The notes below the pieces were generated by a model. That model did no database searches. It was given only the letters and a program-made list of their open reading frames with translations, and was not told where the DNA came from. The translations under genes were made by a program, and so were the position numbers. Shown in pieces: positions 1 to 64,000 of a stretch of DNA of 64,000 nt (its first letter is position 1; every line of letters begins with the position of its first letter). This stretch comes from Colwellia sp. MB3u-45 (lineage in GTDB: Bacteria > Pseudomonadota > Gammaproteobacteria > Enterobacterales > Alteromonadaceae), in contig NZ_JACGVC010000047.1 in assembly GCF_014077005.1 (NCBI RefSeq), positions 1 through 64,000 on the forward strand. Reading direction: 5' to 3'.

Positions 1-1430
1 AAATCATCGCTATCAGGGTCAATACCTAAAGCCACAGAAATGTTATGCACTTCTTCCGAAGCTAAGATTTGTCCCGAGTCAACTTCCCAGGTATTTAAAA
101 TTTTACCACGTAGCGGCATGATGGCTTGAACTTCACGGTCTCTGGCTTGTTTTGCACTACCTCCAGCTGAGTCGCCCTCGACCAGAAATAGCTCGGTACG
201 CAAAATATCTTGGCTACCACAGTCAGTTAACTTACCCGGTAAAGCCGGCCCTTGGGTGACTTTTTTACGAATGATTTTTTTGCCGGCACGTAAACGACGC
301 TGCGCATTAAAAATACAAAACTCAGCTAATGTTTCCGCAATGCTAGTATGCTCGTTTAGCCATAAACTAAACGAGTCTTTTACTACGCCGGTAACAAATG
401 CAGCGCATTGGCGTGAAGAGAGTCGCTCTTTAGTTTGTCCGGCAAATTGTGGGTCTTCCATCTTCACCGACAGGATATAACAACACTTATCCCAAATATC
501 ATCTGGCGTTAACTTAACACCACGTGGCAGTAAGCTTCTAAATTCACAAAACTCACGCATTGACTCTAATAAGCCTTGGCGCATACCATTAACATGTGTA
601 CCGCCTTGCACCGTAGGAATTAAGTTAACATAGCTTTCGCCAACCGACTCACCCCCTTCTGGCAACCAGGTTATCGCCCATTCAGCGGCTTCATGTTGCG
701 AGGTAAAACTGCCAACGAAAGGCTCTTCTGGCAAGCTTGGATAACCTTTAACTGACTCTTTTAAATAGTCAACTAAACCGTCTTCATAGCACCATTGATA
801 TTTATTATCTTCATTTTTATCATGAAACTTTATGGTCAATCCGGGGCAAAGTACGGCTTTAGCTTTTAATAAATGTACTAACCTACGTGCTGAAAATTTG
901 GCAGAATCAAAATAACTAGCATCAGGCCAAAATTTCACCCGGGTGCCGGTATTACGACGACCCACGATACCAGTTTCTCTTAACTCTTCTACTTTATAGC
1001 CACTTTCAAAAGCCATTTCATAGACTTTACCATCACGCCTAACCGACACGTCTACACGGGTAGACAAGGCGTTGACAACAGAAATACCCACACCATGTAA
1101 ACCACCAGAAAACTGATAATTTTTATTAGAAAATTTACCACCGGCATGTAACTTACAAAAAATAAGTTCTACCCCTGACACTCCTTCTTCTGGGTGAATA
1201 TCAATCGGCATACCTCGACCGTCATCAATCACTTCTAATGATTGGTCTTTATCAAGAATGACGGTAATATTTTGTGCATGCTTGGCTAATGCTTCATCAA
1301 CAGAGTTATCGATAACTTCTTGGCCTAAATGATTAGGACGAGTAGTGTCGGTATACATGCCAGGACGATGGCGCACCGGGTCAAGGCCACTTAGGACCTC
1401 AATGGAGTCGGAATTATATTGTTCGCTCAT
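1..1430 (-). CDS. parE: DNA topoisomerase IV subunit B (ParE), C-terminal part cut by window edge
   Basis: ParE is the ATPase subunit of topoisomerase IV, which decatenates replicated chromosomes together with ParC. The reverse strand is open from an ATG at 1430 to base 1, so about 476 of roughly 630 residues are present. Visible GHKL ATPase motifs are an N-terminal RPGMYTD, then EVIDNSVDEA, DDGRGMPIDIHPEEG and GGLHGVGISVVNALS. Towards the cut end the TOPRIM motif LVEGDSAGGSAKQARDRE is followed by QAIMPLRGKILN. The wording (e.g. DTTRPNHLGQEV near the start) fits ParE rather than GyrB, and so does the location: parE-yqiA-cpdA-yqiB-nudF beside tolC is the conserved gammaproteobacterial order. 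It is the last gene of a minus-strand run, 16 bp after yqiA. Confidence 0.96.
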   Translation of the reverse strand, partial: MSEQYNSDSIEVLSGLDPVRHRPGMYTDTTRPNHLGQEVIDNSVDEALAKHAQNITVILDKDQSLEVIDDGRGMPIDIHPEEGVSGVELIFCKLHAGGKFSNKNYQFSGGLHGVGISVVNALSTRVDVSVRRDGKVYEMAFESGYKVEELRETGIVGRRNTGTRVKFWPDASYFDSAKFSARRLVHLLKAKAVLCPGLTIKFHDKNEDNKYQWCYEDGLVDYLKESVKGYPSLPEEPFVGSFTSQHEAAEWAITWLPEGGESVGESYVNLIPTVQGGTHVNGMRQGLLESMREFCEFRSLLPRGVKLTPDDIWDKCCYILSVKMEDPQFAGQTKERLSSRQCAAFVTGVVKDSFSLWLNEHTSIAETLAEFCIFNAQRRLRAGKKIIRKKVTQGPALPGKLTDCGSQDILRTELFLVEGDSAGGSAKQARDREVQAIMPLRGKILNTWEVDSGQILASEEVHNISVALGIDPDSDD

Positions 1431-1446
1431 TTATAGGTTCTGATAA

Positions 1447-2031
1447 TTAGGCTGATATTAGGGGTAAGTTGAAAAATGACGCTATGTTAGGCAAGGTATT
1501 TTCATAATCAATAAAACTATGATCTCCCCCTTGCACTATTGCCAATTGGCACTGGCGGTATTTTTCAACAGCTTGTTGGTAATCTAACACTTCATCACCG
1601 GTTTGTACCATGACCAAGTAATTATTGTTAGAAATATTTTCCTGTTCAAGTGCTTTCAATTCAACGATATGTTGCTCTTTAACTTGATAGCACTCGTGCG
1701 TATAAGGATTTACCTGCTCACCTAGGTAAGCTTTCATTAATTCGAATGGCTTAACCGCTGGGTTAATTAGTACTGCTTTCACTTGATATTTTTCAGCTAA
1801 ATAAGTGGCAAAATAACCGCCTAAAGACGAGCCGACTAATAGCCAAGTCGCGCTGGGTTCAAGGGTAATAATAGCCTCAAGTTGTGCCATGGCGGTATCG
1901 GGTGAAGAGGCAATTTGTGGGCAGTGAAAGTTTATTTCTGGGTGGTTTTTAGCAAAAAAATCCTGCGTGATCTGAGCTTTCATTGACTGAGGTGATGAGT
2001 TAAAACCATGAATGTATAAAACATTAATCAT
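1447..2031 (-). CDS. yqiA: YqiA-family alpha/beta-hydrolase esterase
   Basis: A 194-residue cytoplasmic alpha/beta hydrolase of the YqiA/YcfP type; E. coli YqiA is an acyl-CoA/ester hydrolase of uncertain physiological role. The protein opens with the strand-loop LYIHGFNSSPQSMKA (oxyanion region). It has a nucleophile elbow GSSLGGYFATYLAEKY around residue 68 and a late GGDHSFIDYE block that supplies the catalytic histidine. The length is typical. A good Shine-Dalgarno GAGG lies 12 bases before the ATG. It sits between cpdA and parE exactly as in E. coli, spaced 24 bp from cpdA, so the three genes are probably co-transcribed. Confidence 0.9.
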   Translation of the reverse strand: MINVLYIHGFNSSPQSMKAQITQDFFAKNHPEINFHCPQIASSPDTAMAQLEAIITLEPSATWLLVGSSLGGYFATYLAEKYQVKAVLINPAVKPFELMKAYLGEQVNPYTHECYQVKEQHIVELKALEQENISNNNYLVMVQTGDEVLDYQQAVEKYRQCQLAIVQGGDHSFIDYENTLPNIASFFNLPLISA

Positions 2032-2055
2032 AATAAGTTGTTTCCTCTCATTAAG

Positions 2056-2841
2056 TTAAACAAAATGTACTGTACTGGTAAATTCGCCATTTGTGGCCAA
2101 GGTAAATAGTCGATAGCCTGGCGGTTGGCCATTTGACTTAGCTGTCAGTGAATTGATGTCAAATTGAATCGATGTTGCCGGACAAGTATATAAACTCACT
2201 GTGCTGTGTTCCAACTTTATAGGCAAGGTTAATGCTTGGTGAATATGACCACAGCCTACGGCTTTTATCGAGGGAAAGTTAGTTAAGAACTGTTGAAATT
2301 CTGCTTGGTTTATTAAGCCATGTTGATCAATAAAATAACCAACATCAACTGGATGATGATGCATTAATAACAATTGAGCTTTGGTCGGGTCAATCATGCC
2401 AGCGGCAATATCAAACTGTGCTTTGCTGATCTCGCCAGCAGGTGTGGCACTTTTACTTTCCAACAATAGCACTTGCCAATCATCATTTTCAATTATACTG
2501 TCTTGGCAAAAAGGGGCATGTGACAAATAGCGTGATAACAACCTAGGCTCATCATGATTACCGGCAATATAATAAACCGGGGTGATAATTTCACAGGCTT
2601 CAAATGCGCTGACAAATAGCTGATAAGACTCTAGTGTGTGATCTTGTGTTAAATCACCGGTAAAAATAATCGCATCAATTGATGGCTGATTTTTGATGGC
2701 CAACAACACATTGATTAAGTTCTGGTAAACATTAGCCTGGTGATGCAGGCCAGTGCGATCAGCAAATAAATGGCTATCACTAATTTGCGCTAAGTTCAGT
2801 TTTTTTAACCTTAAACTGTTGGGTATTGTTTTATCTGACAT
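2056..2841 (-). CDS. cpdA: 3',5'-cyclic-AMP phosphodiesterase CpdA
   Basis: A class III cAMP phosphodiesterase that hydrolyses cAMP to AMP and so damps CRP-dependent regulation. The 261-residue protein carries the full calcineurin-like metallophosphoesterase signature: ISDSHLF near residue 20, GDLTQD about residue 62, GNHDEP about residue 95, MHHHPVD about residue 160 and GCGHIHQ about residue 197. These residues bind the dinuclear metal centre. Length and gene position between yqiB and yqiA match E. coli. There is no signal peptide, in line with a cytosolic enzyme. Other class III phosphoesterases share these motifs, but the neighbourhood makes CpdA by far the best reading. Confidence 0.92.
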   Translation of the reverse strand: MSDKTIPNSLRLKKLNLAQISDSHLFADRTGLHHQANVYQNLINVLLAIKNQPSIDAIIFTGDLTQDHTLESYQLFVSAFEACEIITPVYYIAGNHDEPRLLSRYLSHAPFCQDSIIENDDWQVLLLESKSATPAGEISKAQFDIAAGMIDPTKAQLLLMHHHPVDVGYFIDQHGLINQAEFQQFLTNFPSIKAVGCGHIHQALTLPIKLEHSTVSLYTCPATSIQFDINSLTAKSNGQPPGYRLFTLATNGEFTSTVHFV

Positions 2842-2875
2842 TAAGCGCTTTCACTTGAGTTTCTTTAACATTAAC

Positions 2876-3340
2876 TTAGGAGTTTTTCAGGATATTGAGA
2901 TTGATCTGCACTTGGCCTAATTGCAAACACAGCTGTAACCATTCTTTTAAGAAATAATTAATTTGCTGTTTTTCATCAGGTAAGTGCATTTTTTTATTAG
3001 GGTAATCATAGCGTGGCTTAATTTGCTGTACATCTTGATTACTGATCACTTCAGCCATGCGAGCGTCATGATATAAGCGAATCACCATTTTTGGGCGAAA
3101 TAACGCGGTTAAATTATAACCGTGAATATTGGCTTCTTGATTAATCGTCAGTAAGGTTGTGTATTTAGTAATTTCGTCAACTCTCACTCGGTAACTCAAA
3201 AAATCAGAGATAAAAAAACAGCGTTGTTCGCCTACCTGTTCTTTATCAGCAAGTACGCGCAGCAATAACATGTAGTTAACTTCAAACAAGGTCATTAAAG
3301 TGGGTAAATGAGGACGATATTTTTTTACAACAACTGACAT
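2876..3340 (-). CDS. yqiB: YqiB family protein (DUF1249)
   Basis: A 154-residue DUF1249 protein of unknown function, conserved in gammaproteobacteria between nudF and cpdA. Recognisable family features are the N-terminal YRPHLPTLMTLFEVNYMLL segment, the central YTTLLTINQE block and the tail motif YDYPNKKMHLPDEKQQINYFL. The start codon directly follows the nudF stop (3341), so translation is probably coupled to nudF. No catalytic residues or membrane segments are evident, and I infer only that it belongs to the nudF-parE operon. Confidence 0.9.
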   Translation of the reverse strand: MSVVVKKYRPHLPTLMTLFEVNYMLLLRVLADKEQVGEQRCFFISDFLSYRVRVDEITKYTTLLTINQEANIHGYNLTALFRPKMVIRLYHDARMAEVISNQDVQQIKPRYDYPNKKMHLPDEKQQINYFLKEWLQLCLQLGQVQINLNILKNS

Positions 3341-3976
3341 TTATTTCCAGTTAGCTTTGAGCTTATCAAGATTTAGAGCTAGCCATTGTAACGCAATAAT
3401 AGTCGCAGCATTAGCTATCTTTCCCTCTGCAAGTAACTTTTCAGCGTCTTGGCGCGTAACAACATGCACTAAAATATCTTCACCTTCGGTCTCTAAACCA
3501 TGAACGCCTGAAATATGCTCACTATCAACACAGGCACAATAAAGGTGAATGCACTCACTCATACCGCCTGAGCTTGAAAGGTAATCCATCACTTTAATCA
3601 CCTTTTCAGGCGCTACATCCAAGTTAGCTTCTTCTTTTGCTTCTCGGATCGCAACGTCTAATGCCACTTCATTTTCTGAAAACATACCCGCAATAAGTTC
3701 TAATTGCCAAGGTCCGGTTTTACTGCGTAATGCGCCTAGGCGAAATTGTTCAATTAATACGATACAATCGGTTATCGGATCATAGGGTAATAAAGCAACC
3801 GCATCACCGCGCTCAAAAACCTCTCGTGTTAGTACTTTACTATAGCCGCCAGCATAAATTTTGTGACGGAGTTGATACTCATCGAGGGCAAAAAAACCTT
3901 GGTATTTTCTTGATTTTTTAATCACCTCTACGTCGGTTAAATTAAAGCGTAATAAAGCGTCTTTGGTTATACTCAT
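3341..3976 (-). CDS. nudF: ADP-ribose pyrophosphatase (Nudix hydrolase NudF)
   Basis: Hydrolyses ADP-ribose to AMP and ribose 5-phosphate, recycling a reactive NAD breakdown product. The 211-residue protein has an intact Nudix box, starting at GMFSENEVALDVAIREAKEE around residue 96 and finishing ANLDV. The conserved REAKEEA provides the metal-binding glutamates. The N-terminal half (LRFNLTDVEVIKKSRKYQGFF, then YQLRHKIYAGG) is typical of the NudF/TrgB group. It is the first gene of the minus-strand run and is divergent from tolC, as in E. coli, with 175 bp between the two starts that must hold both promoters. Confidence 0.92.
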   Translation of the reverse strand: MSITKDALLRFNLTDVEVIKKSRKYQGFFALDEYQLRHKIYAGGYSKVLTREVFERGDAVALLPYDPITDCIVLIEQFRLGALRSKTGPWQLELIAGMFSENEVALDVAIREAKEEANLDVAPEKVIKVMDYLSSSGGMSECIHLYCACVDSEHISGVHGLETEGEDILVHVVTRQDAEKLLAEGKIANAATIIALQWLALNLDKLKANWK

Positions 3977-4151
3977 CGTGAGTTCTCTCTTATGCTGTTA
4001 GGCAATTTTCCAATACCCTAGCATTTAACATTTTGTTACACTAGAATACTTTCCTAAACACTTATTTTATTTAGCTAATTCCTTATTCGCGATAAGATGG
4101 TTACAATTAGAAAAATAATAGCCAGTTCATTATTATAGGAACCTCCTCAAG

Positions 4152-5513
4152 ATGAAAAAAACAATAACCGCATTATTTATTGGCCTTGCCTGTGCTGCAA
4201 GTAGCTCTTTAGCTAATGCCGAAGATTTACTGTCAGTATACCAACAAGCCCAAGCTAGTGATCCGGTTGTTCTTCGAGCCCATGCGCAATATTTAGCAAC
4301 AGAAGAAGGTATTGAACAAGCGCGCTCAGTCTTATTGCCACAGGTTTACGGCTCAGCAAGCTATACAGAAAGCGAGAGTGAGTTTATTCCTACTTCTGAT
4401 ACTGGACAATCTTCAGGTTTACTCCTGACTAATAAAAGTGACACCACGAGTTATGGTATTAACTTAGACATGGAGTTATATAATCATAGTACTTGGTTAA
4501 AACTTGATAATGCCAAGAAAGTTGCGCACCAAAGTGATGTGTCATACCAGTTAGCGAAACAAGATTTAATTGTGCGCGTAACACAAGCCTACTTTCAGGT
4601 GCTGAGTTCAAAAGATGATTTGGAATTCTCAAAAGCAGAAAAAGCCGCTATTGAACGTCAGTTAGAACAAACAAAACAAAGGTTTTCTGTTGGCTTAACA
4701 GCTATTACGGATGTTCATGAAGCTCAGGCTCAGTATGACAATGCCGTAACCAGTGAAATTAGATCAGAAAACCAAGTGTTTAATGCCGAAGAAGCATTAC
4801 GTGTTATCACCAATGTTTATCCCCGTGATTTGAACATTTTAAATACCGAACGCTTTAGTACTTCTCGCCCATACCCAGATAGCGCCAACGAATGGCAGCA
4901 AACGGCAGAAGCAAAAAATTTAGAACTGATTGCAGAAAGAATAAGCATTGATATTGCCAAAGAAAATATCAATATCGCAAAATCAGGACATTACCCAACG
5001 TTAAGCTTAAATGGCAGCTATGGCAGCCGAGAGCAAGATAATGAAGTCAATAGTCTCAACTTTAATAACCCCGCACTAGACAGCCACTCAATTGGTGTGT
5101 CTTTATATGTGCCCATTTATTCAGGCGGCGCAATATCAAGCAGTGTTCGTCAAGCGCAAAGCAATTATGTTGCTGCAAGCCAGAATATGGAACAAACGCA
5201 TCGTAACGTAGTGCGTAACACCCGTAATGCCTATAATACCGTTATCACTGCAGTGTCAGCTATTAAGTCATTAGAGCAAGCCGTGGTGAGTGCACAAAGT
5301 GCGTTAAAAGCGACTGAAGCAGGTTTTGAAGTGGGTACGCGTACCATTGTTGATGTTTTAAACAGTACGAGAAACTTATATGACGCCAAGCGTAATTTAT
5401 CGTCAACGCGATATAATTACATTCAAAATGTATTAGCCTTAAAGCGTGCTGGCGGCACCATTACCGAGCAAGATTTAGCCGACATAAACCAAGGTTTAAT
5501 CGCTGCTAAATAA
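4152..5513 (+). CDS. tolC: Outer-membrane channel TolC
   Basis: Outer-membrane efflux duct that docks onto RND, ABC and MFS pumps. The 453-residue precursor starts with a clear signal peptide (KKTITALFIGLACAASSSLANA, then EDLLSVYQQA). Two homologous outer-membrane-efflux repeats follow; LLSVYQQAQASDPVVLRA and the VGTRTIVDVLNSTRNLYDAKRNL block are hallmark segments of the family. Location and orientation (divergent from nudF) match E. coli tolC. The Shine-Dalgarno AGGA at 4137 lies 11 bases before the ATG and could pair with a TCCT at 4144, which would weaken it. A strong terminator follows. It could serve the RND pump at 34-39 kb, which lacks its own outer-membrane partner. Confidence 0.95.
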   Translation: MKKTITALFIGLACAASSSLANAEDLLSVYQQAQASDPVVLRAHAQYLATEEGIEQARSVLLPQVYGSASYTESESEFIPTSDTGQSSGLLLTNKSDTTSYGINLDMELYNHSTWLKLDNAKKVAHQSDVSYQLAKQDLIVRVTQAYFQVLSSKDDLEFSKAEKAAIERQLEQTKQRFSVGLTAITDVHEAQAQYDNAVTSEIRSENQVFNAEEALRVITNVYPRDLNILNTERFSTSRPYPDSANEWQQTAEAKNLELIAERISIDIAKENINIAKSGHYPTLSLNGSYGSREQDNEVNSLNFNNPALDSHSIGVSLYVPIYSGGAISSSVRQAQSNYVAASQNMEQTHRNVVRNTRNAYNTVITAVSAIKSLEQAVVSAQSALKATEAGFEVGTRTIVDVLNSTRNLYDAKRNLSSTRYNYIQNVLALKRAGGTITEQDLADINQGLIAAK

Positions 5514-5537
5514 ATCCCTTAGCTTAAAAATTGAAAA

Positions 5538-5562
5538 AAAGCAGCATTAATGCTGCTTTTTT
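5538..5562 (+). terminator. Rho-independent terminator of tolC
   Basis: The arms AAAGCAGCA and TGCTGCTTT enclose a TTAA loop, and the right arm runs into six T residues, 25 bases after the tolC stop. The 220 bases from here to the hldE stop contain only weak inverted repeats and no credible gene. Confidence 0.85.
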
Positions 5563-5785
5563 ATGTTCAGGACAGACAGTTAATTTATTGTCTCTGACAA
5601 AAAATAAGTACTCACGTCCGTAGTAAGTACGAATTATCAGTTGCAGACATAACTCAAATACCTGTATCTATGTCAGCAATGTCGTGTTCACTTGGCCTTT
5701 CTGAGCCATCCATAGCTTCAGGGCATGAGAACATTTATCTACATCGAGGTGAAAGAACGACGATGCTAGAAGAAAATTCACCTGA

Positions 5786-7213
5786 CTACTTCTCTTGTTT
5801 TATCGCGTTAATAATTTTAGTGGTCGAAATACCATCTTCAAAATTAAGCACTTTCACTTCGCCGCCCGCCGCAATAACTTCCTTGCCTCCAGCAATATCT
5901 GCTATTTTATAATCGCCGCCTTTAACTAAGGTGTTGGGTAATATATTGGCAATTAAGCGTTGCGGGGTATCTTCACTAAAGGGGACTACCCAATCAACAG
6001 CACCTAGACCTGCTAATACCGCCATTCGGCGATCCACAGGATTAACCGGGCGACCTGGGCCTTTTAAGCGCGTCACAGAAGCGTCATCATTTACCGCAAC
6101 AATTAGGCGGCTACCTAACGTGTTTGCCGTGGTCAAATAAGAAACATGACCAGCATGCAGAATATCAAAACAACCATTGGTCATCACAATACTTTCGCCA
6201 CGTGCTTGCGCTAATGCAACAGCAATTTTTAACTGTTCTTCAGACATCACACCAAAACCACTTTCTTGACCCGATGATAATTCTGCACTTAATTCAGCTT
6301 GGCTTACGGTCGAGGTACCTAGTTTACCCACAACAATGCCGGCCGCAATATTGGCTAAAGCACTGGCTTGGGTAAATTCAGCTTTGGCGGCTATCGCAAG
6401 GGCAAGTGTTGCAATAACCGTATCTCCCGCGCCAGTTACATCATAAACTTCTTTCGCTTGCGTGGGTAAATGGAATTCTTCTTGATCATGGCGTAACAAG
6501 GTCATGCCTTGCTCACTTCGAGTGACTAGCATGGCCGTTAAATCTAATGATTTAAGTAATGCTTGGCCTTTACTAACGATATCGGCCTCACTTTTACAGT
6601 GTCCTACTACCGCTTCAAATTCTGCGAGATTAGGCGTAATTAACGTAGCACCGCGATAGCGTGAAAAATCAGTGCCTTTTGGGTCAACTAACACAGGAAT
6701 GTTTTGTGCTTTCGCCACTTTGATCAGGGCTTGAACTTCTGACAAGGTACCTTTGTTATAATCTGATAACAGTAAAAGATCATGCTGAGCAATTAAGGCT
6801 TGGGTTTGCTCTATCAACGGCTGTTTATCAAGTTCGGCAAATGATTCTTCAAAATCTAAGCGTAATAATTGTTGATTACGACTTAAAATACGCAATTTGG
6901 TGATCGTTGGGTGAGCTTGCGATTGAATAAATTGACAATTTATATTCATTGCTGACAACTGAGTTTGCAATGTTGTCGACGCTTCATCTTGACCGGTAAT
7001 ACCCAGTAAAGTAACCTGGCCATTTAGTGATGCAATATTCAAAGCGACGTTGGCTGCGCCTCCTGGGCGATCTTCGTCTTGAAGTATTTTAACAATCGGC
7101 ACAGGTGCCTCGGGTGAAATACGTTGTGTTGGACCAGACCAATAGCGATCTAACATGATATCACCAACGACTAAAACACGTGCTTTTTCAAAAGCGGGAA
7201 TATCTACTTTCAT
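5786..7213 (-). CDS. hldE: Bifunctional heptose-7-phosphate kinase / heptose-1-phosphate adenylyltransferase HldE
   Basis: Makes ADP-heptose for the lipopolysaccharide inner core. Residues 1-320 form a PfkB/ribokinase domain, with [14 protein letters not shown] at the start, [13 protein letters not shown] about residue 52 and the phosphoryl-transfer loop [17 protein letters not shown] about residue 260. Residues 340-475 form a cytidylyltransferase-like domain with [17 protein letters not shown] (the HxGH nucleotide site) and [13 protein letters not shown]. At 475 residues it is full length for the fused enzyme. It is divergent from the acyltransferase gene by 69 bp, and both act in LPS assembly. 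E. coli also keeps hldE next to glnE; here two genes intervene. Confidence 0.96.
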
Positions 7214-7282
7214 CCTGTACCCTATAACAGATATAATAAGCGATATTGTAACACAAGCAATTCAATGAGTTGAAATCATCCT

Positions 7283-8221
7283 GTGAGTAAAAACAAAGTT
7301 TTACAACCAAATTTTAAAATATCTTTCCTGTTACCTAAGTATTGGCCAACTTGGATTGGGGTATTTATTCTTTACACTATCTCTTGGTTACCTTATCGGT
7401 TTCAGCTTTTTCTCGGCAAAATGATTGGCCGCTTACTATATAAAATAGGCTCAAGCCGCAAAAAAGTTGCCTTACGAAATTTAGAGCTTTGTTTTCCTAA
7501 GATGTCAGATGCCGAACGCCAAATTTTGCTCAAACGCAATTTTGAAAATACCGGTATTGCCTTATTGGAGACTGGTATGGGTTGGTGGTGGCCAGATTGG
7601 CGGGTAAAACGTCACACAACAATTATTGGCCTTGAGCATATTGAAGCAGCACAAAAGCAAGGTAAAGGTATACTATTACTCGCCATGCATTACCTTAGCG
7701 CCGAAATTAATTGTCGAGGCATAGGTTACGGACATCCTATGGTGGTGTTTTATCGACCTCATAACAATTACTTAATGGAATATTTTCAGTTTCGTGGTCG
7801 TGGTCGCTCAAACAAATATATGCTGGGCAAACGTGATGTTAAAGGCTTACTTCGAGCACTAAAAGAGGGCGAAGCCTGTATTTACTTACCTGATCAAGAT
7901 TATGGTCGCAGTCGCAGTGTTTTTGTGCCCTTTTTCGCGGTACCAGACGCCGCCTCAACCACAGGTACATTAATATTTGCTCGGCAAAAAAATTGCCAAA
8001 CACATATGTTAATCCCTACTCGTAATGATGACGGCAGTGGTTACACCTTAGAGATAAAGCCTATGCTGGAGAATTTCCCCACCGGTGATGACACCGCAGA
8101 CGTATTAAGAATAAATCAAGAGTTAGAAAAAGCAATCATGGTGAAACCTGAACAATATATGTGGTTGCACCGCCGCTTTAAAACTCGCCCGAATGAAGAT
8201 GATCCGTCATTGTATAAATAG
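7283..8221 (+). CDS. Lipid A late acyltransferase (LpxL/LpxM family)
   Basis: Adds a secondary acyl chain to Kdo-lipid IVA or to the penta-acylated intermediate at the inner membrane. The 312-residue protein has an N-terminal hydrophobic anchor (residues about 22-42) and the catalytic HX4E motif at H136-E141 (AMHYLSAE). It also has the conserved RPHNNYLMEYFQFRGRGRSN segment and YLPDQDYGRSRSVFVPFF. The start is GTG at 7283. I cannot tell lauroyl (LpxL) from myristoyl (LpxM) specificity by eye, so no symbol is given. It lies head-to-head with hldE, consistent with joint control of LPS biogenesis. Confidence 0.9.
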   Translation: MSKNKVLQPNFKISFLLPKYWPTWIGVFILYTISWLPYRFQLFLGKMIGRLLYKIGSSRKKVALRNLELCFPKMSDAERQILLKRNFENTGIALLETGMGWWWPDWRVKRHTTIIGLEHIEAAQKQGKGILLLAMHYLSAEINCRGIGYGHPMVVFYRPHNNYLMEYFQFRGRGRSNKYMLGKRDVKGLLRALKEGEACIYLPDQDYGRSRSVFVPFFAVPDAASTTGTLIFARQKNCQTHMLIPTRNDDGSGYTLEIKPMLENFPTGDDTADVLRINQELEKAIMVKPEQYMWLHRRFKTRPNEDDPSLYK

Positions 8222-8272
8222 TTGAAATTAGCTATGGTGTCAGTAAAGTATGAATTTAATTTTAAGTAATTT

Positions 8273-8953
8273 ATGAAATTTTGGTTACGAAGTATTATTT
8301 TAGGTTTGATCCTAATTGGCTTAGCGTCAGCATTACTGCTCAACACAGAGCCCTTATTTTCCGACAGCCAAGAGCCAGCCGATAAAGTGGTTGCCACAAA
8401 GGTTGACACTTATCAGGCAGAGCAAGCTGAATCCTCAGCACAAGAAGAAATCCTTGATGCTGAAAAAAGTACCAATGCCGCTGCTGACGGGCTTTCTAAC
8501 TATTATGCTAGCATACGTGGTGACATGACTGGAGATGGCCCGCAAATTCGTAATAACATTGTCTATTTACCAGAGCCAAAAGGTGATTTAGAGAAAATAT
8601 TAACCGCACGAGCTTTAATCACTCGACCCTTACCAAAAAATTGGATCGGCGAAACTGATAACCATCCATTTCGTCTTGGCGAAACCTTATTTGGCAAATT
8701 ATCAGAGTATGCGGGAGATAATAATCTACAAGTAATTTGGTGGCTTAATCGTGACTTTGTCGTTAAAAATGCCTTTAGAATTAATAAAGATATTGTCACT
8801 ACCTCTTATCAAGTCGGCAAAGCTATTGAAGGCCATTTTGAAAATGGCCTTTCAATTTACTTTTGTTATCAGCAACGTACTATTGTTGTCATCGAGCATG
8901 GCACGGCTTACTTGGATAAAGAATGCCTGCTGTTACCGAACAGGCGTCACTAA
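8273..8953 (+). CDS. Membrane-anchored protein with TcpQ/PilL-type C-terminal domain
   Basis: 226 residues. An N-terminal hydrophobic helix (residues 5-24) anchors an acidic, Ala/Glu/Gln-rich linker (about 35-75). The C-terminal domain (about 118-215) reads like the Toxin-coregulated-pilus Q family. It has LPKNWIG, then FRLGETLFGKLSEYAGDNNL, then VIWWLNRDFVVKNAFRI, and ends in a strand YQQRTIVVIE. In other systems such domains accompany secretin or pilus assembly at the envelope. No pilus genes are nearby, so its partner is unknown. It follows the acyltransferase by 51 bp and is convergent with glnE, 30 bp away. The domain call is made by eye and is moderately sure. Confidence 0.6.
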   Translation: MKFWLRSIILGLILIGLASALLLNTEPLFSDSQEPADKVVATKVDTYQAEQAESSAQEEILDAEKSTNAAADGLSNYYASIRGDMTGDGPQIRNNIVYLPEPKGDLEKILTARALITRPLPKNWIGETDNHPFRLGETLFGKLSEYAGDNNLQVIWWLNRDFVVKNAFRINKDIVTTSYQVGKAIEGHFENGLSIYFCYQQRTIVVIEHGTAYLDKECLLLPNRRH

Positions 8954-8983
8954 TATCACCAAGCGGTTTTCATCGGCTATAGG

Positions 8984-11881
8984 CTACTGCAACAACTGTT
9001 CAACCATTACCATAACTTGACTATACTCAGCGCTAAATTCAGTAACGGGGATCATGGCTGCGCTGTTTTGCAAGGTTGCATGGTGGCTGATGTCACGTAA
9101 CTTGCAGTAATTATCCACTAATGCCTGCTGTTGTTGTTTAGTTATAACGCCTATGTTCGCTAAATACTCCAGTAGATTAATGTTGTCTGAATAATCGCTC
9201 AAATTGGGATGCTGAGCACTGTGTGCTAAAACCAAATATTGTACAAGAAACTCAATATCGACTAAACCACCCAGTCCCTGTTTAATATCGACTTCAGTCT
9301 TTGATGACTTATCCAAGTGTTGGCGCATTTTATTACGCATTTTTATCACGTCTTCACGTAGCACTTTTTTATCACGAGTTCTCATTAAAACATTGCGTTT
9401 AATTTCTTTAAACCTGTCGGCTAATCTGGCGTGACCATAAATGACTCTGGTACGGACTAACGCTTGATGCTCCCAGGTCCAAGCGTCACTGGACTGGTAA
9501 TGAGCAAAGGTATCAATGTGCACCATTAAAAGACCGGCATTGCCCGAAGGTCTTAATCGCATGTCGAGTTCATATAAAATACCGTTTGCCATGCGAGTAT
9601 TAAATAAGTGCATCATACGTTGAGCAAGCTTTAAGTAAAATTGTCCAGCAGAAATCGACTTTTCTCCTGAGGTCATTTCTGCCAAATCAGCATCATGGAC
9701 AAACACTAAATCTAAATCAGAGCTATAACCGAGTTCAATCCCGCCTAACTTTCCATAACCAATAACAGCAAAACCTTTGTCTTGGCCGTCTAATTTACTG
9801 GTTGGCACACCAAAACGCAGTGCCATTTGTTGCCACGCTAAGTTGGCTACTTCTTCGACTAGGGCTTCTGCCAATGCAGTTAAATGATCACTGACTTTGG
9901 TAATCGGTAAAATATCAGTAATATCGGCAGCGGCGATACGTAATTGTTTAGCTTGTTTAAACTCACGTAAGGTGATCATTTGCGCTTCTTGATCGTCTTC
10001 AGGTACCCGTAACATAGTTTCACGTAGTTCCGCGACATAAGAAGATAACAGTGGTGGCTGATAAAATAATTTAGGATCAATGAGTTCATCAAGTAATATG
10101 GGAAATTTAGCAATGTGCTCTGCCACCCAACTACTGTTGCGACACAGATGAATTAATTGCTTTAATGCCCCTTCATTCTCAAATAATAATTCCAGATAGG
10201 CGGTACGTGTTGCCACCGTTTTTAGCACCCCTAATACTCGTGCTAAGGTCTGATCGGTTAGTCTTAAATCAGCAAGATGCCACAGCAGGGTTGGGATCAA
10301 TTTATCTAGCACTTGGCGGCCACGGCTGCCCATGCTGCGTTTGGTCATTTCAGCGCGAAAATCTCTCAGCGCCTGCCATATAGTTTCACTGTGAGAAAAC
10401 TCAACACCAGCTTTTGTCTCTAGCAATTGCGGAGACTGATCAATCCAAGCAATAGCCTCCTCATCGCTCCATTCACTATCCCAAAGTGTGGTCCAATATT
10501 GATCAAGCGCCTGACGGTTTGGACTTTCCTCACCAATAAGTTCACTAAATTGTTGATGAACGCCCTGCATATGAGTAGCAAGCTGTGCCAAAAAAGTTGG
10601 CCAGTTTGTACAATTTTCGTCGGCAAGAATGCTGACTAAGCGCTGCTGGTCTAATTCATTGTCAGGTAAGGTTTGAGTTTGTTGATCATTTAACGCTTGA
10701 ATAATATTTTCAACCCGACGCAAAAATCGATAACTAGCCGTTAACACTTGCGCACTGGGTTGTGTAAGCACATCGTGTGTTACCAATAAAGGCAGTACGG
10801 TGAGTAAGTTACGATGCTGTAAATCACTAACACGGCCACCTCGGATCATTTGAAAAACTTGCACAATAAATTCAACTTCGCGAATACCGCCCGCGCCCAG
10901 CTTGATATTATTATTGAGTTGCTTACGCCTAACCTCTTGGGCAATCATAGCTTTCATACGTCGCAGGCTGTCGATAACGCTAAAATCAATGTAGCGTCGA
11001 TATACAAAAGGTCGCAACATATTAGACAATTGGTCATGATACTTACCTTCTCCGACCAACCGCGCCTTTAACATCGCATAACGCTCCCAATCACGCCCTT
11101 GATCTTGATAATAATCTTCCATGGCATTAAACGATAAGACTAATGGCCCACTTTCACCAAAAGGGCGTAAACGCATATCAACACGATAAACAAAACCGTC
11201 AGCGGTATGTTGATTTAACGCGGTAATTAATTTTTGCCCTAAGCGAGTAAAAAATAATTGATTGTCGATACTTCGCCTAAGCCCTTGGGTTGCTCCCGCT
11301 TCAGGATAGACAAAAATCAAATCAATATCAGAAGAAAAGTTAAGCTCTTGTCCGCCTAATTTACCCATGCCATATACCAGTAAATTTTGGGTTTCATTGG
11401 CACTGTTGACCGGTACACCCCACTTGCTTTCACAAAACTTTGTTAACCAAGCATTAGCCGCAATAATCAAACTATCAGCTAATGAAGACAGTCGTTTTAA
11501 CGATTCATCAAGCGTTATATCCAATAGAAAATCACCAACAGCAATATCTACCATTTGCTTTAAACGAAACAATCGCAGGCACTTTTGCAGTTGTTCTTCT
11601 GTGGAGCATTTATCAATACTGTCAGCAAGCATTACGCTATATTGCGGTGTTTCACTCGACAATAACTGCTCGCTATTAAAAAGCTCAACCAGCAACTCGG
11701 GGGCTTGTATGGCACTACGCAAAATAAAGTCACTTAACCCTAATGCCCTTTTAAACAGCGCTAAGCGCTCTGGTGATAAAGTATCGGTAACATTCGGATA
11801 TTGTTGAGAAAACTCTAGCCAACTATCAGCTTGTTGGCTGGCAAGTAATGGCGGAAATGGCAAAGACGATGAATTAGACAC
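8984..11881 (-). CDS. glnE: Bifunctional glutamine-synthetase adenylyltransferase/deadenylase GlnE
   Basis: GlnE attaches AMP to, or removes it from, glutamine synthetase in response to PII and glutamine. The 965-residue protein shows the expected duplication of a nucleotidyltransferase domain. The first catalytic block is GMGKLGGQELNFSSDIDLIF near residue 170 (deadenylase half). The second is GYGKLGGIELGYSSDLDLVF near residue 700 (adenylylase half). Each is followed by a MRLRP motif and by a GGIREVEFIVQ or GGLVDIEFLVQ helix. Both Asp-x-Asp pairs are intact, so both activities are expected. The gene stands alone between the TcpQ-like gene and the PspA cluster; its promoter region (11882-11980) backs onto that cluster. 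Confidence 0.97.
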   Translation of the reverse strand: MSNSSSLPFPPLLASQQADSWLEFSQQYPNVTDTLSPERLALFKRALGLSDFILRSAIQAPELLVELFNSEQLLSSETPQYSVMLADSIDKCSTEEQLQKCLRLFRLKQMVDIAVGDFLLDITLDESLKRLSSLADSLIIAANAWLTKFCESKWGVPVNSANETQNLLVYGMGKLGGQELNFSSDIDLIFVYPEAGATQGLRRSIDNQLFFTRLGQKLITALNQHTADGFVYRVDMRLRPFGESGPLVLSFNAMEDYYQDQGRDWERYAMLKARLVGEGKYHDQLSNMLRPFVYRRYIDFSVIDSLRRMKAMIAQEVRRKQLNNNIKLGAGGIREVEFIVQVFQMIRGGRVSDLQHRNLLTVLPLLVTHDVLTQPSAQVLTASYRFLRRVENIIQALNDQQTQTLPDNELDQQRLVSILADENCTNWPTFLAQLATHMQGVHQQFSELIGEESPNRQALDQYWTTLWDSEWSDEEAIAWIDQSPQLLETKAGVEFSHSETIWQALRDFRAEMTKRSMGSRGRQVLDKLIPTLLWHLADLRLTDQTLARVLGVLKTVATRTAYLELLFENEGALKQLIHLCRNSSWVAEHIAKFPILLDELIDPKLFYQPPLLSSYVAELRETMLRVPEDDQEAQMITLREFKQAKQLRIAAADITDILPITKVSDHLTALAEALVEEVANLAWQQMALRFGVPTSKLDGQDKGFAVIGYGKLGGIELGYSSDLDLVFVHDADLAEMTSGEKSISAGQFYLKLAQRMMHLFNTRMANGILYELDMRLRPSGNAGLLMVHIDTFAHYQSSDAWTWEHQALVRTRVIYGHARLADRFKEIKRNVLMRTRDKKVLREDVIKMRNKMRQHLDKSSKTEVDIKQGLGGLVDIEFLVQYLVLAHSAQHPNLSDYSDNINLLEYLANIGVITKQQQQALVDNYCKLRDISHHATLQNSAAMIPVTEFSAEYSQVMVMVEQLLQ

Positions 11882-11979
11882 GTTATCCTCGATAAAAGCT
11901 AAAATGAAAATGAGTAAGGTAAGTAATAATTAATAACAATCAGTAACAAATTAATTTCACTGATATACTTAAAAAAATA

Positions 11980-11992
11980 GACATAATATGTC
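11980..11992. promoter_or_regulatory. Palindromic operator candidate, copy 1 (GACATAATATGTC)
   Basis: A perfect 6+1+6 palindrome lying 46 bp before the chosen start of the lipoprotein gene. A TATACT hexamer at 11964-11969 could be the -10 of the promoter, which would put the palindrome at about +5 to +17, a repressor-like position; the -35 is weak. Two further copies occur at 15847-15861 and 15882-15898 in the same gene cluster. I found no other full copy in the window by reading. Confidence 0.6.
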
Positions 11993-12038
11993 AGAAGTGA
12001 TACTAATGAATGATAACCATAGCATTTTTGAGGACACT

Positions 12039-13016
12039 ATGGCAGGAATGCAGCCGCTAAAATCAATGATACTCTTGCTAACGTTATTGCTCTCCGCTTG
12101 TGGAGATCCAATAAAAGGGCAAATCACTCAACAAATCCCACTCACTGAACAACGTATTGAATTACTTGCTCAAGCACTTGCTAACGGGCAAGTTCGTAAT
12201 GCTAATTTGATTACTCAATACGGGGAGAGATTACTACAAAGTAAGCCAGATTATAAACCCTTAATTGACGAGTTTTTAAAAGATACCGGCACAAAAGGCC
12301 CGATGTTTATTGCCTTAGTTGACCGACTAAATACGGTAAAAAAACAACCACAAATGTTTGAGAGTTCTCAAGCTATTTATGATGAGTTATTAAACCTGTA
12401 TCAAGCAGCCGATCCCGTTCTATATTCTGATGCCTTAAGCGATCCGCTTAATGTCTTGGCTGATATGTCTGATGGCACTTTACCGCGCGTTAATGCGATG
12501 TCAAAAGAGCAAAGCTTAGCAGCCAATAAAGCACAAGACTTTGGCACAGGTGAACAGCTTATTGGCAATCCGTCTTACGGTAACTGGACTACTGGCTCAA
12601 ATGGCATGTCATTTTGGGCTTGGTACGGTATGTACTCGATGATGGGTGATGTATTTGGCTCTCGCCGAACGAGTTATAATGATTGGGGCCGTAACCGAAA
12701 TTATAGTTATTACAATGATTATGGCCGCAAGCGCTACAGCTCGCCAAATCAACTAAGTAAACAAACTGATTTAGATGCTCGCACCAAAAAATCATTTCAA
12801 AGCCGCGGCCAAAAATACACCAGTACTTACAGCAAAAATAGAACTGGCGCGTCAAGTATTTCTAGCCAGAGCAAAAGCGCACAAACCAGTGCCAATCGAT
12901 TTGCTAGCAAAACAGCCAATAAAAGCGCTTATGCAAGATCAAGCACAAGTGGAAAAAATGCTAGCTTTAGAAACAGTAAGAGTACAACGTCACGAAGCTT
13001 TAGACGTGGAAAGTAG
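12039..13016 (+). CDS. Lipoprotein with basic Ser/Arg/Tyr-rich tail, first gene of the PspA cluster
   Basis: From the ATG at 12039 the product is 325 residues. A longer frame opens at 11988, but that ATG lies inside the palindromic operator and has no ribosome site, whereas GAGG sits 5 bases before 12039. The signal peptide MQPLKSMILLLTLLLSAC ends in a lipobox (Cys21). A helical region to about residue 170 is followed by a low-complexity tail rich in Ser, Arg, Lys, Asn and Tyr (about 185-325), starting with GMSFWAWYGMYSMMGDVFG. I do not recognise a named family. E. coli YjfM (DUF1190), a lipoprotein beside the PspA paralogue YjfJ, has a similar layout with a SFWMPLMAGYMMG-like segment, so this may be its counterpart; that is inference. 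Confidence 0.75.
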   Translation: MAGMQPLKSMILLLTLLLSACGDPIKGQITQQIPLTEQRIELLAQALANGQVRNANLITQYGERLLQSKPDYKPLIDEFLKDTGTKGPMFIALVDRLNTVKKQPQMFESSQAIYDELLNLYQAADPVLYSDALSDPLNVLADMSDGTLPRVNAMSKEQSLAANKAQDFGTGEQLIGNPSYGNWTTGSNGMSFWAWYGMYSMMGDVFGSRRTSYNDWGRNRNYSYYNDYGRKRYSSPNQLSKQTDLDARTKKSFQSRGQKYTSTYSKNRTGASSISSQSKSAQTSANRFASKTANKSAYARSSTSGKNASFRNSKSTTSRSFRRGK

Positions 13017-13024
13017 GGATAAGT

Positions 13025-13927
13025 ATGAATACATTTATTGAAATAACTGGTCTAAATATAGAGTTATTAATTTTCTTAGCTATCGATATAACGATTGCCA
13101 TTATATTACTTTGCGCCATGCGCTTTATTAGTGGTTTATCTGCAAAAGTTAACTCTACAGACGAACTTGCCAAAGAAGATAACTTTGCTTTTGGTGTTAG
13201 TGTTGCCGGTAGTGTTGCTGCCTTGGGTATTGTACTAACGGGTGCCATTACCGGTGAAAATGCCGAAAGTTATTTAATGGAAATTGTCGGCATGGCAAGC
13301 TATGGCATTTTAGGTTTAATTTTAATTAAAGTAGGCCGGGTTTTTCATGACCGTTTTGCTTTAAACCAAATAGATAAAAATGCGCAAATTAAAGCCCATA
13401 ATATCTCAGTGGGTATTGTCGATGCTTCAGGTGCTATTGCCACCGCCATTATTATTCGCGCGGTATTACTGTGGGTTTACGGTTTAGATATCAACACCTT
13501 TATCGCTATTATTGCTGGCTTTATAGTCTCACAAGCCATGTTAGTGTTAGTTACCCGTATTAAAGAACGCCAGTATGCTAAAAACAATCAAAATAGCTGC
13601 ATGCAAAATGCCTTTGCTGAAGGCCAAGTGGCTCTCGCCATTCGTTATGCTGGTCAAGTTATTAGTACGGCCCTAGCGGTAACAGCTGCCAGCCACTTTT
13701 TAACTTATAGCCCAGAGACCTTATTAGCTAATATAGTTGGCTGGTTTATCTTTGGTATAATTATGACCATATTAGTCGCTGTTCTTACTTCTATTGCTAA
13801 ACGCCTAGTGCTGATGGGTATCAACTTAGTTGAGGAAGTAGACCATCAACACAATATTGGTGTCGCCAGTGTTGAGATGGCGATTAGCATTTCAATTGCG
13901 CTTATTTTAACGGCGTTAATGTCATAG
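13025..13927 (+). CDS. Tandem DUF350 inner-membrane protein (YjfL/UPF0719-like)
   Basis: 300 residues with about eight hydrophobic helices. It is built from two copies of the DUF350 unit: one at residues about 15-150 (FAFGVSVAGSVAALGIVLTG, then ESYLMEIVGMASYGILGLIL) and a second at about 200-300 (NAFAEGQVALAIRYAGQVIS, then ETLLANIVGWFIFGIIMTIL). E. coli YjfL (UPF0719) is a single-unit relative and lies in the yjfIJKLM cluster with a PspA paralogue. The function is unknown; a membrane partner of PspA is the usual suggestion. It starts 8 bp after the lipoprotein stop, so the two form an operon, and a long hairpin follows. Confidence 0.88.
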   Translation: MNTFIEITGLNIELLIFLAIDITIAIILLCAMRFISGLSAKVNSTDELAKEDNFAFGVSVAGSVAALGIVLTGAITGENAESYLMEIVGMASYGILGLILIKVGRVFHDRFALNQIDKNAQIKAHNISVGIVDASGAIATAIIIRAVLLWVYGLDINTFIAIIAGFIVSQAMLVLVTRIKERQYAKNNQNSCMQNAFAEGQVALAIRYAGQVISTALAVTAASHFLTYSPETLLANIVGWFIFGIIMTILVAVLTSIAKRLVLMGINLVEEVDHQHNIGVASVEMAISISIALILTALMS

Positions 13928-13948
13928 TTTTATCAAAATTTTGCTATT

Positions 13949-13986
13949 AAAATAACCAAGGGTAAATTATTACGCTTGGTTATTTT
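13949..13986 (+). terminator. Long hairpin between the DUF350 and SpeE-like genes
   Basis: The arms AAAATAACCAAG (13949-13960) and CTTGGTTATTTT (13975-13986) pair perfectly. An inner GTAA/TTAC extension closes the loop and a short T-rich end follows. It looks like a terminator or attenuator that would reduce readthrough from the lipoprotein-DUF350 pair into the next gene. A processing or stabilising hairpin is the alternative. Confidence 0.65.
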
Positions 13987-14030
13987 CCCCGTTTCATTAA
14001 ACACCCATTTAACTCAAGCTAGGAATAACC

Positions 14031-15737
14031 ATGACAAGCAATAGAAATCGCCTATGGGATGATGTACTCCTGATTTTAACTATGGCTGTTTTAGCGGGTT
14101 GTGGCCTGATATACGAATACCTATTGTCACATTATGCCGGTCGTGTACTGGGTATTATGGAAAGTACCATTTACGCTATGATTGGCCTGATGATTGTCGC
14201 TATGGGTTTAGGTGCTTTTGCGGCGCGAAAAATTCAATGCGCCTTTAATGGCTTTGTTTGGTTAGAGCTAATGATTGCTTTTCTGGGTAGTAGCTCAATA
14301 CTCATTATTGGTGGACTGATCGCCATCACACAAACTTTTCCTGACATATTAGGCTCGATGTTTAACTTGCCCCCTGACGCCTACCCGCGAGGTGGTTTAT
14401 TTAAACAACTGAGTTTTATTGCCTTTAATAGTCCCTATTTTTTCGGTCTAATTCTGGGCTTTTTTATTGGTATGGAAATCCCCCTTATTGCACGCATTCG
14501 CGAAGAAATACATCAAAAACATCTTAAAAATAATCTTGGCACCATTTACGGCGCTGATTATATTGGCGCCGGTATTGGCGCTGCCATTTGGGTAATATTT
14601 CTCTTATCTATAGACATCAGCAAAGCGAGTGCATTAACTGCCGCCTTAAATCTAACTGCTGGCATTGTATTTATTTTATATTATTGGCAAAAACTGACCT
14701 GGCGAAAAACCTTAATAACGGCTCATGGCATTTTATTAGTGATGATCATGGCAATTTACCAATTTGGTAATGGCTGGTTAAGTCAAATGAGTAACTTACT
14801 TTATCTCGACAAAGTTGTTTATAGTGACAAAACGCGTTTTCAACAACTGACTTTTACCAAAAGAAATATGGGCCCTGAAGAAGGCAGCATTATTAACTTT
14901 TATTTAAATGGCCGCTTACAGTTTTCATCCTCAGATGAATTTATTTACCACAGTTATCTTGTTAGCCCAGTATTAGCTGGCTCAGCACGCCATGACAACA
15001 TTCTCATTATTGGTGGCGGTGATGGCCTAGCATTAAGAGATGTTTTACAGTGGCAACCTAAAAAAGTCACCTTAGTGGATTTAGATGCGCAACTCATTGA
15101 ATTATTTAAAAATCCACATGATAAATTACCTCTGAGGCTGGCTAATGCCATTGAAGACTTAAACGCAGTAAGTTTGCGCGATGAGCGTGTTGAAATTATT
15201 GCCGCTGATGCTTTTATCGCTATCGATCAACTATTGCAAAGCCATCAAACCTTTGACGCGATTATTGTTGACCTACCCGACCCCAGCCATCCAGATTTAA
15301 ATAAACTTTATTCAGTTAATTTTTATGCCCGATTAAAGCAACTACTGGCGGGCGATGGCTTAATTGGCATTCAATCGGCCAGTCCTTATCATGCTAAAGA
15401 CGCCTTTATTGCTATTGGTAAAACGGTACAAGCCGCTGGATATTCAACGGTTCAGCAATATCATGACAACGTACCTAGTTTCGGCGAATGGGGTTGGACT
15501 ATTGCCAGTAAAATGGGCGCAGCGCCTTTAACAAGATTAAAACGCTTACCTCAATTGCCTGTTGATCACCATTGGCTAACCTTACCTATGGTGACTAATG
15601 CCTTTGAATTTTCTCGAGATTTTTATCAAGACAGTGAAACCGTACCGATTAATTACCTTGGCAGTCATGCAATTTATCAATTACATCAAAAAGCATGGCA
15701 AGATCAACAAGGCTTGAACAATGCTCATTTACAGTGA
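14031..15737 (+). CDS. Membrane-embedded spermidine-synthase-like aminopropyltransferase
   Basis: 568 residues: about seven transmembrane helices (residues 12-250) followed by a cytosolic spermidine-synthase-type Rossmann domain (about 255-520). The decarboxylated-SAM-binding loop IIGGGDGLALRD is at 326-337, the acidic LVDLD at 348-352, and the catalytic region VDLPDPSHPDLNKLYS at 413-428. The latter keeps the aspartates of the polyamine synthase signature. Membrane SpeE-like proteins of this type are repeatedly found with PspA, DUF350 and YjfC-like genes. The acceptor amine is not known, so polyamine synthesis is an inference from the fold. No S-adenosylmethionine decarboxylase or YjfC-like ligase gene occurs in the window. 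Confidence 0.88.
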   Translation: MTSNRNRLWDDVLLILTMAVLAGCGLIYEYLLSHYAGRVLGIMESTIYAMIGLMIVAMGLGAFAARKIQCAFNGFVWLELMIAFLGSSSILIIGGLIAITQTFPDILGSMFNLPPDAYPRGGLFKQLSFIAFNSPYFFGLILGFFIGMEIPLIARIREEIHQKHLKNNLGTIYGADYIGAGIGAAIWVIFLLSIDISKASALTAALNLTAGIVFILYYWQKLTWRKTLITAHGILLVMIMAIYQFGNGWLSQMSNLLYLDKVVYSDKTRFQQLTFTKRNMGPEEGSIINFYLNGRLQFSSSDEFIYHSYLVSPVLAGSARHDNILIIGGGDGLALRDVLQWQPKKVTLVDLDAQLIELFKNPHDKLPLRLANAIEDLNAVSLRDERVEIIAADAFIAIDQLLQSHQTFDAIIVDLPDPSHPDLNKLYSVNFYARLKQLLAGDGLIGIQSASPYHAKDAFIAIGKTVQAAGYSTVQQYHDNVPSFGEWGWTIASKMGAAPLTRLKRLPQLPVDHHWLTLPMVTNAFEFSRDFYQDSETVPINYLGSHAIYQLHQKAWQDQQGLNNAHLQ

Positions 15738-15845
15738 GCACAATGAATACAGATAAACTGCAACGGCATTATTGATCTTTTATTTAGCACCAAGACGTTT
15801 GATATAGCTTAAGCTAAGATAAAATAAGAAAAATGAAATAAGCAC

Positions 15846-15898
15846 TTGACATAATATGTCATGATGCTAAATTAACCCAATACGACATATTATGTCGT
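15846..15898 (+). promoter_or_regulatory. Promoter flanked by two palindromic operators (copies 2 and 3)
   Basis: A consensus -35 TTGACA (15846-15851) overlaps operator copy 2, a 15-bp palindrome TGACATAATATGTCA at 15847-15861. A possible -10 TAAATT is at 15868-15873. Copy 3 is a 17-bp palindrome, ACGACATATTATGTCGT, at 15882-15898, near or just after the expected start point. Copies 2 and 3 are 36 bp apart centre to centre. Occupancy of both sites would block the promoter of the DUF2170-pspA genes. The regulator is unknown; the RHH protein at 17816-18145 is the local candidate. Confidence 0.65.
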
Positions 15899-15952
15899 TA
15901 AGTAAAACAGTATCACTGATTTTACGCTACTTATTCGAGCATGAGGAATAAC

Positions 15953-16366
15953 ATGAATATTCATAAAATAGCTGACTACCTAAATACCTTGGCTGATGAT
16001 TCAGATACTGGGATGGTGTTTGATTGCCAACCCATTTCAGGTGAAGTCGATGTATTACAAATTTCGGTATTCGGCCGTGAAGAGTTACCTATTTTTGTGT
16101 CGGTAACGGATGATCAAATTCTTTGTATCACCTACCTCTGGGGTGAAGAAGAAGTTAAATCAGACAAGATAAATGAAATGCATGTCAGTATGTTAGAAAT
16201 GAACATACCTATGCCATTATCTTCATTTTCGAAAATTGGTGATAAATATGTCATTTTTGGTGCGCTAGCGATTAGCTCAACATTTGATGATATCGAACAC
16301 GAACTAGCGGTATTGAGCAATAATGCGCTAGAAATTATTGATGACATGAGTGATTACTTAATTTAA
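15953..16366 (+). CDS. DUF2170 protein (YjfI-like)
   Basis: 137 residues, acidic and without membrane segments. The chosen start is the ATG at 15953, because GAGG (15943-15946) is correctly spaced before it. An ATG at 15941 would place this ribosome site inside the gene. The sequence (FDCQPISGEVDVLQISVFGREELPIFVS in two parts, then a CITYLWGEEEVK block and late MPLSSFSKIG) matches DUF2170, the family of E. coli YjfI. In E. coli yjfI is directly followed by the PspA paralogue yjfJ, and the same order holds here (20 bp gap). The function is unknown; co-occurrence suggests that it assists or regulates PspA. Confidence 0.85.
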   Translation: MNIHKIADYLNTLADDSDTGMVFDCQPISGEVDVLQISVFGREELPIFVSVTDDQILCITYLWGEEEVKSDKINEMHVSMLEMNIPMPLSSFSKIGDKYVIFGALAISSTFDDIEHELAVLSNNALEIIDDMSDYLI

Positions 16367-16389
16367 GCAACCACCTTAGGAGTATTATG

Positions 16390-17079
16390 ATGAGTATTTT
16401 TAAAAAAATTATGACCGCTATTCGCGGCGGCGCAACTGAAGTCGGTGAAAACATTATTGACTCAAATGCAACCCGTATTTTTGAACAAGAAATTCGTGAC
16501 GCAGAAAATCACCTCACTAAAGCTAAACGTGACCTAACCGGTGTTATGGCACAACAAATGTCGTCTAGCCGTGACGTTGAGCGCATTAAGCGTGAAGTTA
16601 CTGAGCATGAAGGTTATGCCGTTCAAGCCCTAGAAAAAGGTGACGACGAACTTGCTTTAGCAGTTGCTGAAAAGATATCAGCACTTGAAAATGAACTCGC
16701 CACGCAGCAACAATCACTTGATAGCTTTCAAGGCAGTGCTGAACGCTTGAAAGAGTTAGTGAAAAAGAGTGAACGTCACGTAGCTGAATACAAACGTCAA
16801 TTGTCTATGGTGAAAACCACAGAAAGCGTGCAAAAAGCCACCTCGGCAATTACCGATAACTTCTCATCAAGTAACTCTAAGCTATTAAGTGCCAAAGACT
16901 CATTAGAGCGCATTAAAGCTAAGCAACAGAAATTTGATGATCGCATGAAAGCCGCTGAAGTACTTGAGTCAGAAAACTCAGATAACTCACTTGAAGCTAA
17001 GCTTAAAGAAGCTGGCATTGGCGCTAGTGACAACAACGCAAATTCAGTATTAGAGCGTTTAAAAGCTAAAAAGAAGTAA
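16390..17079 (+). CDS. PspA/IM30 family envelope-stress protein (YjfJ-like)
   Basis: A 229-residue, almost entirely coiled-coil protein of the PspA/Vipp1 (ESCRT-III-like) family. These bind stressed inner membranes and form rods or rings. The N-terminal amphipathic helix MSIFKKIMTAIRGGATEVGE should insert into the membrane. DSNATRIFEQEIRDAENHL, the long heptad region to about residue 180, and the tail LEAKLKEAGIG followed by NSVLERLKAKKK match YjfJ rather than classical PspA. Two ATGs (16387 and 16390) are possible; AGGAG is better spaced (7 bases) for the second. No pspF, pspB or pspC genes are near, so regulation must differ from the classical Psp response. Confidence 0.92.
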   Translation: MSIFKKIMTAIRGGATEVGENIIDSNATRIFEQEIRDAENHLTKAKRDLTGVMAQQMSSSRDVERIKREVTEHEGYAVQALEKGDDELALAVAEKISALENELATQQQSLDSFQGSAERLKELVKKSERHVAEYKRQLSMVKTTESVQKATSAITDNFSSSNSKLLSAKDSLERIKAKQQKFDDRMKAAEVLESENSDNSLEAKLKEAGIGASDNNANSVLERLKAKKK

Positions 17080-17095
17080 CTTACAAGTTACTACC

Positions 17096-17129
17096 ACCGC
17101 TTTGTATCCATGATGCAAAGCGGTTTTTT
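17096..17129 (+). terminator. Rho-independent terminator after the PspA gene
   Basis: The arms ACCGCTTTG and CAAAGCGGT pair perfectly across an 11-base loop and are followed by six T residues. This would make the DUF2170-PspA pair the main transcript, with the DUF2491-RHH-channel genes expressed by readthrough or from another promoter. Confidence 0.85.
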
Positions 17130-17174
17130 AGTTTAATTAAATGCCAGTTTAGCCATTGATATTCGGAGCAAATA

Positions 17175-17813
17175 GTGAGCTTTTTTAAAAATATATTTAA
17201 GAAACCAACGCCAGAACGTAAACTCAATAATGTAAAAGAACTCACCCTAGGTGACATCATTGTGCTATCAGACAGTTTTGGTTTGCCCGCAGCACTAAGA
17301 GCGCAAGAATTTCAAGTAACGGCCGTTAACAGCTATGAATTTGAAAATAAAACTCAAGCAGAATGGGTTTTGCAGGGCGGTGACAATACAGAGTTGTATT
17401 TAACTTTGGACGTTGATGATAAAACCTATCTAAAATTTTCCCTGAAAATATTGCATCAAGATGTTGAAACACTGTTTGATCTTGAGCAATTTGCTGAAGT
17501 TTTCGATGAACCGGGTCAAGCGCAATTAGAGCGCATAGCAGACAGTAGCACCACGTCAGGCTGGAGCAGCGAAATATATCGACAAAGCAGTTATGCCCAA
17601 GTAGGTTACTTTCATCGCAAAGATTATCGAAAAGATGAACTCTCAGCTTACCAAGGCAAAGACAGTGGTGAGCAATTTGAGCTTTATTCGCTATTTGATG
17701 AAGATCAAGATAAAGGCGTCGATATTGAAGTATGGCAAGACGGCGATACCGAAGTATTTTTAACCTTATTTAAACCCACCACAGATATTGTTGATATGTA
17801 TCCAGGGAGTTAA
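17175..17813 (+). CDS. DUF2491 protein (YjfK-like)
   Basis: 212 residues with no signal peptide or membrane helix. It starts with GTG at 17175, preceded by GGAG six bases upstream. LTLGDIIVLSDSFGLPAALR near the N-terminus and the later YRQSSYAQVGYFHRKDY and VDIEVWQDGDTEVFLTLF blocks match DUF2491, represented by E. coli YjfK next to the PspA paralogue YjfJ. It is acidic and beta-rich. The biochemical function is unknown. It follows the PspA terminator by 45 bp and precedes the RHH gene by 2 bp, so those two are translationally coupled. Confidence 0.85.
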   Translation: MSFFKNIFKKPTPERKLNNVKELTLGDIIVLSDSFGLPAALRAQEFQVTAVNSYEFENKTQAEWVLQGGDNTELYLTLDVDDKTYLKFSLKILHQDVETLFDLEQFAEVFDEPGQAQLERIADSSTTSGWSSEIYRQSSYAQVGYFHRKDYRKDELSAYQGKDSGEQFELYSLFDEDQDKGVDIEVWQDGDTEVFLTLFKPTTDIVDMYPGS

Positions 17814-17815
17814 TT

Positions 17816-18145
17816 GTGTCACGAAAAATTCCCGACAAATGGCAATCATCCGTAAAAGCGGTCAAAGCAGTGCAAGTTGCTTTTGATATGGATGAGAAAA
17901 TTCAACTCGCCATTAGAAAGCAAGCGTTAGAGGCTGGTATCAGCCCGTCAGAGCAAATTCGAGACATTCTGGGCTTACCGATAAATAAGCGCCCTAAACG
18001 TCCAAGATTAACCGTAAGCTTGTCAGCTGACGATTATGCCTTACTGGCTGAAAAATATGCTTTATCATCAGAACAGCAACTTGAAATTAAGAAAAAATTA
18101 ATGGATGATTTAATTAATTATGTCAATAATAGCCTTATTGACTAA
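17816..18145 (+). CDS. Tandem ribbon-helix-helix protein, candidate regulator of the cluster
   Basis: 109 residues, basic, beginning at a GTG with GGGAG six bases before it. Two segments fit the ribbon-helix-helix pattern of MetJ/Arc/CopG proteins. The first has strand VQVAFDMD (19-26) and helices EKIQLAIRKQALEAG and SPSEQIRDILG (27-53). The second has strand RLTVSLSAD (64-72) and helices to about residue 105. The first contains the hydrophobic core and the G-x-S-x-S-E-x-IR turn typical of DNA-binding members. A basic linker (NKRPKRPR) joins them. RHH proteins usually bind short palindromes near their own operon, and three GACATA-N-TATGTC palindromes are present here. DNA binding is inferred. 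I know no E. coli equivalent in the yjf cluster. Confidence 0.6.
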   Translation: MSRKIPDKWQSSVKAVKAVQVAFDMDEKIQLAIRKQALEAGISPSEQIRDILGLPINKRPKRPRLTVSLSADDYALLAEKYALSSEQQLEIKKKLMDDLINYVNNSLID

Positions 18146-18211
18146 AGCCGAGCTAAGTTTACCCCGATTAACTTGTTTCATAAAAGCCCATAGATAATGT
18201 AAGAGATTAAA

Positions 18212-18694
18212 ATGATAGTCGTTCAAAAAGCAATGGAGAAAACTAATTTATACCGTGTTGATGACTTCGGCATAAAAAATTACAACTACGGCTTTATTGG
18301 CATTGCCTCTTTCCTCTTATTTTTAACCTTAAACTTATCCTTGGGCTATATTACCTATCAAGCTGAGTATGGGCTTGAAGGCTCAAACATAAAAAGCTAT
18401 AGCGATGCTATTTGGCTAATGGTGATGTCTTCTACCACGATTGGTTTTGGTGACGTTTACCCCATCACTTTTATTGGTCGAGCGTCTGTTTTTATTATGT
18501 TTATACTCGGCGTAGGTATACTGGGTGCTATGGGGGCGATGTTTATCAACAAAATATTTGGTTTTGCCGATACCAACATTAAAAACAGAGAGCTGAGAAT
18601 GCAAAATGCTCAAATTATTACTCAAAATACCGCCATCACTGAAAAGCTAACGCAATTAGAAGAAAAACTTGAGTTATTAGCTAAAAAGCTTTAA
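18212..18694 (+). CDS. Two-transmembrane potassium channel
   Basis: 160 residues. A first membrane helix (about 28-50), a pore loop with the selectivity-filter sequence TTIGFGD (75-81), a second helix (about 87-112) and a C-terminal coiled coil (about 125-160) make a minimal K+ channel of the ion-channel-2 family. No RCK domain is present. It follows the RHH gene by 66 bp. Such a channel is a recurrent partner of PspA/DUF350/SpeE-like clusters and could respond to membrane potential or polyamine block; the latter is speculation. An alternative start is the ATG at 18230. Confidence 0.85.
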   Translation: MIVVQKAMEKTNLYRVDDFGIKNYNYGFIGIASFLLFLTLNLSLGYITYQAEYGLEGSNIKSYSDAIWLMVMSSTTIGFGDVYPITFIGRASVFIMFILGVGILGAMGAMFINKIFGFADTNIKNRELRMQNAQIITQNTAITEKLTQLEEKLELLAKKL

Positions 18695-19292
18695 TAATTT
18701 ACGCTAAGTTTAAGGCTAAAGCCTTTAAAAAATCTCATTTCCGCTATAATTTTCGCGTATCCACCGCTTAATTATCACCATAAAGAAGTTGACCAGACCA
18801 AGGTTAAGCTAGAGTTATGACCGTAAATATTGAGTTAGCCCGTGGCTGATAAATTAATTTTTCAACAGCTTGCCCTTATCTACCCTCCACTTTATTTTTA
18901 GGGCTAATAGCCCGTTAAACTTGATAACGACCTGATAACGACTTGATAACGACCAGTGTAGACTTAAAAAAATTAGCGTTGCATAATCCCCTTACCTGCT
19001 GCCACTAAAACAAAACATGATTAAACACACCTCTGACTAAACAAGAAAAACGATCATAAAAACTACCGTGAAAATATTAACCCATTGTTTTATAATAACT
19101 TATAAGCTTATACATCCTATTAACCATTACGTGGAATTTTTATCTCAATAATGCTAATCAAGATTTTAACCGTTAAATTAATTTGATAAAAAAATTTGAT
19201 TAATAACCGCAAAATAATTCACTTTCCAATTTTAAATTAACGGCCCATTATCAGCTTGAAAACACAAATATGATTTTTTATAAGGTAAAGAA
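18695..19292. other. Gene-free interval with no recognised function
   Basis: About 600 AT-rich bases with no credible reading frame. It holds an AAGGC/GCCTT hairpin at 18714-18727, a TATAAT at 18745-18750 without a clear -35, a 13-bp palindrome GGGCTAATAGCCC at 18901-18913 and an 11-bp tandem repeat (18922-18953). A regulatory RNA is possible but unsupported. Confidence 0.5.
18922..18953. repeat. Three tandem copies of TGATAACGAC, period 11
   Basis: Copies begin at 18922, 18933 and 18944. The period of 11 bases is close to one helical turn, so it could be a set of direct protein-binding sites or simple slippage. Confidence 0.7.
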
Positions 19293-19517
19293 ATGAACAT
19301 TGATACATATGCAGATACTGATATAGATGTTGATGATGATTCAAATTTTGATACGGGTATTGCTAGTTTTGAAATTGACTCTGGCTCAACCAATAAAAAA
19401 GCAATTAGAAAAACGGCAAAACAAAATTATCAAATAAGACAAAGATTAGATTCATTAAATGAAAAAAGATTTCTTGATAGAGAGCTTAATTCTTTAAGTG
19501 ACTATTGGGACATGTAA
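19293..19517 (+). CDS. Small acidic/basic cytosolic protein (possibly PA3496-like)
   Basis: 74 residues with AAGG seven bases before the ATG. The N-terminal third is extremely acidic (TDIDVDDDSNFD). The C-terminal half is basic and helical (RKTAKQNYQIRQRLDSLNEK, ending LSDYWDM). The layout resembles the PA3496 family of putative envelope-integrity proteins, which end in a short charged helix and an aromatic/acidic tail, but I am not certain. It precedes a small secreted protein by 22 bp and may share its transcript. Confidence 0.55.
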   Translation: MNIDTYADTDIDVDDDSNFDTGIASFEIDSGSTNKKAIRKTAKQNYQIRQRLDSLNEKRFLDRELNSLSDYWDM

Positions 19518-19539
19518 TGAAACATCAACGAGATTCAAT

Positions 19540-19791
19540 ATGAAAAAATTAATTTTAGCATTCGCTGTACTAGCATTAACGTCAACTGCAGCATTTGGCC
19601 AAGAAGATGAAACCGAATTAATGGCAGCCCCTTCAGAATATGTCGTCAGCCTTTTAGCAGAATGTAAAAATGACGCTGTAGAAGATGAAATTACTACATC
19701 AGACATGAACAGTTACTTATTAAACTGTATCAATGATGAGCTAGAAGCTAGCTATTATATGGCGATTAAAGTTCTACCTGAAGAGAACTGA
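19540..19791 (+). CDS. Small exported protein of unknown function
   Basis: The frame is open from 19498, but the real start is the ATG at 19540, which begins a textbook signal peptide (MKKLILAFAVLALTSTAAFG, cleaved before QEDETE). The mature part is about 62 residues, acidic, with two cysteines (in LLAECKND and LLNCIND) that could form a disulfide. I recognise no family; similar short secreted proteins with two Cys are common in Alteromonadales. It overlaps nothing and is followed by a large inverted repeat. Confidence 0.65.
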   Translation: MKKLILAFAVLALTSTAAFGQEDETELMAAPSEYVVSLLAECKNDAVEDEITTSDMNSYLLNCINDELEASYYMAIKVLPEEN

Positions 19792-19829
19792 AATTCATAA
19801 TTTATGATTTAGAGTCTTTAACGTTAAGT

Positions 19830-19879
19830 CACTCAAATTACTTAGGCCATTTAATATAGTGGGTTGGTTAATTTGAGTG
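19830..19879. repeat. 11-bp perfect inverted repeat, 28-base loop
   Basis: The arms CACTCAAATTA (19830-19840) and TAATTTGAGTG (19869-19879) can be extended by AAG/CTT across a small internal loop. It lies 39 bp after the small secreted-protein gene. It could be an mRNA 3' hairpin or part of a small RNA that ends at the terminator at 20063-20091. Confidence 0.6.
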
Positions 19880-20062
19880 TGCTTATTTAATCAAATTCGT
19901 ATTACTTCTCTCGATACTAAATTATTCACTTCAACTGCTGTTAGCTCATAGCCGTTTATCACCTTTGGTCACTAGCGTGTCACTTAGTACAACTAATTCA
20001 AGCTAACACTCACCATCTTGCCACTGCCCTGCATAAAGCCGACATAAGTAAAATAATGTATA

Positions 20063-20091
20063 AATGCTGAGCAAGGCTAGCATTTTTTTTT
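20063..20091 (+). terminator. Orphan rho-independent terminator
   Basis: The arms AATGCT and AGCATT, with an inner AGC/GCT extension, are followed by eight or nine T residues. The nearest upstream plus-strand gene ends 270 bp away, so the terminator either ends a long 3' tail or a small RNA. The rest of 19792-20300 shows no gene. Confidence 0.75.
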
Positions 20092-20300
20092 CGCTATTGA
20101 TTAGCGTAAAATTGTATTTTTTGAAACAATGAATTCGCCACACTGTAATCACCACCATTAATATCTCCATCATCAACTTTATTATAATATTTGATTAATG
20201 ATAAAGGGTTTGCTTAACTCGAACGATTACATTAGATTGACTAAGATGCAATCGATCAGCACTAATGGATGTTAAGCTCATAAATAAGGATTAAATTAGC

Positions 20301-21107
20301 TTGCTAGATACAAATAATGTACTTATTAGAAATAATGTTAAATTAATTGGCCAAGGCAGTAAAACCCTGTTTCTTGCCCATGGATTTGGCTGCGATCAAA
20401 ATATGTGGCGCTTTTTAACGCCAGAATTGTCCAAGCACTTCACTATTGTATTATTTGATTATGTTGGCTCAGGTGCTTCTGATATATCTCAATACAGTAA
20501 AAGACGTTACAGTAAACTTGAAGGATATGCTGACGATATTATAGAAATCTGTGACACTTTAGAACTATCTGATGCTACTTTCATCGGACACTCAGTCAGC
20601 TGTATGATTGGTGGCATTGTTAGCATCCAACGACCTGAGTTATTCTCTAAGTTAATAATGATCTGTCCTACGCCCTGTTTTTTAAATTTTCCTCCTGAAT
20701 ATTTTGGTGGTTTTGATAAAGAAGATCTAAAAGAATTATTAAACCTTATGGATAAAAACTATATCGGCTGGGCTCATTATTTGGCACCATTAGTGATGGG
20801 TACAGCTAATTCAGATGATCTTATTGGCGAGCTATCGGGCAGCTTTTGTTCTACCGACCCTGTTATTGCCAGAAATTTTGCTGAAGTAACATTTTTATCC
20901 GATTATCGTTATCTTTTAAAAGCGATTAAACCGCCATCATTAATTTTACAAAGTGAAAATGACGCACTCGCTGCAGTCTCTGTTGGTGAGTTCATGGCTC
21001 GTGAAATGCCTGATAGTCACCTTAAAGTGATAGCCGCTAATGGCCATTGCCTACACATGACTCATCCTGAAGCTATTATGAATTCGATAATAGAATATGC
21101 GAAGTAA
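20301..21107 (+). CDS. RsbQ-like alpha/beta hydrolase, partner of the following PAS-GGDEF protein
   Basis: 268 residues very close in pattern to Bacillus RsbQ, the hydrolase that activates the PAS-containing phosphatase RsbP; plant KAI2 and D14 receptors share the fold. HGFGCDQNMWRFLTPEL, then FDYVGSGASD, the nucleophile elbow GHSVS (Ser98), Asp221 (SENDALA) and His249 (NGHCLHMTHPE) give an intact triad. Also conserved are PPEYFGGF, NYIGWAHYLAP and FCSTDPVIARNFA. The start is TTG at 20301, preceded by AAGGA; no in-frame ATG fits better, and the N-terminus aligns with RsbQ. It ends 5 bp before a PAS-GGDEF gene, so a two-gene signalling unit is likely. The ligand or substrate is unknown. Confidence 0.88.
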   Translation: MLDTNNVLIRNNVKLIGQGSKTLFLAHGFGCDQNMWRFLTPELSKHFTIVLFDYVGSGASDISQYSKRRYSKLEGYADDIIEICDTLELSDATFIGHSVSCMIGGIVSIQRPELFSKLIMICPTPCFLNFPPEYFGGFDKEDLKELLNLMDKNYIGWAHYLAPLVMGTANSDDLIGELSGSFCSTDPVIARNFAEVTFLSDYRYLLKAIKPPSLILQSENDALAAVSVGEFMAREMPDSHLKVIAANGHCLHMTHPEAIMNSIIEYAK

Positions 21108-21112
21108 TTAAA

Positions 21113-22030
21113 GTGGGGGAAAATAACATTGAGAATAACAGGGGATTAAATTACTCTCTTGATAGCTTTCCATGTGGTGCTTTAGTCACTAATTCCGCAA
21201 GAGTTATTACCTATATCAATTCATACTTTACCAAGCAACTATTGTGGCAGCCTAATGATCTTATTGGTAAAAGTGTGGATGTTCTGTTTACTCAATCTTC
21301 AAGAATATTTTTTCAAAGTTATTTAATTCCGACACTTTTACACGAAAAAATGTGTGAGGAAATGCAGCTCATTATATTTCATGCAGATGGACAACGTATT
21401 CCTATCACAGTGAATGCTAGTTTGAGTGCTGATGGTTGTATTTATTGGAGTTTATTCAATGCATCTAAACGAAATGAACTCTATGATGAGCTGATAAAAA
21501 CCAGAGAAACACTTGAGATACAAGCTGAGGAATTGAAATTACTGGCCTCAACTGATGAGTTAACCGAGTTATTAAATAGAAGAGAAATGAAATTTCGCAG
21601 TAGCTTAATGTTAGAACAAGCAGCAAGATCTCATTACTCAGTAAGTTTATTAATGCTAGATGTCGATCATTTTAAAAAAATAAATGACACCATGGGCCAT
21701 TTAGAAGGTGACCGAGTACTAAAAAAACTCGGGCAGTTATTAAAAGGATTTGGCCGAAAAACAGATCTTATCTCCCGTTTTGGCGGAGAAGAATTTTTGA
21801 TCATGTTACCAGATACCAACAAAAGTGATACCTTATTACTATGCAGTAAACTACATAAGTTAATCGCTGAAATTAAAGTCGGCGACAGTTCGCTGACCGT
21901 AAGTATTGGCGTGAGCATTTGTGATGAGCAAATATCATTTATCGATTTATTTACTCAAGCGGATAATGCGGTATATAAAGCGAAATCGCGGGGAAGAAAT
22001 AGAACCGAAGTTCATCTAAACAATAGTTAA
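21113..22030 (+). CDS. PAS-GGDEF diguanylate cyclase
   Basis: 305 residues starting with GTG at 21113; I see no ATG in frame near the start. An N-terminal PAS domain (about 12-118) reads SFPCGALVTNSARVITYIN and LIGKSVDVLF. A short coiled-coil linker (about 120-145) leads to a GGDEF domain (about 146-303). The active-site motif is GGEEF at 224-228, and an RxxD inhibitory site (RKTD, 215-218) sits five residues before it. STDELTELLNRREM and DVDHFKKINDTMGH confirm the domain. It should make c-di-GMP with product inhibition. Coupling to the RsbQ-like gene suggests that the hydrolase feeds or gates the PAS domain, as RsbQ does for RsbP in Bacillus. Confidence 0.9.
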   Translation: MGENNIENNRGLNYSLDSFPCGALVTNSARVITYINSYFTKQLLWQPNDLIGKSVDVLFTQSSRIFFQSYLIPTLLHEKMCEEMQLIIFHADGQRIPITVNASLSADGCIYWSLFNASKRNELYDELIKTRETLEIQAEELKLLASTDELTELLNRREMKFRSSLMLEQAARSHYSVSLLMLDVDHFKKINDTMGHLEGDRVLKKLGQLLKGFGRKTDLISRFGGEEFLIMLPDTNKSDTLLLCSKLHKLIAEIKVGDSSLTVSIGVSICDEQISFIDLFTQADNAVYKAKSRGRNRTEVHLNNS

Positions 22031-22051
22031 ACAATAGCTAAACAATAGCTA
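22019..22051. repeat. Three tandem copies of an 11-bp unit across a stop codon
   Basis: AACAATAGTTA, AACAATAGCTA, AACAATAGCTA in direct succession. The first copy contains most of the stop codon region of the PAS-GGDEF gene. It probably arose by slippage. Confidence 0.75.
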
Positions 22052-22213
22052 AAGACATCAATGCTTGAGCTAAATCTCAAATACCTCAGATCAATGATGT
22101 GATAACAAGTATTTAAAATTCGCCACTTCCCTATTTAAACACTCGCTGCCTTTGTAACTTTCGCGCAATAATAACCAGCACAATGCGTGTTAGTGGTTAC
22201 CCTGATGTCTGAG

Positions 22214-22465
22214 TTATTTAAACCAAACTTTACCACCAATAAATTTATAAGCAGGTAAACCGCGGATCAAAGTATCTCGGGCAAAAGGTTTATAGCATTT
22301 TGGGCAAAGACAAGGTTCAACGGTATAATCTTGGCTGATCCGTTCTTTAAAGCTTTTTACTAAGGCTCCTTTGCCGCCCTTTCGGTATTTAAATAACAAG
22401 GTATTACAGCCCACACAAAAAATATCGATGGTTTTTGTTGGGCCTTTTTTATTCGGTTTTGCCAT
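22214..22465 (-). CDS. Small zinc-ribbon protein of unknown function
   Basis: 83 residues, basic (pI clearly high), with four or more cysteines placed as a zinc ribbon: FCVGCNTLLFKYRKGG near residue 16 and CLCPKCYKPFARD near residue 53. The ends are Lys-rich (MAKPNKKGPTK). The combination suggests nucleic-acid or ribosome contact, but I know no assigned function. It is a lone gene, divergent in position from the PAS-GGDEF gene (tail to tail). Confidence 0.75.
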   Translation of the reverse strand: MAKPNKKGPTKTIDIFCVGCNTLLFKYRKGGKGALVKSFKERISQDYTVEPCLCPKCYKPFARDTLIRGLPAYKFIGGKVWFK

Positions 22466-23005
22466 AAATTATGTCAGCGTACTTAGTCATTTTTAGTCTG
22501 TAAATCACATGAATATTTCATGCTAATGGTTATATTTTATAACAATAAAAAGCTACTATCTAAACTTAATAAGCTAGTTAGCTCACCATAACAGAAATGA
22601 GCCTGTTTTATACCTGCGCCACATAATTACCTAATAGCCTTTTGTATCAAGCGACTTACAGATAAATAGCAGATGTCAAATCAATGCCCTTTTATTCTGG
22701 TCAATTCCCATTAACTTAAGCTAGCTCAATTGAACCAGAGTACAAGAGTAAAAAAGTACCGCCTGCGCTTTCCATCGCTGGCGGTTTGTAGGTTAACCCC
22801 AAAATAAATCATCATTATTTGCAGATACCCTCAAGGCTGAATAACCTCAAATATTAAACCAAAACTGCGCAATGGCTTTTATCAGTAAGCGCTTGCTCAT
22901 TGAGAAAATAAACGCTAGCGTAAAGTATAAATATTATTTTACCCTTTAATATAACCTTCAAACCTAGATAGCATTTTTATACTGGGTTATAGACAGGAAC
23001 AAGAC
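22466..23005. other. Gene-free interval with an isolated GC-rich hairpin
   Basis: 540 bases with no credible gene. One hairpin stands out at 22758-22785: arms ACCGCC and GGCGGT with inner GCG/CGC across a T-T mismatch. On the minus strand it is followed by ACTTTTTTAC, so it could terminate transcription running leftwards, although no minus-strand gene lies to its right. The final 100 bases should hold the promoter of the M24 peptidase gene. Confidence 0.5.
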
Positions 23006-24334
23006 ATGAACATCAGTAAAAGAACTTTTTTAAAAGCCAGTGGTGCAAGTATTGCCACCCTGTCTATTGCTGGACAAACCCTGACGTCATCGGCCCTTGC
23101 CGCTAGCCTAAATCAGCCTGATAACAAAGGCCAAAAGCAAGACCAAAGAGCAGCACTTAAATCGATTACAGGTACGGTAACAGGCATTAATCCAGTCGAG
23201 CGATTGGAGCGTATAGCCAAAGCACAAAAATTAATGCAACAACTTGAAATATCAGCCTTGATACTTGAACCCGGCGCCGCGATGGATTATTTCTCAGGTA
23301 TACAATGGCGGCGCAGTGAACGTGTAACGGCGGTTATTATCCCACGTGAAGGTAAAATTTCTGTTGTTTGTCCTTTTTTTGAAGCGCCAAGCGTACGCGA
23401 GAGTTTAGCGGTTGGTGATGACATTCGTGTTTGGCAAGAGCATGAAAGTCCATTCGTTTTAATTAAACAAATATTAAAAGACTCAGGATTAAATAAAGGC
23501 AAAGTCGCCTTTGAAAATTCAGTGCGTTATTTTGTTATGAGTGGCGTTATGGCCCAACTTTCTACTATGCAGCATGTCAGTGCCGAGCCAGTAACGCTTG
23601 GTTGTCGTATGTATAAAAGCCAACATGAGCTTGAGTTAATGCACAAAGCCAATGAAGTGACTTTACTTGCCTACGCTCATGTTTTCGCTCAGCTAAAAAT
23701 TGGCATGAGCCAAAGCGATGTAAAATCATTAATGCACACAGCCCAAGGGCAATTAGGCGGTAAAGGCGCATGGAATATGGCGCTATTTAATCAAGCCAGT
23801 GCTTACCCGCATGGCACTAAACAAAAGCAAATACTAACTGAAGGTTCGGTGGTATTAATGGATTGCGGCTGCAATGTTCATGGTTATCAATCTGATATCA
23901 GTCGTACTTTTGTTTTTGGTGAAGCAAGTAAGCGCCAGCGTGAGGTTTGGCAAACGGTTAGACAAGGTCAAGAAATTGCCTTTGAACAAGCAAAAATTGG
24001 TACACAAGCGGGCTTAGTTGACGATGCTGTGCGTAAATTTTATCAAAGCAAAGGTTTTGGTCCTGGCTATAAATTGCCCGGATTGTCGCACAGAACCGGG
24101 CACGGTATCGGCATGGAAGGACATGAAAGTGTCAACTTTGTTCATGGCGAAACTGAACGTTTAAAACCAGGCATGTGTTTTTCTAATGAGCCAGGTATTT
24201 ATATTCAAGGTGAATTTGGTGTACGACTTGAAGACTGTATTTACCTAACCCAAAATGGCCCACAATGGTTTACTATGCCGCCAGCATCTTTGGACGATCC
24301 AATTGGAAAGTTAATTCAGCTGCAAACGCTTTAG
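23006..24334 (+). CDS. Exported M24 family peptidase (Xaa-Pro aminopeptidase-like)
   Basis: 442 residues. The start NISKRTFLKASGASIATLSI followed by AGQTLTSSALA is a twin-arginine-like signal (KR in place of RR), so export in folded, metal-loaded form is likely. A creatinase/prolidase N-terminal domain (about 60-190) precedes the pita-bread domain (about 200-425). Metal ligands are visible: VLMDCGCNVHGYQSDISRTF (two Asp), HRTGHGIGMEGHE (His), FSNEPGIYI (Glu) and GVRLEDCIYL (Glu). It should cleave peptides with proline at the second position in the periplasm. It is a lone gene; the TetR gene follows 125 bp downstream with its own operator. Confidence 0.88.
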   Translation: MNISKRTFLKASGASIATLSIAGQTLTSSALAASLNQPDNKGQKQDQRAALKSITGTVTGINPVERLERIAKAQKLMQQLEISALILEPGAAMDYFSGIQWRRSERVTAVIIPREGKISVVCPFFEAPSVRESLAVGDDIRVWQEHESPFVLIKQILKDSGLNKGKVAFENSVRYFVMSGVMAQLSTMQHVSAEPVTLGCRMYKSQHELELMHKANEVTLLAYAHVFAQLKIGMSQSDVKSLMHTAQGQLGGKGAWNMALFNQASAYPHGTKQKQILTEGSVVLMDCGCNVHGYQSDISRTFVFGEASKRQREVWQTVRQGQEIAFEQAKIGTQAGLVDDAVRKFYQSKGFGPGYKLPGLSHRTGHGIGMEGHESVNFVHGETERLKPGMCFSNEPGIYIQGEFGVRLEDCIYLTQNGPQWFTMPPASLDDPIGKLIQLQTL

Positions 24335-24397
24335 CTTTTACTCTATCAATATGGCTAGCAACCATTGCAATACATGGTTTTCACACTTTATCTTTGC

Positions 24398-24417
24398 AAC
24401 CGACCTGTCGGTCGGTT
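24398..24417. promoter_or_regulatory. TetR-type operator before the TetR gene
   Basis: A 20-bp palindrome with 8-bp arms AACCGACC and GGTCGGTT around TGTC, 43 bp before the regulator's ATG. It resembles AcrR/TetR-class operators and shares GGTCGGT with the site at 25117-25138, so autoregulation is likely. Confidence 0.75.
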
Positions 24418-24459
24418 AAACTAGGGCTATTATGTTGTAAGATATTTTAAGGTAAGCCC

Positions 24460-25044
24460 ATGAGAGACCCAGAGCAAACCCGCCAAAAAATACTAGAAGT
24501 TAGCGCTGATGAAATTCATCGAAAGGGTTTCAACGCCACTAGCTTGTCTTGTATTTTAGCTCGCTGTGAAATATCTAAAGGGGCGTTATATCATCATTTT
24601 GCTAATAAAATGGAACTTGGCTATGCGGTATTTGAGGAAGTTTATGCCCCCGCTTTTATTGCGCTTTGGCAACCGCCCGTAGAAGCTGAAGATCCCATTC
24701 AAGGCTTATCTGATTTTTTCAGTTCAATGTCTAAAGAGATGAGTTGTGATGAACTAGTCTGTGGATGCCCTTTAAACAACCTCTGTCAGGAAATGTCAGG
24801 CGTAGATGAAGGCTTTCGTATTCGCATACTGGCGATGCAACAACAGTTAAACTTATTAATTGCCACTAACCTATCGCGGGTTAGCAGCCAGTTACAACCA
24901 GGCCTTGATTTTAGCCAGATCGCTTACTTTATTGTCTCAACCTTTCATGGCTCTTCCAGTTTAAGTAAAAGCTCATTAAACAAAGAGCTGTTTGACAAAG
25001 TCATCAAAGAGCTTTGCCGATACATGGGCCAATTAAAACGTTAA
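24460..25044 (+). CDS. TetR/AcrR family transcriptional regulator
   Basis: 194 residues. An N-terminal TetR helix-turn-helix (about 6-60) reads TRQKILEVSADEIHRKGFNA, then LARCEISKGALYHHFANKMEL. The C-terminal ligand domain (70-190) contains four cysteines clustered around DELVCGCPLNNLCQE, a feature of the C-terminal domain seen in some TetR regulators and possibly redox- or metal-sensitive. Palindromic operators precede this gene and the next one, an MlaC-like gene 137 bp downstream. The simplest model is a repressor that controls itself and the MlaC-like gene. The ligand is unknown. Confidence 0.88.
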   Translation: MRDPEQTRQKILEVSADEIHRKGFNATSLSCILARCEISKGALYHHFANKMELGYAVFEEVYAPAFIALWQPPVEAEDPIQGLSDFFSSMSKEMSCDELVCGCPLNNLCQEMSGVDEGFRIRILAMQQQLNLLIATNLSRVSSQLQPGLDFSQIAYFIVSTFHGSSSLSKSSLNKELFDKVIKELCRYMGQLKR

Positions 25045-25113
25045 TGCTAAATTAACGCCTCACTGAGTTAACATTTCTTAACACTTTATCTTCTATCTTA
25101 AGCCTAAAAAGCA

Positions 25114-25143
25114 TTTACATACCGCGCGGTCGGTATGTATAAT
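25114..25143 (+). promoter_or_regulatory. Promoter with overlapping TetR-type operator before the MlaC-like gene
   Basis: -35 TTTACA (25114-25119), an 18-bp spacer and -10 TATAAT (25138-25143). A palindrome with arms ACATACCG (25117-25124) and CGGTATGT (25131-25138) fills the spacer, the classical place for TetR repression. The gene start is 38 bp beyond the -10. Confidence 0.75.
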
Positions 25144-25181
25144 AGCTGCAATTAAAATTAACTATATCTTACAGGGTCATC

Positions 25182-25796
25182 ATGAAAAAGCTCTTAATGC
25201 TGTTGGTGTTATTCACTAGTTTTGTCCAAAACAGTATGGCAGTTGAAGCTACGCCATCAGTTTCTCCTTATCAAGTCATCGCTGTAACAGGTAATAACCT
25301 ATTTACTAAAATTGCGAACAATCAAGATGCTTTGAAAAAATTTCCAGATCTAATGCGAGATATTGTTGAAGAAGAATTAATGCCATCTATTGATTATCAA
25401 TATGCTGCGTTTAAAATTTTAGGTAAACATTTGCGACAAACAACGTCAGAGCAAAGAGTAAAATTTATTACTGCCATGCGTGCTTATTTGGTTCGCACTT
25501 ATGCCAACGCTTTAACGCAATACAGTAATCAGAAAGTGTTATTTGAACCAGAAAGTCAACTGAGGGCGAATGTGAGATCAGCTTCTGTTGATGTCAAAAT
25601 TATCGACACGGGTAAGCCAGATATAAATATTACCTTTCAAATGCGCAAAGACACCAAGTCGCAAGAATGGAAAGCCTACGACATGATTGTTGAAGGTATA
25701 TCGTTAATTAGTAGCAAACAATCTGAAATTAATCGTAAGATATCAGATTTAGGCTTAGATCAAGTAACCTTAGAGCTTGCTTCAATCACCAGCTAA
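25182..25796 (+). CDS. Orphan MlaC/Ttg2D-like periplasmic phospholipid-binding protein
   Basis: 204 residues with a signal peptide (MKKLLMLLVLFTSFVQNSMA, then VEATP). The mature part follows the MlaC family: LMRDIVEEELMPSIDYQYAA, SEQRVKFITAMRAYLVRTYA, and EWKAYDMIVEGISLISSKQS close to the C-terminus. MlaC carries phospholipids between the outer- and inner-membrane Mla complexes. Here no mlaFEDB genes are adjacent; instead the gene stands next to a TetR regulator. That suggests an inducible lipid-binding paralogue, perhaps for solvent or fatty-acid stress. A strong bidirectional terminator follows. Confidence 0.85.
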   Translation: MKKLLMLLVLFTSFVQNSMAVEATPSVSPYQVIAVTGNNLFTKIANNQDALKKFPDLMRDIVEEELMPSIDYQYAAFKILGKHLRQTTSEQRVKFITAMRAYLVRTYANALTQYSNQKVLFEPESQLRANVRSASVDVKIIDTGKPDINITFQMRKDTKSQEWKAYDMIVEGISLISSKQSEINRKISDLGLDQVTLELASITS

Positions 25797-25822
25797 CTTT
25801 ACTCACTGATGCTATTACCGCT

Positions 25823-25867
25823 AAAAAAAGCCAGCATAACCTTTAAGGTTACTACTGGCTTTTTTTT
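25823..25867. terminator. Bidirectional terminator between the MlaC-like and acylase genes
   Basis: The arms AAAAAAAGCCAG and CTGGCTTTTTTT, with an inner AACCTT/AAGGTT, separate the two convergent genes; a T run is present on each strand. Confidence 0.9.
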
Positions 25868-25882
25868 ACAACGCGCTAAATG

Positions 25883-28411
25883 TTACTCTGGAGCAGAACT
25901 AATCGTCATTTCAGAGACTTTATTAGCTTCAATATCTGCTTGGGTAAAGCGCAAAGGTCTCAATTGTGGTTGTTGTGAATAGAGCAAGGTTTGGTCTATG
26001 CTATGATCGCTGCCATATTCATGAGATTGAGAATAACTCAATAAACCTCTAGCAACTGGGCCATCATCGGTAAAGTTCACTACTGTCATCCAGCTGCTAC
26101 CATAATTAATATGATAACCACCACCTTCAGCACTTAGTATAGAATCGCTATTTTGTGCCGGATAAACATGGCGAGGCAACAATGAACCGTCATTACCTGT
26201 GCGGGTATCAAAGACATTAAAGCCTCCTTCTATATTGTGAGAGCCTGCCCAAGGAATTTTGATACCTGAGGCACTGCCATCAGCTAAACTACGCTCAACA
26301 AACTGCACTGAACCCAATGTAGCATATAATGCTAACCCCGCTGATTCAACATTAAGCTGAGCTTGGGCAAACTGTTCCAGTGTTGTGGCATTATTTATTA
26401 AGCCACTAGGTGTGGTCAGCACATTATCTGCAGAAAAACTTTGTTGCCACTGCGGTTTTTGATTAAATAAAAAGGCAAACTCTCGAAATAAATGTGCCGC
26501 ACTACTATTTTTATTAAAAGTACCATCCCAAAGCGCTAATGCCGCACAACCGTCACTGATATCAACGTCCTGTGTTTCAAGGCTAACTACTGTACTGCCT
26601 TGTGCTTGGCAAATGCTTAAAAGATCAGTCAGAATATTTTCAGCTAAATAGCTGCGATTACTTAATAAGGCTTGCTCGACCTCTGCCGGATTAAATAAAC
26701 CATCACTGCCGGCACTATCTACCAATAATTTCTGTGCTAAGCGAGAACGTAGAGACTGCTGATTATCTACCGCACCATATAAAGGTGAAACACCTGTTAT
26801 AGGCGCATTAATATTGGTAAGCCAATAGCTGTCATTTGAATTTTGGACAGAGTCAGTGCCAGAATATTGGGGTGCATTTTCATAGGGTACAGCGCGGTCA
26901 AAATCAAATGCGGATAAAAATCCCGGTAAAACAGTAAAGCCCGCAGCTTGCTTAGCACCAACAAGCAATGGATTTGTGGTCATTTCATTAATGGCTGTCG
27001 CAGTTAAATTGGGCACCGTTGAGTCATCAATATAGAAAACATTGCCGTCACTATCTGCTGACATAGTATTGTTAAAAATCACCCCATCATAATCAACAAA
27101 GGCTTGTTTAAATTCAGCAATATTACCCGCTAAATTCATCGCTAACCAGTGGTCGATAATATCGACATTACCCAAGTTAGCATCTTTTATGGCAAAGGCA
27201 CTACCACCAGGGCCCCATGCAAAACTTCCCGGAACAACAACCATAGGGCCATGATGGGTTGAGTAAGTCATTTTCGCGAGTTTAATCGTTTGGCCCGGCC
27301 CCACAGCCACATCAATGGCGATTTCTTTACCTGTGATTAAACGGTTTGCTCCGTCAATCACTTGCGACATTTGTGCCGGATCGTTTGGATTCAATGTCAA
27401 CTGATAAACCACAAAGTGCTCAGCTGATGAAAAAGTATGGGTCCAAGCCACATTTTCATTAAAACCAATGTTTACGACTCCTGGCATGCCGGTAAGCGAA
27501 CTCCCCATAACATTCAAATGCTCAGGAATAGTAATATGGAATTGCCAAAAGCGTAAATTTCCCGTATGTGGAAAGTGTGGATTCGCTAACACCATGCCTT
27601 TACCGTTTTCAGTTTTATCTTTACCTAAGCCCCAACCGTTTGACCCCAAATCACTTGGGTTCTTTTTAGGGAGTGTAACAACCGGATTTGAATTAACTTT
27701 ATACTGATTAACATCAGCACTTTGTGGGTAAGGTGCGAAATTTTCTCCTGGAGGAGCAGCTAAAAACATTGGCCCAAGAAAATTTGCGGCTCCTGGTAAC
27801 AAAGCAATACCGAGTGTGTAAGTCAGCATATCAATATCACTAATCGGCTGTACCCAAGGCATGTTGGCACATGAGCCATCAATATTAGCAACACCCGTAT
27901 CGGCTAAGTATTTATTATAACCTTGTGCATAGCCTGACAATAAAGCTTGGCTATTGCTTGAAAGTGACTTTATATTTTGTGCTGCATGCGCTCTAATTCC
28001 TAAGGTTAAAAAACCAAAGTCATTAATTAAATGCGCTGAGTCACCTGAACTAGGCACGATATCAGGGCCGTAATACTTTGCGCGTTGTGAGTTATATTTT
28101 AGGATTTGATCGGCAAGCATACAAATATTATCTTTAGCGAATGCATAACCCACGCCATACGACATACTTTCTAAGTTGTCGGCGGTAATGTGCGGTACAC
28201 CATAATCTGTCCAACGAATATTTGCTGATAATACGCCATCGCCATCAAATGAAGGTACAGGTGTAACGACAACTGGCGGCGTAATCGGCTCTGGTTTTTC
28301 AGGTTCTGGCGTGCCAATATAGGTGTAGTCACCACCCCCACATGCTGATAACATTGAAAATAATCCTATGATTGACATAGGCTTTATTATATTTTTAATT
28401 GAATAATTCAA
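25883..28411 (-). CDS. Lipoprotein penicillin-acylase family (S45) amidohydrolase
   Basis: 842 residues, starting with TTG at 28411; AAGGAG lies six bases before it. The signal ends in a lipobox LSAC (Cys24), then a Pro/Glu/Val linker. The alpha chain contains IRWTDYGVPHITADNLES and GVGYAFAKDNICMLADQI. Autocleavage is expected at Gly256-Ser257 (LGSNGWGL), which exposes the N-terminal serine nucleophile. Beta-chain landmarks are HFPHTGNLRFWQFHITIP and later VYPAQNSDSILSAEGG. The family includes penicillin G acylases and acyl-homoserine-lactone acylases (PvdQ, AhlM), and I cannot tell the substrate from sequence. Anchoring at the envelope fits hydrolysis of external amides or signal quenching. 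Confidence 0.88.
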   Translation of the reverse strand: MNYSIKNIIKPMSIIGLFSMLSACGGGDYTYIGTPEPEKPEPITPPVVVTPVPSFDGDGVLSANIRWTDYGVPHITADNLESMSYGVGYAFAKDNICMLADQILKYNSQRAKYYGPDIVPSSGDSAHLINDFGFLTLGIRAHAAQNIKSLSSNSQALLSGYAQGYNKYLADTGVANIDGSCANMPWVQPISDIDMLTYTLGIALLPGAANFLGPMFLAAPPGENFAPYPQSADVNQYKVNSNPVVTLPKKNPSDLGSNGWGLGKDKTENGKGMVLANPHFPHTGNLRFWQFHITIPEHLNVMGSSLTGMPGVVNIGFNENVAWTHTFSSAEHFVVYQLTLNPNDPAQMSQVIDGANRLITGKEIAIDVAVGPGQTIKLAKMTYSTHHGPMVVVPGSFAWGPGGSAFAIKDANLGNVDIIDHWLAMNLAGNIAEFKQAFVDYDGVIFNNTMSADSDGNVFYIDDSTVPNLTATAINEMTTNPLLVGAKQAAGFTVLPGFLSAFDFDRAVPYENAPQYSGTDSVQNSNDSYWLTNINAPITGVSPLYGAVDNQQSLRSRLAQKLLVDSAGSDGLFNPAEVEQALLSNRSYLAENILTDLLSICQAQGSTVVSLETQDVDISDGCAALALWDGTFNKNSSAAHLFREFAFLFNQKPQWQQSFSADNVLTTPSGLINNATTLEQFAQAQLNVESAGLALYATLGSVQFVERSLADGSASGIKIPWAGSHNIEGGFNVFDTRTGNDGSLLPRHVYPAQNSDSILSAEGGGYHINYGSSWMTVVNFTDDGPVARGLLSYSQSHEYGSDHSIDQTLLYSQQPQLRPLRFTQADIEANKVSEMTISSAPE

Positions 28412-28641
28412 AACAAACTCCTTTTTAGTTCTATTATTTTTATCATACGTAAACTATTTTTGCCCTATCATATTTGCACAATAAACAACCAACCTCAAAC
28501 CATTATTAGCAAAATCGCTGTAGTGAAATACTACAAAAAAGTCTTTTTTATTAATTTCAGTCAATAAAAAGTAAAAGCATTTTTCTTTCACTATTAAATA
28601 GCACTATACTCACTAAGTGGTCATCAATTTGCGTATAAATA

Positions 28642-29661
28642 ATGCTTGCACCTAGTCTACCAAAAAATGAAAAATGTCGATTAGCGTCGTTAGATGCTCT
28701 GAACATATTAGATACTGATCCTGATGAGCGATTTGATCGCGTTACTCGCCTAGCTAAAAAGCTATTTAATGTGCCTATTGCACTGGTTACTTTAGTTGAT
28801 AAAGAGCGCCAGTGGTTTAAATCTTCAATTGGCTTAGACGCCAAAGAAACGCCCAGAGATATTTCTTTTTGTGGCCATGCAATTCACCAAAAAAATACAT
28901 TTATTATTGAAGATGCCTTACAAGACGTGCGTTTTTTTGATAATCCTTTGGTTGTCGACCTACCTGATATACGTTTTTACGCTGGTCATCCCATTGCCTC
29001 ACCAAGCGGTGAAAACATAGGAACCTTATGTATTATAGACACAAAAACAAGAACCTTAAGCGAGGATGAAATTGCTTCGTTAACAGAGTTGAGTGCCTTA
29101 ATAACGGATGAGTTTATTTCATGGCATGGGGCTACTATGGATGAACTAACCAATATAACGAATAGAATAGGTTTCAAACGTTTAAGTCAACATTCTATTG
29201 ATAAGGCTGTTAGACAAAACAATGACTGTCATCTGGCTTATTTTGATCTTAATGACTTTACATTACTCAATGACAATTATGGCCATATGATTGGCGATCA
29301 AGTATTAAAACTATTTTCTGAACAATTGAAAGTCAGCTTTAGAGTGTCTGATGTTTGTGCCCGAATAGGCGGTGATGAGTTTGTGGTATTGCTGAGCGAT
29401 ACAGAGCTTGAAACAGCTAAACAAGTGATAAAACGTTTTGCTTATAATTTAATTTCTGTCAGTAAACACCTAGATCTACCTTACCAAATATCTTTTGCGC
29501 ATGGCATTGTATCTTTTGATCAAAAAAAGCATATTAATATTGAGCATCTGCTTAGTGATGCTGATCAGGTGATGGATGAAAAAAAAGCAAAAAATAAGCA
29601 AAAAATAAGCATTATTAGCCCAACATCGTGGTACAAAAACCCAGTCACTGAACAGCGTTAA
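28642..29661 (+). CDS. GAF-GGDEF diguanylate cyclase
   Basis: 339 residues. An N-terminal GAF domain (about 10-150) has RLASLDALNILDTDPDERFD, DRQWF-like KERQWFKSSIGLDAKETPRD, CGHAI and GTLCIID, the subgroup common in marine bacteria. The GGDEF domain (about 165-325) has DELTNITNRIGF, an intact GGDEF at 243-247 and the inhibitory site RVSD five residues earlier. It should synthesise c-di-GMP in response to a small molecule or redox cue. It has no membrane segment. It is divergent from the acylase gene (230 bp apart) and ends in a perfect hairpin that includes its stop codon. Confidence 0.92.
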   Translation: MLAPSLPKNEKCRLASLDALNILDTDPDERFDRVTRLAKKLFNVPIALVTLVDKERQWFKSSIGLDAKETPRDISFCGHAIHQKNTFIIEDALQDVRFFDNPLVVDLPDIRFYAGHPIASPSGENIGTLCIIDTKTRTLSEDEIASLTELSALITDEFISWHGATMDELTNITNRIGFKRLSQHSIDKAVRQNNDCHLAYFDLNDFTLLNDNYGHMIGDQVLKLFSEQLKVSFRVSDVCARIGGDEFVVLLSDTELETAKQVIKRFAYNLISVSKHLDLPYQISFAHGIVSFDQKKHINIEHLLSDADQVMDEKKAKNKQKISIISPTSWYKNPVTEQR

Positions 29662-29696
29662 ATTAATCATATTAATTTAACGCTTAACGGTTTTTA
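29654..29696 (+). terminator. Hairpin terminator overlapping the GAF-GGDEF stop
   Basis: 14-bp perfect arms (AGCGTTAAATTAAT at 29654-29667 and its complement at 29671-29684) with a 3-base loop, followed by TAACGGTTTTT. The stop codon TAA (29659-29661) is inside the left arm. Confidence 0.7.
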
Positions 29697-29942
29697 AACA
29701 AAACCTTACACCAATTTACTGCCCTGAAAAATTTATTTCACGCAAAATCTCTGATTTAAGTTGATGTTTATATAGTATTTTAAAATAAATAAAAGCACAT
29801 GGCATTCATTAAATTATACTGCTAATAGTGATGGTTTGTTGGCTGTTAGCTTTACAAATCTATTATTGCTCGTCATCACTTAACAATATCCTTTAACCTT
29901 AATAACTTAACTTTTATAACTTAAATTTGTACAACATAAGCT

Positions 29943-30851
29943 TTACGACATAGGCTTTTTAAATAATTTTTTGCCTTCGGTTAATAAATGTTGCACCCCT
30001 GGATGTTTTACTTTCCGTTCAGGGGATATTAAGTAGTAATGCTCGATAATATCGTTAGTTCTACCAATAATTTCAACATCAAACTGCTCAACAACATGAT
30101 TTTCAATCATAGTGGGCGCACAAAAAATACCGTATCCCGCCTGGCCAAAATATTTAGTTAACACTGAATCATCAAACTCGCCAATTACCTTGGGGGAAAT
30201 ATCTAATTCATTAAACCAAGACAAGACGTTTAAATGTTGGTTTGAGCCTTCGCCAGCGGTAAAAAAAGGCATACCATCAAGTGACATTGGAAAGTCGCCT
30301 GTTAATGATTGCGCTAATTTTTTGTCAGCAAAAAAACTTAAGCCACATTTACCTATCAAGTGACTATAGGCTTTTAATGGTGAACCTGTCGGCAGTGGAG
30401 TATCACTTAATACCGCGTCCAATTTATTCATCGCAAGCTCTCCAAGTAAAACATCTAAGCTAGTTTCCTTACACACCAGCTTGATAGAATTGTCTATGTC
30501 ATAGATAGATTTCAATAAATTAAATGAAAAAACTTTCGCGATAACATCAGTGACGCCAATGGAAAAACGAAAAGAAAAATCAGTTGAATGATTTTTTAAT
30601 GAATGCAGCAGTTCATCGCCTAAACTAAATATCTCCTGGGTATAACGAAAAGAAATACGCCCCATGTCATTAAGGACCAAACGCTTACCTTTACGTTCAA
30701 ATAAGCTATAGCCTAATTGTTCTTCTAATAAATTGAGTTGAGCGCTCAGGGTTTGTGGTGTGATATGCATAACCTTTGCCGCCTGAGCAATACTGCCATG
30801 TGTTGCTATTGCATGAAAATACTGTAAGTGATGATAATTAAGCTTAGCCAT
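29943..30851 (-). CDS. nhaR: LysR-type sodium-responsive activator NhaR
   Basis: 302 residues. The LysR helix-turn-helix (residues 1-60) reads LNYHHLQYFHAIATHGSIAQ, then AAKVMHITPQTLSAQLNLLE and LFERKGKRL; the ITPQT-LSAQ turn and LNYHHLQYF are characteristic of NhaR rather than other LysR proteins. The effector domain covers about 90-300. In E. coli NhaR activates nhaA when Na+ is high. Here it is divergent from nhaA with 356 bp between starts, most of it occupied by a 214-bp repeat element. Confidence 0.88.
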   Translation of the reverse strand: MAKLNYHHLQYFHAIATHGSIAQAAKVMHITPQTLSAQLNLLEEQLGYSLFERKGKRLVLNDMGRISFRYTQEIFSLGDELLHSLKNHSTDFSFRFSIGVTDVIAKVFSFNLLKSIYDIDNSIKLVCKETSLDVLLGELAMNKLDAVLSDTPLPTGSPLKAYSHLIGKCGLSFFADKKLAQSLTGDFPMSLDGMPFFTAGEGSNQHLNVLSWFNELDISPKVIGEFDDSVLTKYFGQAGYGIFCAPTMIENHVVEQFDVEIIGRTNDIIEHYYLISPERKVKHPGVQHLLTEGKKLFKKPMS

Positions 30852-30973
30852 ATAACCTCTTTAATTTCCCTGTCACTGTTTAGCCTTCTAGCACTATACC
30901 TTAGCAACTTTTTGTTGATAAAAACACAGCTACAGTCGACTTTCATTGCGTTGAATTATTAGCTATAAATGTG

Positions 30974-31187
30974 TCATACAAGTTTAATTAATTTGCGGGG
31001 CTATTTTACACCTAGGGAAAATGACCAAATACAAGGCATTGATTTTAATAACGCGTTGTTCAGCACAATAGGCTCCTGCATGGTCTAATCAGTTGTATAC
31101 ATGCAACGATAATTATTAAATAAATAACGCAGGAATGGCTGGTTTTAACCAGGTGAAATGAGCAGAAAATTAGTGATATTGGTATGA
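30974..31187. mobile_element. MITE-like inverted-repeat element, copy A
   Basis: The ends TCATACAAGTTTAATTAATT and, inverted on the right, TCATACCAATATCACTAATT are imperfect terminal repeats. The inner sequence aligns with copy B (40234-40398) in both flanks, e.g. ATTATTAAATAAATAACGCAG. It contains no gene. It lies between nhaR and nhaA and ends 20 bp before the nhaA start, so nhaA transcripts must begin in or beyond it. Confidence 0.7.
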
Positions 31188-31207
31188 GCTAGATCAAAGG
31201 AGATTTT

Positions 31208-32434
31208 ATGGCAGAAAACATTATTGTTCTACGTTGGAAACAATTTATCCAAACTGATGCGAGTTCTGGCATTATTTTAGTATTAGCCGCAGTACTGGCA
31301 TTGATAATGGCTAACAGTTTTTTTAGTCAGAGTTACAATGACTTCCTTGAGTTCCCCGTGAGCATTACGTTAGGCTCCTTTGCTATCAGTAAACCCTTAG
31401 TCTTGTGGGTCAACGATGGTTTAATGGCGTTATTTTTCTTTGTTGTTGGTTTAGAGATTAAGCGTGAATTATTTTACGGTCAGTTGTCACGTCCTGACCA
31501 GGTGGTATTACCCTTTTTGGCCGCTATTGCCGGTATTATTTGCCCGGCATTAATTTATGTGGCTTTTAATTATCAAGATGCGGTTGCTATGAATGGTTGG
31601 GCGATTCCTTCCGCAACAGATATCGCTTTTGCCTTAGGCATTTTTATTTTATTTGGCAAATACTTACCCCCTAGTTTAAAGCTGTTTCTGTTATCTGTTG
31701 CTATTATTGACGATATTGGTGCAATTATTATTATCGCCATATTTTACTCACAAGAGCTAGCCACTAACTCGCTTATTATCGCGGGTATAGGTTTAGTGAC
31801 ACTCTTTATTTTTAATCGACTTAAATTAGAGAACAAAGCGCCTTATATATTACTGTCAATTATCGTTTGGGCTGCGGTATTAAAATCAGGTGTACATGCA
31901 ACTTTAGCCGGTTTTGCCGTCGCTTGGTTTATTCCTATCGCCCGTGAAAAGTCACAGTCTATGTCATATCAAATTGAACATGGCTTGCATCCATGGATAG
32001 CGTTTTTTGTGCTACCACTTTTTGCCTTTGCCAATGCAGGTGTGGGCTTAACCGGGGTTTCAGTTAATGAACTTTTCACCCCCATATCCATAGGTATTAT
32101 TGGTGGATTATTCATCGGTAAACAATTAGGTATATTCGCGGCTTGTGTTATTGCCGTGAAACTAAAACTATGTCGCTTGCCCAAAGACGCCACTTGGACA
32201 CAATTATACGGCGTATGTTTACTTTGTGGCGTAGGCTTTACTATGAGTTTATTTATTGGCTCACTCGCCTTTGAAGAGCAGGGTTTGGCTTATCAAACCC
32301 AAGTAAAAGTTGGCGTGTTAGTTGGTTCATTAATATCAGCCGTTGCTGGTGCTTGGTTAATCAGTCGATCTTCAAACAAATTAACCGTAACAAAAGGACA
32401 AAAAAATGAAAAATTTAAAACTTCTAATACTTAA
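31208..32434 (+). CDS. nhaA: Na+/H+ antiporter NhaA
   Basis: 408 residues with 11-12 membrane helices. Exchanges external protons for cytosolic Na+ or Li+ for pH and salt homeostasis. Key residues are present: the adjacent aspartates D168-D169 (SVAIIDDIGAIIIIAIFY), equivalent to Asp163/Asp164 of E. coli NhaA, and D138 in PSATDIAFALGIFILFG (E. coli Asp133). The DGLMALFFFVVGLEIKREL block is diagnostic. AAAGGAG is correctly placed before the ATG. Its last 29 bases overlap the next gene. Regulation by the divergent nhaR is expected. Confidence 0.96.
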   Translation: MAENIIVLRWKQFIQTDASSGIILVLAAVLALIMANSFFSQSYNDFLEFPVSITLGSFAISKPLVLWVNDGLMALFFFVVGLEIKRELFYGQLSRPDQVVLPFLAAIAGIICPALIYVAFNYQDAVAMNGWAIPSATDIAFALGIFILFGKYLPPSLKLFLLSVAIIDDIGAIIIIAIFYSQELATNSLIIAGIGLVTLFIFNRLKLENKAPYILLSIIVWAAVLKSGVHATLAGFAVAWFIPIAREKSQSMSYQIEHGLHPWIAFFVLPLFAFANAGVGLTGVSVNELFTPISIGIIGGLFIGKQLGIFAACVIAVKLKLCRLPKDATWTQLYGVCLLCGVGFTMSLFIGSLAFEEQGLAYQTQVKVGVLVGSLISAVAGAWLISRSSNKLTVTKGQKNEKFKTSNT

Positions 32435-32864
32435 TATGGCTGCAATTGGACTATTGGCTATGTCTACAGTAGTAAAGGCTGACTTTAAGTCTGACGTTAT
32501 CAGTTCTTGTAAAGCTTACCAACAAGGTGACGACAAAAGTGAAATAAATGCCTGTAAGCTATATATAGATGGCTTTATTGACTCGTCATTACTCAACGAT
32601 GATGGTGTGGTAAAACCCAAGGCAATGATTGAGCGCACAGCTCCTGAACAAAGCGATTTTTTAAAGCGAGCTTATCGAACACGCGTGTTAACAACATCTT
32701 CCATGTTGAGTAATGAAGAGGCGTACCAATTTTGTATTCCACGTGAGTATGACAGAAAAGAAATTGCTTCATCGATTGCTAAATCTATGGATATTAATCA
32801 ATTAGCTGATAAGCAACTTAAACAGGTGATATTTGAAACTCTGATTGCTGACTTTCCTTGTTAG
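32406..32864 (+). CDS. Small periplasmic protein overlapping nhaA (Rap1a/Tai-like)
   Basis: 152 residues with a signal peptide (LLILNMAAIGLLAMSTVVKA, then DFKSD). Four cysteines in the mature protein (C35, C50, C110, C152) suggest two disulfides. The pattern CKAYQQG, CKLYIDGFIDS, FCIPREYDRKEIASSIAK and the terminal LIADFPC resembles the Rap1a/Tai fold, first known from type VI immunity proteins but also frequent in unrelated periplasmic proteins. The gene starts inside nhaA (29-bp overlap) with an AAAAGGAC ribosome site, so it is translationally coupled to the antiporter. No effector gene is nearby, so an immunity role is doubtful; a role near NhaA or in salt stress is inference. Confidence 0.75.
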   Translation: MKNLKLLILNMAAIGLLAMSTVVKADFKSDVISSCKAYQQGDDKSEINACKLYIDGFIDSSLLNDDGVVKPKAMIERTAPEQSDFLKRAYRTRVLTTSSMLSNEEAYQFCIPREYDRKEIASSIAKSMDINQLADKQLKQVIFETLIADFPC

Positions 32865-32895
32865 CACTATTGATATTGCTTTAATCCAACAGCAG

Positions 32896-32928
32896 ATCTT
32901 GTTCACAACACCTTGTTATGAACAAGAT
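32896..32928. repeat. 10-bp perfect hairpin after the nhaA operon
   Basis: Arms ATCTTGTTCA and TGAACAAGAT with a 13-base loop, 31 bp beyond the stop. No T run follows, so it is more likely an mRNA-end hairpin than a classic terminator. Confidence 0.6.
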
Positions 32929-32959
32929 AAATTCGATACTTTTCAAGCAAACATGAGTT

Positions 32960-33250
32960 ATGTTTGCTATTTATACTCCAAATGGTAGATGGTTTTCAGG
33001 ACTACTTGAAGCACTTCATCAAGTTGAAAAGTCTCAATTCGTTAACCATACCTGAAAACAACATGAGGTTGATGATACCCCACCTTTTGCCAAGAAATAT
33101 TATGCATTGCCGCCTAAAGCGATCCATGCTTTTAGAGCGGCCATCAACCAACCGAATGCTCGCGGGTTAATGCTTAATGCCTATCAAGTTATCACGACTC
33201 CCGTGCAAGTGATTAGCGTCGACCCGCCTTTATCACTATGGGTTAGTTAA
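32960..33250 (+). pseudogene. Decayed gene with an in-frame TGA
   Basis: One frame runs 97 codons from the ATG at 32960 to the TAA at 33248-33250, broken only by a TGA at codon 32 (33053-33055). The first part reads MFAIYTPNGRWFSGLLEALH and ends QFVNHT. The part after the stop includes DDTPPFAKKYYALPPKAIHA and LMLNAYQVITTPVQVISVDP, which looks like real protein rather than random translation. I recognise no family. It is a gene remnant with one nonsense mutation or, less likely, a readthrough gene. The short frame at 32964 in another phase is a shadow. Confidence 0.5.
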
Positions 33251-33318
33251 TATGCCACACGCCCAGCAATGATTAAGCTATAAAAATAATCCTTTTGATT
33301 TATATAAACTATTTTGAA

Positions 33319-34263
33319 TCACCCTTGATATAAGTGCTCAAAATTTGGAATGTTACTTTCCCAAATAGGTGTGGTTTTACCAATATATTCTCGAACTGCG
33401 TCAAAGAATAGTCGCGTTCTTACTGGCAGATCTCGATGAGGATATATCGCATACATGGCGCTATAATCTGACAATTGTATATCTGTCAGCAGGGGGACTA
33501 ACTGTCCATCAGCAACTTCATTGCCAAGGGTCAACGCCGGCACTACCACAAATGCAGTGCCAGACAGCGCTTTTAATAACAATACCTCGGCATCATTCGC
33601 TCGAAAGATACTTTTTATAGTTTTTTCACACCTATCGCCATGTTGATCAATGGTGCTAATACTCGTTACTCTTAGCGAATTACTGGTATAGCTTGCCGCC
33701 GGCAATAATGCGAGTTCATCGATAGTTTTAGGCATGCCATAGGTTTGGATAAATTCGGGTGACGCCAAAATAATCATGCGATTACGGGCCAGTTTTCGGG
33801 CAATCAAGGTCGAGTCTTTAGGTTCGCCAATACGAAAAGCCAAGTCAAAACCTTCGGCAACAATATCCATCACACGATCGTCTAAACGTAGCTCAACTTC
33901 AACTTGCGGAAAACGTTTTTGAAAATCATTGATCACAGGTTGTAAGTATCGCTTAGCGATGATGGTTGGCGAGGTGATTTTTAATACCCCTCGTGGTTCT
34001 TGATGATAATTTTCCGCCAACCTAACGGTTTGTCCCAGTAACTCACGCAGCTCCCGAGATTTTTTTATCATTTCAGCACCCGCAGCAGTCAGTGAAAAAG
34101 ACCGGGTTGTTCTATTTAATAGCCTGACACCCAAATCATCTTCAAGTCGGCTAATTTGTTTTGAAATAACCGAGCGGTCAATGTTCCTGCTTTGCGCTGC
34201 GCTGGTAAATGAGCCAAGTTCGACCACATCTAACAACATTAATAACCGGCTTGTTGTATCCAT
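33319..34263 (-). CDS. LysR-family regulator of the divergent RND efflux operon
   Basis: 314 residues. The helix-turn-helix (1-60) reads RLLMLLDVVELGSFTSAAQS, then RNIDRSVISKQISRLEDDLG and LLNRTTRSFSLT, which places it in the CrgA/AaeR-like subgroup. The effector domain (90-300) includes GVLKITSPTIIAKRYLQPVI and LDDRVMDIVAEGFDLAFRIG. It is transcribed away from an RND adaptor-pump pair with a 135-bp intergenic region that holds T-N11-A palindromes, the usual arrangement for a LysR regulator and its target. The effector is unknown. Confidence 0.88.
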   Translation of the reverse strand: MDTTSRLLMLLDVVELGSFTSAAQSRNIDRSVISKQISRLEDDLGVRLLNRTTRSFSLTAAGAEMIKKSRELRELLGQTVRLAENYHQEPRGVLKITSPTIIAKRYLQPVINDFQKRFPQVEVELRLDDRVMDIVAEGFDLAFRIGEPKDSTLIARKLARNRMIILASPEFIQTYGMPKTIDELALLPAASYTSNSLRVTSISTIDQHGDRCEKTIKSIFRANDAEVLLLKALSGTAFVVVPALTLGNEVADGQLVPLLTDIQLSDYSAMYAIYPHRDLPVRTRLFFDAVREYIGKTTPIWESNIPNFEHLYQG

Positions 34264-34279
34264 TATTTATTCCGTACCA

Positions 34280-34326
34280 CACCAATTGGTGCAATTTTGG
34301 CACTAATGTATTTAAAAATCTATACT
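34280..34326 (+). promoter_or_regulatory. RND operon promoter with LysR-type site
   Basis: A perfect palindrome CACCAATTGGTG (34280-34291) abuts GTGC-N7-GCAC (34289-34303), which contains a T-N11-A LysR motif. The -35 TTGGCA (34297-34302) overlaps it, with -10 TATACT at 34321-34326 (spacer 18). The placement suits activation or repression of the RND operon and autoregulation of the LysR gene. Confidence 0.65.
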
Positions 34327-34398
34327 TTTTGTCCACACATTAGTTACGTATCATGCACGCCATTATCCTAGAGTATTATTTTGAGCAAAACGAGAATC

Positions 34399-35583
34399 AT
34401 GATGAGTAAAAATATTTTTATTGCCGCTATCCTCACCCTCAGCTTAGCAATAACCGGCTGTGCAGAAGAGCCAGAGCAAAAAAAAGCAGCACAACCTTTG
34501 CAAGCTATTGATGTTGCGGAGGTGTTGGTTAAACCTGTACAAAATTGGCATATTTATACTAGCCGTTTAGAATCTCCCCAAGAAGTCGCTTTAATGCCAC
34601 GAGTTTCAGGTGTTATTAACCACATCGCTTTTAAAGAAGGCGATGATGTCAAAGAAGGCGACTTATTATTTCAACTTGACGATCGCCCTTTTGCCGCCGT
34701 TGTTGCTAGTTTGGAGGCACAAATTCTCAGTGCAAAGGCCGCATTAGGTCAAGCGAAAAGTGAAGCCAAACGTGCAATACGCTTAACAGCGCAAAAAGCT
34801 ATCTCTGAAGAGCAAGCTGAGTCTCGCACCTCGATTTTACACCAACGTGAAGCACAGCTAGCCGCATTGCAAGCACAACTCACTTCCGCAGAACTTGATT
34901 TAGAATTTACTGCCATTCGATCACCTATTAATGGTGTAATTTCACGCGCGAATATCACCCGTGGTAATAACGTACTTGCCGGCCAAAGTATCCTCACGTC
35001 AATCGTATCTAATCATGAAATGTATGCTTATTTTGATATTGATGAACGCACTTGGAATAGTTCATTTGCTGATATCACTGCAGCAAGTAAACAACAAGTT
35101 GTAATGCAAAAACTCGGACAGAAACACTTTAGCCATGAGGGTTACATTAATTTTATTGATAACCGCATTAATCCATCAACGGGTACATTAAGAGTGCGCG
35201 CCATCTTTGAAGGTAAACATAAGCAAGTAAACGATCAACTACGTGCGGGATCTTTTGCCCGCATTAAGCTCGCAGCTAATGCCATCACTAAGCAAATTAT
35301 TATACCTGAACGTGCCATAGGTACAGATTTGAAAAATCGTTTTGTGCTTACGGTAGATAAAAATAACGTTCTAGAGTACAAATTAGTTGAAATTGGTGAA
35401 CGTTACGGAAAGTTACGTGCGATTACCGCGGGTTTGAGCAAAGGGGATATTATCGCAGTTAACGGCCCAGCCCGTGTTGGACCTGGTATGCCAATCAAGC
35501 CAAGAACTGTTGCCATTGATACGAGCGATATCGCATTTACTTTGTCTGCAATGGGCGATGTTAGCCTTATTGCTAAATATTAA
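34399..35583 (+). CDS. RND efflux periplasmic adaptor (membrane fusion lipoprotein)
   Basis: 394 residues from the ATG at 34399. A TTG at 34381 would add six residues; GAGAA before the ATG pair favours the shorter form. The signal ends in lipobox ITGC, giving an inner-membrane lipoprotein. Domains in order: barrel-sandwich hybrid halves (EVALMPRVSGVINHIAFKEG, later FTAIRSPINGVISRANITRG), a coiled-coil hairpin between them, beta-barrel, and membrane-proximal domain (IIPERAIGTD). It bridges the pump and an outer-membrane channel. The pump gene starts 9 bp later. The adaptor belongs to the AcrA/MexE class. Confidence 0.92.
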   Translation: MMSKNIFIAAILTLSLAITGCAEEPEQKKAAQPLQAIDVAEVLVKPVQNWHIYTSRLESPQEVALMPRVSGVINHIAFKEGDDVKEGDLLFQLDDRPFAAVVASLEAQILSAKAALGQAKSEAKRAIRLTAQKAISEEQAESRTSILHQREAQLAALQAQLTSAELDLEFTAIRSPINGVISRANITRGNNVLAGQSILTSIVSNHEMYAYFDIDERTWNSSFADITAASKQQVVMQKLGQKHFSHEGYINFIDNRINPSTGTLRVRAIFEGKHKQVNDQLRAGSFARIKLAANAITKQIIIPERAIGTDLKNRFVLTVDKNNVLEYKLVEIGERYGKLRAITAGLSKGDIIAVNGPARVGPGMPIKPRTVAIDTSDIAFTLSAMGDVSLIAKY

Positions 35584-35592
35584 GAGCTTTTG

Positions 35593-38500
35593 ATGAATTT
35601 TTCTCACTTTTTTATTCAACGGCCTATCTTCGCGGCCGTCTTGTCACTTATTATTTTGATCGGTGGCGGTATTTCATTATTTCAATTACCGATCAGTGAA
35701 TACCCTGAAGTGGTACCTCCAACCGTTGTGGTCACCGCTAATTACCCTGGTGCTAACCCAACCGTTATTGCACAAACAGTAGCAACACCGCTTGAGCAAG
35801 AAATAAATGGTACTGAAAACATGTTGTATATGTTTTCTCAAGCCACTAGTGATGGTCGTATGACATTAACCGTTACTTTTGCCTTGGGTACCGATTTAGA
35901 TCGCGCACAAGTCCAAATACAAAACCGTGTTAACAGTGCTTTGCCACGTTTACCAGAAGAAGTACAACGCCTTGGCGTAGTGGCAGAAAAGTCATCTCCG
36001 GACCTGACTATGGTGGTGCATCTTTATTCGCCCGAAAAAACGCATGATACAACTTATTTATCTAACTATGCTGATTTGTATGTTAAAGACGAAATTGCTC
36101 GCTTACCCGGTGTCGGTGATGTGAAATTATTTGGTGGTGGTCAATATGCGATGCGAGTGTGGTTAAATCCAGATGCATTAGCTGCCCGTAAATTAACCGC
36201 AATGGATGTGATAAGTGCATTACGCTCGCAAAACCAACAAGTGGCCGCCGGTAGCTTAGGTGCACAACCTGCATCTAACGATAGCCAATTTCAAATTCTA
36301 CTCAATGTTAAAGGTCGCTTAAATAGTATCGAAGAGTTTGACCAAGTCATTATTAAAGTGGGCGAGCAAGGTCAGTTGATCCGCCTTAAAGATGTTGCTC
36401 GGTTAGAGCTAGGTCAAAATAATTATGCATTAAGAGCCCTCCTAGATGGCCAACCTGCCCTGGCTATGCCTATTTTTCAACGCCCGGGTTCAAATGCCAT
36501 TGAGTTATCCGACCAAGTACGTGCAACCATGGCACGGTTATCAGAGAAATTTCCTGCTGGGGTTGAGTATGACATTGTTTATGACCCCACCGTTTTTGTT
36601 CGTGACTCTATTGATGCGGTGATTACCACCTTATTAGAAGCTATTGCCCTAGTCGTGATTGTTGTGGTGGTATTTTTACAAACTTGGCGTGCCTCAATTA
36701 TTCCATTAATTGCCGTGCCGGTATCATTAATTGGTACTTTTGCTGTTATGCAATGGCTGGGAATTTCTATCAATACCTTGTCGTTATTTGGTCTGGTATT
36801 AGCCATAGGTATCGTCGTTGATGATGCCATCGTGGTGGTAGAAAATGTTGAACGTAATATCGAGAAAGGTTTATCGCCTTTAGAAGCCACCCGCGTTGCC
36901 ATGACTGAGGTTACCGGTCCTATTATTGCCATTGCCTTAGTATTATTAGCGGTATTTATTCCTACGGCCTTTATCTCTGGTTTATCGGGCCAGTTTTATA
37001 AACAATTTGCTTTAACGATTACTATTTCAACTGTGATTTCAGCCTTTAACTCACTGACATTATCGCCAGCATTAGCTGCGCTATTATTGAAATCGCATGA
37101 CAGTAAACCCGACGCCTTAACACGCTTTTTAAATGCTATTTTTGGCCGCTGGTTGTTTAAACCTTTTAATCGCTTGTTTGACCGTGGCGCAAAGGGTTAC
37201 CAAAAATTAGTGCAAAAGCTAATACGTATGAGCATAGTTGTGCTCGTCGCTTATGTCGCTTTATTAGGTGGCACAGTGACCTTATTTGATGCTGTACCTG
37301 GCGGGTTTATTCCTGCGCAAGATAAAAAATATTTAGTGGCTATCGCTCAGTTACCCGATGCGGCGAGTCTTGATCGTACCCAAGACGTTGTACAAGAAAT
37401 GGAAGCCATTGCCCATACCATTGATGGCGTTGCCCATACGGTAGCATTTCCTGGTTTATCAGTGAATGGTTTTACTAACAGCCCTAATAGCGCGATTGTT
37501 TTTGTCACCTTAGACGCTTTTGAAAAACGTGAAGATGTTAGCTTGTCGGCTATGGCTATTGCCGGACAACTTAATCAACGATTTAGTGTGATTGATGCGG
37601 CCTATGTTGCTGTATTTCCACCACCACCTATTCAAGGCTTAGGTACAACTGGTGGCTTTAAATTGCAAATTGAAGACCGAGATAACAAAGGCTTTGAGGC
37701 GCTATTTAATAGCTTGCAAAAAGTCATTACAAAAGCACAACAAGACCCTGCCCTCGTTGGCTTGTATTCAAGCTTTCGTATTCAAACACCGCAAATGGAT
37801 ATTGATATTGACCGTGAACAAGCCTTAATACAAGGCATTGCATTAGACGAAGTATTCAACGCCTTGCAGATTTACTTAGGGTCAGTTTATGTCAATGATT
37901 TCAATTTATTTGGTCGTACTTATCAAGTTAAAGCACAAGCAGATGCTGAATTTCGCAAAGATCCTGAACAAATCTTGAATCTAAAAGTACGTAACAACTT
38001 AGGTAATATGGTGCCACTAGGCTCAGTATTAATGGTTACACCGACCACAGGCCCTGATCGCGTAATGCATTACAATGGTTACCCAAGTGCCGAGCTTAAT
38101 GGCAGTCCTGCGCCCGGTTATAGCACGGATCAGGCTCAGCAAGCCATTGAGCTGATACTGGCCAATACGCTACCTCAAGGCATTGCTTATGAATGGACCG
38201 ATGTGACCTTCCAGCAAATTATTGCTGGCAATACCATGATATATATATTCCCCTTAGTCGTATTGTTAGTTTTTATGGTACTTGCTGCACAATATGAAAG
38301 CTTACGCTTACCTTTGGCTATTATTCTGATTGTGCCCATGACCATATTTTCAGCATTATTAGGGGTTTGGTATGTCGGTTCAGACAACAATATTTTCACC
38401 CAAATTGCCTTAATAGTGCTGGTCGCCTTAGCCTCGAAAAATGCGATTTTAATGGTGGAGTTTGCCAAAGATCAAAACCAACACGGCATGTCTCATCTTG

Positions 38501-38745
38501 ACGCTATTATGGCCGCATGTCGTATGCGACTTCGGCCAATTTTAATGACCTCAATTGCTTTTACTGCAGGCGTAATACCCTTAGTATTAGCTACGGGTGC
38601 TGGGGCAGAAATGCGCCATGCCATGGGTAATGCCGTATTTTCTGGCATGGTTGGCGTTACTTTCTTTGGCTTATTGTTTACGCCAGTGTTTTATATTTTA
38701 GTGACTAAAGGCAGTAATGAGAAAAAAGTGCCGACATTAAAATAA
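35593..38745 (+). CDS. RND multidrug efflux pump (HAE1 family, AcrB/MexF-like)
   Basis: 1050 residues from the ATG at 35593 (a TTG immediately before it is in frame but unnecessary). It has twelve membrane helices and two large periplasmic loops. It begins with FSHFFIQRPIFAAVLSLIIL and LPISEYPEVVPPTVVV. Helix 4 carries GLVLAIGIVVDDAIVVVENV with the adjacent Asp pair of the proton relay. Other landmarks are the GSNAIELSDQVRATM-type loop and VALASKNAILMVEFAKDQ in helix 10. It exports hydrophobic drugs or metabolites using proton motive force. The operon lacks an outer-membrane factor; only a remnant lies downstream, so TolC (4152-5513) probably completes the complex. Confidence 0.95.
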   Translation: MNFSHFFIQRPIFAAVLSLIILIGGGISLFQLPISEYPEVVPPTVVVTANYPGANPTVIAQTVATPLEQEINGTENMLYMFSQATSDGRMTLTVTFALGTDLDRAQVQIQNRVNSALPRLPEEVQRLGVVAEKSSPDLTMVVHLYSPEKTHDTTYLSNYADLYVKDEIARLPGVGDVKLFGGGQYAMRVWLNPDALAARKLTAMDVISALRSQNQQVAAGSLGAQPASNDSQFQILLNVKGRLNSIEEFDQVIIKVGEQGQLIRLKDVARLELGQNNYALRALLDGQPALAMPIFQRPGSNAIELSDQVRATMARLSEKFPAGVEYDIVYDPTVFVRDSIDAVITTLLEAIALVVIVVVVFLQTWRASIIPLIAVPVSLIGTFAVMQWLGISINTLSLFGLVLAIGIVVDDAIVVVENVERNIEKGLSPLEATRVAMTEVTGPIIAIALVLLAVFIPTAFISGLSGQFYKQFALTITISTVISAFNSLTLSPALAALLLKSHDSKPDALTRFLNAIFGRWLFKPFNRLFDRGAKGYQKLVQKLIRMSIVVLVAYVALLGGTVTLFDAVPGGFIPAQDKKYLVAIAQLPDAASLDRTQDVVQEMEAIAHTIDGVAHTVAFPGLSVNGFTNSPNSAIVFVTLDAFEKREDVSLSAMAIAGQLNQRFSVIDAAYVAVFPPPPIQGLGTTGGFKLQIEDRDNKGFEALFNSLQKVITKAQQDPALVGLYSSFRIQTPQMDIDIDREQALIQGIALDEVFNALQIYLGSVYVNDFNLFGRTYQVKAQADAEFRKDPEQILNLKVRNNLGNMVPLGSVLMVTPTTGPDRVMHYNGYPSAELNGSPAPGYSTDQAQQAIELILANTLPQGIAYEWTDVTFQQIIAGNTMIYIFPLVVLLVFMVLAAQYESLRLPLAIILIVPMTIFSALLGVWYVGSDNNIFTQIALIVLVALASKNAILMVEFAKDQNQHGMSHLDAIMAACRMRLRPILMTSIAFTAGVIPLVLATGAGAEMRHAMGNAVFSGMVGVTFFGLLFTPVFYILVTKGSNEKKVPTLK

Positions 38746-38872
38746 TATCAACGCAGTATTATGCTGGCTAAAACCTTAAGGTAGCCGTTGGAACATTCTG
38801 GCGATTAGGCAAAAAGCAAGGTAGCTAAGAACACTGCGCTAAAGCGCGTTATTCATAGATTATCAATGCTTT

Positions 38873-39055
38873 TTGCCTGCAGGTGCTATAGAGCAAATAG
38901 GCCAAAGGCTTGACTTGGCGTTGTTAGATGCTCGACAGAATGCTTTAATAGTTCAAGAGAATGCTGTAGACGCAGTTATTGCGTCATTGCTGGCAAAAGT
39001 TAATTTCTATCATGGCTTTAATGCTTGCTGGAGTGATGCTTTAACCCGCTTTTAA
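38873..39055 (+). pseudogene. C-terminal remnant of an outer-membrane factor gene (NodT/OprN type)
   Basis: The frame from about 38843 to the TAA at 39053-39055 has no proper start. From about 38903 it reads GQRLDLALLDARQNALIVQE, then NAVDAVIASLLAKVNFYHGF and NACWSDALTRF. This resembles the last helices of NodT-family outer-membrane factors (typically VLDAQRxLLxAQxALVxAxAAxLTALVxLYKALGGGW), which are normally encoded directly after the pump gene, precisely the position here. Nothing of the N-terminal 85% is visible in the 130 bp before it. An 11-bp inverted repeat (GGCAAAAAGCA at 38808-38818 and its complement at 38867-38877) borders the remnant, possibly the deletion scar. Confidence 0.5.
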
Positions 39056-39070
39056 TGATTGAGTTTACCT

Positions 39071-40102
39071 ATGTTTGATACTGAATTTTCACCACAAAAA
39101 GATATTTCAAAAACAATGCAAGCTATTGTTTTACGCGAAGCTAACGAAGAAATTCGCTTGGAGAATATTGAGCTTAGTGTGCCTAAATGCAACGATAACG
39201 AACTCTTAATAAAAGTAGAATATGTTGGCCTGAATCCCTTAGATGCAGAATATGCCAAAACAGGGTTTTGTCATTGGCAGTATCCACATATACTGGGTTT
39301 AGATGCGGTAGGCATAGTCGTTAAAGCGCCAAAAGGAGTTTATCCCAATATAGGCGCACGTGTTATGTGGCATGCCAGCATGGGCGCACAAGGTGTACTG
39401 AGTGAGTACGCCAAAGTAGCAAACTATGCGGTTTCTGTTGTACCTGAAAGCGTCAGTCCCGAACAAGCGGCTGCACTGCCTTGTGCGGGTATGACAGCGT
39501 TAATTGCACTCGACCGATTACAACTTGTTGAGGGTGATACTTTATTGATTGAAGCGGGCGCAGGTGCCGTTGGTCAAATTGCTATTCAATTTGCTAAACA
39601 ACGCGGTGTAGATGTATTTACCACAGCAGCAAAACATAATCATAAATTAGTCAAATCGTTAGGGGCTGATGCGGTATTTGATTATCAGGATAGAAAACTT
39701 TGTGAGAAAATTCGCCGTGAATTAGGTCCGCAAGGTTTTGATGCTGTACTTGACTCCATTGGCGGTGATGTCACGGTGCGCAATATTGAATTAATGCGTT
39801 TTTGTGGTCGTATTGCCTGTTTAAAATCATTACCTAGCTTTGAGCAAGAACTGCTGTTTAGAAAGGCACCTAACATTAGCATTGTATCGCTTGCTGGTGC
39901 TTGGCTAGCTAATAGTTTGTGTGCACAGCAACGTATGAGTTTTATGAGTAATTTATTGCTTGATAGTGTAGAAAAAGGTGATTTAATTGTACCTAAAGTT
40001 AACCTAGTTAACTTTAGCGCAGCGAATGTTTCCGCCGCGCTAAACAAACAGTTAGCCGGCGGTTTTACCGGTAAACAGGTAGTGAAACTTAATACGGCAT
40101 AA
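39071..40102 (+). CDS. Zinc-independent medium-chain dehydrogenase/reductase (quinone-reductase-like)
   Basis: 343 residues from the ATG at 39071 (a TTG at 39059 is in frame). GroES-like N-terminal domain: ELLIKVEYVGLNPLDAEYAK and HILGLDAVGIVVKAP. The Rossmann NAD(P)H site is TLLIEAGAGAVGQIAIQFAK around residue 160, followed by the usual LGADAVFDYQ. The catalytic-zinc cysteine/histidine set of alcohol dehydrogenases is missing, as in quinone oxidoreductases and enone reductases. The alcohol or quinone substrate is unknown. It follows the outer-membrane-factor remnant by 15 bp and may once have been part of the efflux operon. Confidence 0.85.
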   Translation: MFDTEFSPQKDISKTMQAIVLREANEEIRLENIELSVPKCNDNELLIKVEYVGLNPLDAEYAKTGFCHWQYPHILGLDAVGIVVKAPKGVYPNIGARVMWHASMGAQGVLSEYAKVANYAVSVVPESVSPEQAAALPCAGMTALIALDRLQLVEGDTLLIEAGAGAVGQIAIQFAKQRGVDVFTTAAKHNHKLVKSLGADAVFDYQDRKLCEKIRRELGPQGFDAVLDSIGGDVTVRNIELMRFCGRIACLKSLPSFEQELLFRKAPNISIVSLAGAWLANSLCAQQRMSFMSNLLLDSVEKGDLIVPKVNLVNFSAANVSAALNKQLAGGFTGKQVVKLNTA

Positions 40103-40233
40103 CGATATTGCTTAAAGCTATTACTTAAAGGTGTGGCTTAAGGCTGTTGCTTAAAAATATTGATTGCCTAGCTAGCTAGATACTTACCTAGCATTAACTT
40201 AAGTTAGCTGTATCGGTATTAAGCCATTTAAAG

Positions 40234-40398
40234 TTATACCAATTTCATTAATTAGGTGGTCTACTTTATACGCAGGAAAAGTGGCCAAATATAAGATATT
40301 TATTTTAATAACTAGTTGTTCTAATTATTAAATAAATAACGCAGTAGTTGGTTATTTTAACCAGTAAAAATGATCAGATAATTAGTGAGATTGGTATT
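40234..40398. mobile_element. MITE-like inverted-repeat element, copy B
   Basis: 165 bp with terminal repeats TTATACCAATTTCATTAATT (left) and, inverted, TTAATACCAATCTCACTAAT (right). Shared inner blocks with copy A include AAATGGCCAAATA-like GTGGCCAAATATAAG and ATTATTAAATAAATAACGCAG. No gene is inside. Its right edge contains the stop codon of the GGDEF-EAL gene. Confidence 0.75.
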
Positions 40399-42808
40399 AA
40401 TACCCCCTGTTTAAAAGAAAACGTTTAAAGTCAGTATCCAGTAGCGGTTTTGCAATATAATAGCCTTGTCCTAAATCACAGCCAATTTCTTTAAGCTTTT
40501 GATATTGCGCTTTAGTTTCAATACCTTCCGCAGTCGTTTTTATTTTCAATGCTTTAGCTAAATTAACCACAGCGTCTAATATCAAGACCTTACTGCTCAC
40601 TTCATTGATGTCATCAACAAAGCTTTTATCTATTTTCAAATAATTTAAAGAAAATTGATGTAAATAACTCAGCGACGAAAAACCCGTACCAAAGTCATCT
40701 AAGGCGACTGAAATATTAAGACTTTTCAAAATATCTAGATGTTTTTTCACGGCATCAGCATTTAGAATTAGACTTGCTTCAGTAATTTCTACGCATAATC
40801 GTTCAGTAACACCAGCAGACTCAAGGTGTTGTTCTTGCAAATAATTAATAAAATCTTGTGACGCAAAACCTGATGTTGAGACATTAACATTGAGCTTAAA
40901 TTTTTCTGGCAGCCAATCTGCCCAAAGCTTGAGGTTGTTCACCGCCAACTTCAGCATATAAAGATCAAGCTGCACTATTTGCCCTGATCTTTCTAAAATA
41001 GGAATAAAAATATCTGGAAATAACAGGCCTAATTTAGGATGCTGCCAACGTACCAAAATTTCAGCACCAATAACATCACCGGTATCAAAATCAATTAGCG
41101 GTTGATAATTGCCGATAAACTCAAGATTTTTAACTCCATGTTCGAAATCGTACTCAACTTTAACATTGGTTGATTTATTTTGTTCTTCAAGTGCTTCAAA
41201 AAAGACATACTGATTACGGCCTTTGAGCTTGGCTTGGTACATAGCATGATCAGCATCAATCAATAATTGATCAGCACTCTCACTCGCATCACTGTAAGTG
41301 GCGATGCCAATACTGACACTACTAGAAATATTCAAACCATCGATAGTGAAAGCCCCTGATGTCGCCTCGATAATACTTTCTGTTACCCGACAAATGGTCT
41401 CATAATCAATCTTACCATCAAGCAGTATGGCAAATTCATCGCCACCTAAACGAGCCAATGTATCGGTATTTCTTAAAGTTGTCGTTATTGATTTTACAAT
41501 AGCAATAAGTAACTTATCACCAACATGGTGACCATAAGTGTCGTTAACTTGCTTAAATCTATCTACATCGATAAACAGTATGGCTAAATTGTCTTGGCGA
41601 TTATTCTGACAATGTAAAAACGCGTGTTGCATTCTATCTTTAAAAAGCGATCTATTAGGTAAGTCTGTCAAAGGATCATGTAATGCTAAAAACTGCAACT
41701 TCTGCTGAGCTGCCATTCTTTCAATGGCGTTATGGATGTGTTTCGCGACAAAAGATAATAGTTGTTTGTCTTTTTCTTGGAATAAAAAGTCAGTGCTATA
41801 ACTTTGTACAACGACAATACCTTTATTATCACCGCGACCAAAAGGCACACCTAACCAAGCTTTTGCTATGCTGCCTAAAATATAGAGCTCTTTGTTATCC
41901 AGCATTTTTTGAATATCTTTTTCATATAATAGAAAAGGTTTATCTTTTAACAGGGCATAGCCTGTAATACTTAAATGTTGTGGATCAATAGCTACTTTAT
42001 CGAAAATCTTTCCTTGATCTAACTCGTCAACAATATCTTGGTCAAGTTCGTCTACCGCATAAGGAAATTCGATGGTTTTTCCGTCATCTTTAAGTAAGGC
42101 AACAAAAAAGTTTTTTGCAAAAGTAATACGGCCAATACATTGATGTAAACTCCGATAAAAATCACCCATAGTGCTAGTGGTAAAGGTAAGTTCAGCAATC
42201 TCAAATAGGGCATCTTGAATTTTATTGGCATATTCTAAATTTTCAATCACCTCTTCCAGGCCATCAACTTTGATGATTTGAGATATTTTCATTGCGGTAA
42301 GAGAAGCTAATGCAGTCAGTGTTCTCAGGTGATATTCAGTGTAAAAATCAACCCGTGCATGTTCGGAGTCAATAACACCTAATAGTTGCTCTTTAAATAA
42401 AATAGGAACCGCTAACTCTGATAACGTAGTTTCATCTTCAACAATATAGCCTTCAAATTTTCGAATATCTTTGACTAATAGTGCTTGCTTAGTTGCCGCA
42501 ACCTTACCAATAACACCTTCATTAAAAGGAATAACTATCGAGTTAGACGAAGTGTTTTTTATTTCAACATTACTGCTTTTATCATGGTTAAAGGAGGTTT
42601 TCTTTTCAAAGCCCGACATGCGACTTAAGGTTTCCCCCCCAGCATCTAAAGTGTAAATAACGGCATCGTCAAAACCGAGCTTTTCAACAATATTTTGGGC
42701 TAAATACTGCCAAATTTCATTTGGGGTGTTTAATAACAAAATATCAGTAGCAAACTGATTAGTGATGATTAAACTTTTTATCGTTTGTGATTTAGATAGT
42801 ACTGACAA
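40397..42808 (-). CDS. GAF-GAF-GGDEF-EAL dual-domain c-di-GMP enzyme
   Basis: 803 residues starting with TTG at 42808; no in-frame ATG occurs before the upstream stop. There are two GAF-like sensor regions (about 20-175 and 205-365), then GGDEF (about 375-535) with an intact LARLGGDEFAILLDG and inhibitory site RNTD. An EAL domain follows (about 555-800): GAEILVRWQHPKLG (EIL in place of EAL, keeping Glu, Leu and Arg), NVNVSTSGFA, DDFGTGFSSLSYL, KIDKSFVDDI and AEGIETKAQ. Both cyclase and phosphodiesterase residues look intact. It has no membrane segment. The stop codon lies at the edge of repeat element B. Confidence 0.92.
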   Translation of the reverse strand: MSVLSKSQTIKSLIITNQFATDILLLNTPNEIWQYLAQNIVEKLGFDDAVIYTLDAGGETLSRMSGFEKKTSFNHDKSSNVEIKNTSSNSIVIPFNEGVIGKVAATKQALLVKDIRKFEGYIVEDETTLSELAVPILFKEQLLGVIDSEHARVDFYTEYHLRTLTALASLTAMKISQIIKVDGLEEVIENLEYANKIQDALFEIAELTFTTSTMGDFYRSLHQCIGRITFAKNFFVALLKDDGKTIEFPYAVDELDQDIVDELDQGKIFDKVAIDPQHLSITGYALLKDKPFLLYEKDIQKMLDNKELYILGSIAKAWLGVPFGRGDNKGIVVVQSYSTDFLFQEKDKQLLSFVAKHIHNAIERMAAQQKLQFLALHDPLTDLPNRSLFKDRMQHAFLHCQNNRQDNLAILFIDVDRFKQVNDTYGHHVGDKLLIAIVKSITTTLRNTDTLARLGGDEFAILLDGKIDYETICRVTESIIEATSGAFTIDGLNISSSVSIGIATYSDASESADQLLIDADHAMYQAKLKGRNQYVFFEALEEQNKSTNVKVEYDFEHGVKNLEFIGNYQPLIDFDTGDVIGAEILVRWQHPKLGLLFPDIFIPILERSGQIVQLDLYMLKLAVNNLKLWADWLPEKFKLNVNVSTSGFASQDFINYLQEQHLESAGVTERLCVEITEASLILNADAVKKHLDILKSLNISVALDDFGTGFSSLSYLHQFSLNYLKIDKSFVDDINEVSSKVLILDAVVNLAKALKIKTTAEGIETKAQYQKLKEIGCDLGQGYYIAKPLLDTDFKRFLLNRGY

Positions 42809-43193
42809 ATTTATGATGCCTAGAAGTTATTTAAAATATAGGTATCCGTTCCTTGGGTTATAAAGCGCTCTCAACGCAAAAAACTTGAACCTTGATTAAA
42901 GCAAATTTTTAATCACGTGTCTATTTAGCTATGTCATATAAATGCGAATAGCTAATACGCTAATAAAGTAAATTTTCATTAATAATATATCTTGTAGGTG
43001 GTGAGTATGTGTCATCCTTCACACTGATATTTACACAATTTAAGTATGACTTAAAGCATAACCATCAGCGATAATTAAAGCTTACTGTGCTCGATGTCAA
43101 GTGCGTTAGTAATGTAATCCTTGCTCACTATTGTCAAAATAATTAACTAAAGTCCCTGCTAAAGGTGAGTTCAATCAGCCAATAGGCTTGATC
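42809..43193. other. Gene-free interval upstream of the GGDEF-EAL gene
   Basis: About 385 AT-rich bases between the GGDEF-EAL start and the isc operon terminator. No credible gene, repeat or RNA was seen; the left part should contain the promoter of the GGDEF-EAL gene. Confidence 0.5.
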
Positions 43194-43231
43194 AAAAAAG
43201 GGCAATAACATCACGGTTACTACCCTTTTTT
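43194..43231 (-). terminator. Rho-independent terminator of the isc operon
   Basis: On the minus strand, GGGTAGTAAC pairs with GTTATTGCCC (one mismatch), followed by TTTTTT. It lies about 20 bases after the fdx stop and ends the iscR-fdx transcript. No iscX gene precedes it. Confidence 0.85.
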
Positions 43232-43251
43232 ATCTGCTACCGACTGAAAAA

Positions 43252-43590
43252 CTAGTGGGTTTCAGAGACCATATTAACGGTATACTTAGGAATTTCTACT
43301 ACTAAGTCTTCGTCGCCTACTAATGCTTGGCAACCAAGGCGTGATTCAGGCTCTAAACCCCAAGCTTTATCTAACATATCTTCTTCGAGTTCATCGCCCT
43401 CTTTGATAGAGTCAAAACCTTCACGGATAATCATATGACACGTGGTACAAGCGCACACTTTCTCACATGCATGCTCAACACCAATATCGTTTCTCAGTGC
43501 TACGTCTAATACGCTCTCGCCTTTTTCGGCTTCTACTACTGCGCCTTCTGGGCAAAGATCTGCGTTGGGTAAAAATATAATTTGTGGCAT
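43252..43590 (-). CDS. fdx: ISC [2Fe-2S] ferredoxin
   Basis: 112 residues. Supplies electrons during Fe-S cluster assembly on IscU. The cluster ligands are in HACEKVCACTTCHMII (C-x5-C-x2-C) near residue 42 and the distal RLGCQALV near residue 87. The N-terminal PQIIFLPNADLCPEGAVVEA is typical of E. coli-type Fdx. It follows hscA by 4 bp and is the last gene of the operon; E. coli has iscX next, which is absent here. Confidence 0.96.
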   Translation of the reverse strand: MPQIIFLPNADLCPEGAVVEAEKGESVLDVALRNDIGVEHACEKVCACTTCHMIIREGFDSIKEGDELEEDMLDKAWGLEPESRLGCQALVGDEDLVVEIPKYTVNMVSETH

Positions 43591-43594
43591 TTGA

Positions 43595-45469
43595 CTAAAC
43601 CTCGTCTACTGAATGGCCAGATAATGCTGTTCTTATAGATGAATCCATCCTACGTTCAGCAAATGTGGCGGTGCTATTATTTAATATCGCTATTGCCGCT
43701 TCAACTTCATCGGCATTACCTGTTTGGCTTATTTGTTTCAGCGCAGAAATAGCGCTATCTATTTTGCTGATTTCCGCTGCGTTTAATAAAGCGCTATCCG
43801 CAAGAAGCGCCGCTTGAATCGACTCAATCACTTGTGACGCTTCAACTTGCTGCTCTTTCAACATCCTTACTTGCATGTCTTGCTCAGCATTTACCATGGA
43901 GTCTTTTAGCATGTTAGTGATTTCATCTGCTTCTAAACCAAAACTTGGTTTAACCGTGATACTCGACTCAACACCGGTTGATTTTTCCATCGCTGATACT
44001 TCTAACAGGCCGTCTGCATCCACTTTAAAGGTGACACGAATATGTGCAGCACCAGCGGTCATTGCCGGAATGCCACGAAGTTCAAAACGTGCTAATGAAC
44101 GACAATCATCAACTAACTCACGCTCGCCTTGTAATACATGTAAAGCCATCGCCGTTTGACCATCTTTAAAGGTGGTGAATTCTTGCGCTTTAGCCACTGG
44201 AATGGTGGTGTTGCGCGAAATAACCTTCTCAACTAGCCCACCCATGGTTTCTAAACCTAATGATAAAGGAATAACATCAAGTAGCAAAATATCGCTATCT
44301 GGCTTATTACCCGCCAAAATATCAGCTTGAATGGCTGCACCTAAAGCAACGACTTTATCAGGGTCAATTGAGGTTAAAGGTTGTCGTTTGAAAAAATCTT
44401 CAACCTCCTGACGCACTAAGGGTACACGGGTAGAACCACCAACCATGACCACTTCAATAATATCACTGATCTCTAGCTCTGCGTCTTTAACAGCTCGACG
44501 ACATGCTCGCAGTGTTTTCTTTACTAATGGCGCGATCAACTGCTCAAACTCAACGCGGGTAAAACTGCTGGTCCAAGTTTCATCATTGGCAAGTGTTAGT
44601 GATATTTCAACACTGTCACTGTTTGACAATTGCTCTTTAGCAAAACAAGCTTGCTGGGTTAATTGTCGTTCCATTGAAGCAGACAAAGGGCGAACTAAGC
44701 CCGCTTTATTGATCAGATGTTCAACCAGCATGCCATCAAAGTCATCACCACCAAGCGCGGAATCACCACCGGTAGCTAACACTTCAAATACACCTTTATT
44801 GAGGCGTAATATGGAAATATCAAAGGTGCCGCCGCCTAAATCATAAACCGCAACAACGCCTTCTTGTTTTCCTTGATGTTCAGTGTCTAAACCATAAGCA
44901 ACTGCGGCCGCTGTCGGTTCGTTAAGTAAACGTAAGACATTGACACCAGCTAATTTTGCCGCGTCTTTCGTGCTATGGCGTTGTGCATCATCAAAATAAG
45001 CCGGCACGGTAATAACCACACCGGTTAGTTCGCCGCCTAGCGATAATTCAGCTCGTTTCACTAAAGTTTTAAGTATTTCGGCCGACACTTGTACCGGATT
45101 AACTTCGCCGGTGCGAGTTGCTATTGAGGGATGGTTTTCATCACCAGAAAAAACATACGGCAGTGAGGCATATTTTGTCGTTATATCAGCTTTAGAGCGG
45201 CCAATTAGGCGCTTTGCTGACACGATAGTATTTTCAGGGTCACTCACGGCTAACGCTTTTGCGTCATGACCGACAAGTATACCCTTGCTTTGATAACTGA
45301 CCACTGACGGTAAAATATCAGCCCCATTATCATCAACAATAGTTTCCGCTAGGCCACTTTTTACGCTAGCAATTAAAGAGTTTGTCGTACCAAGATCAAT
45401 ACCCGCCGCAAGGCGGTGGGCGTGAGGAACTGTACTTTGCCCTGGTTCAGCGATTTGTAATAATGCCAT
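43595..45469 (-). CDS. hscA: Hsp70-class Fe-S cluster chaperone HscA
   Basis: 624 residues, close to the usual 616-620. Specialised Hsp70 that, with HscB, remodels IscU for cluster transfer. The nucleotide-binding domain (1-390) shows [45 protein letters not shown] and [12 protein letters not shown]. The substrate-binding domain (400-520) begins [20 protein letters not shown], and the helical lid follows. A 104-bp gap separates it from hscB and holds a very long hairpin (45509-45555), unusual for this normally tight gene pair. Confidence 0.96.
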
Positions 45470-45508
45470 TGTAAAAGCTCGTTAGGTGATAGTTTTACGA
45501 ATTTTGTA

Positions 45509-45555
45509 TTAACAACTACATTGTTTTTTCATAGAAAAATCAATGTAGTTGTTAA
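45509..45555. repeat. Long perfect hairpin between hscB and hscA
   Basis: Fifteen-base arms TTAACAACTACATTG (45509-45523) and their exact complement (45541-45555). An inner TTTTTC/GAAAAA extends the stem past a single T-T mismatch to a 3-4 base loop. It ends 39 bp before the hscA start on the coding strand and has no T run on that strand, so attenuation by folding, RNase processing or stalling is more likely than simple termination. Confidence 0.85.
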
Positions 45556-45573
45556 CGTCTTAATTTTTTATGC

Positions 45574-46101
45574 TCAGCCGTCTAGCAATAACTCTTCGAG
45601 CTTATCTAGCTCAAGATTAAGCTTTTGATAAAACTTAAGTTTTCTTAAGTTATCGCAAGCTAAGCTATTAGAGTCTGGCGTGTTTTCTGCCAATTGACTT
45701 TGCAGCTGATTAAAGAGTTGCTGGAATTCTGCTTCAAACACTTGTGAGGCGTCAAACACAGCTGCATCAACATCATCAGCATGCTTAACTTCGTCTAGCA
45801 TTTCTCGCAGTTCCATTTGATGCATTAAAAAACTTACATCACCAAAAGAAGCTTGCTCGTTAGGCATGCTAATACCGCGCAATTCTAAGAGATATTGCGC
45901 GCGTTTTAGTGGTTTTTTTAGCGTTTGGTAGGCATCGTTAATCAAGGTTGATTTTTTAACGGCTAGCATTTGCTCTTGGTTTGAACCATGAGCAAAACGA
46001 TCAGGATGTACTTTTTTTTGTAATGTTTGATAAATTGTTGAAAGCTTATCCAAGTCAATAGTAAACTGAATTTCTAAACCAAATAACTGAAAATAATTCA
46101 C
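45574..46101 (-). CDS. hscB: Fe-S co-chaperone HscB (J-protein)
   Basis: 175 residues. The N-terminal J domain (1-75) carries the HPD motif in QKKVHPDRFAHGSNQEQML, needed to stimulate HscA ATPase. The C-terminal helical domain (85-170), with QYLLELRGI and later FLMHQMELREMLDEV, binds IscU. It starts 28 bp after iscA and belongs to the isc operon. Confidence 0.95.
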   Translation of the reverse strand: MNYFQLFGLEIQFTIDLDKLSTIYQTLQKKVHPDRFAHGSNQEQMLAVKKSTLINDAYQTLKKPLKRAQYLLELRGISMPNEQASFGDVSFLMHQMELREMLDEVKHADDVDAAVFDASQVFEAEFQQLFNQLQSQLAENTPDSNSLACDNLRKLKFYQKLNLELDKLEELLLDG

Positions 46102-46128
46102 AACAACTCCAGTGAAATTAATCGCTCA

Positions 46129-46452
46129 TTAAACATTAAAACTTTCACCACAACCACATTCGCCTTTGGCATTTGGGTTGGTGAATTTAAAGCCTTCGTT
46201 CAAACCTTCTTTAATAAAATCAAGTTCGATACCATCAAGATAAACCAGGCTTTTACCGTCAATAATGATATTAACATCATTAATGGAAAACATTGAGTCG
46301 TCGTCATTTAGATCATCTACAAATTCAAGTACATAAGCTAAACCAGAGCAACCCGTTGTTTTAATACCTAATCGTAGACCGAGGCCCTTGCCTCGGTTTT
46401 CGATAAACGATTTGATCCTGTCAGATGCAGCAGGTGTCATCGTTACACTCAT
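46129..46452 (-). CDS. iscA: A-type Fe-S carrier IscA
   Basis: 107 residues. The three conserved cysteines are in [13 protein letters not shown] (about residue 35) and GECGCGESF (about 99 and 101), which bind iron or a [4Fe-4S]/[2Fe-2S] cluster for delivery to targets. [20 protein letters not shown] is the usual N-terminus. It is located between iscU and hscB, as in the standard operon. Confidence 0.95.
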
Positions 46453-46466
46453 ATTGTGTCTCCAGC

Positions 46467-46850
46467 TTAACCTTTATGCTTACTACGGTAATCTTCGATT
46501 GCCGCTTTAATTGCGTCTTCCGCTAAGATTGAACAGTGAATTTTCACTGGTGGTAATGCAAGTTCTTCAGCAATCGCCGTGTTTTTGATTTGGCCAGCTT
46601 CATCAATTGACTTACCTTTAACCCACTCTGTTACCAATGAGCTTGAGGCAATCGCGGAGCCACAGCCGTAAGTTTTAAATTTCGCATCTTCAATAATGCC
46701 GTCTGCTGAAATTTTAAGTTGTAACTTCATTACGTCACCACATGCAGGTGCGCCAACCATACCCGTAGCAACTAGTGGATCATTCTTATCAAAAGAACCA
46801 ACGTTGCGTGGATTTTCATAATGATCAATTACTTTTTCGCTATAAGCCAT
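46467..46850 (-). CDS. iscU: Fe-S cluster scaffold IscU
   Basis: 127 residues. Cluster ligands: Cys in [12 protein letters not shown] (about residue 37), Cys in [11 protein letters not shown] (about 63) and Cys in [10 protein letters not shown] (about 106), plus Asp39. The chaperone-recognition LPPVKIHC (HscA-binding LPPVK) is intact. [20 protein letters not shown] is the classic start. It follows iscS by 18 bp. Confidence 0.97.
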
Positions 46851-46868
46851 AATATTTCTCCTGGTGCT

Positions 46869-48083
46869 CTAGTGAGCAGCCCACTCTATTGAATCTAAAT
46901 CGATACCGTCTTTGAACATTTCCCAAAGCGGTGACATGTCACGTAAATGGCCAATTGCCTTTTTAATCAGGTCAATGGCATAATCTATTTCTTCTTCTGT
47001 AGTAAAACGACCAAAGCTAAAACGAATTGAGCTGTGCGCCATTTCATCATTTAGCCCTAAAGCTCGAAGTACGTACGATGGTTCTAAACTTGCAGAAGTA
47101 CAGGCTGAACCTGAAGATACTGCTAAATCTTTTAACGCCATGATAAGCGATTCACCTTCAACAAAGTTGAAACTGATATTTAAGTTACCTGGATAACGTT
47201 GGTCAAAATCGCCGTTAACAAAAACTTGTTCCATGTCGTTTAAACCAGCCCATAAACGATCACGCATTTTAGTTACGTGTATTGCGTCTTGTGCTAGTTC
47301 TTCTTTTCCAAGTCTAAATGCTTCACCCATACCCACAATTTGGTGAGTGGCTAGTGTACCTGAGCGCATACCACGTTCATGGCCGCCACCGTGCATTTGT
47401 GATTCAAGACGCACACGAGGTTTACGACTAACATAAAGTGCACCTATGCCTTTTGGACCATAAATTTTATGGGCAGAAAATGACATTAAATCCACTTTTA
47501 AAACTTGTAAATCAATTTCAATTTTACCGGCACTTTGCGCCGCATCAACATGAAAAATAATTTTACGTTCGCGACACATTTCGCCAATAGCAGCAATATC
47601 TTGAATCACACCAATTTCGTTATTAAGGTGCATGATACTAACAAGAACAGTGTCTTCACGCATGGCATCTTTTAATTTGTCTAAATCAATTAAACCATTG
47701 CTTTCAGGATCAAGGTAAGTGACTTCGAAGCCTTGACGTTCTAATTCACGACAAGTATCTAGTACGGCTTTATGTTCTGTTTTACAGGTAATAATATGCT
47801 TACCTTTTTTACTGTAAAACTTAGCGGCACCTTTAATACCTAAGTTATTAGACTCTGTTGCACCTGAGGTAATAACAATTTCGCGTGGGTCGGCGTTAAT
47901 CAAATCAGCAATTTGATTACGAGCGATATCAACCGCTTCTTCAGCTTGCCAGCCGAATTTGTGTGAACGTGATGCTGGGTTTCCAAAAAAACCATCAGTA
48001 GTCATATATTGCATCATTTTTTCAGCAACACGTTTGTCTACCGGTGTTGTCGATGAATAATCAAAATAAATGGGAAGCTTCAT
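46869..48083 (-). CDS. iscS: Cysteine desulfurase IscS
   Basis: 404 residues, the usual length. Pyridoxal-phosphate enzyme that takes sulfur from cysteine for Fe-S clusters, thiolated tRNA and other uses. Landmarks: [20 protein letters not shown] at the start, [14 protein letters not shown], the PLP lysine in [18 protein letters not shown] (about residue 206), and the mobile-loop active cysteine in [20 protein letters not shown] (about residue 328). It follows iscR by 29 bp. Confidence 0.97.
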
Positions 48084-48112
48084 TAATTAATAATCTCCAG
48101 TTGAACCAGCTA

Positions 48113-48622
48113 TTAATGCCAGTCATTCATAATATTGCGGGTAGTAATTAAGGTCTCTAACGAAGGGGATTTGCGAGCTTTCGCTGTCGCTTTATCTTGT
48201 CGTTGTGACACTATTTTTACATTTCGTTGCTCGACGAGCTCGGCAAGTGAAATGCCTTTTAAAAAATCTTCAATTCTGTCGCTTAAATCGGTCCATAAAT
48301 AATGCGTTAAGCATTGCTGACCGTCTTGACAATTACCTGTACCACCACATTTAGTTGCATTGATACTTTCGTCAACAGCGTTGATAACATCAGCAATGGT
48401 AATTTGCGCTGAACATTGTCCTAACCGGTAACCGCCACCTGGCCCACGAACACTATTGACTAGTCCGTATTTTCTCAGCCGTGAAAAAAGTTGCTCTAGA
48501 TATGATAGTGAGATGCCTTGGCGCTCAGAAATATCAGCCAGTGGAACAGGTCCTGTTACCGCATGAATAGCTACATCAAGCATTGCTGTTACTGCATATC
48601 GGCCTTTAGACGTCAATTTCAT
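48113..48622 (-). CDS. iscR: Fe-S cluster regulator IscR
   Basis: 169 residues of the Rrf2 family. The winged-helix domain (1-65) reads [19 protein letters not shown] and [19 protein letters not shown]. Cluster ligands are the three cysteines in [20 protein letters not shown] (C-x5-C-x5-C, then His), as in E. coli IscR. Holo-IscR represses the isc operon; a near-perfect type 1 IscR box overlaps the promoter upstream (48699-48723). It is the first gene of the operon. Confidence 0.96.
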
Positions 48623-48698
48623 TTATTACCCCTATCAATTCGTTGGCAATTTTACATATCCCTACGAATTTACATGTCCCTACAATATAGTCAACTAA

Positions 48699-48749
48699 AT
48701 ACCCGACTGATTTACTCAAGTATTATACTCGCCTTTAATACTTAGTCAA
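48699..48749 (-). promoter_or_regulatory. isc operon promoter with type 1 IscR box
   Basis: Reading the minus strand, -35 TTGACT (48744-48749), 16-bp spacer and -10 TATAAT (48722-48727). A 25-bp element at 48699-48723 fits the E. coli type 1 IscR consensus at all but one position: half-sites ATACCCGACT and ACTCAAGTAT around GATTT. It overlaps the -10 and start point, so repression by [2Fe-2S]-IscR is expected. Confidence 0.8.
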
Positions 48750-48896
48750 TACGAAGGAAGAAACATTAAAGTTTACATCACTCTAATGTTTAATAACCTC
48801 TAAATGAAGTAAAGCTGGGGTAGAAATTTAGTATCAATAGCTAGGCTAAATGTTCGCTTGCAGCAAGCATAATCTCTAGCTGCAAATAAACAATGA

Positions 48897-49706
48897 CTAA
48901 ATTGCTGGATCAAAAGATTCTGTTACGCTTTCTCGACGTTTTGCTGCCGCTTTCTCATCTTCGTCAAATTCACCGACCCTTAATTCAGGCAGCGCTTCTT
49001 GACAAACATGACCACCAAGCTGATTAACCTCTCGACATAAATCAGAAACTTTATTTTCCATTAAATGCATATGGTCAAGTAAACGACCTATCGCTTTAGC
49101 GACGGGATCTGGATTGTCAGTAGCCACCGCATAAGCATCAAAGCCATATTTCTTTGCTACTTTCTCACGTTTTTCAGCGGCACTATCATCCTTTTTAGCG
49201 TTAACAATGCGAGCGGGAATACCAACAGCTGTGCCGTTTTCAGGCACATCTTTTACCACCACGGAGTTAGAACCTACCTTGCCGTTCTTTCCAATGGTAA
49301 TTGGACCTAAAATTTTAGCACCGGCACCAATAACAACATTATTCATTAAGGTTGGATGGCGCTTGCCTTCTTTCCAACTTGTGCCGCCTAAGGTAACCCC
49401 TTGGTATAAAGTGACATCGTCACCTATTTCAGCGGTACCACCGATGACCACACCCATACCATGGTCAATAAAAAATCGCCGACCAATAGTCGCACCCGGG
49501 TGGATCTCAATACCCGTTAACCAACGGGAAAATGTTGAGAGTGTTCGCGCTAACCATTTCCAATTACATTTCCACAAACGATGACTTAAACGATGAAACC
49601 ACACGGCGTGAAGGCCAGGATAATTGGTTAAAATTTCAAAAACATTACGTGCGGCAGGATCTCGGTCAAATACACTATTGATGTCTTCTTTCATGCGGTT
49701 AAACAT
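48897..49706 (-). CDS. cysE: Serine O-acetyltransferase CysE
   Basis: 269 residues. Acetylates serine with acetyl-CoA, the first committed step of cysteine synthesis; cysteine then feeds IscS. The helical N-terminal domain (1-75) includes [20 protein letters not shown] and HRLSHRLW. The left-handed beta-helix (75-180) has [20 protein letters not shown] and [20 protein letters not shown], then hexapeptide turns. The C-terminal 60 residues are acidic and longer than in the short CysE class. It sits between trmJ and iscR, a common gammaproteobacterial order. Confidence 0.93.
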
Positions 49707-49740
49707 ACCACGTTCCTTAATTCTCTATGCTGTAATCAGA

Positions 49741-49766
49741 GTTAGTCACTGAGTTAAGTGACTAAC
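49741..49766. repeat. 10-bp perfect hairpin between trmJ and cysE
   Basis: Arms GTTAGTCACT and AGTGACTAAC around GAGTTA, in the 71-bp gap. No T run follows on the coding strand, so it may modulate cysE expression or mRNA stability rather than terminate. Confidence 0.65.
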
Positions 49767-49777
49767 TAACGCTATAA

Positions 49778-50539
49778 TTAATCTTTGTTTTTTTCAATAT
49801 TAGATGCTTTTGCAGTGCGTTCAACTGAGGCTAAAATACCACGCATCATTTTCAATTCCTTTACATCGGGTCGTGCACGGTTAAACAAACGGCGCAGCTT
49901 AGTCATCACTAAACCTGGGTGACTTGGCATAATAAAGCCCGTTGCTTTTAGTGAATTTTCAAAATGTTGATAAAAGCGCTCTGTTTCCTCAGCAAGCGGA
50001 TATTCTTCATTTTCATTCAGAGTAAAGGCTTGTTGTTGATGGATTAGGAAGCTTGTACGCACTTCATAACTTAAGGTTTGTACTGCCATAGCCAAATTCA
50101 ATGAGCTGTATTCTGGATTTGCTGGAATTTGCACATGAAAGTTACATAACTGAAGTTCTTCATTCGTTAAGCCACTACTCTCACGGCCAAAGACTAATGC
50201 CACAGGATATTCTTCTGCTTCTGTGATCAGTTTTTCGCCACAACCTCTAGGCTCTAGCATGGGCCAAGGTAACGTGCGCGACCGAGCACTTGTCCCAACG
50301 ACTAAACCACAATCTTTAATGGCTTCTTCGAGTGTTGCCACTACTTTGGCATTTTTTAAGACATCGGTTGCACCAGCCGCTAAAGCTTGTGCTTGACCAT
50401 TGGGCATTTCAATAGGATCAACTAAAATGAGGTCAGTTAAACCCATTGTTTTCATGGCGCGAGCGGCTGAGCCGATATTACGACAATCTGAGGTATTAAC
50501 AAGAACGATACGAACCTTACTTAATAAAGAATCTGACAT
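49778..50539 (-). CDS. trmJ: tRNA (cytidine/uridine-32-2'-O)-methyltransferase TrmJ
   Basis: 253 residues. SPOUT-class methyltransferase that 2'-O-methylates position 32 of certain tRNAs using SAM. The start [20 protein letters not shown], later [20 protein letters not shown], and [20 protein letters not shown] form the knotted cofactor site. The C-terminal helices (about 165-250) form the dimer extension typical of TrmJ. It is divergent from suhB, as in E. coli. Confidence 0.94.
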
Positions 50540-50840
50540 TATCTACACTTACTTAATTCGAGGGCAATAATTAGTTAACATGACTGTAATTAGCTAACAA
50601 CACTACCTATCTAGACGGCTAAAATTGCCGATAATGTTAACACAGAACATTATCCTTGTACTGAGAAAAAATCACGGCTTTTATATTAGTTTTATAGTGT
50701 TTATCAATATGGCCTAGCTCTTTTGCTTATAAGACGAAGAAAATAGGGTAAGTTTTACCTTATTCGTTATGACTTTATCTGACCTAACGGATATCAGTTC
50801 ATTAATGATAAATAAGAGTGTCGCAAAGTAATAATTATTT

Positions 50841-50849
50841 TGCTATAAT
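50841..50849 (+). promoter_or_regulatory. Extended -10 promoter of suhB
   Basis: TGCTATAAT is an extended -10 (TGn plus TATAAT) with no good -35. The start point should be near 50856, in a G/C-rich stretch (CGCGCGC). This leaves a leader of about 100 bases before the suhB ATG. Confidence 0.6.
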
Positions 50850-50902
50850 TCGCGCGCTTAATTTTAGGGGTTCATCATCGTATGGCGCTTAAGGTTAACC
50901 TC

Positions 50903-50913
50903 GTTCTTTTACA
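50903..50913 (+). promoter_or_regulatory. boxA-like element in the suhB leader
   Basis: GTTCTTTTACA differs at one position from the boxA pattern GYTCTTTAAYA bound by NusB-S10. In E. coli the Nus complex, including SuhB, represses suhB through a boxA in its 5' leader. The same arrangement here suggests conserved feedback. It lies 41 bp before the ATG. Confidence 0.5.
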
Positions 50914-50954
50914 TAGCTGTTTATGACATTTTACAACATATAGGGTAGTCGATA

Positions 50955-51758
50955 ATGCATCCGATGCTAAATATTGCCGTGCGCTCTGCGCGTGCTGCGG
51001 GCAAAGTAGTTTTGCGCGCTTTTGAACAAGTAGATAAGATTGAAATTGAATCTAAGGGTACGAACGATATCGTTACTAATGTTGATATAAGTGCTGAACT
51101 AGCTATTGTTGAAACAATTCAAAAATCTTACCCTAATCACACTATTATTGGTGAAGAGTGTGGATTAATTGAAGGTAAAGACAACGACTATCAGTGGATT
51201 ATTGACCCACTTGACGGAACGGCTAACTTTGTTAAAGGTATTCCACACTTTGCCGTGTCAATTGCTTTAAAAGTGAAAGGCAAATTAGACCAGTCAGTTA
51301 TTTACGATCCCATTCGTGGTGAGTTATTTACCGCAAGTCGTGGTAAAGGTGCTCAACTAAACGGTTTCCGTATTCGCGTAAAACAATCTAAAGAACTTAA
51401 AGGTTCTATTTTAGCGACCGGCTTCCCGTTTAAACATAAGCAACACACTGATGCTTATTTACAAATGTTTAAAACACTCTTTGGTAAAACATCTGATATG
51501 CGTCATGCTGGCTGTGTCGCTCTAGATTTAGCTTACGTGGCTGCTGGCCGTGTTGACGGTTACTTTGAAATTGGTTTAAAACCTTGGAATAGCGCCGCAG
51601 GTGAATTAATGGTCATTGAAGCGGGTGGTTTAGTAACTGACTTTGTTGGTGGCCATAATCACGGTAACTCAGGCAATATTGTCGCAAGTAGCCCACGCTT
51701 AGCAAAAGAAATTTTAAAAGATATTCGACCTCATTTAGGTGATGCGCTAAGTAAGTAA
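50955..51758 (+). CDS. suhB: SuhB (inositol-monophosphatase family; Nus antitermination factor) with a changed metal ligand
   Basis: 267 residues, closely following E. coli SuhB (start MHPMLNIAVRSARAAGKVVL, end GDALSK). SuhB dephosphorylates inositol monophosphates in vitro, but its main role is in the rRNA antitermination complex with NusA, NusB, NusE and NusG. Active-site blocks IIGEECG (Glu67/68) and DPLDGTANF (Asp84, Asp87) are present. The third metal motif reads KPWNSAAGELMVIEAGG: Asn212 (codon AAT) replaces the aspartate of the normal WDxAAG, equivalent to Asp220 of human IMPA1. Phosphatase activity may be lost while the Nus role stays. The boxA-like leader fits autoregulation. Confidence 0.95.
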   Translation: MHPMLNIAVRSARAAGKVVLRAFEQVDKIEIESKGTNDIVTNVDISAELAIVETIQKSYPNHTIIGEECGLIEGKDNDYQWIIDPLDGTANFVKGIPHFAVSIALKVKGKLDQSVIYDPIRGELFTASRGKGAQLNGFRIRVKQSKELKGSILATGFPFKHKQHTDAYLQMFKTLFGKTSDMRHAGCVALDLAYVAAGRVDGYFEIGLKPWNSAAGELMVIEAGGLVTDFVGGHNHGNSGNIVASSPRLAKEILKDIRPHLGDALSK

Positions 51759-51782
51759 ATACTTGCATTAGACATGACGATC

Positions 51783-51810
51783 AAAAGCGCCTTCTGGCGC
51801 TTTTTTTTTA
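51783..51810 (+). terminator. Rho-independent terminator of suhB
   Basis: The arms AAAAGCGCC and GGCGCTTTT around TTCT, followed by a run of T, 24 bases after the suhB stop. Confidence 0.9.
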
Positions 51811-52180
51811 CCTGAAATAACATAACCTAGCTCTGACTCTGGCTCTGGCTCTACAATTTAGGTTATATGATTTACTAGCATTGACACCATAGCTAGGTGA
51901 TTAGTCTATTGCTGTCCTGAAAATAATGACTCTGTCGTATTAACCTACACTTTCATCAATGAATGAAGCTTATTAGCGTATATACGGGAGCAATTATCAA
52001 GAGAGGCTAATATCGTATGACATCAATGGCTAAGAACAGCTATATAGCCATGATATTGCCAACACGGATGCAGTACTTAGGTTATTAGCCTGTCCCTACA
52101 TAAACGCAGCGACTAGAGTTGGATAGGGAACTTATATCCCTAGCCAGACAAACTTTGGTTCTTGGCTTATGTCAGAACAT
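51811..52180. other. Gene-free interval between the suhB and hppD terminators
   Basis: About 370 bases without a credible gene. It includes a 6-bp tandem repeat (GCTCTG, ACTCTG, GCTCTG, GCTCTA) at 51830-51853, and nothing else recognised. Confidence 0.5.
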
Positions 52181-52207
52181 AAAAAAGCCAGCAAATGCTG
52201 GCTTTTT
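52181..52207. terminator. Bidirectional terminator after hppD
   Basis: The arms AAAAAAGCCAGC and GCTGGCTTTTT around AAAT. It serves the minus-strand hppD gene, whose stop lies 28 bases to the right. Confidence 0.85.
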
Positions 52208-52234
52208 AGATAAATTATAGCGCTATAAATTAGC

Positions 52235-53293
52235 TTAAAGCACGCCACGTTCTATCTGGTTAAGTTCGATTGACTTAAATAAAGCGGTGAAGTTACCTTC
52301 GCCAAAACCTTGGTCATCAACACGTTGGATCATTTCAATAAAAATAGGTCCAAAAATATTCTTAGTGAATATCTGTAACAAGTATGAATTTTCGTTTTGG
52401 CTATCGACTAATACCTGATGATCACGAATGCGCTGGTGATCTTCTTTTACCCAAGGAATACGATCAAACACATCATCATAATATTCAGGTACGATATTTA
52501 AGGTATCAATGATGTTTTTATCTAATTGATCTAAAGAGCCCAATAAATCATCTGAAATAAAAGCTAAGTGTTGTACACCTGGACCATTATACTCATTTAA
52601 ATATTCGTCTATTTGGTTATTGCTGGTACCTTTCCCTTCATTAATAGGAATACAGAAAGTGCCACAAGGCGATTGTAAAGCGTATGAAACCAACGCCGAT
52701 TTTGCCCCTTTAATATCAAAGTAGCGAATATCAGTAAAACCAAAGATGTTTTTATAAAAATTAGCCCAATGCTCCATTGTGCCTTGGTAAACGTTATTAG
52801 TTAAATGATCAACGGCTTTAAAGCCTTTATCTTTTACTAATACAGGTTCAGCAATATCTTCGAAATCATCTTCATATATTGAGCCTTTAGCGCCAAATTT
52901 CTCAATGAAGTAAATTAAGCTATCACCAATACCAAAAATAGCGGGGTAAGGTAATTTATTATCAACGTCTTGCGCTGACTTTGCACCACGAACAACCGCT
53001 TGTTCAAAGGCAAAATCGGCATTTTCTACTCGCCAACCCATTGAACAAATTGCTGGGCCGTGGCTTTTAGCAAACTCTTTAGAAAAACCCGCTTGTTCAT
53101 GATTTAATAAAAAATGAATATCGTTCTGATTAAAATAATCGATATCGCGGCCTGTGAATTTTTTTGTTTTTGAAAAGCCAAAACCATAAAACGCATTTTC
53201 CATAAAGTCAGAATCTGGCGATGCATATTCAATAAATTCGATACCACGTAAATTAAGTGGGTTTGTTAATTCTGTCTTTGTTAATTCTGTCAT
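52235..53293 (-). CDS. hppD: 4-hydroxyphenylpyruvate dioxygenase
   Basis: 352 residues. Converts 4-hydroxyphenylpyruvate to homogentisate in tyrosine breakdown, and also in pyomelanin formation when the next enzyme is missing. Iron ligands are His in KAVDHLTNNVYQG (about residue 164), His in GPGVQHLAFIS (about 246) and Glu in GPIFIEMIQRVDDQGFGEGN (about 325). The start is placed at the ATG at 53293, because GAGA precedes it; an ATG at 53308 would add MRETT. No hmgA, maiA or fahA is adjacent. A TyrR-type palindrome 89 bp upstream suggests control by aromatic amino acids. Confidence 0.94.
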   Translation of the reverse strand: MTELTKTELTNPLNLRGIEFIEYASPDSDFMENAFYGFGFSKTKKFTGRDIDYFNQNDIHFLLNHEQAGFSKEFAKSHGPAICSMGWRVENADFAFEQAVVRGAKSAQDVDNKLPYPAIFGIGDSLIYFIEKFGAKGSIYEDDFEDIAEPVLVKDKGFKAVDHLTNNVYQGTMEHWANFYKNIFGFTDIRYFDIKGAKSALVSYALQSPCGTFCIPINEGKGTSNNQIDEYLNEYNGPGVQHLAFISDDLLGSLDQLDKNIIDTLNIVPEYYDDVFDRIPWVKEDHQRIRDHQVLVDSQNENSYLLQIFTKNIFGPIFIEMIQRVDDQGFGEGNFTALFKSIELNQIERGVL

Positions 53294-53381
53294 AGTTGTT
53301 TCTCTCATTGTAGCAATGAGGCGATTATCACCGTGAATTCATCGCAGAGGAAGTGAATGAAAAAACTGACATTTTTTGAGG

Positions 53382-53399
53382 CGTAAATCTATTTTTACG
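53382..53399. promoter_or_regulatory. TyrR/PhhR-type box upstream of hppD
   Basis: CGTAAATCTATTTTTACG matches the TyrR box TGTAAA-N6-TTTACA except at the outermost base on each side; the essential G and C are kept. Its location upstream of a tyrosine-catabolic gene supports the call. Confidence 0.55.
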
Positions 53400-53544
53400 T
53401 GCAAAACAGATGATTTATTAGTGATGAGGATCTAAGCTATAGCTAGCAACACCCACAGATGTAACTATATATTTACAGCAAGTTTAAGGCTCGACAATTC
53501 GTTCAGTTAACCGTCAAAAAATCTTCAATAAATTAAGAGACTCG

Positions 53545-53654
53545 TTATACCAATTTCACTAATTTTCTGATCATTTTACCTGGTTAAAACAACGTACTAC
53601 TGTCTTATTTTACCTGTCTATAAATAGACCCGATAATTAATGAAACTGCTATTA
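53545..53654. mobile_element. MITE-like element, shortened copy C
   Basis: About 110 bp. The left end TTATACCAATTTCACTAATT and the next 45 bases (including TCTGATCATTTTAC and CTGGTTAAAA) match the inverted right end of copy B. The right end TAATTAATGAAACTGCTATT matches the other terminus. The middle of copies A and B is missing, so it is an internal-deletion form. Confidence 0.7.
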
Positions 53655-53687
53655 AAAGAACCTGTGCTTGAACTGAATGCTACAGGC

Positions 53688-53721
53688 AAAAAAAAACGCC
53701 AATTCTAGTGAAGAATTAGCG
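53688..53721 (-). terminator. Rho-independent terminator of deaD
   Basis: On the minus strand CGCTAATTCT pairs with AGAATTGGCG (one wobble), followed by nine T residues. It lies 29 bases after the deaD stop. Confidence 0.85.
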
Positions 53722-53749
53722 CTTTAAGCATGTTATTTATACTAATGAA

Positions 53750-55564
53750 CTAGCTGCTAGTGTGTTGCTCTTTACGTGGACGCTCAGACGATGCTGCTGG
53801 TGTCTGAGTATCAGAAACCGTAATCTCTAATGCTTGACGACGAACACGAACACGCTTTAATTGCGTGAATGACTTGTCAGGCATACCTTTAGGTAATTGC
53901 ACAAAACTATGTTTGTCGTGTAAGTTAATCGCGCCAATGTAGCTGCTGTCTAATGAAATTTCATTAGCAATAGCGCCAACGATATCACCAGGACGTGCAC
54001 CATGTTCTTTACCTACTTCTAGACGGTAAGTCTGCCAATCGACATCTGAACGTGCAACTTTCGCTTTACGAGGAGCGCGCTCTGGACGGTTCTCATTGCG
54101 ACTATCACCACGGGCTTCACTGCGACCGCCACGGGCTTCATTACGACCGCCACGGCTGTCATTACGAGCACCACGACTTTCACCACCTTTGCTGTCACGA
54201 TCATTTCTTTCACGTGCATCACGACGAGGCTTTGGATCTTCTTTCGGCTGTAGAGGCTGCTTTAACTGTTTGTGATAAAGTAACGCTGCCGCTAAATCTG
54301 TCATTGAAAGTTCTGACTCACTCGCCATAGTTTCAATAATTTCGCGCATTGCCGTTAACTCTTTATCAGCAACAATACTCGCTAACTCAGTACAAGTGCG
54401 CTCAATACGTGCCTTACCAATTTCTTGAATATTTGGTAAGTCGTACATAGCAATCGTACCAGAAGTTAAACGTTCATAATGACGTAAAGAATACATTTCG
54501 CGTGGACGAACAAATGAAATTGCTGTACCACTTCGTCCTGCACGGCCAGTACGGCCAATACGGTGAACATAAGCTTCGTTGTCACCTGGTAAATCATAGT
54601 TAATAACTAATGAAAGACGAGGAATATCAAGACCACGAGCAACAACATCAGTTGCTACAAGAATTGATGACGCACCTGATTTAAGTTGGTCAACAGTACG
54701 TTCACGCTGTGCTTGGTTCATGTCACCGTTTAAGGCAACAGAAGCATAACCTGCACGTTCTAATTTTTCAGCAACGTCAATGGTATCATTACGAGTACGT
54801 ACGAAAATTAGCATTGCATCGTATTCAACAGTTTCAGCAATACGCTCCAAAGCTGTCATTTTGTTAATGCCGCTAACTTTCCATGCATATTGAGTAATAT
54901 TGGCTTTTTCTTTTTTCACTGCCGCAATTTTAATATGCTCAGGATTTTTCAAAAAGCGATTCGCTACTTTGCGAATTTGCGCTGGCATAGTTGCAGAAAA
55001 CAATGCCATTTGTGTTTCTTTTGGTAAGTGCTCAAGGATCCACTCAATGTCTTCTAAAAAGCCCATGTTTAACATTTCATCAGCTTCATCAAGCACACAA
55101 AATGATAAGTTATCTAGTTTAAGGCTCTTACGACGTAAGTGATCCATCAAACGACCAGGAGTACCAACAACAACTTGTGCACCACGTTCTAGTTGTTGAA
55201 ATTGTGGCTGGTACGATTGACCACCATATAAAGTAGCAACACGTAAACCTTTCATGTGTTGTGCAAATGTTTCAATTGCTTCTGCTACTTGAATCGCTAA
55301 CTCACGCGTTGGCGCTAAAACCATTAATTGTGGTTTACGAATCGTTACGTCAATTTTTGCTAGTGCAGGCAAACCAAATGCAGCCGTTTTACCGGTACCT
55401 GTTTGCGCTTCACCAAGGACGTCTTTACCAGCAAGTAAAGGGGGAATTGTTTGCGCTTGAATTGCAGTAGATGATTCAAAACCTAGTGCTTTTACAGCAG
55501 ATACTAAGTTTTCAGGCAAACCAAGGGCGTCAAAGCCTACAGAGGCGTTGTTAAGATCAGTCAT
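53750..55564 (-). CDS. deaD: ATP-dependent DEAD-box RNA helicase DeaD/CsdA
   Basis: 604 residues. Cold-associated helicase for ribosome assembly and mRNA turnover. Motifs in order: Q motif with FESSTAIQAQTIPPLLAGKD, Walker A AQTGTGKT (about residue 55), PTRELA, GTPGR, DEAD (about 160), SAT (about 190), and HRIGRTGRAGRSG (about 335). After the helicase core comes a flexible Arg/Gly/Asp/Glu/Asn-rich stretch (about 440-505) with repeats of RGGRNEAR and RGGRSEAR type. Then a DbpA-type RNA-binding domain (about 512-575) reads WQTYRLEVGKEHGARPGDIV and INLHDKHSFVQLPKG. A 5' leader of about 200 bases is typical of cold-regulated deaD genes. Confidence 0.95.
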   Translation of the reverse strand: MTDLNNASVGFDALGLPENLVSAVKALGFESSTAIQAQTIPPLLAGKDVLGEAQTGTGKTAAFGLPALAKIDVTIRKPQLMVLAPTRELAIQVAEAIETFAQHMKGLRVATLYGGQSYQPQFQQLERGAQVVVGTPGRLMDHLRRKSLKLDNLSFCVLDEADEMLNMGFLEDIEWILEHLPKETQMALFSATMPAQIRKVANRFLKNPEHIKIAAVKKEKANITQYAWKVSGINKMTALERIAETVEYDAMLIFVRTRNDTIDVAEKLERAGYASVALNGDMNQAQRERTVDQLKSGASSILVATDVVARGLDIPRLSLVINYDLPGDNEAYVHRIGRTGRAGRSGTAISFVRPREMYSLRHYERLTSGTIAMYDLPNIQEIGKARIERTCTELASIVADKELTAMREIIETMASESELSMTDLAAALLYHKQLKQPLQPKEDPKPRRDARERNDRDSKGGESRGARNDSRGGRNEARGGRSEARGDSRNENRPERAPRKAKVARSDVDWQTYRLEVGKEHGARPGDIVGAIANEISLDSSYIGAINLHDKHSFVQLPKGMPDKSFTQLKRVRVRRQALEITVSDTQTPAASSERPRKEQHTSS

Positions 55565-55783
55565 ATAATTTTTGTCTTCTCATGGTAGAAACTGGCTATG
55601 CGCCAAAATTCCTACGTACATATACGAGGAAACCACCAGGAAGACTTAAGGCACATTCTTACGTTAACGTTGAAAGGTTAACTGGGCAAGTCTATGGGCG
55701 GATATACCCCACTCATTTTAAGTTTCTATAATTCGCTAAGTTTCACTTGGAAACTTTTTTGATTGACGATTACAGAGGCGCGC

Positions 55784-55811
55784 ATTATACGGATGTTGTT
55801 AATTTATACAA
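55784..55811 (-). promoter_or_regulatory. Candidate deaD promoter with long leader
   Basis: On the minus strand, -10 TATAAT (complement of 55784-55789) with a weak -35 TTGTAT (55806-55811), spacer 16. Transcription would start near 55777, giving a leader of about 210 bases. This leader contains a stem (AAGTTTC/GAAACTT, 55738-55756) and a possible 12-codon leader frame (about 55705-55668). Confidence 0.45.
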
Positions 55812-55928
55812 GCTATAATGTGCATTAAACGCTATTAAACCGTAAAAAAGCATAAGAAAAGCATAAAAACCTAAAAATGCTACTTTACGCTGTGCTGAAC
55901 ATTCTACAATAATTTAAACGAATCTTAC

Positions 55929-56247
55929 TTAACTGTCGATTTCAAAGCCGGATTTTGCCTTTTTAACCCGTAAACCACCTGAGCCACTTGCCAGGATTTT
56001 TAACCCGCTAGCTTACTCTATCTCGAGATCACCAAAGCCATCGTCAATAGTGATCTCGCCATCTACTTTTTTACCCTTAAGCCACCTGAGCCATCTTCAA
56101 AAAATGCCCTGTCTAATAGACCTTTTAAAAAAGGTTACCTGAACTAATATTGCCTGAACTATGGTCAATATAAAAATTATCATCAAGGTCATTAATCTCT
56201 ATGGCTTGTGAGCCGTCAATAATAGATACACAAATTCGATATATTTG
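55929..56247 (-). pseudogene. Frameshifted remnant of a beta-repeat (DUF4097-like adhesin type) gene
   Basis: No single frame is open, but pieces of one protein can be read in successive minus-strand frames: IDGSQAIEINDLDDNFYIDH ending SSGNISSGNLF*, then EDGSGGLRVKK*, VDGEITIDDGFGDLEIE*, and ASGSGGLRVKKAKSGFEIDS*. The repeated unit of about 20 residues, I-DDGSG-x-I/L-x-V-xx-V-x-G, is typical of DUF4097/putative adhesin beta-helix proteins. At least three disruptions (stops and frameshifts) separate the pieces. It lies directly downstream of nuoN on the same strand. The remaining interval to 55790 shows nothing else. Confidence 0.6.
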
Positions 56248-56286
56248 CTAAAAATGACCATCAATTAGCGAGCTTGCTCACAATAG

Positions 56287-57798
56287 CTAGGAAGCGATAA
56301 GTTGATTAATCACTTCTGGTAAAATGCCAAAGACCAAGCCAAAGGCAATAAAGCTGTACACTAATACTTGCTCAATAATATGCCCTCTAAGCGCTTTAAC
56401 GTTACCGTTAATTTTTTGTGTATCGGATAACGTATCAGATGGCGCATCGGCAAAAATTTTAAATATCATCGGTAAATAGTAAGCTAAACTGATACCACTA
56501 GCGACAATAAGCGTGGCAATTAACCACCAAGCATGAGCAATAGTTGCCTGACTTAAGATATAGAATTTACCAATAAAACCCATGGTTAAAGGAATGCCCG
56601 CTAAACTCAGCAAGCCAAGTAACATCAACAAACCATAACTCGGTACGCGCCAAAACAAACCTTGTAAGTCTGCTAATAAAATATCTTCTTGAAAAGCCGC
56701 GCGGGTATTTTGCTGCTGAATTAACGCAATAACGATAAAAATTGATAGGTTAGCCAGGGTATAGGCCGCTAAATAAAATAACGCACTTTGCCAAGTAAAC
56801 GCCAAACTTTGCGCTGAACTCACAATGATCACTATCAGTAAGTAGCCCATATGGGCAATCGATGAATAAGCCAATAAGCGTTTTAAATGTTGCTGTTTAA
56901 GTGCCATCACATTACCTAGCAACATGGAAATCACCGCAAATGACATCAAAAATAATTGAAAGCTGTCGTGTAACCAATAGCGCTGAGCAATAATGCACTT
57001 AAGCAAAACAACGAACATAGCGACTTTTGATATGGTGGCCATCAACATAGTGATTGGTGTTGGTGCTCCTTGATAAACATCAGGTGTCCAGAAATGAAAC
57101 GGCGCAATTGATAATTTAAAGGCGATGCCAGAAACGAATAACAACAGCCCTAGCTGAAAAAACATGCCTAAACCTTGCTGATGGTATATCGCAGAAGCTG
57201 TGGTGGCGTTAAAGCTCATATCGCCGGTAACGCTATAAATAAAGGCAATACCCAAGAGCATAAAACTCGATGCGGTGGCGCTTAATACCAGATATTTAAA
57301 AGCACTTTCAACACTGTAATGACTCTCTCGATGATAACCCACTAGCCCGACCAAACTTAGGCTTAGCAGCTCAAAGCCTAAAAATAAACTGGCAAAATGG
57401 TCGCTAGTAACCAAAACGCCCGCCCCAAGTACGAGTAGCAATAACAATAAATAGTATTCATCATGCACTTCTATATGCGCTTTAAGAAAACTATGGCTCA
57501 TACGTAAAGCCACCAAGGCTGAAATCAGTATCAAGCTAAAAGCAAAGCGGCTGTAACCATCAACTTTTAACAATTGCGTTACTTGGGTTGTTGGCATGGC
57601 TAGCAAGCTAACATTGGCTATCAAGGCGGTAAAAAGTATCAAAGAGGAAAATACCGCGATGGTGCGTTGTGATCTTTTCCAAGCCACCAGCAATAACGCT
57701 AAGGTGATGCCAAAAGCGATAATGAGTTGTGGCAAAATTGCGCCGGCCATCGTCATGGTTAGTAAAGGTGGTGAGTTACTCGTTATAGACATCATCAC
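56287..57798 (-). CDS. nuoN: NADH-quinone oxidoreductase subunit N
   Basis: 503 residues with about 14 membrane helices, one of the three antiporter-like proton channels of complex I. Conserved charged residues include Glu in FLGFELLSLSLVGLVGYHRE and Lys in FKLSIAPFHFWTPDVYQGAP; LLAYSSIAHMGYLLIVI is the usual TM11-12 block. Its start (three Met codons, 57798) abuts the nuoM stop (57799), so translation is coupled. It is the last gene of the nuo operon, followed by a decayed gene. Confidence 0.95.
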   Translation of the reverse strand: MMMSITSNSPPLLTMTMAGAILPQLIIAFGITLALLLVAWKRSQRTIAVFSSLILFTALIANVSLLAMPTTQVTQLLKVDGYSRFAFSLILISALVALRMSHSFLKAHIEVHDEYYLLLLLLVLGAGVLVTSDHFASLFLGFELLSLSLVGLVGYHRESHYSVESAFKYLVLSATASSFMLLGIAFIYSVTGDMSFNATTASAIYHQQGLGMFFQLGLLLFVSGIAFKLSIAPFHFWTPDVYQGAPTPITMLMATISKVAMFVVLLKCIIAQRYWLHDSFQLFLMSFAVISMLLGNVMALKQQHLKRLLAYSSIAHMGYLLIVIIVSSAQSLAFTWQSALFYLAAYTLANLSIFIVIALIQQQNTRAAFQEDILLADLQGLFWRVPSYGLLMLLGLLSLAGIPLTMGFIGKFYILSQATIAHAWWLIATLIVASGISLAYYLPMIFKIFADAPSDTLSDTQKINGNVKALRGHIIEQVLVYSFIAFGLVFGILPEVINQLIAS

Positions 57799-59241
57799 TT
57801 AGGCTCCAAATGAGAATTTAAGCAATAGCCTTGGATATAAACCAATGGCTAAGAGCATCAATAATAATGAGCCACAAATAATCAGCTCCCTAGGCTGTAG
57901 ATCAATAATGTCTTGTCTTGGCGTACCTTGAAAACTTGATTGAAACAGCACCATGCCATAAATAGCTGAACCAATAAGCCCCAATGCAGCAATAACGGCA
58001 AATTCAGGCAAGACTTGAAACACACCCACTAGACTGAAAAATTCACCAATAAAATTAGCTAAACCCGGTAAACCAAAAGCAGCACCGGCAAAGGCCAAAG
58101 CAAATCCCCCCATACGAGGTGCACTTTGCCAAAAGCCGCCCATATCAGCCAAATCTCGACTATTAATACGTTGGTAAATCATGCCTGCGAGCGCGAATAA
58201 AGCAGCGCTACTAAGACCATGCGCCACCATAGTCACAATAGCCCCTTGATAAGCCACACTATTAAAAGCAAAAAGTGCCAACATGACAAAGCCCATATGG
58301 CTAATACTGCTATAAGCCACTAAACGTTTAAAATCTTGCTGGGCAAAGGCCATTTTCGCACCATACAAAATACTTACCACCGCCAATGTCGCGGCAATAG
58401 GGGCAAATTGCGTACTGGCTTGTGGGAACAAAGAAATAACAAAACGTATTAAGCCATAAGCGCCCGTTTTTAATAATACGCCGGCAAGTAATACGCTGCC
58501 CGCGGTTGGCGCTTGGGTATGCGCGTCAGGTAGCCAACTGTGCAACGGCACAGAAGGTAACTTAACCGCAAAAGCAATAAAAAAACCTAACATTAAATAT
58601 TGACTCATGGACAGCGGTATATCCAACATCAACCAATCTAGGTAATAAAAACTTAACTGCCCCGTTTGTAATAAATGAAAATAGCCGGTGGCAATAATAG
58701 CCACTAGCATCAATAAACTACTTACTTGGGTAAAAATGAAAAATTTTAACGCTGCAAAGTGTCTTTTTTCATGGCCCCAAATAGCAATAATAGCGGTCAT
58801 CGGCAGTAACATGACTTCCCAAAAGAAGAAGAAAAGAAACATATCAACCGCAACAAAAACCCCAATAATGCCCGCAATAGTTAACAGTAAATTAAAATAG
58901 TAAAAACCAACATGGTGCTTAATTTCATGCCAAGAAACTAACACACAAATAATCGCTAACAGCCAGGTCAGCGCTATTAATACAATACTCAACTGATCAA
59001 GCGCTATACTATATTGAATATTAAAGGTTTGAATCCAATTTACTCGGCTCAATACCTGTAACTGCGCAAAGTCATTATTGTGGTTAATAGCGTAGTCGAT
59101 AACAAAGACCGCAAAAACTGTTGCTAATAACGCTAAGCTAATTAGCGCTAGCCATTTAGCACTACCTTGCCAGTATGTTTCAGCTCGCCAGGCCAATGCA
59201 CCCGCAATAACTAATGCCAGCATAATTAAAGTTACTGTCAT
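57799..59241 (-). CDS. nuoM: NADH-quinone oxidoreductase subunit M
   Basis: 480 residues, about 14 membrane helices, antiporter-like proton channel. Key landmarks: FFFFWEVMLLPMTAIIAIWG (conserved Glu of TM5), the lysine-bearing FAVKLPSVPLHSWLPDAHTQ, then APTAGSVLLAGVLLKTGAYG, and RLVAYSSISHMGFVMLALFA. It overlaps nuoL by 4 bp (ATGA type), so it is coupled. Confidence 0.96.
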   Translation of the reverse strand: MTVTLIMLALVIAGALAWRAETYWQGSAKWLALISLALLATVFAVFVIDYAINHNNDFAQLQVLSRVNWIQTFNIQYSIALDQLSIVLIALTWLLAIICVLVSWHEIKHHVGFYYFNLLLTIAGIIGVFVAVDMFLFFFFWEVMLLPMTAIIAIWGHEKRHFAALKFFIFTQVSSLLMLVAIIATGYFHLLQTGQLSFYYLDWLMLDIPLSMSQYLMLGFFIAFAVKLPSVPLHSWLPDAHTQAPTAGSVLLAGVLLKTGAYGLIRFVISLFPQASTQFAPIAATLAVVSILYGAKMAFAQQDFKRLVAYSSISHMGFVMLALFAFNSVAYQGAIVTMVAHGLSSAALFALAGMIYQRINSRDLADMGGFWQSAPRMGGFALAFAGAAFGLPGLANFIGEFFSLVGVFQVLPEFAVIAALGLIGSAIYGMVLFQSSFQGTPRQDIIDLQPRELIICGSLLLMLLAIGLYPRLLLKFSFGA

Positions 59242-61136
59242 AAGAAACTCACTCCTAACAGCAAGATTATCGCTAGTCCAAAAGCAGCTAAATACCAGCG
59301 TAAACTACCATTTTGCACTAGAATCAAACTATCGTGCCATAATCCAACATACCAAGCATTGAGCATAATGATTTGGTCAAGAATATCGCGTTGATTTACT
59401 TGGGCAAGCCACTGATAAGGCTTAACTAACAGCGCATTATAAAACGCATCAAAACCTAAACCTTGACGACAGAACAGCACAAATTTACCTTCACTCGCCT
59501 CAATATGTTGCTCAATACCTTTAAGCGGTGAAAGACGATAGTTTTTGAAATAAAACCAAGAAAACAGCATACCGATAAATGGCGTTATTATGGCAAGGCT
59601 ATGTAACCAAGTAGGCTCAATCAACTGTACTAAAGGTCTTTGAATAGCCGCTGAAAACACCAAGGTAAGATCAAGCGGAATAAGCCCACCAAATAAAGAT
59701 AACAAGGCTAAAATAATCAATGCACTACGCAGTAATACATTCTTTTCAGCCTGGGGATTTTCACTGCAGCGTGCCGTACCCAGAAAGGCGAGAAAAAATA
59801 ATCGACAACTATAAATACTGGTTAATAACGCCCCTAGAATGGCGCACCACCATAACATCGGCCCTGCCGTATTGGACGACCAAAGCTGGGCAATAATCGC
59901 TTCTTTAGAGAAAAAACCAGAAGTACCAGGTAGCGCCATCAAACAAATTAAACCCACCACAAATAAACTCGTTTCAAAGGGTAGCTGCTTCCATAAACCG
60001 CCCATTTTAAAAAGATTTTGTTGATGATGTAGCGCATAAATAACCGCACCTGCCGTTAAGAACAACAGCGCTTTAAAAAAAGCATGGGTCATTAAATGAA
60101 AAACGCCAGCAGACCACGCACCCGCTCCGAGCGCCAGCATCATATAACCAATTTGGCTCATGGTTGAATAGGCCAAAACTCGTTTAATATCAGTTTGCGC
60201 GAGTGCAGCAACGCCGGCGAGTAATAAGGTCAGTGCACCCAACCAAGCGACATAATTCATGACTTCAGGTGCTAATAAAAAAATGCCATGCATACGGGCA
60301 ATTAAATACACCCCTGCCGTGACCATAGTCGCGGCATGTATTAGGGCGCTCACCGGCGTTGGCCCTGCCATAGCATCAGGTAACCAAGTTTGCAGTGGCA
60401 ATTGCGCTGATTTACCCACAGCGCCGCCAAGCAATAATAAGGCAATCCAATAAATATTGTTGGCTTGCTCTGCACTAGAAACAGAATTAGGGCCAGTAAC
60501 CATATTGGCTTGTTGAGCCAGTGTTGTTACCGCGGCTATATTTAATTCGCCAAAGGTATTAAACATTAACAGCAAGCCTATCGCCATCGAGGTATCACCA
60601 ATACGGGTAACAATAAAAGCTTTACGTGCAGCTAAAACATTGCTCTTTTCTTGATACCAAAAGCCAATCAATAAAAAGCTACATAAACCCACACCTTCCC
60701 AGCCCAAATAGAGCAGTACTAAATTATCCGCTAAGACCAATATCAACATAGCGACAATAAATAGGTTCATATACGCCATAAAACGTGAGAAATTCGCATC
60801 AGCTTTCATGTAAATAGCAGCAAATAAATGAATAAGAAAACCCACACCGCTAACAACACTGATCATGACAGCGGATAAGCCATCAAGGTAAAAACTCACG
60901 TTAACTTCACCCGTCCCCATTTGATTAGTTAAATCAAACCAATGCCAGAGGTTGACGCTTAGCACTTGGTTTTGGCTAGTGGATAATTCAAACAATAATA
61001 TCGCGCTAACTAATACCGTCAGTGCCATGCTACTGACACCAATGATAGCCGCAAGCTGCCATGACAGTCTTTTGCCAAAGGCAATTAACACTAAGAAGCT
61101 CACTAAGGGATAAAAAGGTAAACTCGCTAATAACAC
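59238..61136 (-). CDS. nuoL: NADH-quinone oxidoreductase subunit L
   Basis: 632 residues, the distal antiporter-like subunit with about 16 membrane helices and the long lateral helix near the C-terminus. Landmarks: LLYLGWEGVGLCSFLLIGFW (conserved Glu), VGKSAQLPLQTWLPDAMAGP (conserved Lys), TPVSALIHAATMVTAGVYLI, and DIKRVLAYSTMSQIGYMMLA. It starts 5 bp after nuoK. At roughly 20 residues over E. coli NuoL it is within the family range. Confidence 0.96.
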   Translation of the reverse strand: MLLASLPFYPLVSFLVLIAFGKRLSWQLAAIIGVSSMALTVLVSAILLFELSTSQNQVLSVNLWHWFDLTNQMGTGEVNVSFYLDGLSAVMISVVSGVGFLIHLFAAIYMKADANFSRFMAYMNLFIVAMLILVLADNLVLLYLGWEGVGLCSFLLIGFWYQEKSNVLAARKAFIVTRIGDTSMAIGLLLMFNTFGELNIAAVTTLAQQANMVTGPNSVSSAEQANNIYWIALLLLGGAVGKSAQLPLQTWLPDAMAGPTPVSALIHAATMVTAGVYLIARMHGIFLLAPEVMNYVAWLGALTLLLAGVAALAQTDIKRVLAYSTMSQIGYMMLALGAGAWSAGVFHLMTHAFFKALLFLTAGAVIYALHHQQNLFKMGGLWKQLPFETSLFVVGLICLMALPGTSGFFSKEAIIAQLWSSNTAGPMLWWCAILGALLTSIYSCRLFFLAFLGTARCSENPQAEKNVLLRSALIILALLSLFGGLIPLDLTLVFSAAIQRPLVQLIEPTWLHSLAIITPFIGMLFSWFYFKNYRLSPLKGIEQHIEASEGKFVLFCRQGLGFDAFYNALLVKPYQWLAQVNQRDILDQIIMLNAWYVGLWHDSLILVQNGSLRWYLAAFGLAIILLLGVSFL

Positions 61137-61141
61137 TGTTA

Positions 61142-61450
61142 TTACCCCTTCATCTGATTTAACAAATCAATATCTAAAGAGTGATATTTCTTCTGCATAC
61201 GGATTAATAACGCCAACCCTACGGCGACCTCAGCAGCGGCAAGCGTTAAAATTAAAATAAACATCACTTGCCCATCCGCTTGTTGCCAAACGCTGCCCGC
61301 ACCAATAAAGGCAACGCCAACAGCATTTAGCATAATTTCTAAACTCATCAACATAAATAGTGTGTTTTTTCTTGCCACCACACCAACAAAGCCAATGGCA
61401 AACAATAGACTTGATAAAATAAGCACATGAAACAAGGGAATAGTGGTCAT
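61142..61450 (-). CDS. nuoK: NADH-quinone oxidoreductase subunit K
   Basis: 102 residues with three membrane helices. The conserved membrane glutamates of the proton path are in LFMLMSLEIMLNAVGVAFIG (Glu about residue 38) and TLAAAEVAVGLALLIRM (Glu about 74). It overlaps nuoJ by 4 bp and is followed by nuoL, as expected. Confidence 0.96.
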   Translation of the reverse strand: MTTIPLFHVLILSSLLFAIGFVGVVARKNTLFMLMSLEIMLNAVGVAFIGAGSVWQQADGQVMFILILTLAAAEVAVGLALLIRMQKKYHSLDIDLLNQMKG

Positions 61451-61995
61451 AATGGCCCGCCAGTAACATCAGGTTTTGCATAGTGATAACCGGCGAGTAA
61501 ACCGGATAAGAGTAGAAAGGAAGCAATTTCAACGGCAAGTAAATAGGGGCCATACAACATAATTCCCACCGTTTTTGAACTAATAACCGTAGCTTGTAAG
61601 TTTTGTTGCATATCGGCATTATTAATAATAACGATAATTTCTACTAACAGCGCAAACGCCAACAACATCGCGCCCAGCATATTAGCTAAACCTTTATGCT
61701 TAGGTGCGTTTGTGGTTTCATCTTTACCTAAGCCAAACATCAGTACAGCAAAAACAAACAACACTAAGATTGCACCTGCATAAACAATCACTTCTAAGCC
61801 AGCAGCAAAGGGTGCTCCCATTAAATAAAAGCAAACCGCAACAGCTAATAGCGACACCACTAAATACAACAAAGCGTGCACGGTATTATGGCCAGTAACC
61901 ACCTTTAAACTAGCAATAACAGCGACCAAACCAGCAAGATAAAATAAGCTTTCAATTGAGGTTAAATTAGCTAACATTTTCTCTCTCCTTGCCAC
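61447..61995 (-). CDS. nuoJ: NADH-quinone oxidoreductase subunit J
   Basis: 182 residues with five membrane helices. It includes VVTGHNTVHALLYLVVSLLA and the kinked TM3 region GLEVIVYAGAILVLFVFAVL, with the YAGAI motif implicated in coupling. The start here (ATG at 61995) gives MARREKMLANLTS; the ATG further in (MLANLTS, 61977) is better preceded by GGAGAG, so the true product may be six residues shorter. It lies 36 bp after nuoI. Confidence 0.94.
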   Translation of the reverse strand: MARREKMLANLTSIESLFYLAGLVAVIASLKVVTGHNTVHALLYLVVSLLAVAVCFYLMGAPFAAGLEVIVYAGAILVLFVFAVLMFGLGKDETTNAPKHKGLANMLGAMLLAFALLVEIIVIINNADMQQNLQATVISSKTVGIMLYGPYLLAVEIASFLLLSGLLAGYHYAKPDVTGGPL

Positions 61996-62031
61996 TATTT
62001 TTAGCTTTATATAACATAAAGAGTTCGCAAT

Positions 62032-62580
62032 TCATGGCATTAATCCTTTAATATCAATGGGTGGCCTTTCCTGCTCTGCTTGTCCCTTGCCTTTACCTGC
62101 AATCGCAATACCTGATTGTTGATAAAAACTATAATCTGGATATTTACCTGGACCATTAATCAGTAGGTGCTGTTTTTCATAAACTAAGTTTTGCCTATCG
62201 TATTCTGCCAATTCCACATCTGGGGTTAACTGAATGGCATAGGTCGGACAAGCTTCTTCACAAAAACCACATAAAATACAACGTGAAAAGTTAATACGAA
62301 AAAAATCAGCACGTTTACGGCCATCGTCATCAACCACTTGTTGCAAGGCAATACAATCAACCGGACAAGCCACCGCACAAAGGTTACAGGCAACGCAGCG
62401 CTCTTCGCCATCAGGGTCTCGGGTCAGCACAATGCGACCTCGGTATCTGGGTGCTAAATAAGGTTTTTCTTCTGGATACTGGACCGTATCGGCTTTGGTA
62501 AATGTGTGTTTAAGCACTAACCAAATGGTTCGAAGTTGACTAAACATTTTCGCCCCCGTTTGCCTTAAAAGTAACCGCAT
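62032..62580 (-). CDS. nuoI: NADH-quinone oxidoreductase subunit I (2x[4Fe-4S])
   Basis: 182 residues. Two ferredoxin-type cluster motifs, [17 protein letters not shown] (about residue 60) and [18 protein letters not shown] (about 100), hold clusters N6a and N6b that pass electrons to N2. The amphipathic N-terminal helix anchors it to the membrane arm. The annotated ATG at 62580 may be upstream of the real start (MFSQLRTIW, 62547). It follows nuoH by 24 bp. Confidence 0.95.
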
Positions 62581-62604
62581 AAGTTTGCCGATAATTAATC
62601 ATAG

Positions 62605-63579
62605 TTATAGCACTCCCGTTAAGCGCAACACCGCGGTGACCAAAAGGTTTAATAACGCTAAAGGCAACATAACGACCCAGCCAAACTTGAGTAGTTGGTC
62701 AAAACGTGGTCGTGGCAGCGATGTTCTAAGCAGAATAAAAAACATCACAAAAAACATAATTTTAATAATAAACCACAGCAATGGAGGCAACCATGAAGCA
62801 AGCGGCTCTGGCATTAACCAACCGCCAAAAAACAGTACCACTGACATGGCTGATATTAAGGTAACGCTTAAATACTCACCGAGAAAAAACAAGGCAAATT
62901 TCAGCCCAGAATATTCGGTATGAAAACCCGCGGTGAGTTCAGTTTCAGCTTCTGGCAAATCAAAAGGCAGTCGATGACTTTCAGCAATACCAGCCACTAA
63001 GAAAATAAAAAATCCAACAAATTGTGATTGAATAAGCCAGCCATCGGTTTGTGCCAACACGATTTCACGCAAATTAAAGCTACCTGTAAGTAGCACCACG
63101 CCCATTACAGACAAGCCCATAAACACTTCATAGCTAACAGTTTGAGCCGCCGCTCTCATGCCGCCTAACAAAGCATACTTAGAGTTTGACGCCCAACCCG
63201 CCAACACCACGCTATAAACAGCGAGCGAAGCCATAGCGAGAAAAAATAGTAAACCAATGTTTAAATCAGAAACGCCAATGCTTGGAGAGAAAGGGACTAC
63301 GGCGAAACTCATTAAGACGCACATAGCACCAATCACTGGTGCTAGCACAAAGACTAAACGATCACTAAAAGGCGGGATCCAATCTTCTTTACCCAGAATT
63401 TTCAATAAATCTGCCAATGATTGTAAAACACCAAATGGCCCAACGCGATTTGGACCACAACGGTCTTGCCATATACCTATCATTCGGCGCTCAACCCATA
63501 CCAACATCGCGGCTATAGGGATAAGCAAGGCGATAATAGTGGTTATTTCAAATAACTTCCAAAGCATGTCAGCCATCAT
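62605..63579 (-). CDS. nuoH: NADH-quinone oxidoreductase subunit H
   Basis: 324 residues with about eight membrane helices; forms the quinone chamber at the arm junction. Landmarks: VWVERRMIGIWQDRCGPNRV, GPFGVLQSLADLLKILGKED, the long acidic loop AESHRLPFDLPEAETELTAG and FHTEYSGLKFALFFLGEY. It overlaps the end of nuoG by 11 bp, indicating coupled translation. A second Met (63576) is an equally good start. Confidence 0.96.
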   Translation of the reverse strand: MMADMLWKLFEITTIIALLIPIAAMLVWVERRMIGIWQDRCGPNRVGPFGVLQSLADLLKILGKEDWIPPFSDRLVFVLAPVIGAMCVLMSFAVVPFSPSIGVSDLNIGLLFFLAMASLAVYSVVLAGWASNSKYALLGGMRAAAQTVSYEVFMGLSVMGVVLLTGSFNLREIVLAQTDGWLIQSQFVGFFIFLVAGIAESHRLPFDLPEAETELTAGFHTEYSGLKFALFFLGEYLSVTLISAMSVVLFFGGWLMPEPLASWLPPLLWFIIKIMFFVMFFILLRTSLPRPRFDQLLKFGWVVMLPLALLNLLVTAVLRLTGVL

Positions 63580-64000
63580 TCAACCCTCCTGAGAACAGTC
63601 GAATAGGAATGGTTTGATCCTTTATTTTCAAGCTCTCAAGTATGTTTTCTTTACTTTTTTTCGCTGCTATTAACGCATCATTAAATTGAGCAAGATAATC
63701 AGTAACTTCTTGCTCACACGCTAAGGATATTGTCATTTCTAGTTGATGGTGCAGCGACTGACAGAGGGCGAAGTTGCCAAAAACTAAAGTGTCAGGCAAA
63801 TCATTAACAATAAAAATTTGACTGATGACTGTTTGATTAACCCATAGCATTTTTTCGTTTGTCGCTGAAAAAATAATTTTACCCCACTGGCCTTTTGTAA
63901 CCTCGGCTTGCTGAGCTGTCTTAGCATTAATATAGATTCGATTACTTTGTCGCAACATTTGAAATTCAGCGGTGAGCGATGCTTGCCACTCACTGAAATA
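63569..64000 (-). CDS. nuoG: NADH-quinone oxidoreductase subunit G, C-terminal end (cut by window edge)
   Basis: The minus strand is open from the window edge to the stop at 63569, about 143 codons, beginning YFSEWQASLTAEFQ before MLRQSNRIYINAKTA. The position, directly before nuoH with an 11-bp overlap, identifies it as NuoG, the large Fe-S/molybdopterin-fold subunit of the peripheral arm. The C-terminal tail of NuoG is poorly conserved and has no cluster motif here, so the call rests mainly on context. Confidence 0.8.
   Translation of the reverse strand, partial: YFSEWQASLTAEFQMLRQSNRIYINAKTAQQAEVTKGQWGKIIFSATNEKMLWVNQTVISQIFIVNDLPDTLVFGNFALCQSLHHQLEMTISLACEQEVTDYLAQFNDALIAAKKSKENILESLKIKDQTIPIRLFSGGLNDG

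What the first reader, a model, noticed from the sequence alone, without database searches (positions are those of the whole stretch)
11980..15898. Three copies of one long palindrome (GACATA-N-TATGTC) at both promoters of the PspA cluster
Seen directly: perfect palindromes of 13, 15 and 17 bp with the same core at 11980-11992, 15847-15861 and 15882-15898. Two flank a promoter with a consensus -35 and one sits just before the first gene. I noticed no other full copy in 64 kb. This looks like a dedicated operator tying the lipoprotein-DUF350 and DUF2170-PspA halves into one regulon. I know of no named regulator with this motif.
Basis: seen in the sequence. Interest (0 to 1): 0.8.

Follow-up and report, generated by a model that had tools for sequence, protein, structure and literature searches.

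The report
Operator of a hidden membrane-stress regulon
A short mirror-image DNA word found three times beside a membrane-repair gene cluster marks a conserved set of membrane-protection genes in marine bacteria, and it travels with one small DNA-binding protein encoded in the same cluster, which is therefore probably the switch for them.

Summary
The 4.17-Mb genome holds six copies against 0.2-0.4 expected. The other three precede an NfeD/SPFH operon, a second pspA-pspC operon, and nhaA plus an SPFH gene. In relatives htpX-like and yqiJ-type genes join. The motif tracks a 109-residue protein at 17816-18145: in 147 genomes of the family all 65 with it have at least two sites, and 80 of 82 without it have at most one. 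Eighty of 80 named loci have two operators before DUF2170-pspA, the first containing the -35 hexamer. Of 11 genomes outside the order, 6 keep paired operators, two in loci of 64-67% G+C; 3 have degenerate pairs, 2 none. Two families with the protein but few exact sites have near-copies there. A medium-confidence model shows two ribbon-helix-helix units in one chain. Best reading: a single-chain RHH repressor of a membrane-stress regulon, parallel to PspF-sigma54 control. Binding, repression and signal are inferred, not shown.

The parts
11980..11992 (.). operator A, GACATAATATGTC, before the lipoprotein-DUF350-spermidine-synthase-like unit
   Evidence: exact match; a site at this promoter in 75 of 80 named relatives
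11961..11969 (+). possible extended -10 (TGATATACT) that would put operator A just after the transcript start
   Evidence: sequence; inferred; the consensus scan proposes another weak promoter here, CTGATA-16-CATAAT at 11960-11987
12039..13016 (+). lipoprotein gene, first gene of unit 1 (longest ORF starts at 11988, inside the operator)
   Evidence: ORF, lipobox-like LSAC by eye; start choice inferred from GAGG 5 nt before ATG 12039; no Pfam match
13025..13927 (+). DUF350 (YjfL-type) membrane protein
   Evidence: PF03994, E 1.5e-34
14031..15737 (+). spermidine-synthase-like protein with an N-terminal extension that Ravi 2024 calls a 7TM transporter-like domain
   Evidence: PF01564 E 3.2e-31; NF002956 591.5 bits, over its cut-off; for the extension
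15847..15861 (.). operator B, TGACATAATATGTCA, contains the -35 hexamer of the DUF2170-pspA promoter
   Evidence: TTGACA at this place in 80 of 80 named relatives
15846..15873 (+). sigma-70-type promoter TTGACA-16-TAAATT with TG before the -10
   Evidence: best -10 at spacer 16 in 77 of 80 relatives, 76 of them matching TATAAT at 4 of 6; promoter-like sites as such are not enriched in the region, 20 against 19.4 in shuffles
15882..15898 (.). operator C, ACGACATATTATGTCGT, just after the predicted transcript start, 36 bp centre to centre from operator B
   Evidence: spacing 34-39 in 80 of 80 relatives, 35 or 36 in 74
15953..16366 (+). DUF2170 (YjfI/BacA-type) gene; ORF extends to 15941
   Evidence: PF09938 E 2.1e-35; start inferred from the MNIHK start of relatives
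16387..17079 (+). PspA/IM30 protein, DUF2170-linked type
   Evidence: PF04012 E 4.2e-41
17096..17124 (+). terminator-like hairpin, 13 pairs, between pspA and the DUF4178-RHH genes
   Evidence: terminator-like by a loose script rule in 65 of 79 relatives
17175..17813 (+). DUF4178-like protein
   Evidence: PF13785 E 4e-4, below its cut-off; Ravi 2024 names DUF4178 in this operon
17816..18145 (+). tandem ribbon-helix-helix protein, proposed regulator
   Evidence: co-occurrence, place in the cluster, model and fold matches
18212..18694 (+). ion-channel (Kch-like) protein after the RHH gene
   Evidence: PF07885 E 9.6e-9; membership in the regulon not shown

Best explanation
The palindrome is the operator of the tandem ribbon-helix-helix protein at 17816-18145. 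The protein folds two RHH units from one chain into one DNA-binding sheet, and two chains bind the two half-sites GACAT(A) and (T)ATGTC. Bound operators cover core promoter elements (the -35, the -10 or the first transcribed bases), so the protein is most likely a repressor. Under membrane stress it lets go, and a set of inner-membrane protection genes is switched on together: DUF2170-PspA, lipoprotein-DUF350-aminopropyltransferase-like, a second PspA-PspC, NfeD/SPFH, NhaA-SPFH, and in relatives HtpX-like and YqiJ-type genes. The regulator lies in the same cluster behind a terminator-like hairpin, so it is probably topped up by read-through, a slow negative feedback. Shown by computation: the sites, their conservation, the gene set, the co-occurrence and the tandem strand-helix-helix pattern of a medium-confidence model. 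Inferred: binding, repression, stoichiometry and the nature of the signal. The likeliest signal route is titration or capture of the repressor by DUF2170, PspA or DUF4178.
Confidence: 0.82

Rival explanations
1. The palindrome is bound by another regulator encoded elsewhere, for example the Lrp-type gene divergent from nhaA; the RHH gene is a passenger of the cluster.
For: The Lrp-type gene (named by eye) flanks a site in 5 of 15 genomes examined. Orthologues at 73% identity or more occur in 52 of 147 genomes, 51 of which carry the RHH gene and sites (counted by hand).
Against: Fourteen of the 65 genomes with RHH and sites lack that orthologue, and G012 has it (86% identical) with no RHH match and no site. 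In 9 of 11 genomes outside the order operators or degenerate pairs sit in the RHH cluster. Other transcription factors could not be screened exhaustively.
Confidence: 0.1
2. The RHH protein binds the operators but activates, or switches between repression and activation.
For: The RHH gene lies inside the regulated cluster, as positive autoregulators also do (general knowledge; cluster order).
Against: Operator 1 overlaps the -35 at the DUF2170 promoter in 80 of 80 loci, a position that fits occlusion. The promoter has a perfect -35 and a TG before the -10, so it should need no activator.
Confidence: 0.1
3. The palindrome is a shared promoter or RNA element (TTGACA and TATTAT happen to fit into it), not an operator.
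For: Operator B contains a consensus -35 in 80 of 80 loci, so part of its conservation may be promoter conservation.
Against: Operator C lies downstream of the -10 and is conserved as a full palindrome in 80 of 80 loci. The motif is missing from nearly all genomes without the RHH gene although these have promoters too. It survives in loci of 64-67% G+C.
Confidence: 0.02

Closest known systems
CesT/Tir(DUF2170)-PspA operon group 2 of Ravi et al. 2024 (PMC11237479; passages read)
   Same: Same gene set: lipoprotein, DUF350, spermidine-synthase-like protein with N-terminal 7TM domain, DUF2170, PspA, DUF4178 and, 'in some cases', a final ribbon-helix-helix transcription-factor gene.
   Different: The main text has one sentence on this RHH gene and no occurrence of 'operator' or 'palindrom'. 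The passages read give no target sites. Supplements were not read.
E. coli-type Psp response (PspF, sigma54)
   Same: PspA-centred response to inner-membrane damage. This genome also has it: pspF over its cut-off, beside pspA and two genes that look like pspB and pspC.
   Different: Control there is by an activator; the PspF-linked operon has none of the six exact palindromes. The RHH-linked pspA genes form a separate system.
Bacillus subtilis sigmaW regulon (PMC3498285; table passages read)
   Same: Gene content is similar: pspA-ydjGHI, yuaFGI (with floT) and yqeZ-yqfAB are under one regulator; by recall these hold NfeD and flotillin proteins.
   Different: Control there is by an ECF sigma factor; here by a predicted RHH repressor. 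nhaA and htpX are not in the passages read.
CopG, Arc and MetJ type RHH repressors (from general knowledge, no call)
   Same: Strand-helix-helix units, short palindromic operators, tandem sites over promoters. CopG is recalled to use a 13-bp pseudosymmetric element.
   Different: Those are homodimers of single units. This protein carries two units per chain and would run 5 promoter regions in this genome.
Tandem RHH proteins: F-plasmid TraY, lipothrixvirus AvtR, designed single-chain Arc
   Different: Sequence identity 12-20%; roles in conjugation or virus gene control, not membrane stress.
Pseudomonas aeruginosa bac cluster (PMC10948618; passages read)
   Same: DUF2170 (BacA) followed by a PspA homologue (BacB), whose abundance is reported to rise in osmotic shock.
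   Different: Authors propose a sigma54 site before bacA; 'operator' does not occur in the text, and the passages read mention no RHH gene.

Membership tests
Ribbon-helix-helix (MetJ/Arc/CopG) superfamily | strand-helix-helix unit | tested here: met
   AlphaFold2 model: E19-22 H27-40 H44-52 and E66-69 H71-80 H88-108; mean pLDDT 72, pTM 0.59
Ribbon-helix-helix (MetJ/Arc/CopG) superfamily | structural similarity to known RHH proteins | tested here: inconclusive
Ribbon-helix-helix (MetJ/Arc/CopG) superfamily | sequence match to a curated RHH model | tested here: inconclusive
   only weak hits, NikA-like PF21983 E 0.02 and RelB/DinJ NF008412 E 0.011, both below cut-off; PDB profile search gave no RHH chain. 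Ravi 2024 calls the gene in this place RHH
Ribbon-helix-helix (MetJ/Arc/CopG) superfamily | operator contact through the two-stranded sheet | not testable with these tools
   Q20, A22, R64 and L65 are invariant in 20 aligned proteins, which fits but does not show contact
Psp response | PspA/IM30 protein | tested here: met
   PspA_IM30 at 16387-17079 and in the L082 operon
Psp response | induction by membrane stress | not testable with these tools
   the stress link is inferred from gene content
PspF-sigma54 Psp system | pspF next to the operon | tested here: not met
   the pspF over its cut-off is on contig C44 beside another pspA; none of the 11 matches lies on the window's contig C47
Ravi 2024 group 2 operon | lipoprotein, DUF350, spermidine-synthase-like, DUF2170, PspA, DUF4178, RHH together | tested here: met
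   the set recurs in relatives, with DUF4178 or unit 1 not found in some distant ones

The most novel reading that the evidence does not exclude
Marine gammaproteobacteria run a second, PspF-independent phage-shock-like response under one master repressor, a natural single-chain RHH protein. It is freed from DNA when the DUF2170 chaperone, PspA or DUF4178 captures it at the damaged membrane, so that a T3SS-chaperone-like protein acts as the anti-repressor, and the response couples PspA to SPFH/NfeD, HtpX quality control, NhaA ion balance and polyamine-like chemistry.
Probability: 0.3. Interest if true: 0.8.

Novelty: new variant of a known kind. Interest (0 to 1): 0.66.

Why it matters
DUF2170 genes are widespread (113 of 147 genomes of the family), and a 2024 paper says that little is known about DUF2170 proteins (PMC10948618, passage). 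An operator, a regulator candidate and a gene list turn that into a direct test in a laboratory organism: Ravi et al. cite AAN56746.1, by recall Shewanella oneidensis MR-1. The regulon also gives guilt-by-association evidence that NfeD/SPFH, HtpX and NhaA work with PspA, a grouping seen in part in the Bacillus sigmaW regulon but here under an unrelated regulator. It also offers a natural tandem RHH protein with a short operator kept in loci from about 40 to 67% G+C.

Tried and rejected
Chance: rejected by counts, controls and conservation. Degenerate matches in the own genome are half noise: 21 places with up to 2 mismatches in the 15-mer against 10 for the reversed control. One, with one mismatch, lies about 125-139 bp before a Bax1-I (YccA-type) gene (L086) and is plausible; another (L085) lies inside an ORF. 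Lrp-type regulator: rejected as the main candidate. PspF-sigma54 as the controller of these promoters: the pspF over cut-off is elsewhere with its own pspA. A solved homologue of the RHH protein by sequence: none convincing. Literature for the motif: five spellings searched anywhere in the held library gave one unrelated plant paper. Six other searches with RHH, PspA, HtpX, NhaA, YjfI or stress terms listed no paper whose title or abstract start describes this regulon; three of these lists were capped (20 of 24, 20 of 32, 8 of 41 papers shown). Only PMC11237479, PMC10948618 and PMC3498285 were opened, by passages; PMC9239133 and PMC8581546 were seen as listings only. Guessed S. oneidensis locus tags gave nothing.

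Families f11 and f25 looked like counter-examples (RHH present, few exact sites). Reading 6 and 4 of their clusters showed operator variants at the same place. A search for GACATTNAATGTC in eight f11 genomes found one site each in seven and two in one, so the regulon there may have shrunk to the cluster; other variant words were not searched. The single exact sites that most f25 genomes have were not examined. Negative controls: exact sites in five genomes without RHH (L023-L027) have neighbours that by eye are not of the recurring groups, though L025 faces a transporter-like gene (no family scan). Of seven comparison stretches without RHH, L140 was a 100-base stub of no use; the other six (L134-L139) have no GACAT-N3-ATGTC site.

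Rows dropped or partial: A2 leaves out L218 because its coordinates held a stop. One search used the 80 kept of 237 relatives found; L189 and L198 have the contig lengths of G003:C5 and G001:C22, so the two sets overlap. One search used the sites fetched from 15 genomes, not every site of each: G025 cluster sites were not fetched, and two of G220's 'other' rows lie at the cluster's own promoters by coordinate. Of the 22 'other' regions, downstream genes of 14 were scanned against Pfam (8 with a match, 6 without) and 8 were not. The tables were typed from the outputs.
Full report
What is there. The whole genome has six copies in five promoter regions; expectation is 0.19 (first-order Markov) to 0.44 (base composition), and the reversed pattern has none. 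The three outside the window precede (i) an NfeD gene followed by two Band_7/SPFH genes (L083), (ii) a 97-residue protein of unknown family, a PspA over the TIGR02977 cut-off and a PspC-domain protein (L082), and (iii) nhaA followed by a Band_7 gene (L084). All five regions head genes of membrane-associated families.

Anatomy in the window. Operator B (15847-15861) contains the -35 hexamer TTGACA; sixteen bases on comes TAAATT with TG before it; operator C (15882-15898) begins nine bases after the end of that -10, so it would cover the first transcribed bases. The centres are 36 bp apart. Operator A (11980-11992) stands in a similar relation to a possible extended -10 at 11961-11969. At nhaA and the second pspA the word TATTAT inside the palindrome could itself be the -10; this is my reading of the sequence printed, not a test. 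Promoter-like sites as such are not enriched in this region (20 against 19.4 in shuffles), so the promoter reading leans on conservation. Between pspA and DUF4178 there is a 13-pair terminator-like hairpin, with something terminator-like by a loose script rule in 65 of 79 relatives, so the RHH gene probably gets less transcription than pspA.

Conservation. Eighty named loci, the best of 237 relatives found (Colwellia, Thalassotalea, Litorilituus, Thalassomonas, a Shewanella and others), all have two exact operators before DUF2170, 34 to 39 bp apart (35 or 36 in 74), with TTGACA at the same place in all 80. Seventy-five of 80 have an exact site before the lipoprotein gene, and all 235 sites in 1.11 Mb lie at one of these two promoters.

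Who reads it. In 147 genomes of the family the number of exact sites splits in two groups. All 65 genomes with the RHH protein have 2 to 13 sites; of 82 without it, 73 have 0, 7 have 1 and 2 have 2. By genus it is 25 of 25 against 2 of 27. DUF2170 is present in 48 genomes that lack the RHH protein, and 41 of them have no site (6 have one, 1 has two), although in 4 of 6 such loci fetched the DUF2170 is a distant type. In 394 genomes of the order, 82 of 116 with the RHH protein have at least two sites against 5 of 278 without. The misses are informative: 23 of the 34 RHH genomes with fewer than two sites are in one family (f11) and 9 in another (f25). In 6 of 6 f11 clusters fetched, two operator variants such as GACATATAATGAC and GACATTTAATGTC stand at the usual place, 38 or 39 bp apart; in 4 of 4 f25 clusters a single GACTTATTATGTC copy stands just before DUF2170. 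The remaining two (G436, G460) were not examined. Two of the five RHH-negative genomes with two or more sites (G251, G420) are 88% and 93% complete and belong to families where others have the gene.

An out-of-sample test. Of 369 genomes across the class, 11 outside the order have the RHH protein. I fetched all 11 clusters. Six have paired operators before DUF2170 with at least one exact copy and another within one mismatch; two of these loci have 64% and 67% G+C, where about 1e-4 exact copies are expected per locus. Three have degenerate pairs: two genomes of one genus share CCCATA in place of GACATA in both operators, and one has AACATATTATGTC with a two-mismatch partner. Two have no site, and tblastn found no DUF2170 or pspA near the RHH gene. 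In five of the six, two of the operators are 15 bp apart, and in one 18, not 36; 36 minus 15 is two helical turns, as if the face of the helix were kept (inference).

The regulon. In 15 genomes I examined 77 promoter regions with exact sites. Fifty-five fall in recurring groups: DUF2170-pspA 12, htpX-like M48 peptidase 9, NfeD 7, nhaA 7, lipoprotein 5, Band_7 4, the 97-residue protein before pspA 3, YqiJ 3, a group YqiJ-like by eye without a Pfam match 3, other pspA 2; 22 do not. Of the 22, 14 were scanned: a YidC-family protein, Yip1, DUF805, a bacterial PH-domain protein and an ion channel, which fit; an M16 peptidase, a hydrolase and a secretion adaptor, which do not tell; and six without a match. 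The genome also has a pspF beside another pspA, with none of the six exact palindromes, so there are at least three PspA proteins and, on this reading, two control systems.

Mechanism and limits. The positions over -35, and over the first transcribed bases, fit a repressor that blocks RNA polymerase. The promoter has a perfect -35 and a TG before the -10, so it should need no activator. I commit to repression with release under membrane stress. What the protein senses is unknown; capture by DUF2170, PspA or DUF4178 is the likeliest because they are its steadiest neighbours (DUF4178 is not found in some distant clusters), and because T3SS chaperones, said to share the fold of BacA, are said to have post-transcriptional regulatory activity (PMC10948618, passage). 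None of this has been tested by experiment. The statistics ignore shared ancestry, although the pattern repeats in many families.

Against what is known. Ravi et al. 2024 described the operon and noted that its last gene is in some cases an RHH transcription factor (passages); the main text holds no 'operator' or 'palindrom'. Five spellings of the motif give no relevant paper in the held library. The gene set resembles part of the Bacillus sigmaW regulon (passages) under an unrelated kind of regulator. I therefore file it as a new variant of a known kind: an RHH-controlled Psp-type membrane-stress regulon.

Noticed in passing
window 17096-17124: Strong terminator-like hairpin between pspA and the DUF4178-RHH genes, terminator-like by a loose rule in 65 of 79 relatives; may set the ratio of PspA to its regulator.
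   Followed up: partly
window 11988-12050: The longest ORF of the lipoprotein gene starts inside operator A; ATG 12039 with a GAGG before it is a likelier start.
   Followed up: partly
L082 10526-11865: Second pspA operon: an unknown 97-residue protein with a signal-peptide-like start, PspA, PspC-domain protein, with the palindrome; the 97-residue family recurs in 3 of 15 genomes.
   Followed up: partly
L086 2486-2500: One-mismatch 15-mer copy about 125-139 bp before a Bax1-I (YccA-type) gene; possible further regulon member.
   Followed up: partly
L296-L298, L303, L304, L306: Outside the order two operators lie 15 (in one case 18) bp apart instead of 35-36; 36 minus 15 is two helical turns.
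   Followed up: no
L301, L302: Both operators carry CCCATA in place of GACATA in one half-site, and the first RHH strand reads SIRAIQLAFEFS where the window has KAVQVAFDMD: possible co-change of protein and site.
   Followed up: no
L084 6700-7167: Lrp-type regulator (by eye) divergent from nhaA, sharing the intergenic region with the palindrome; orthologues in 52 of 147 genomes of the family.
   Followed up: partly
window 8984-11881: A glnE-like ORF (named from recall, not scanned) lies divergent to operator A; the same neighbour is seen in 7 of 15 genomes.
   Followed up: no
L198: The record titled Endozoicomonas sp. G2_1 has the contig length of G001:C22, a genome placed in the window's own family; the title may be a misnomer.
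   Followed up: no
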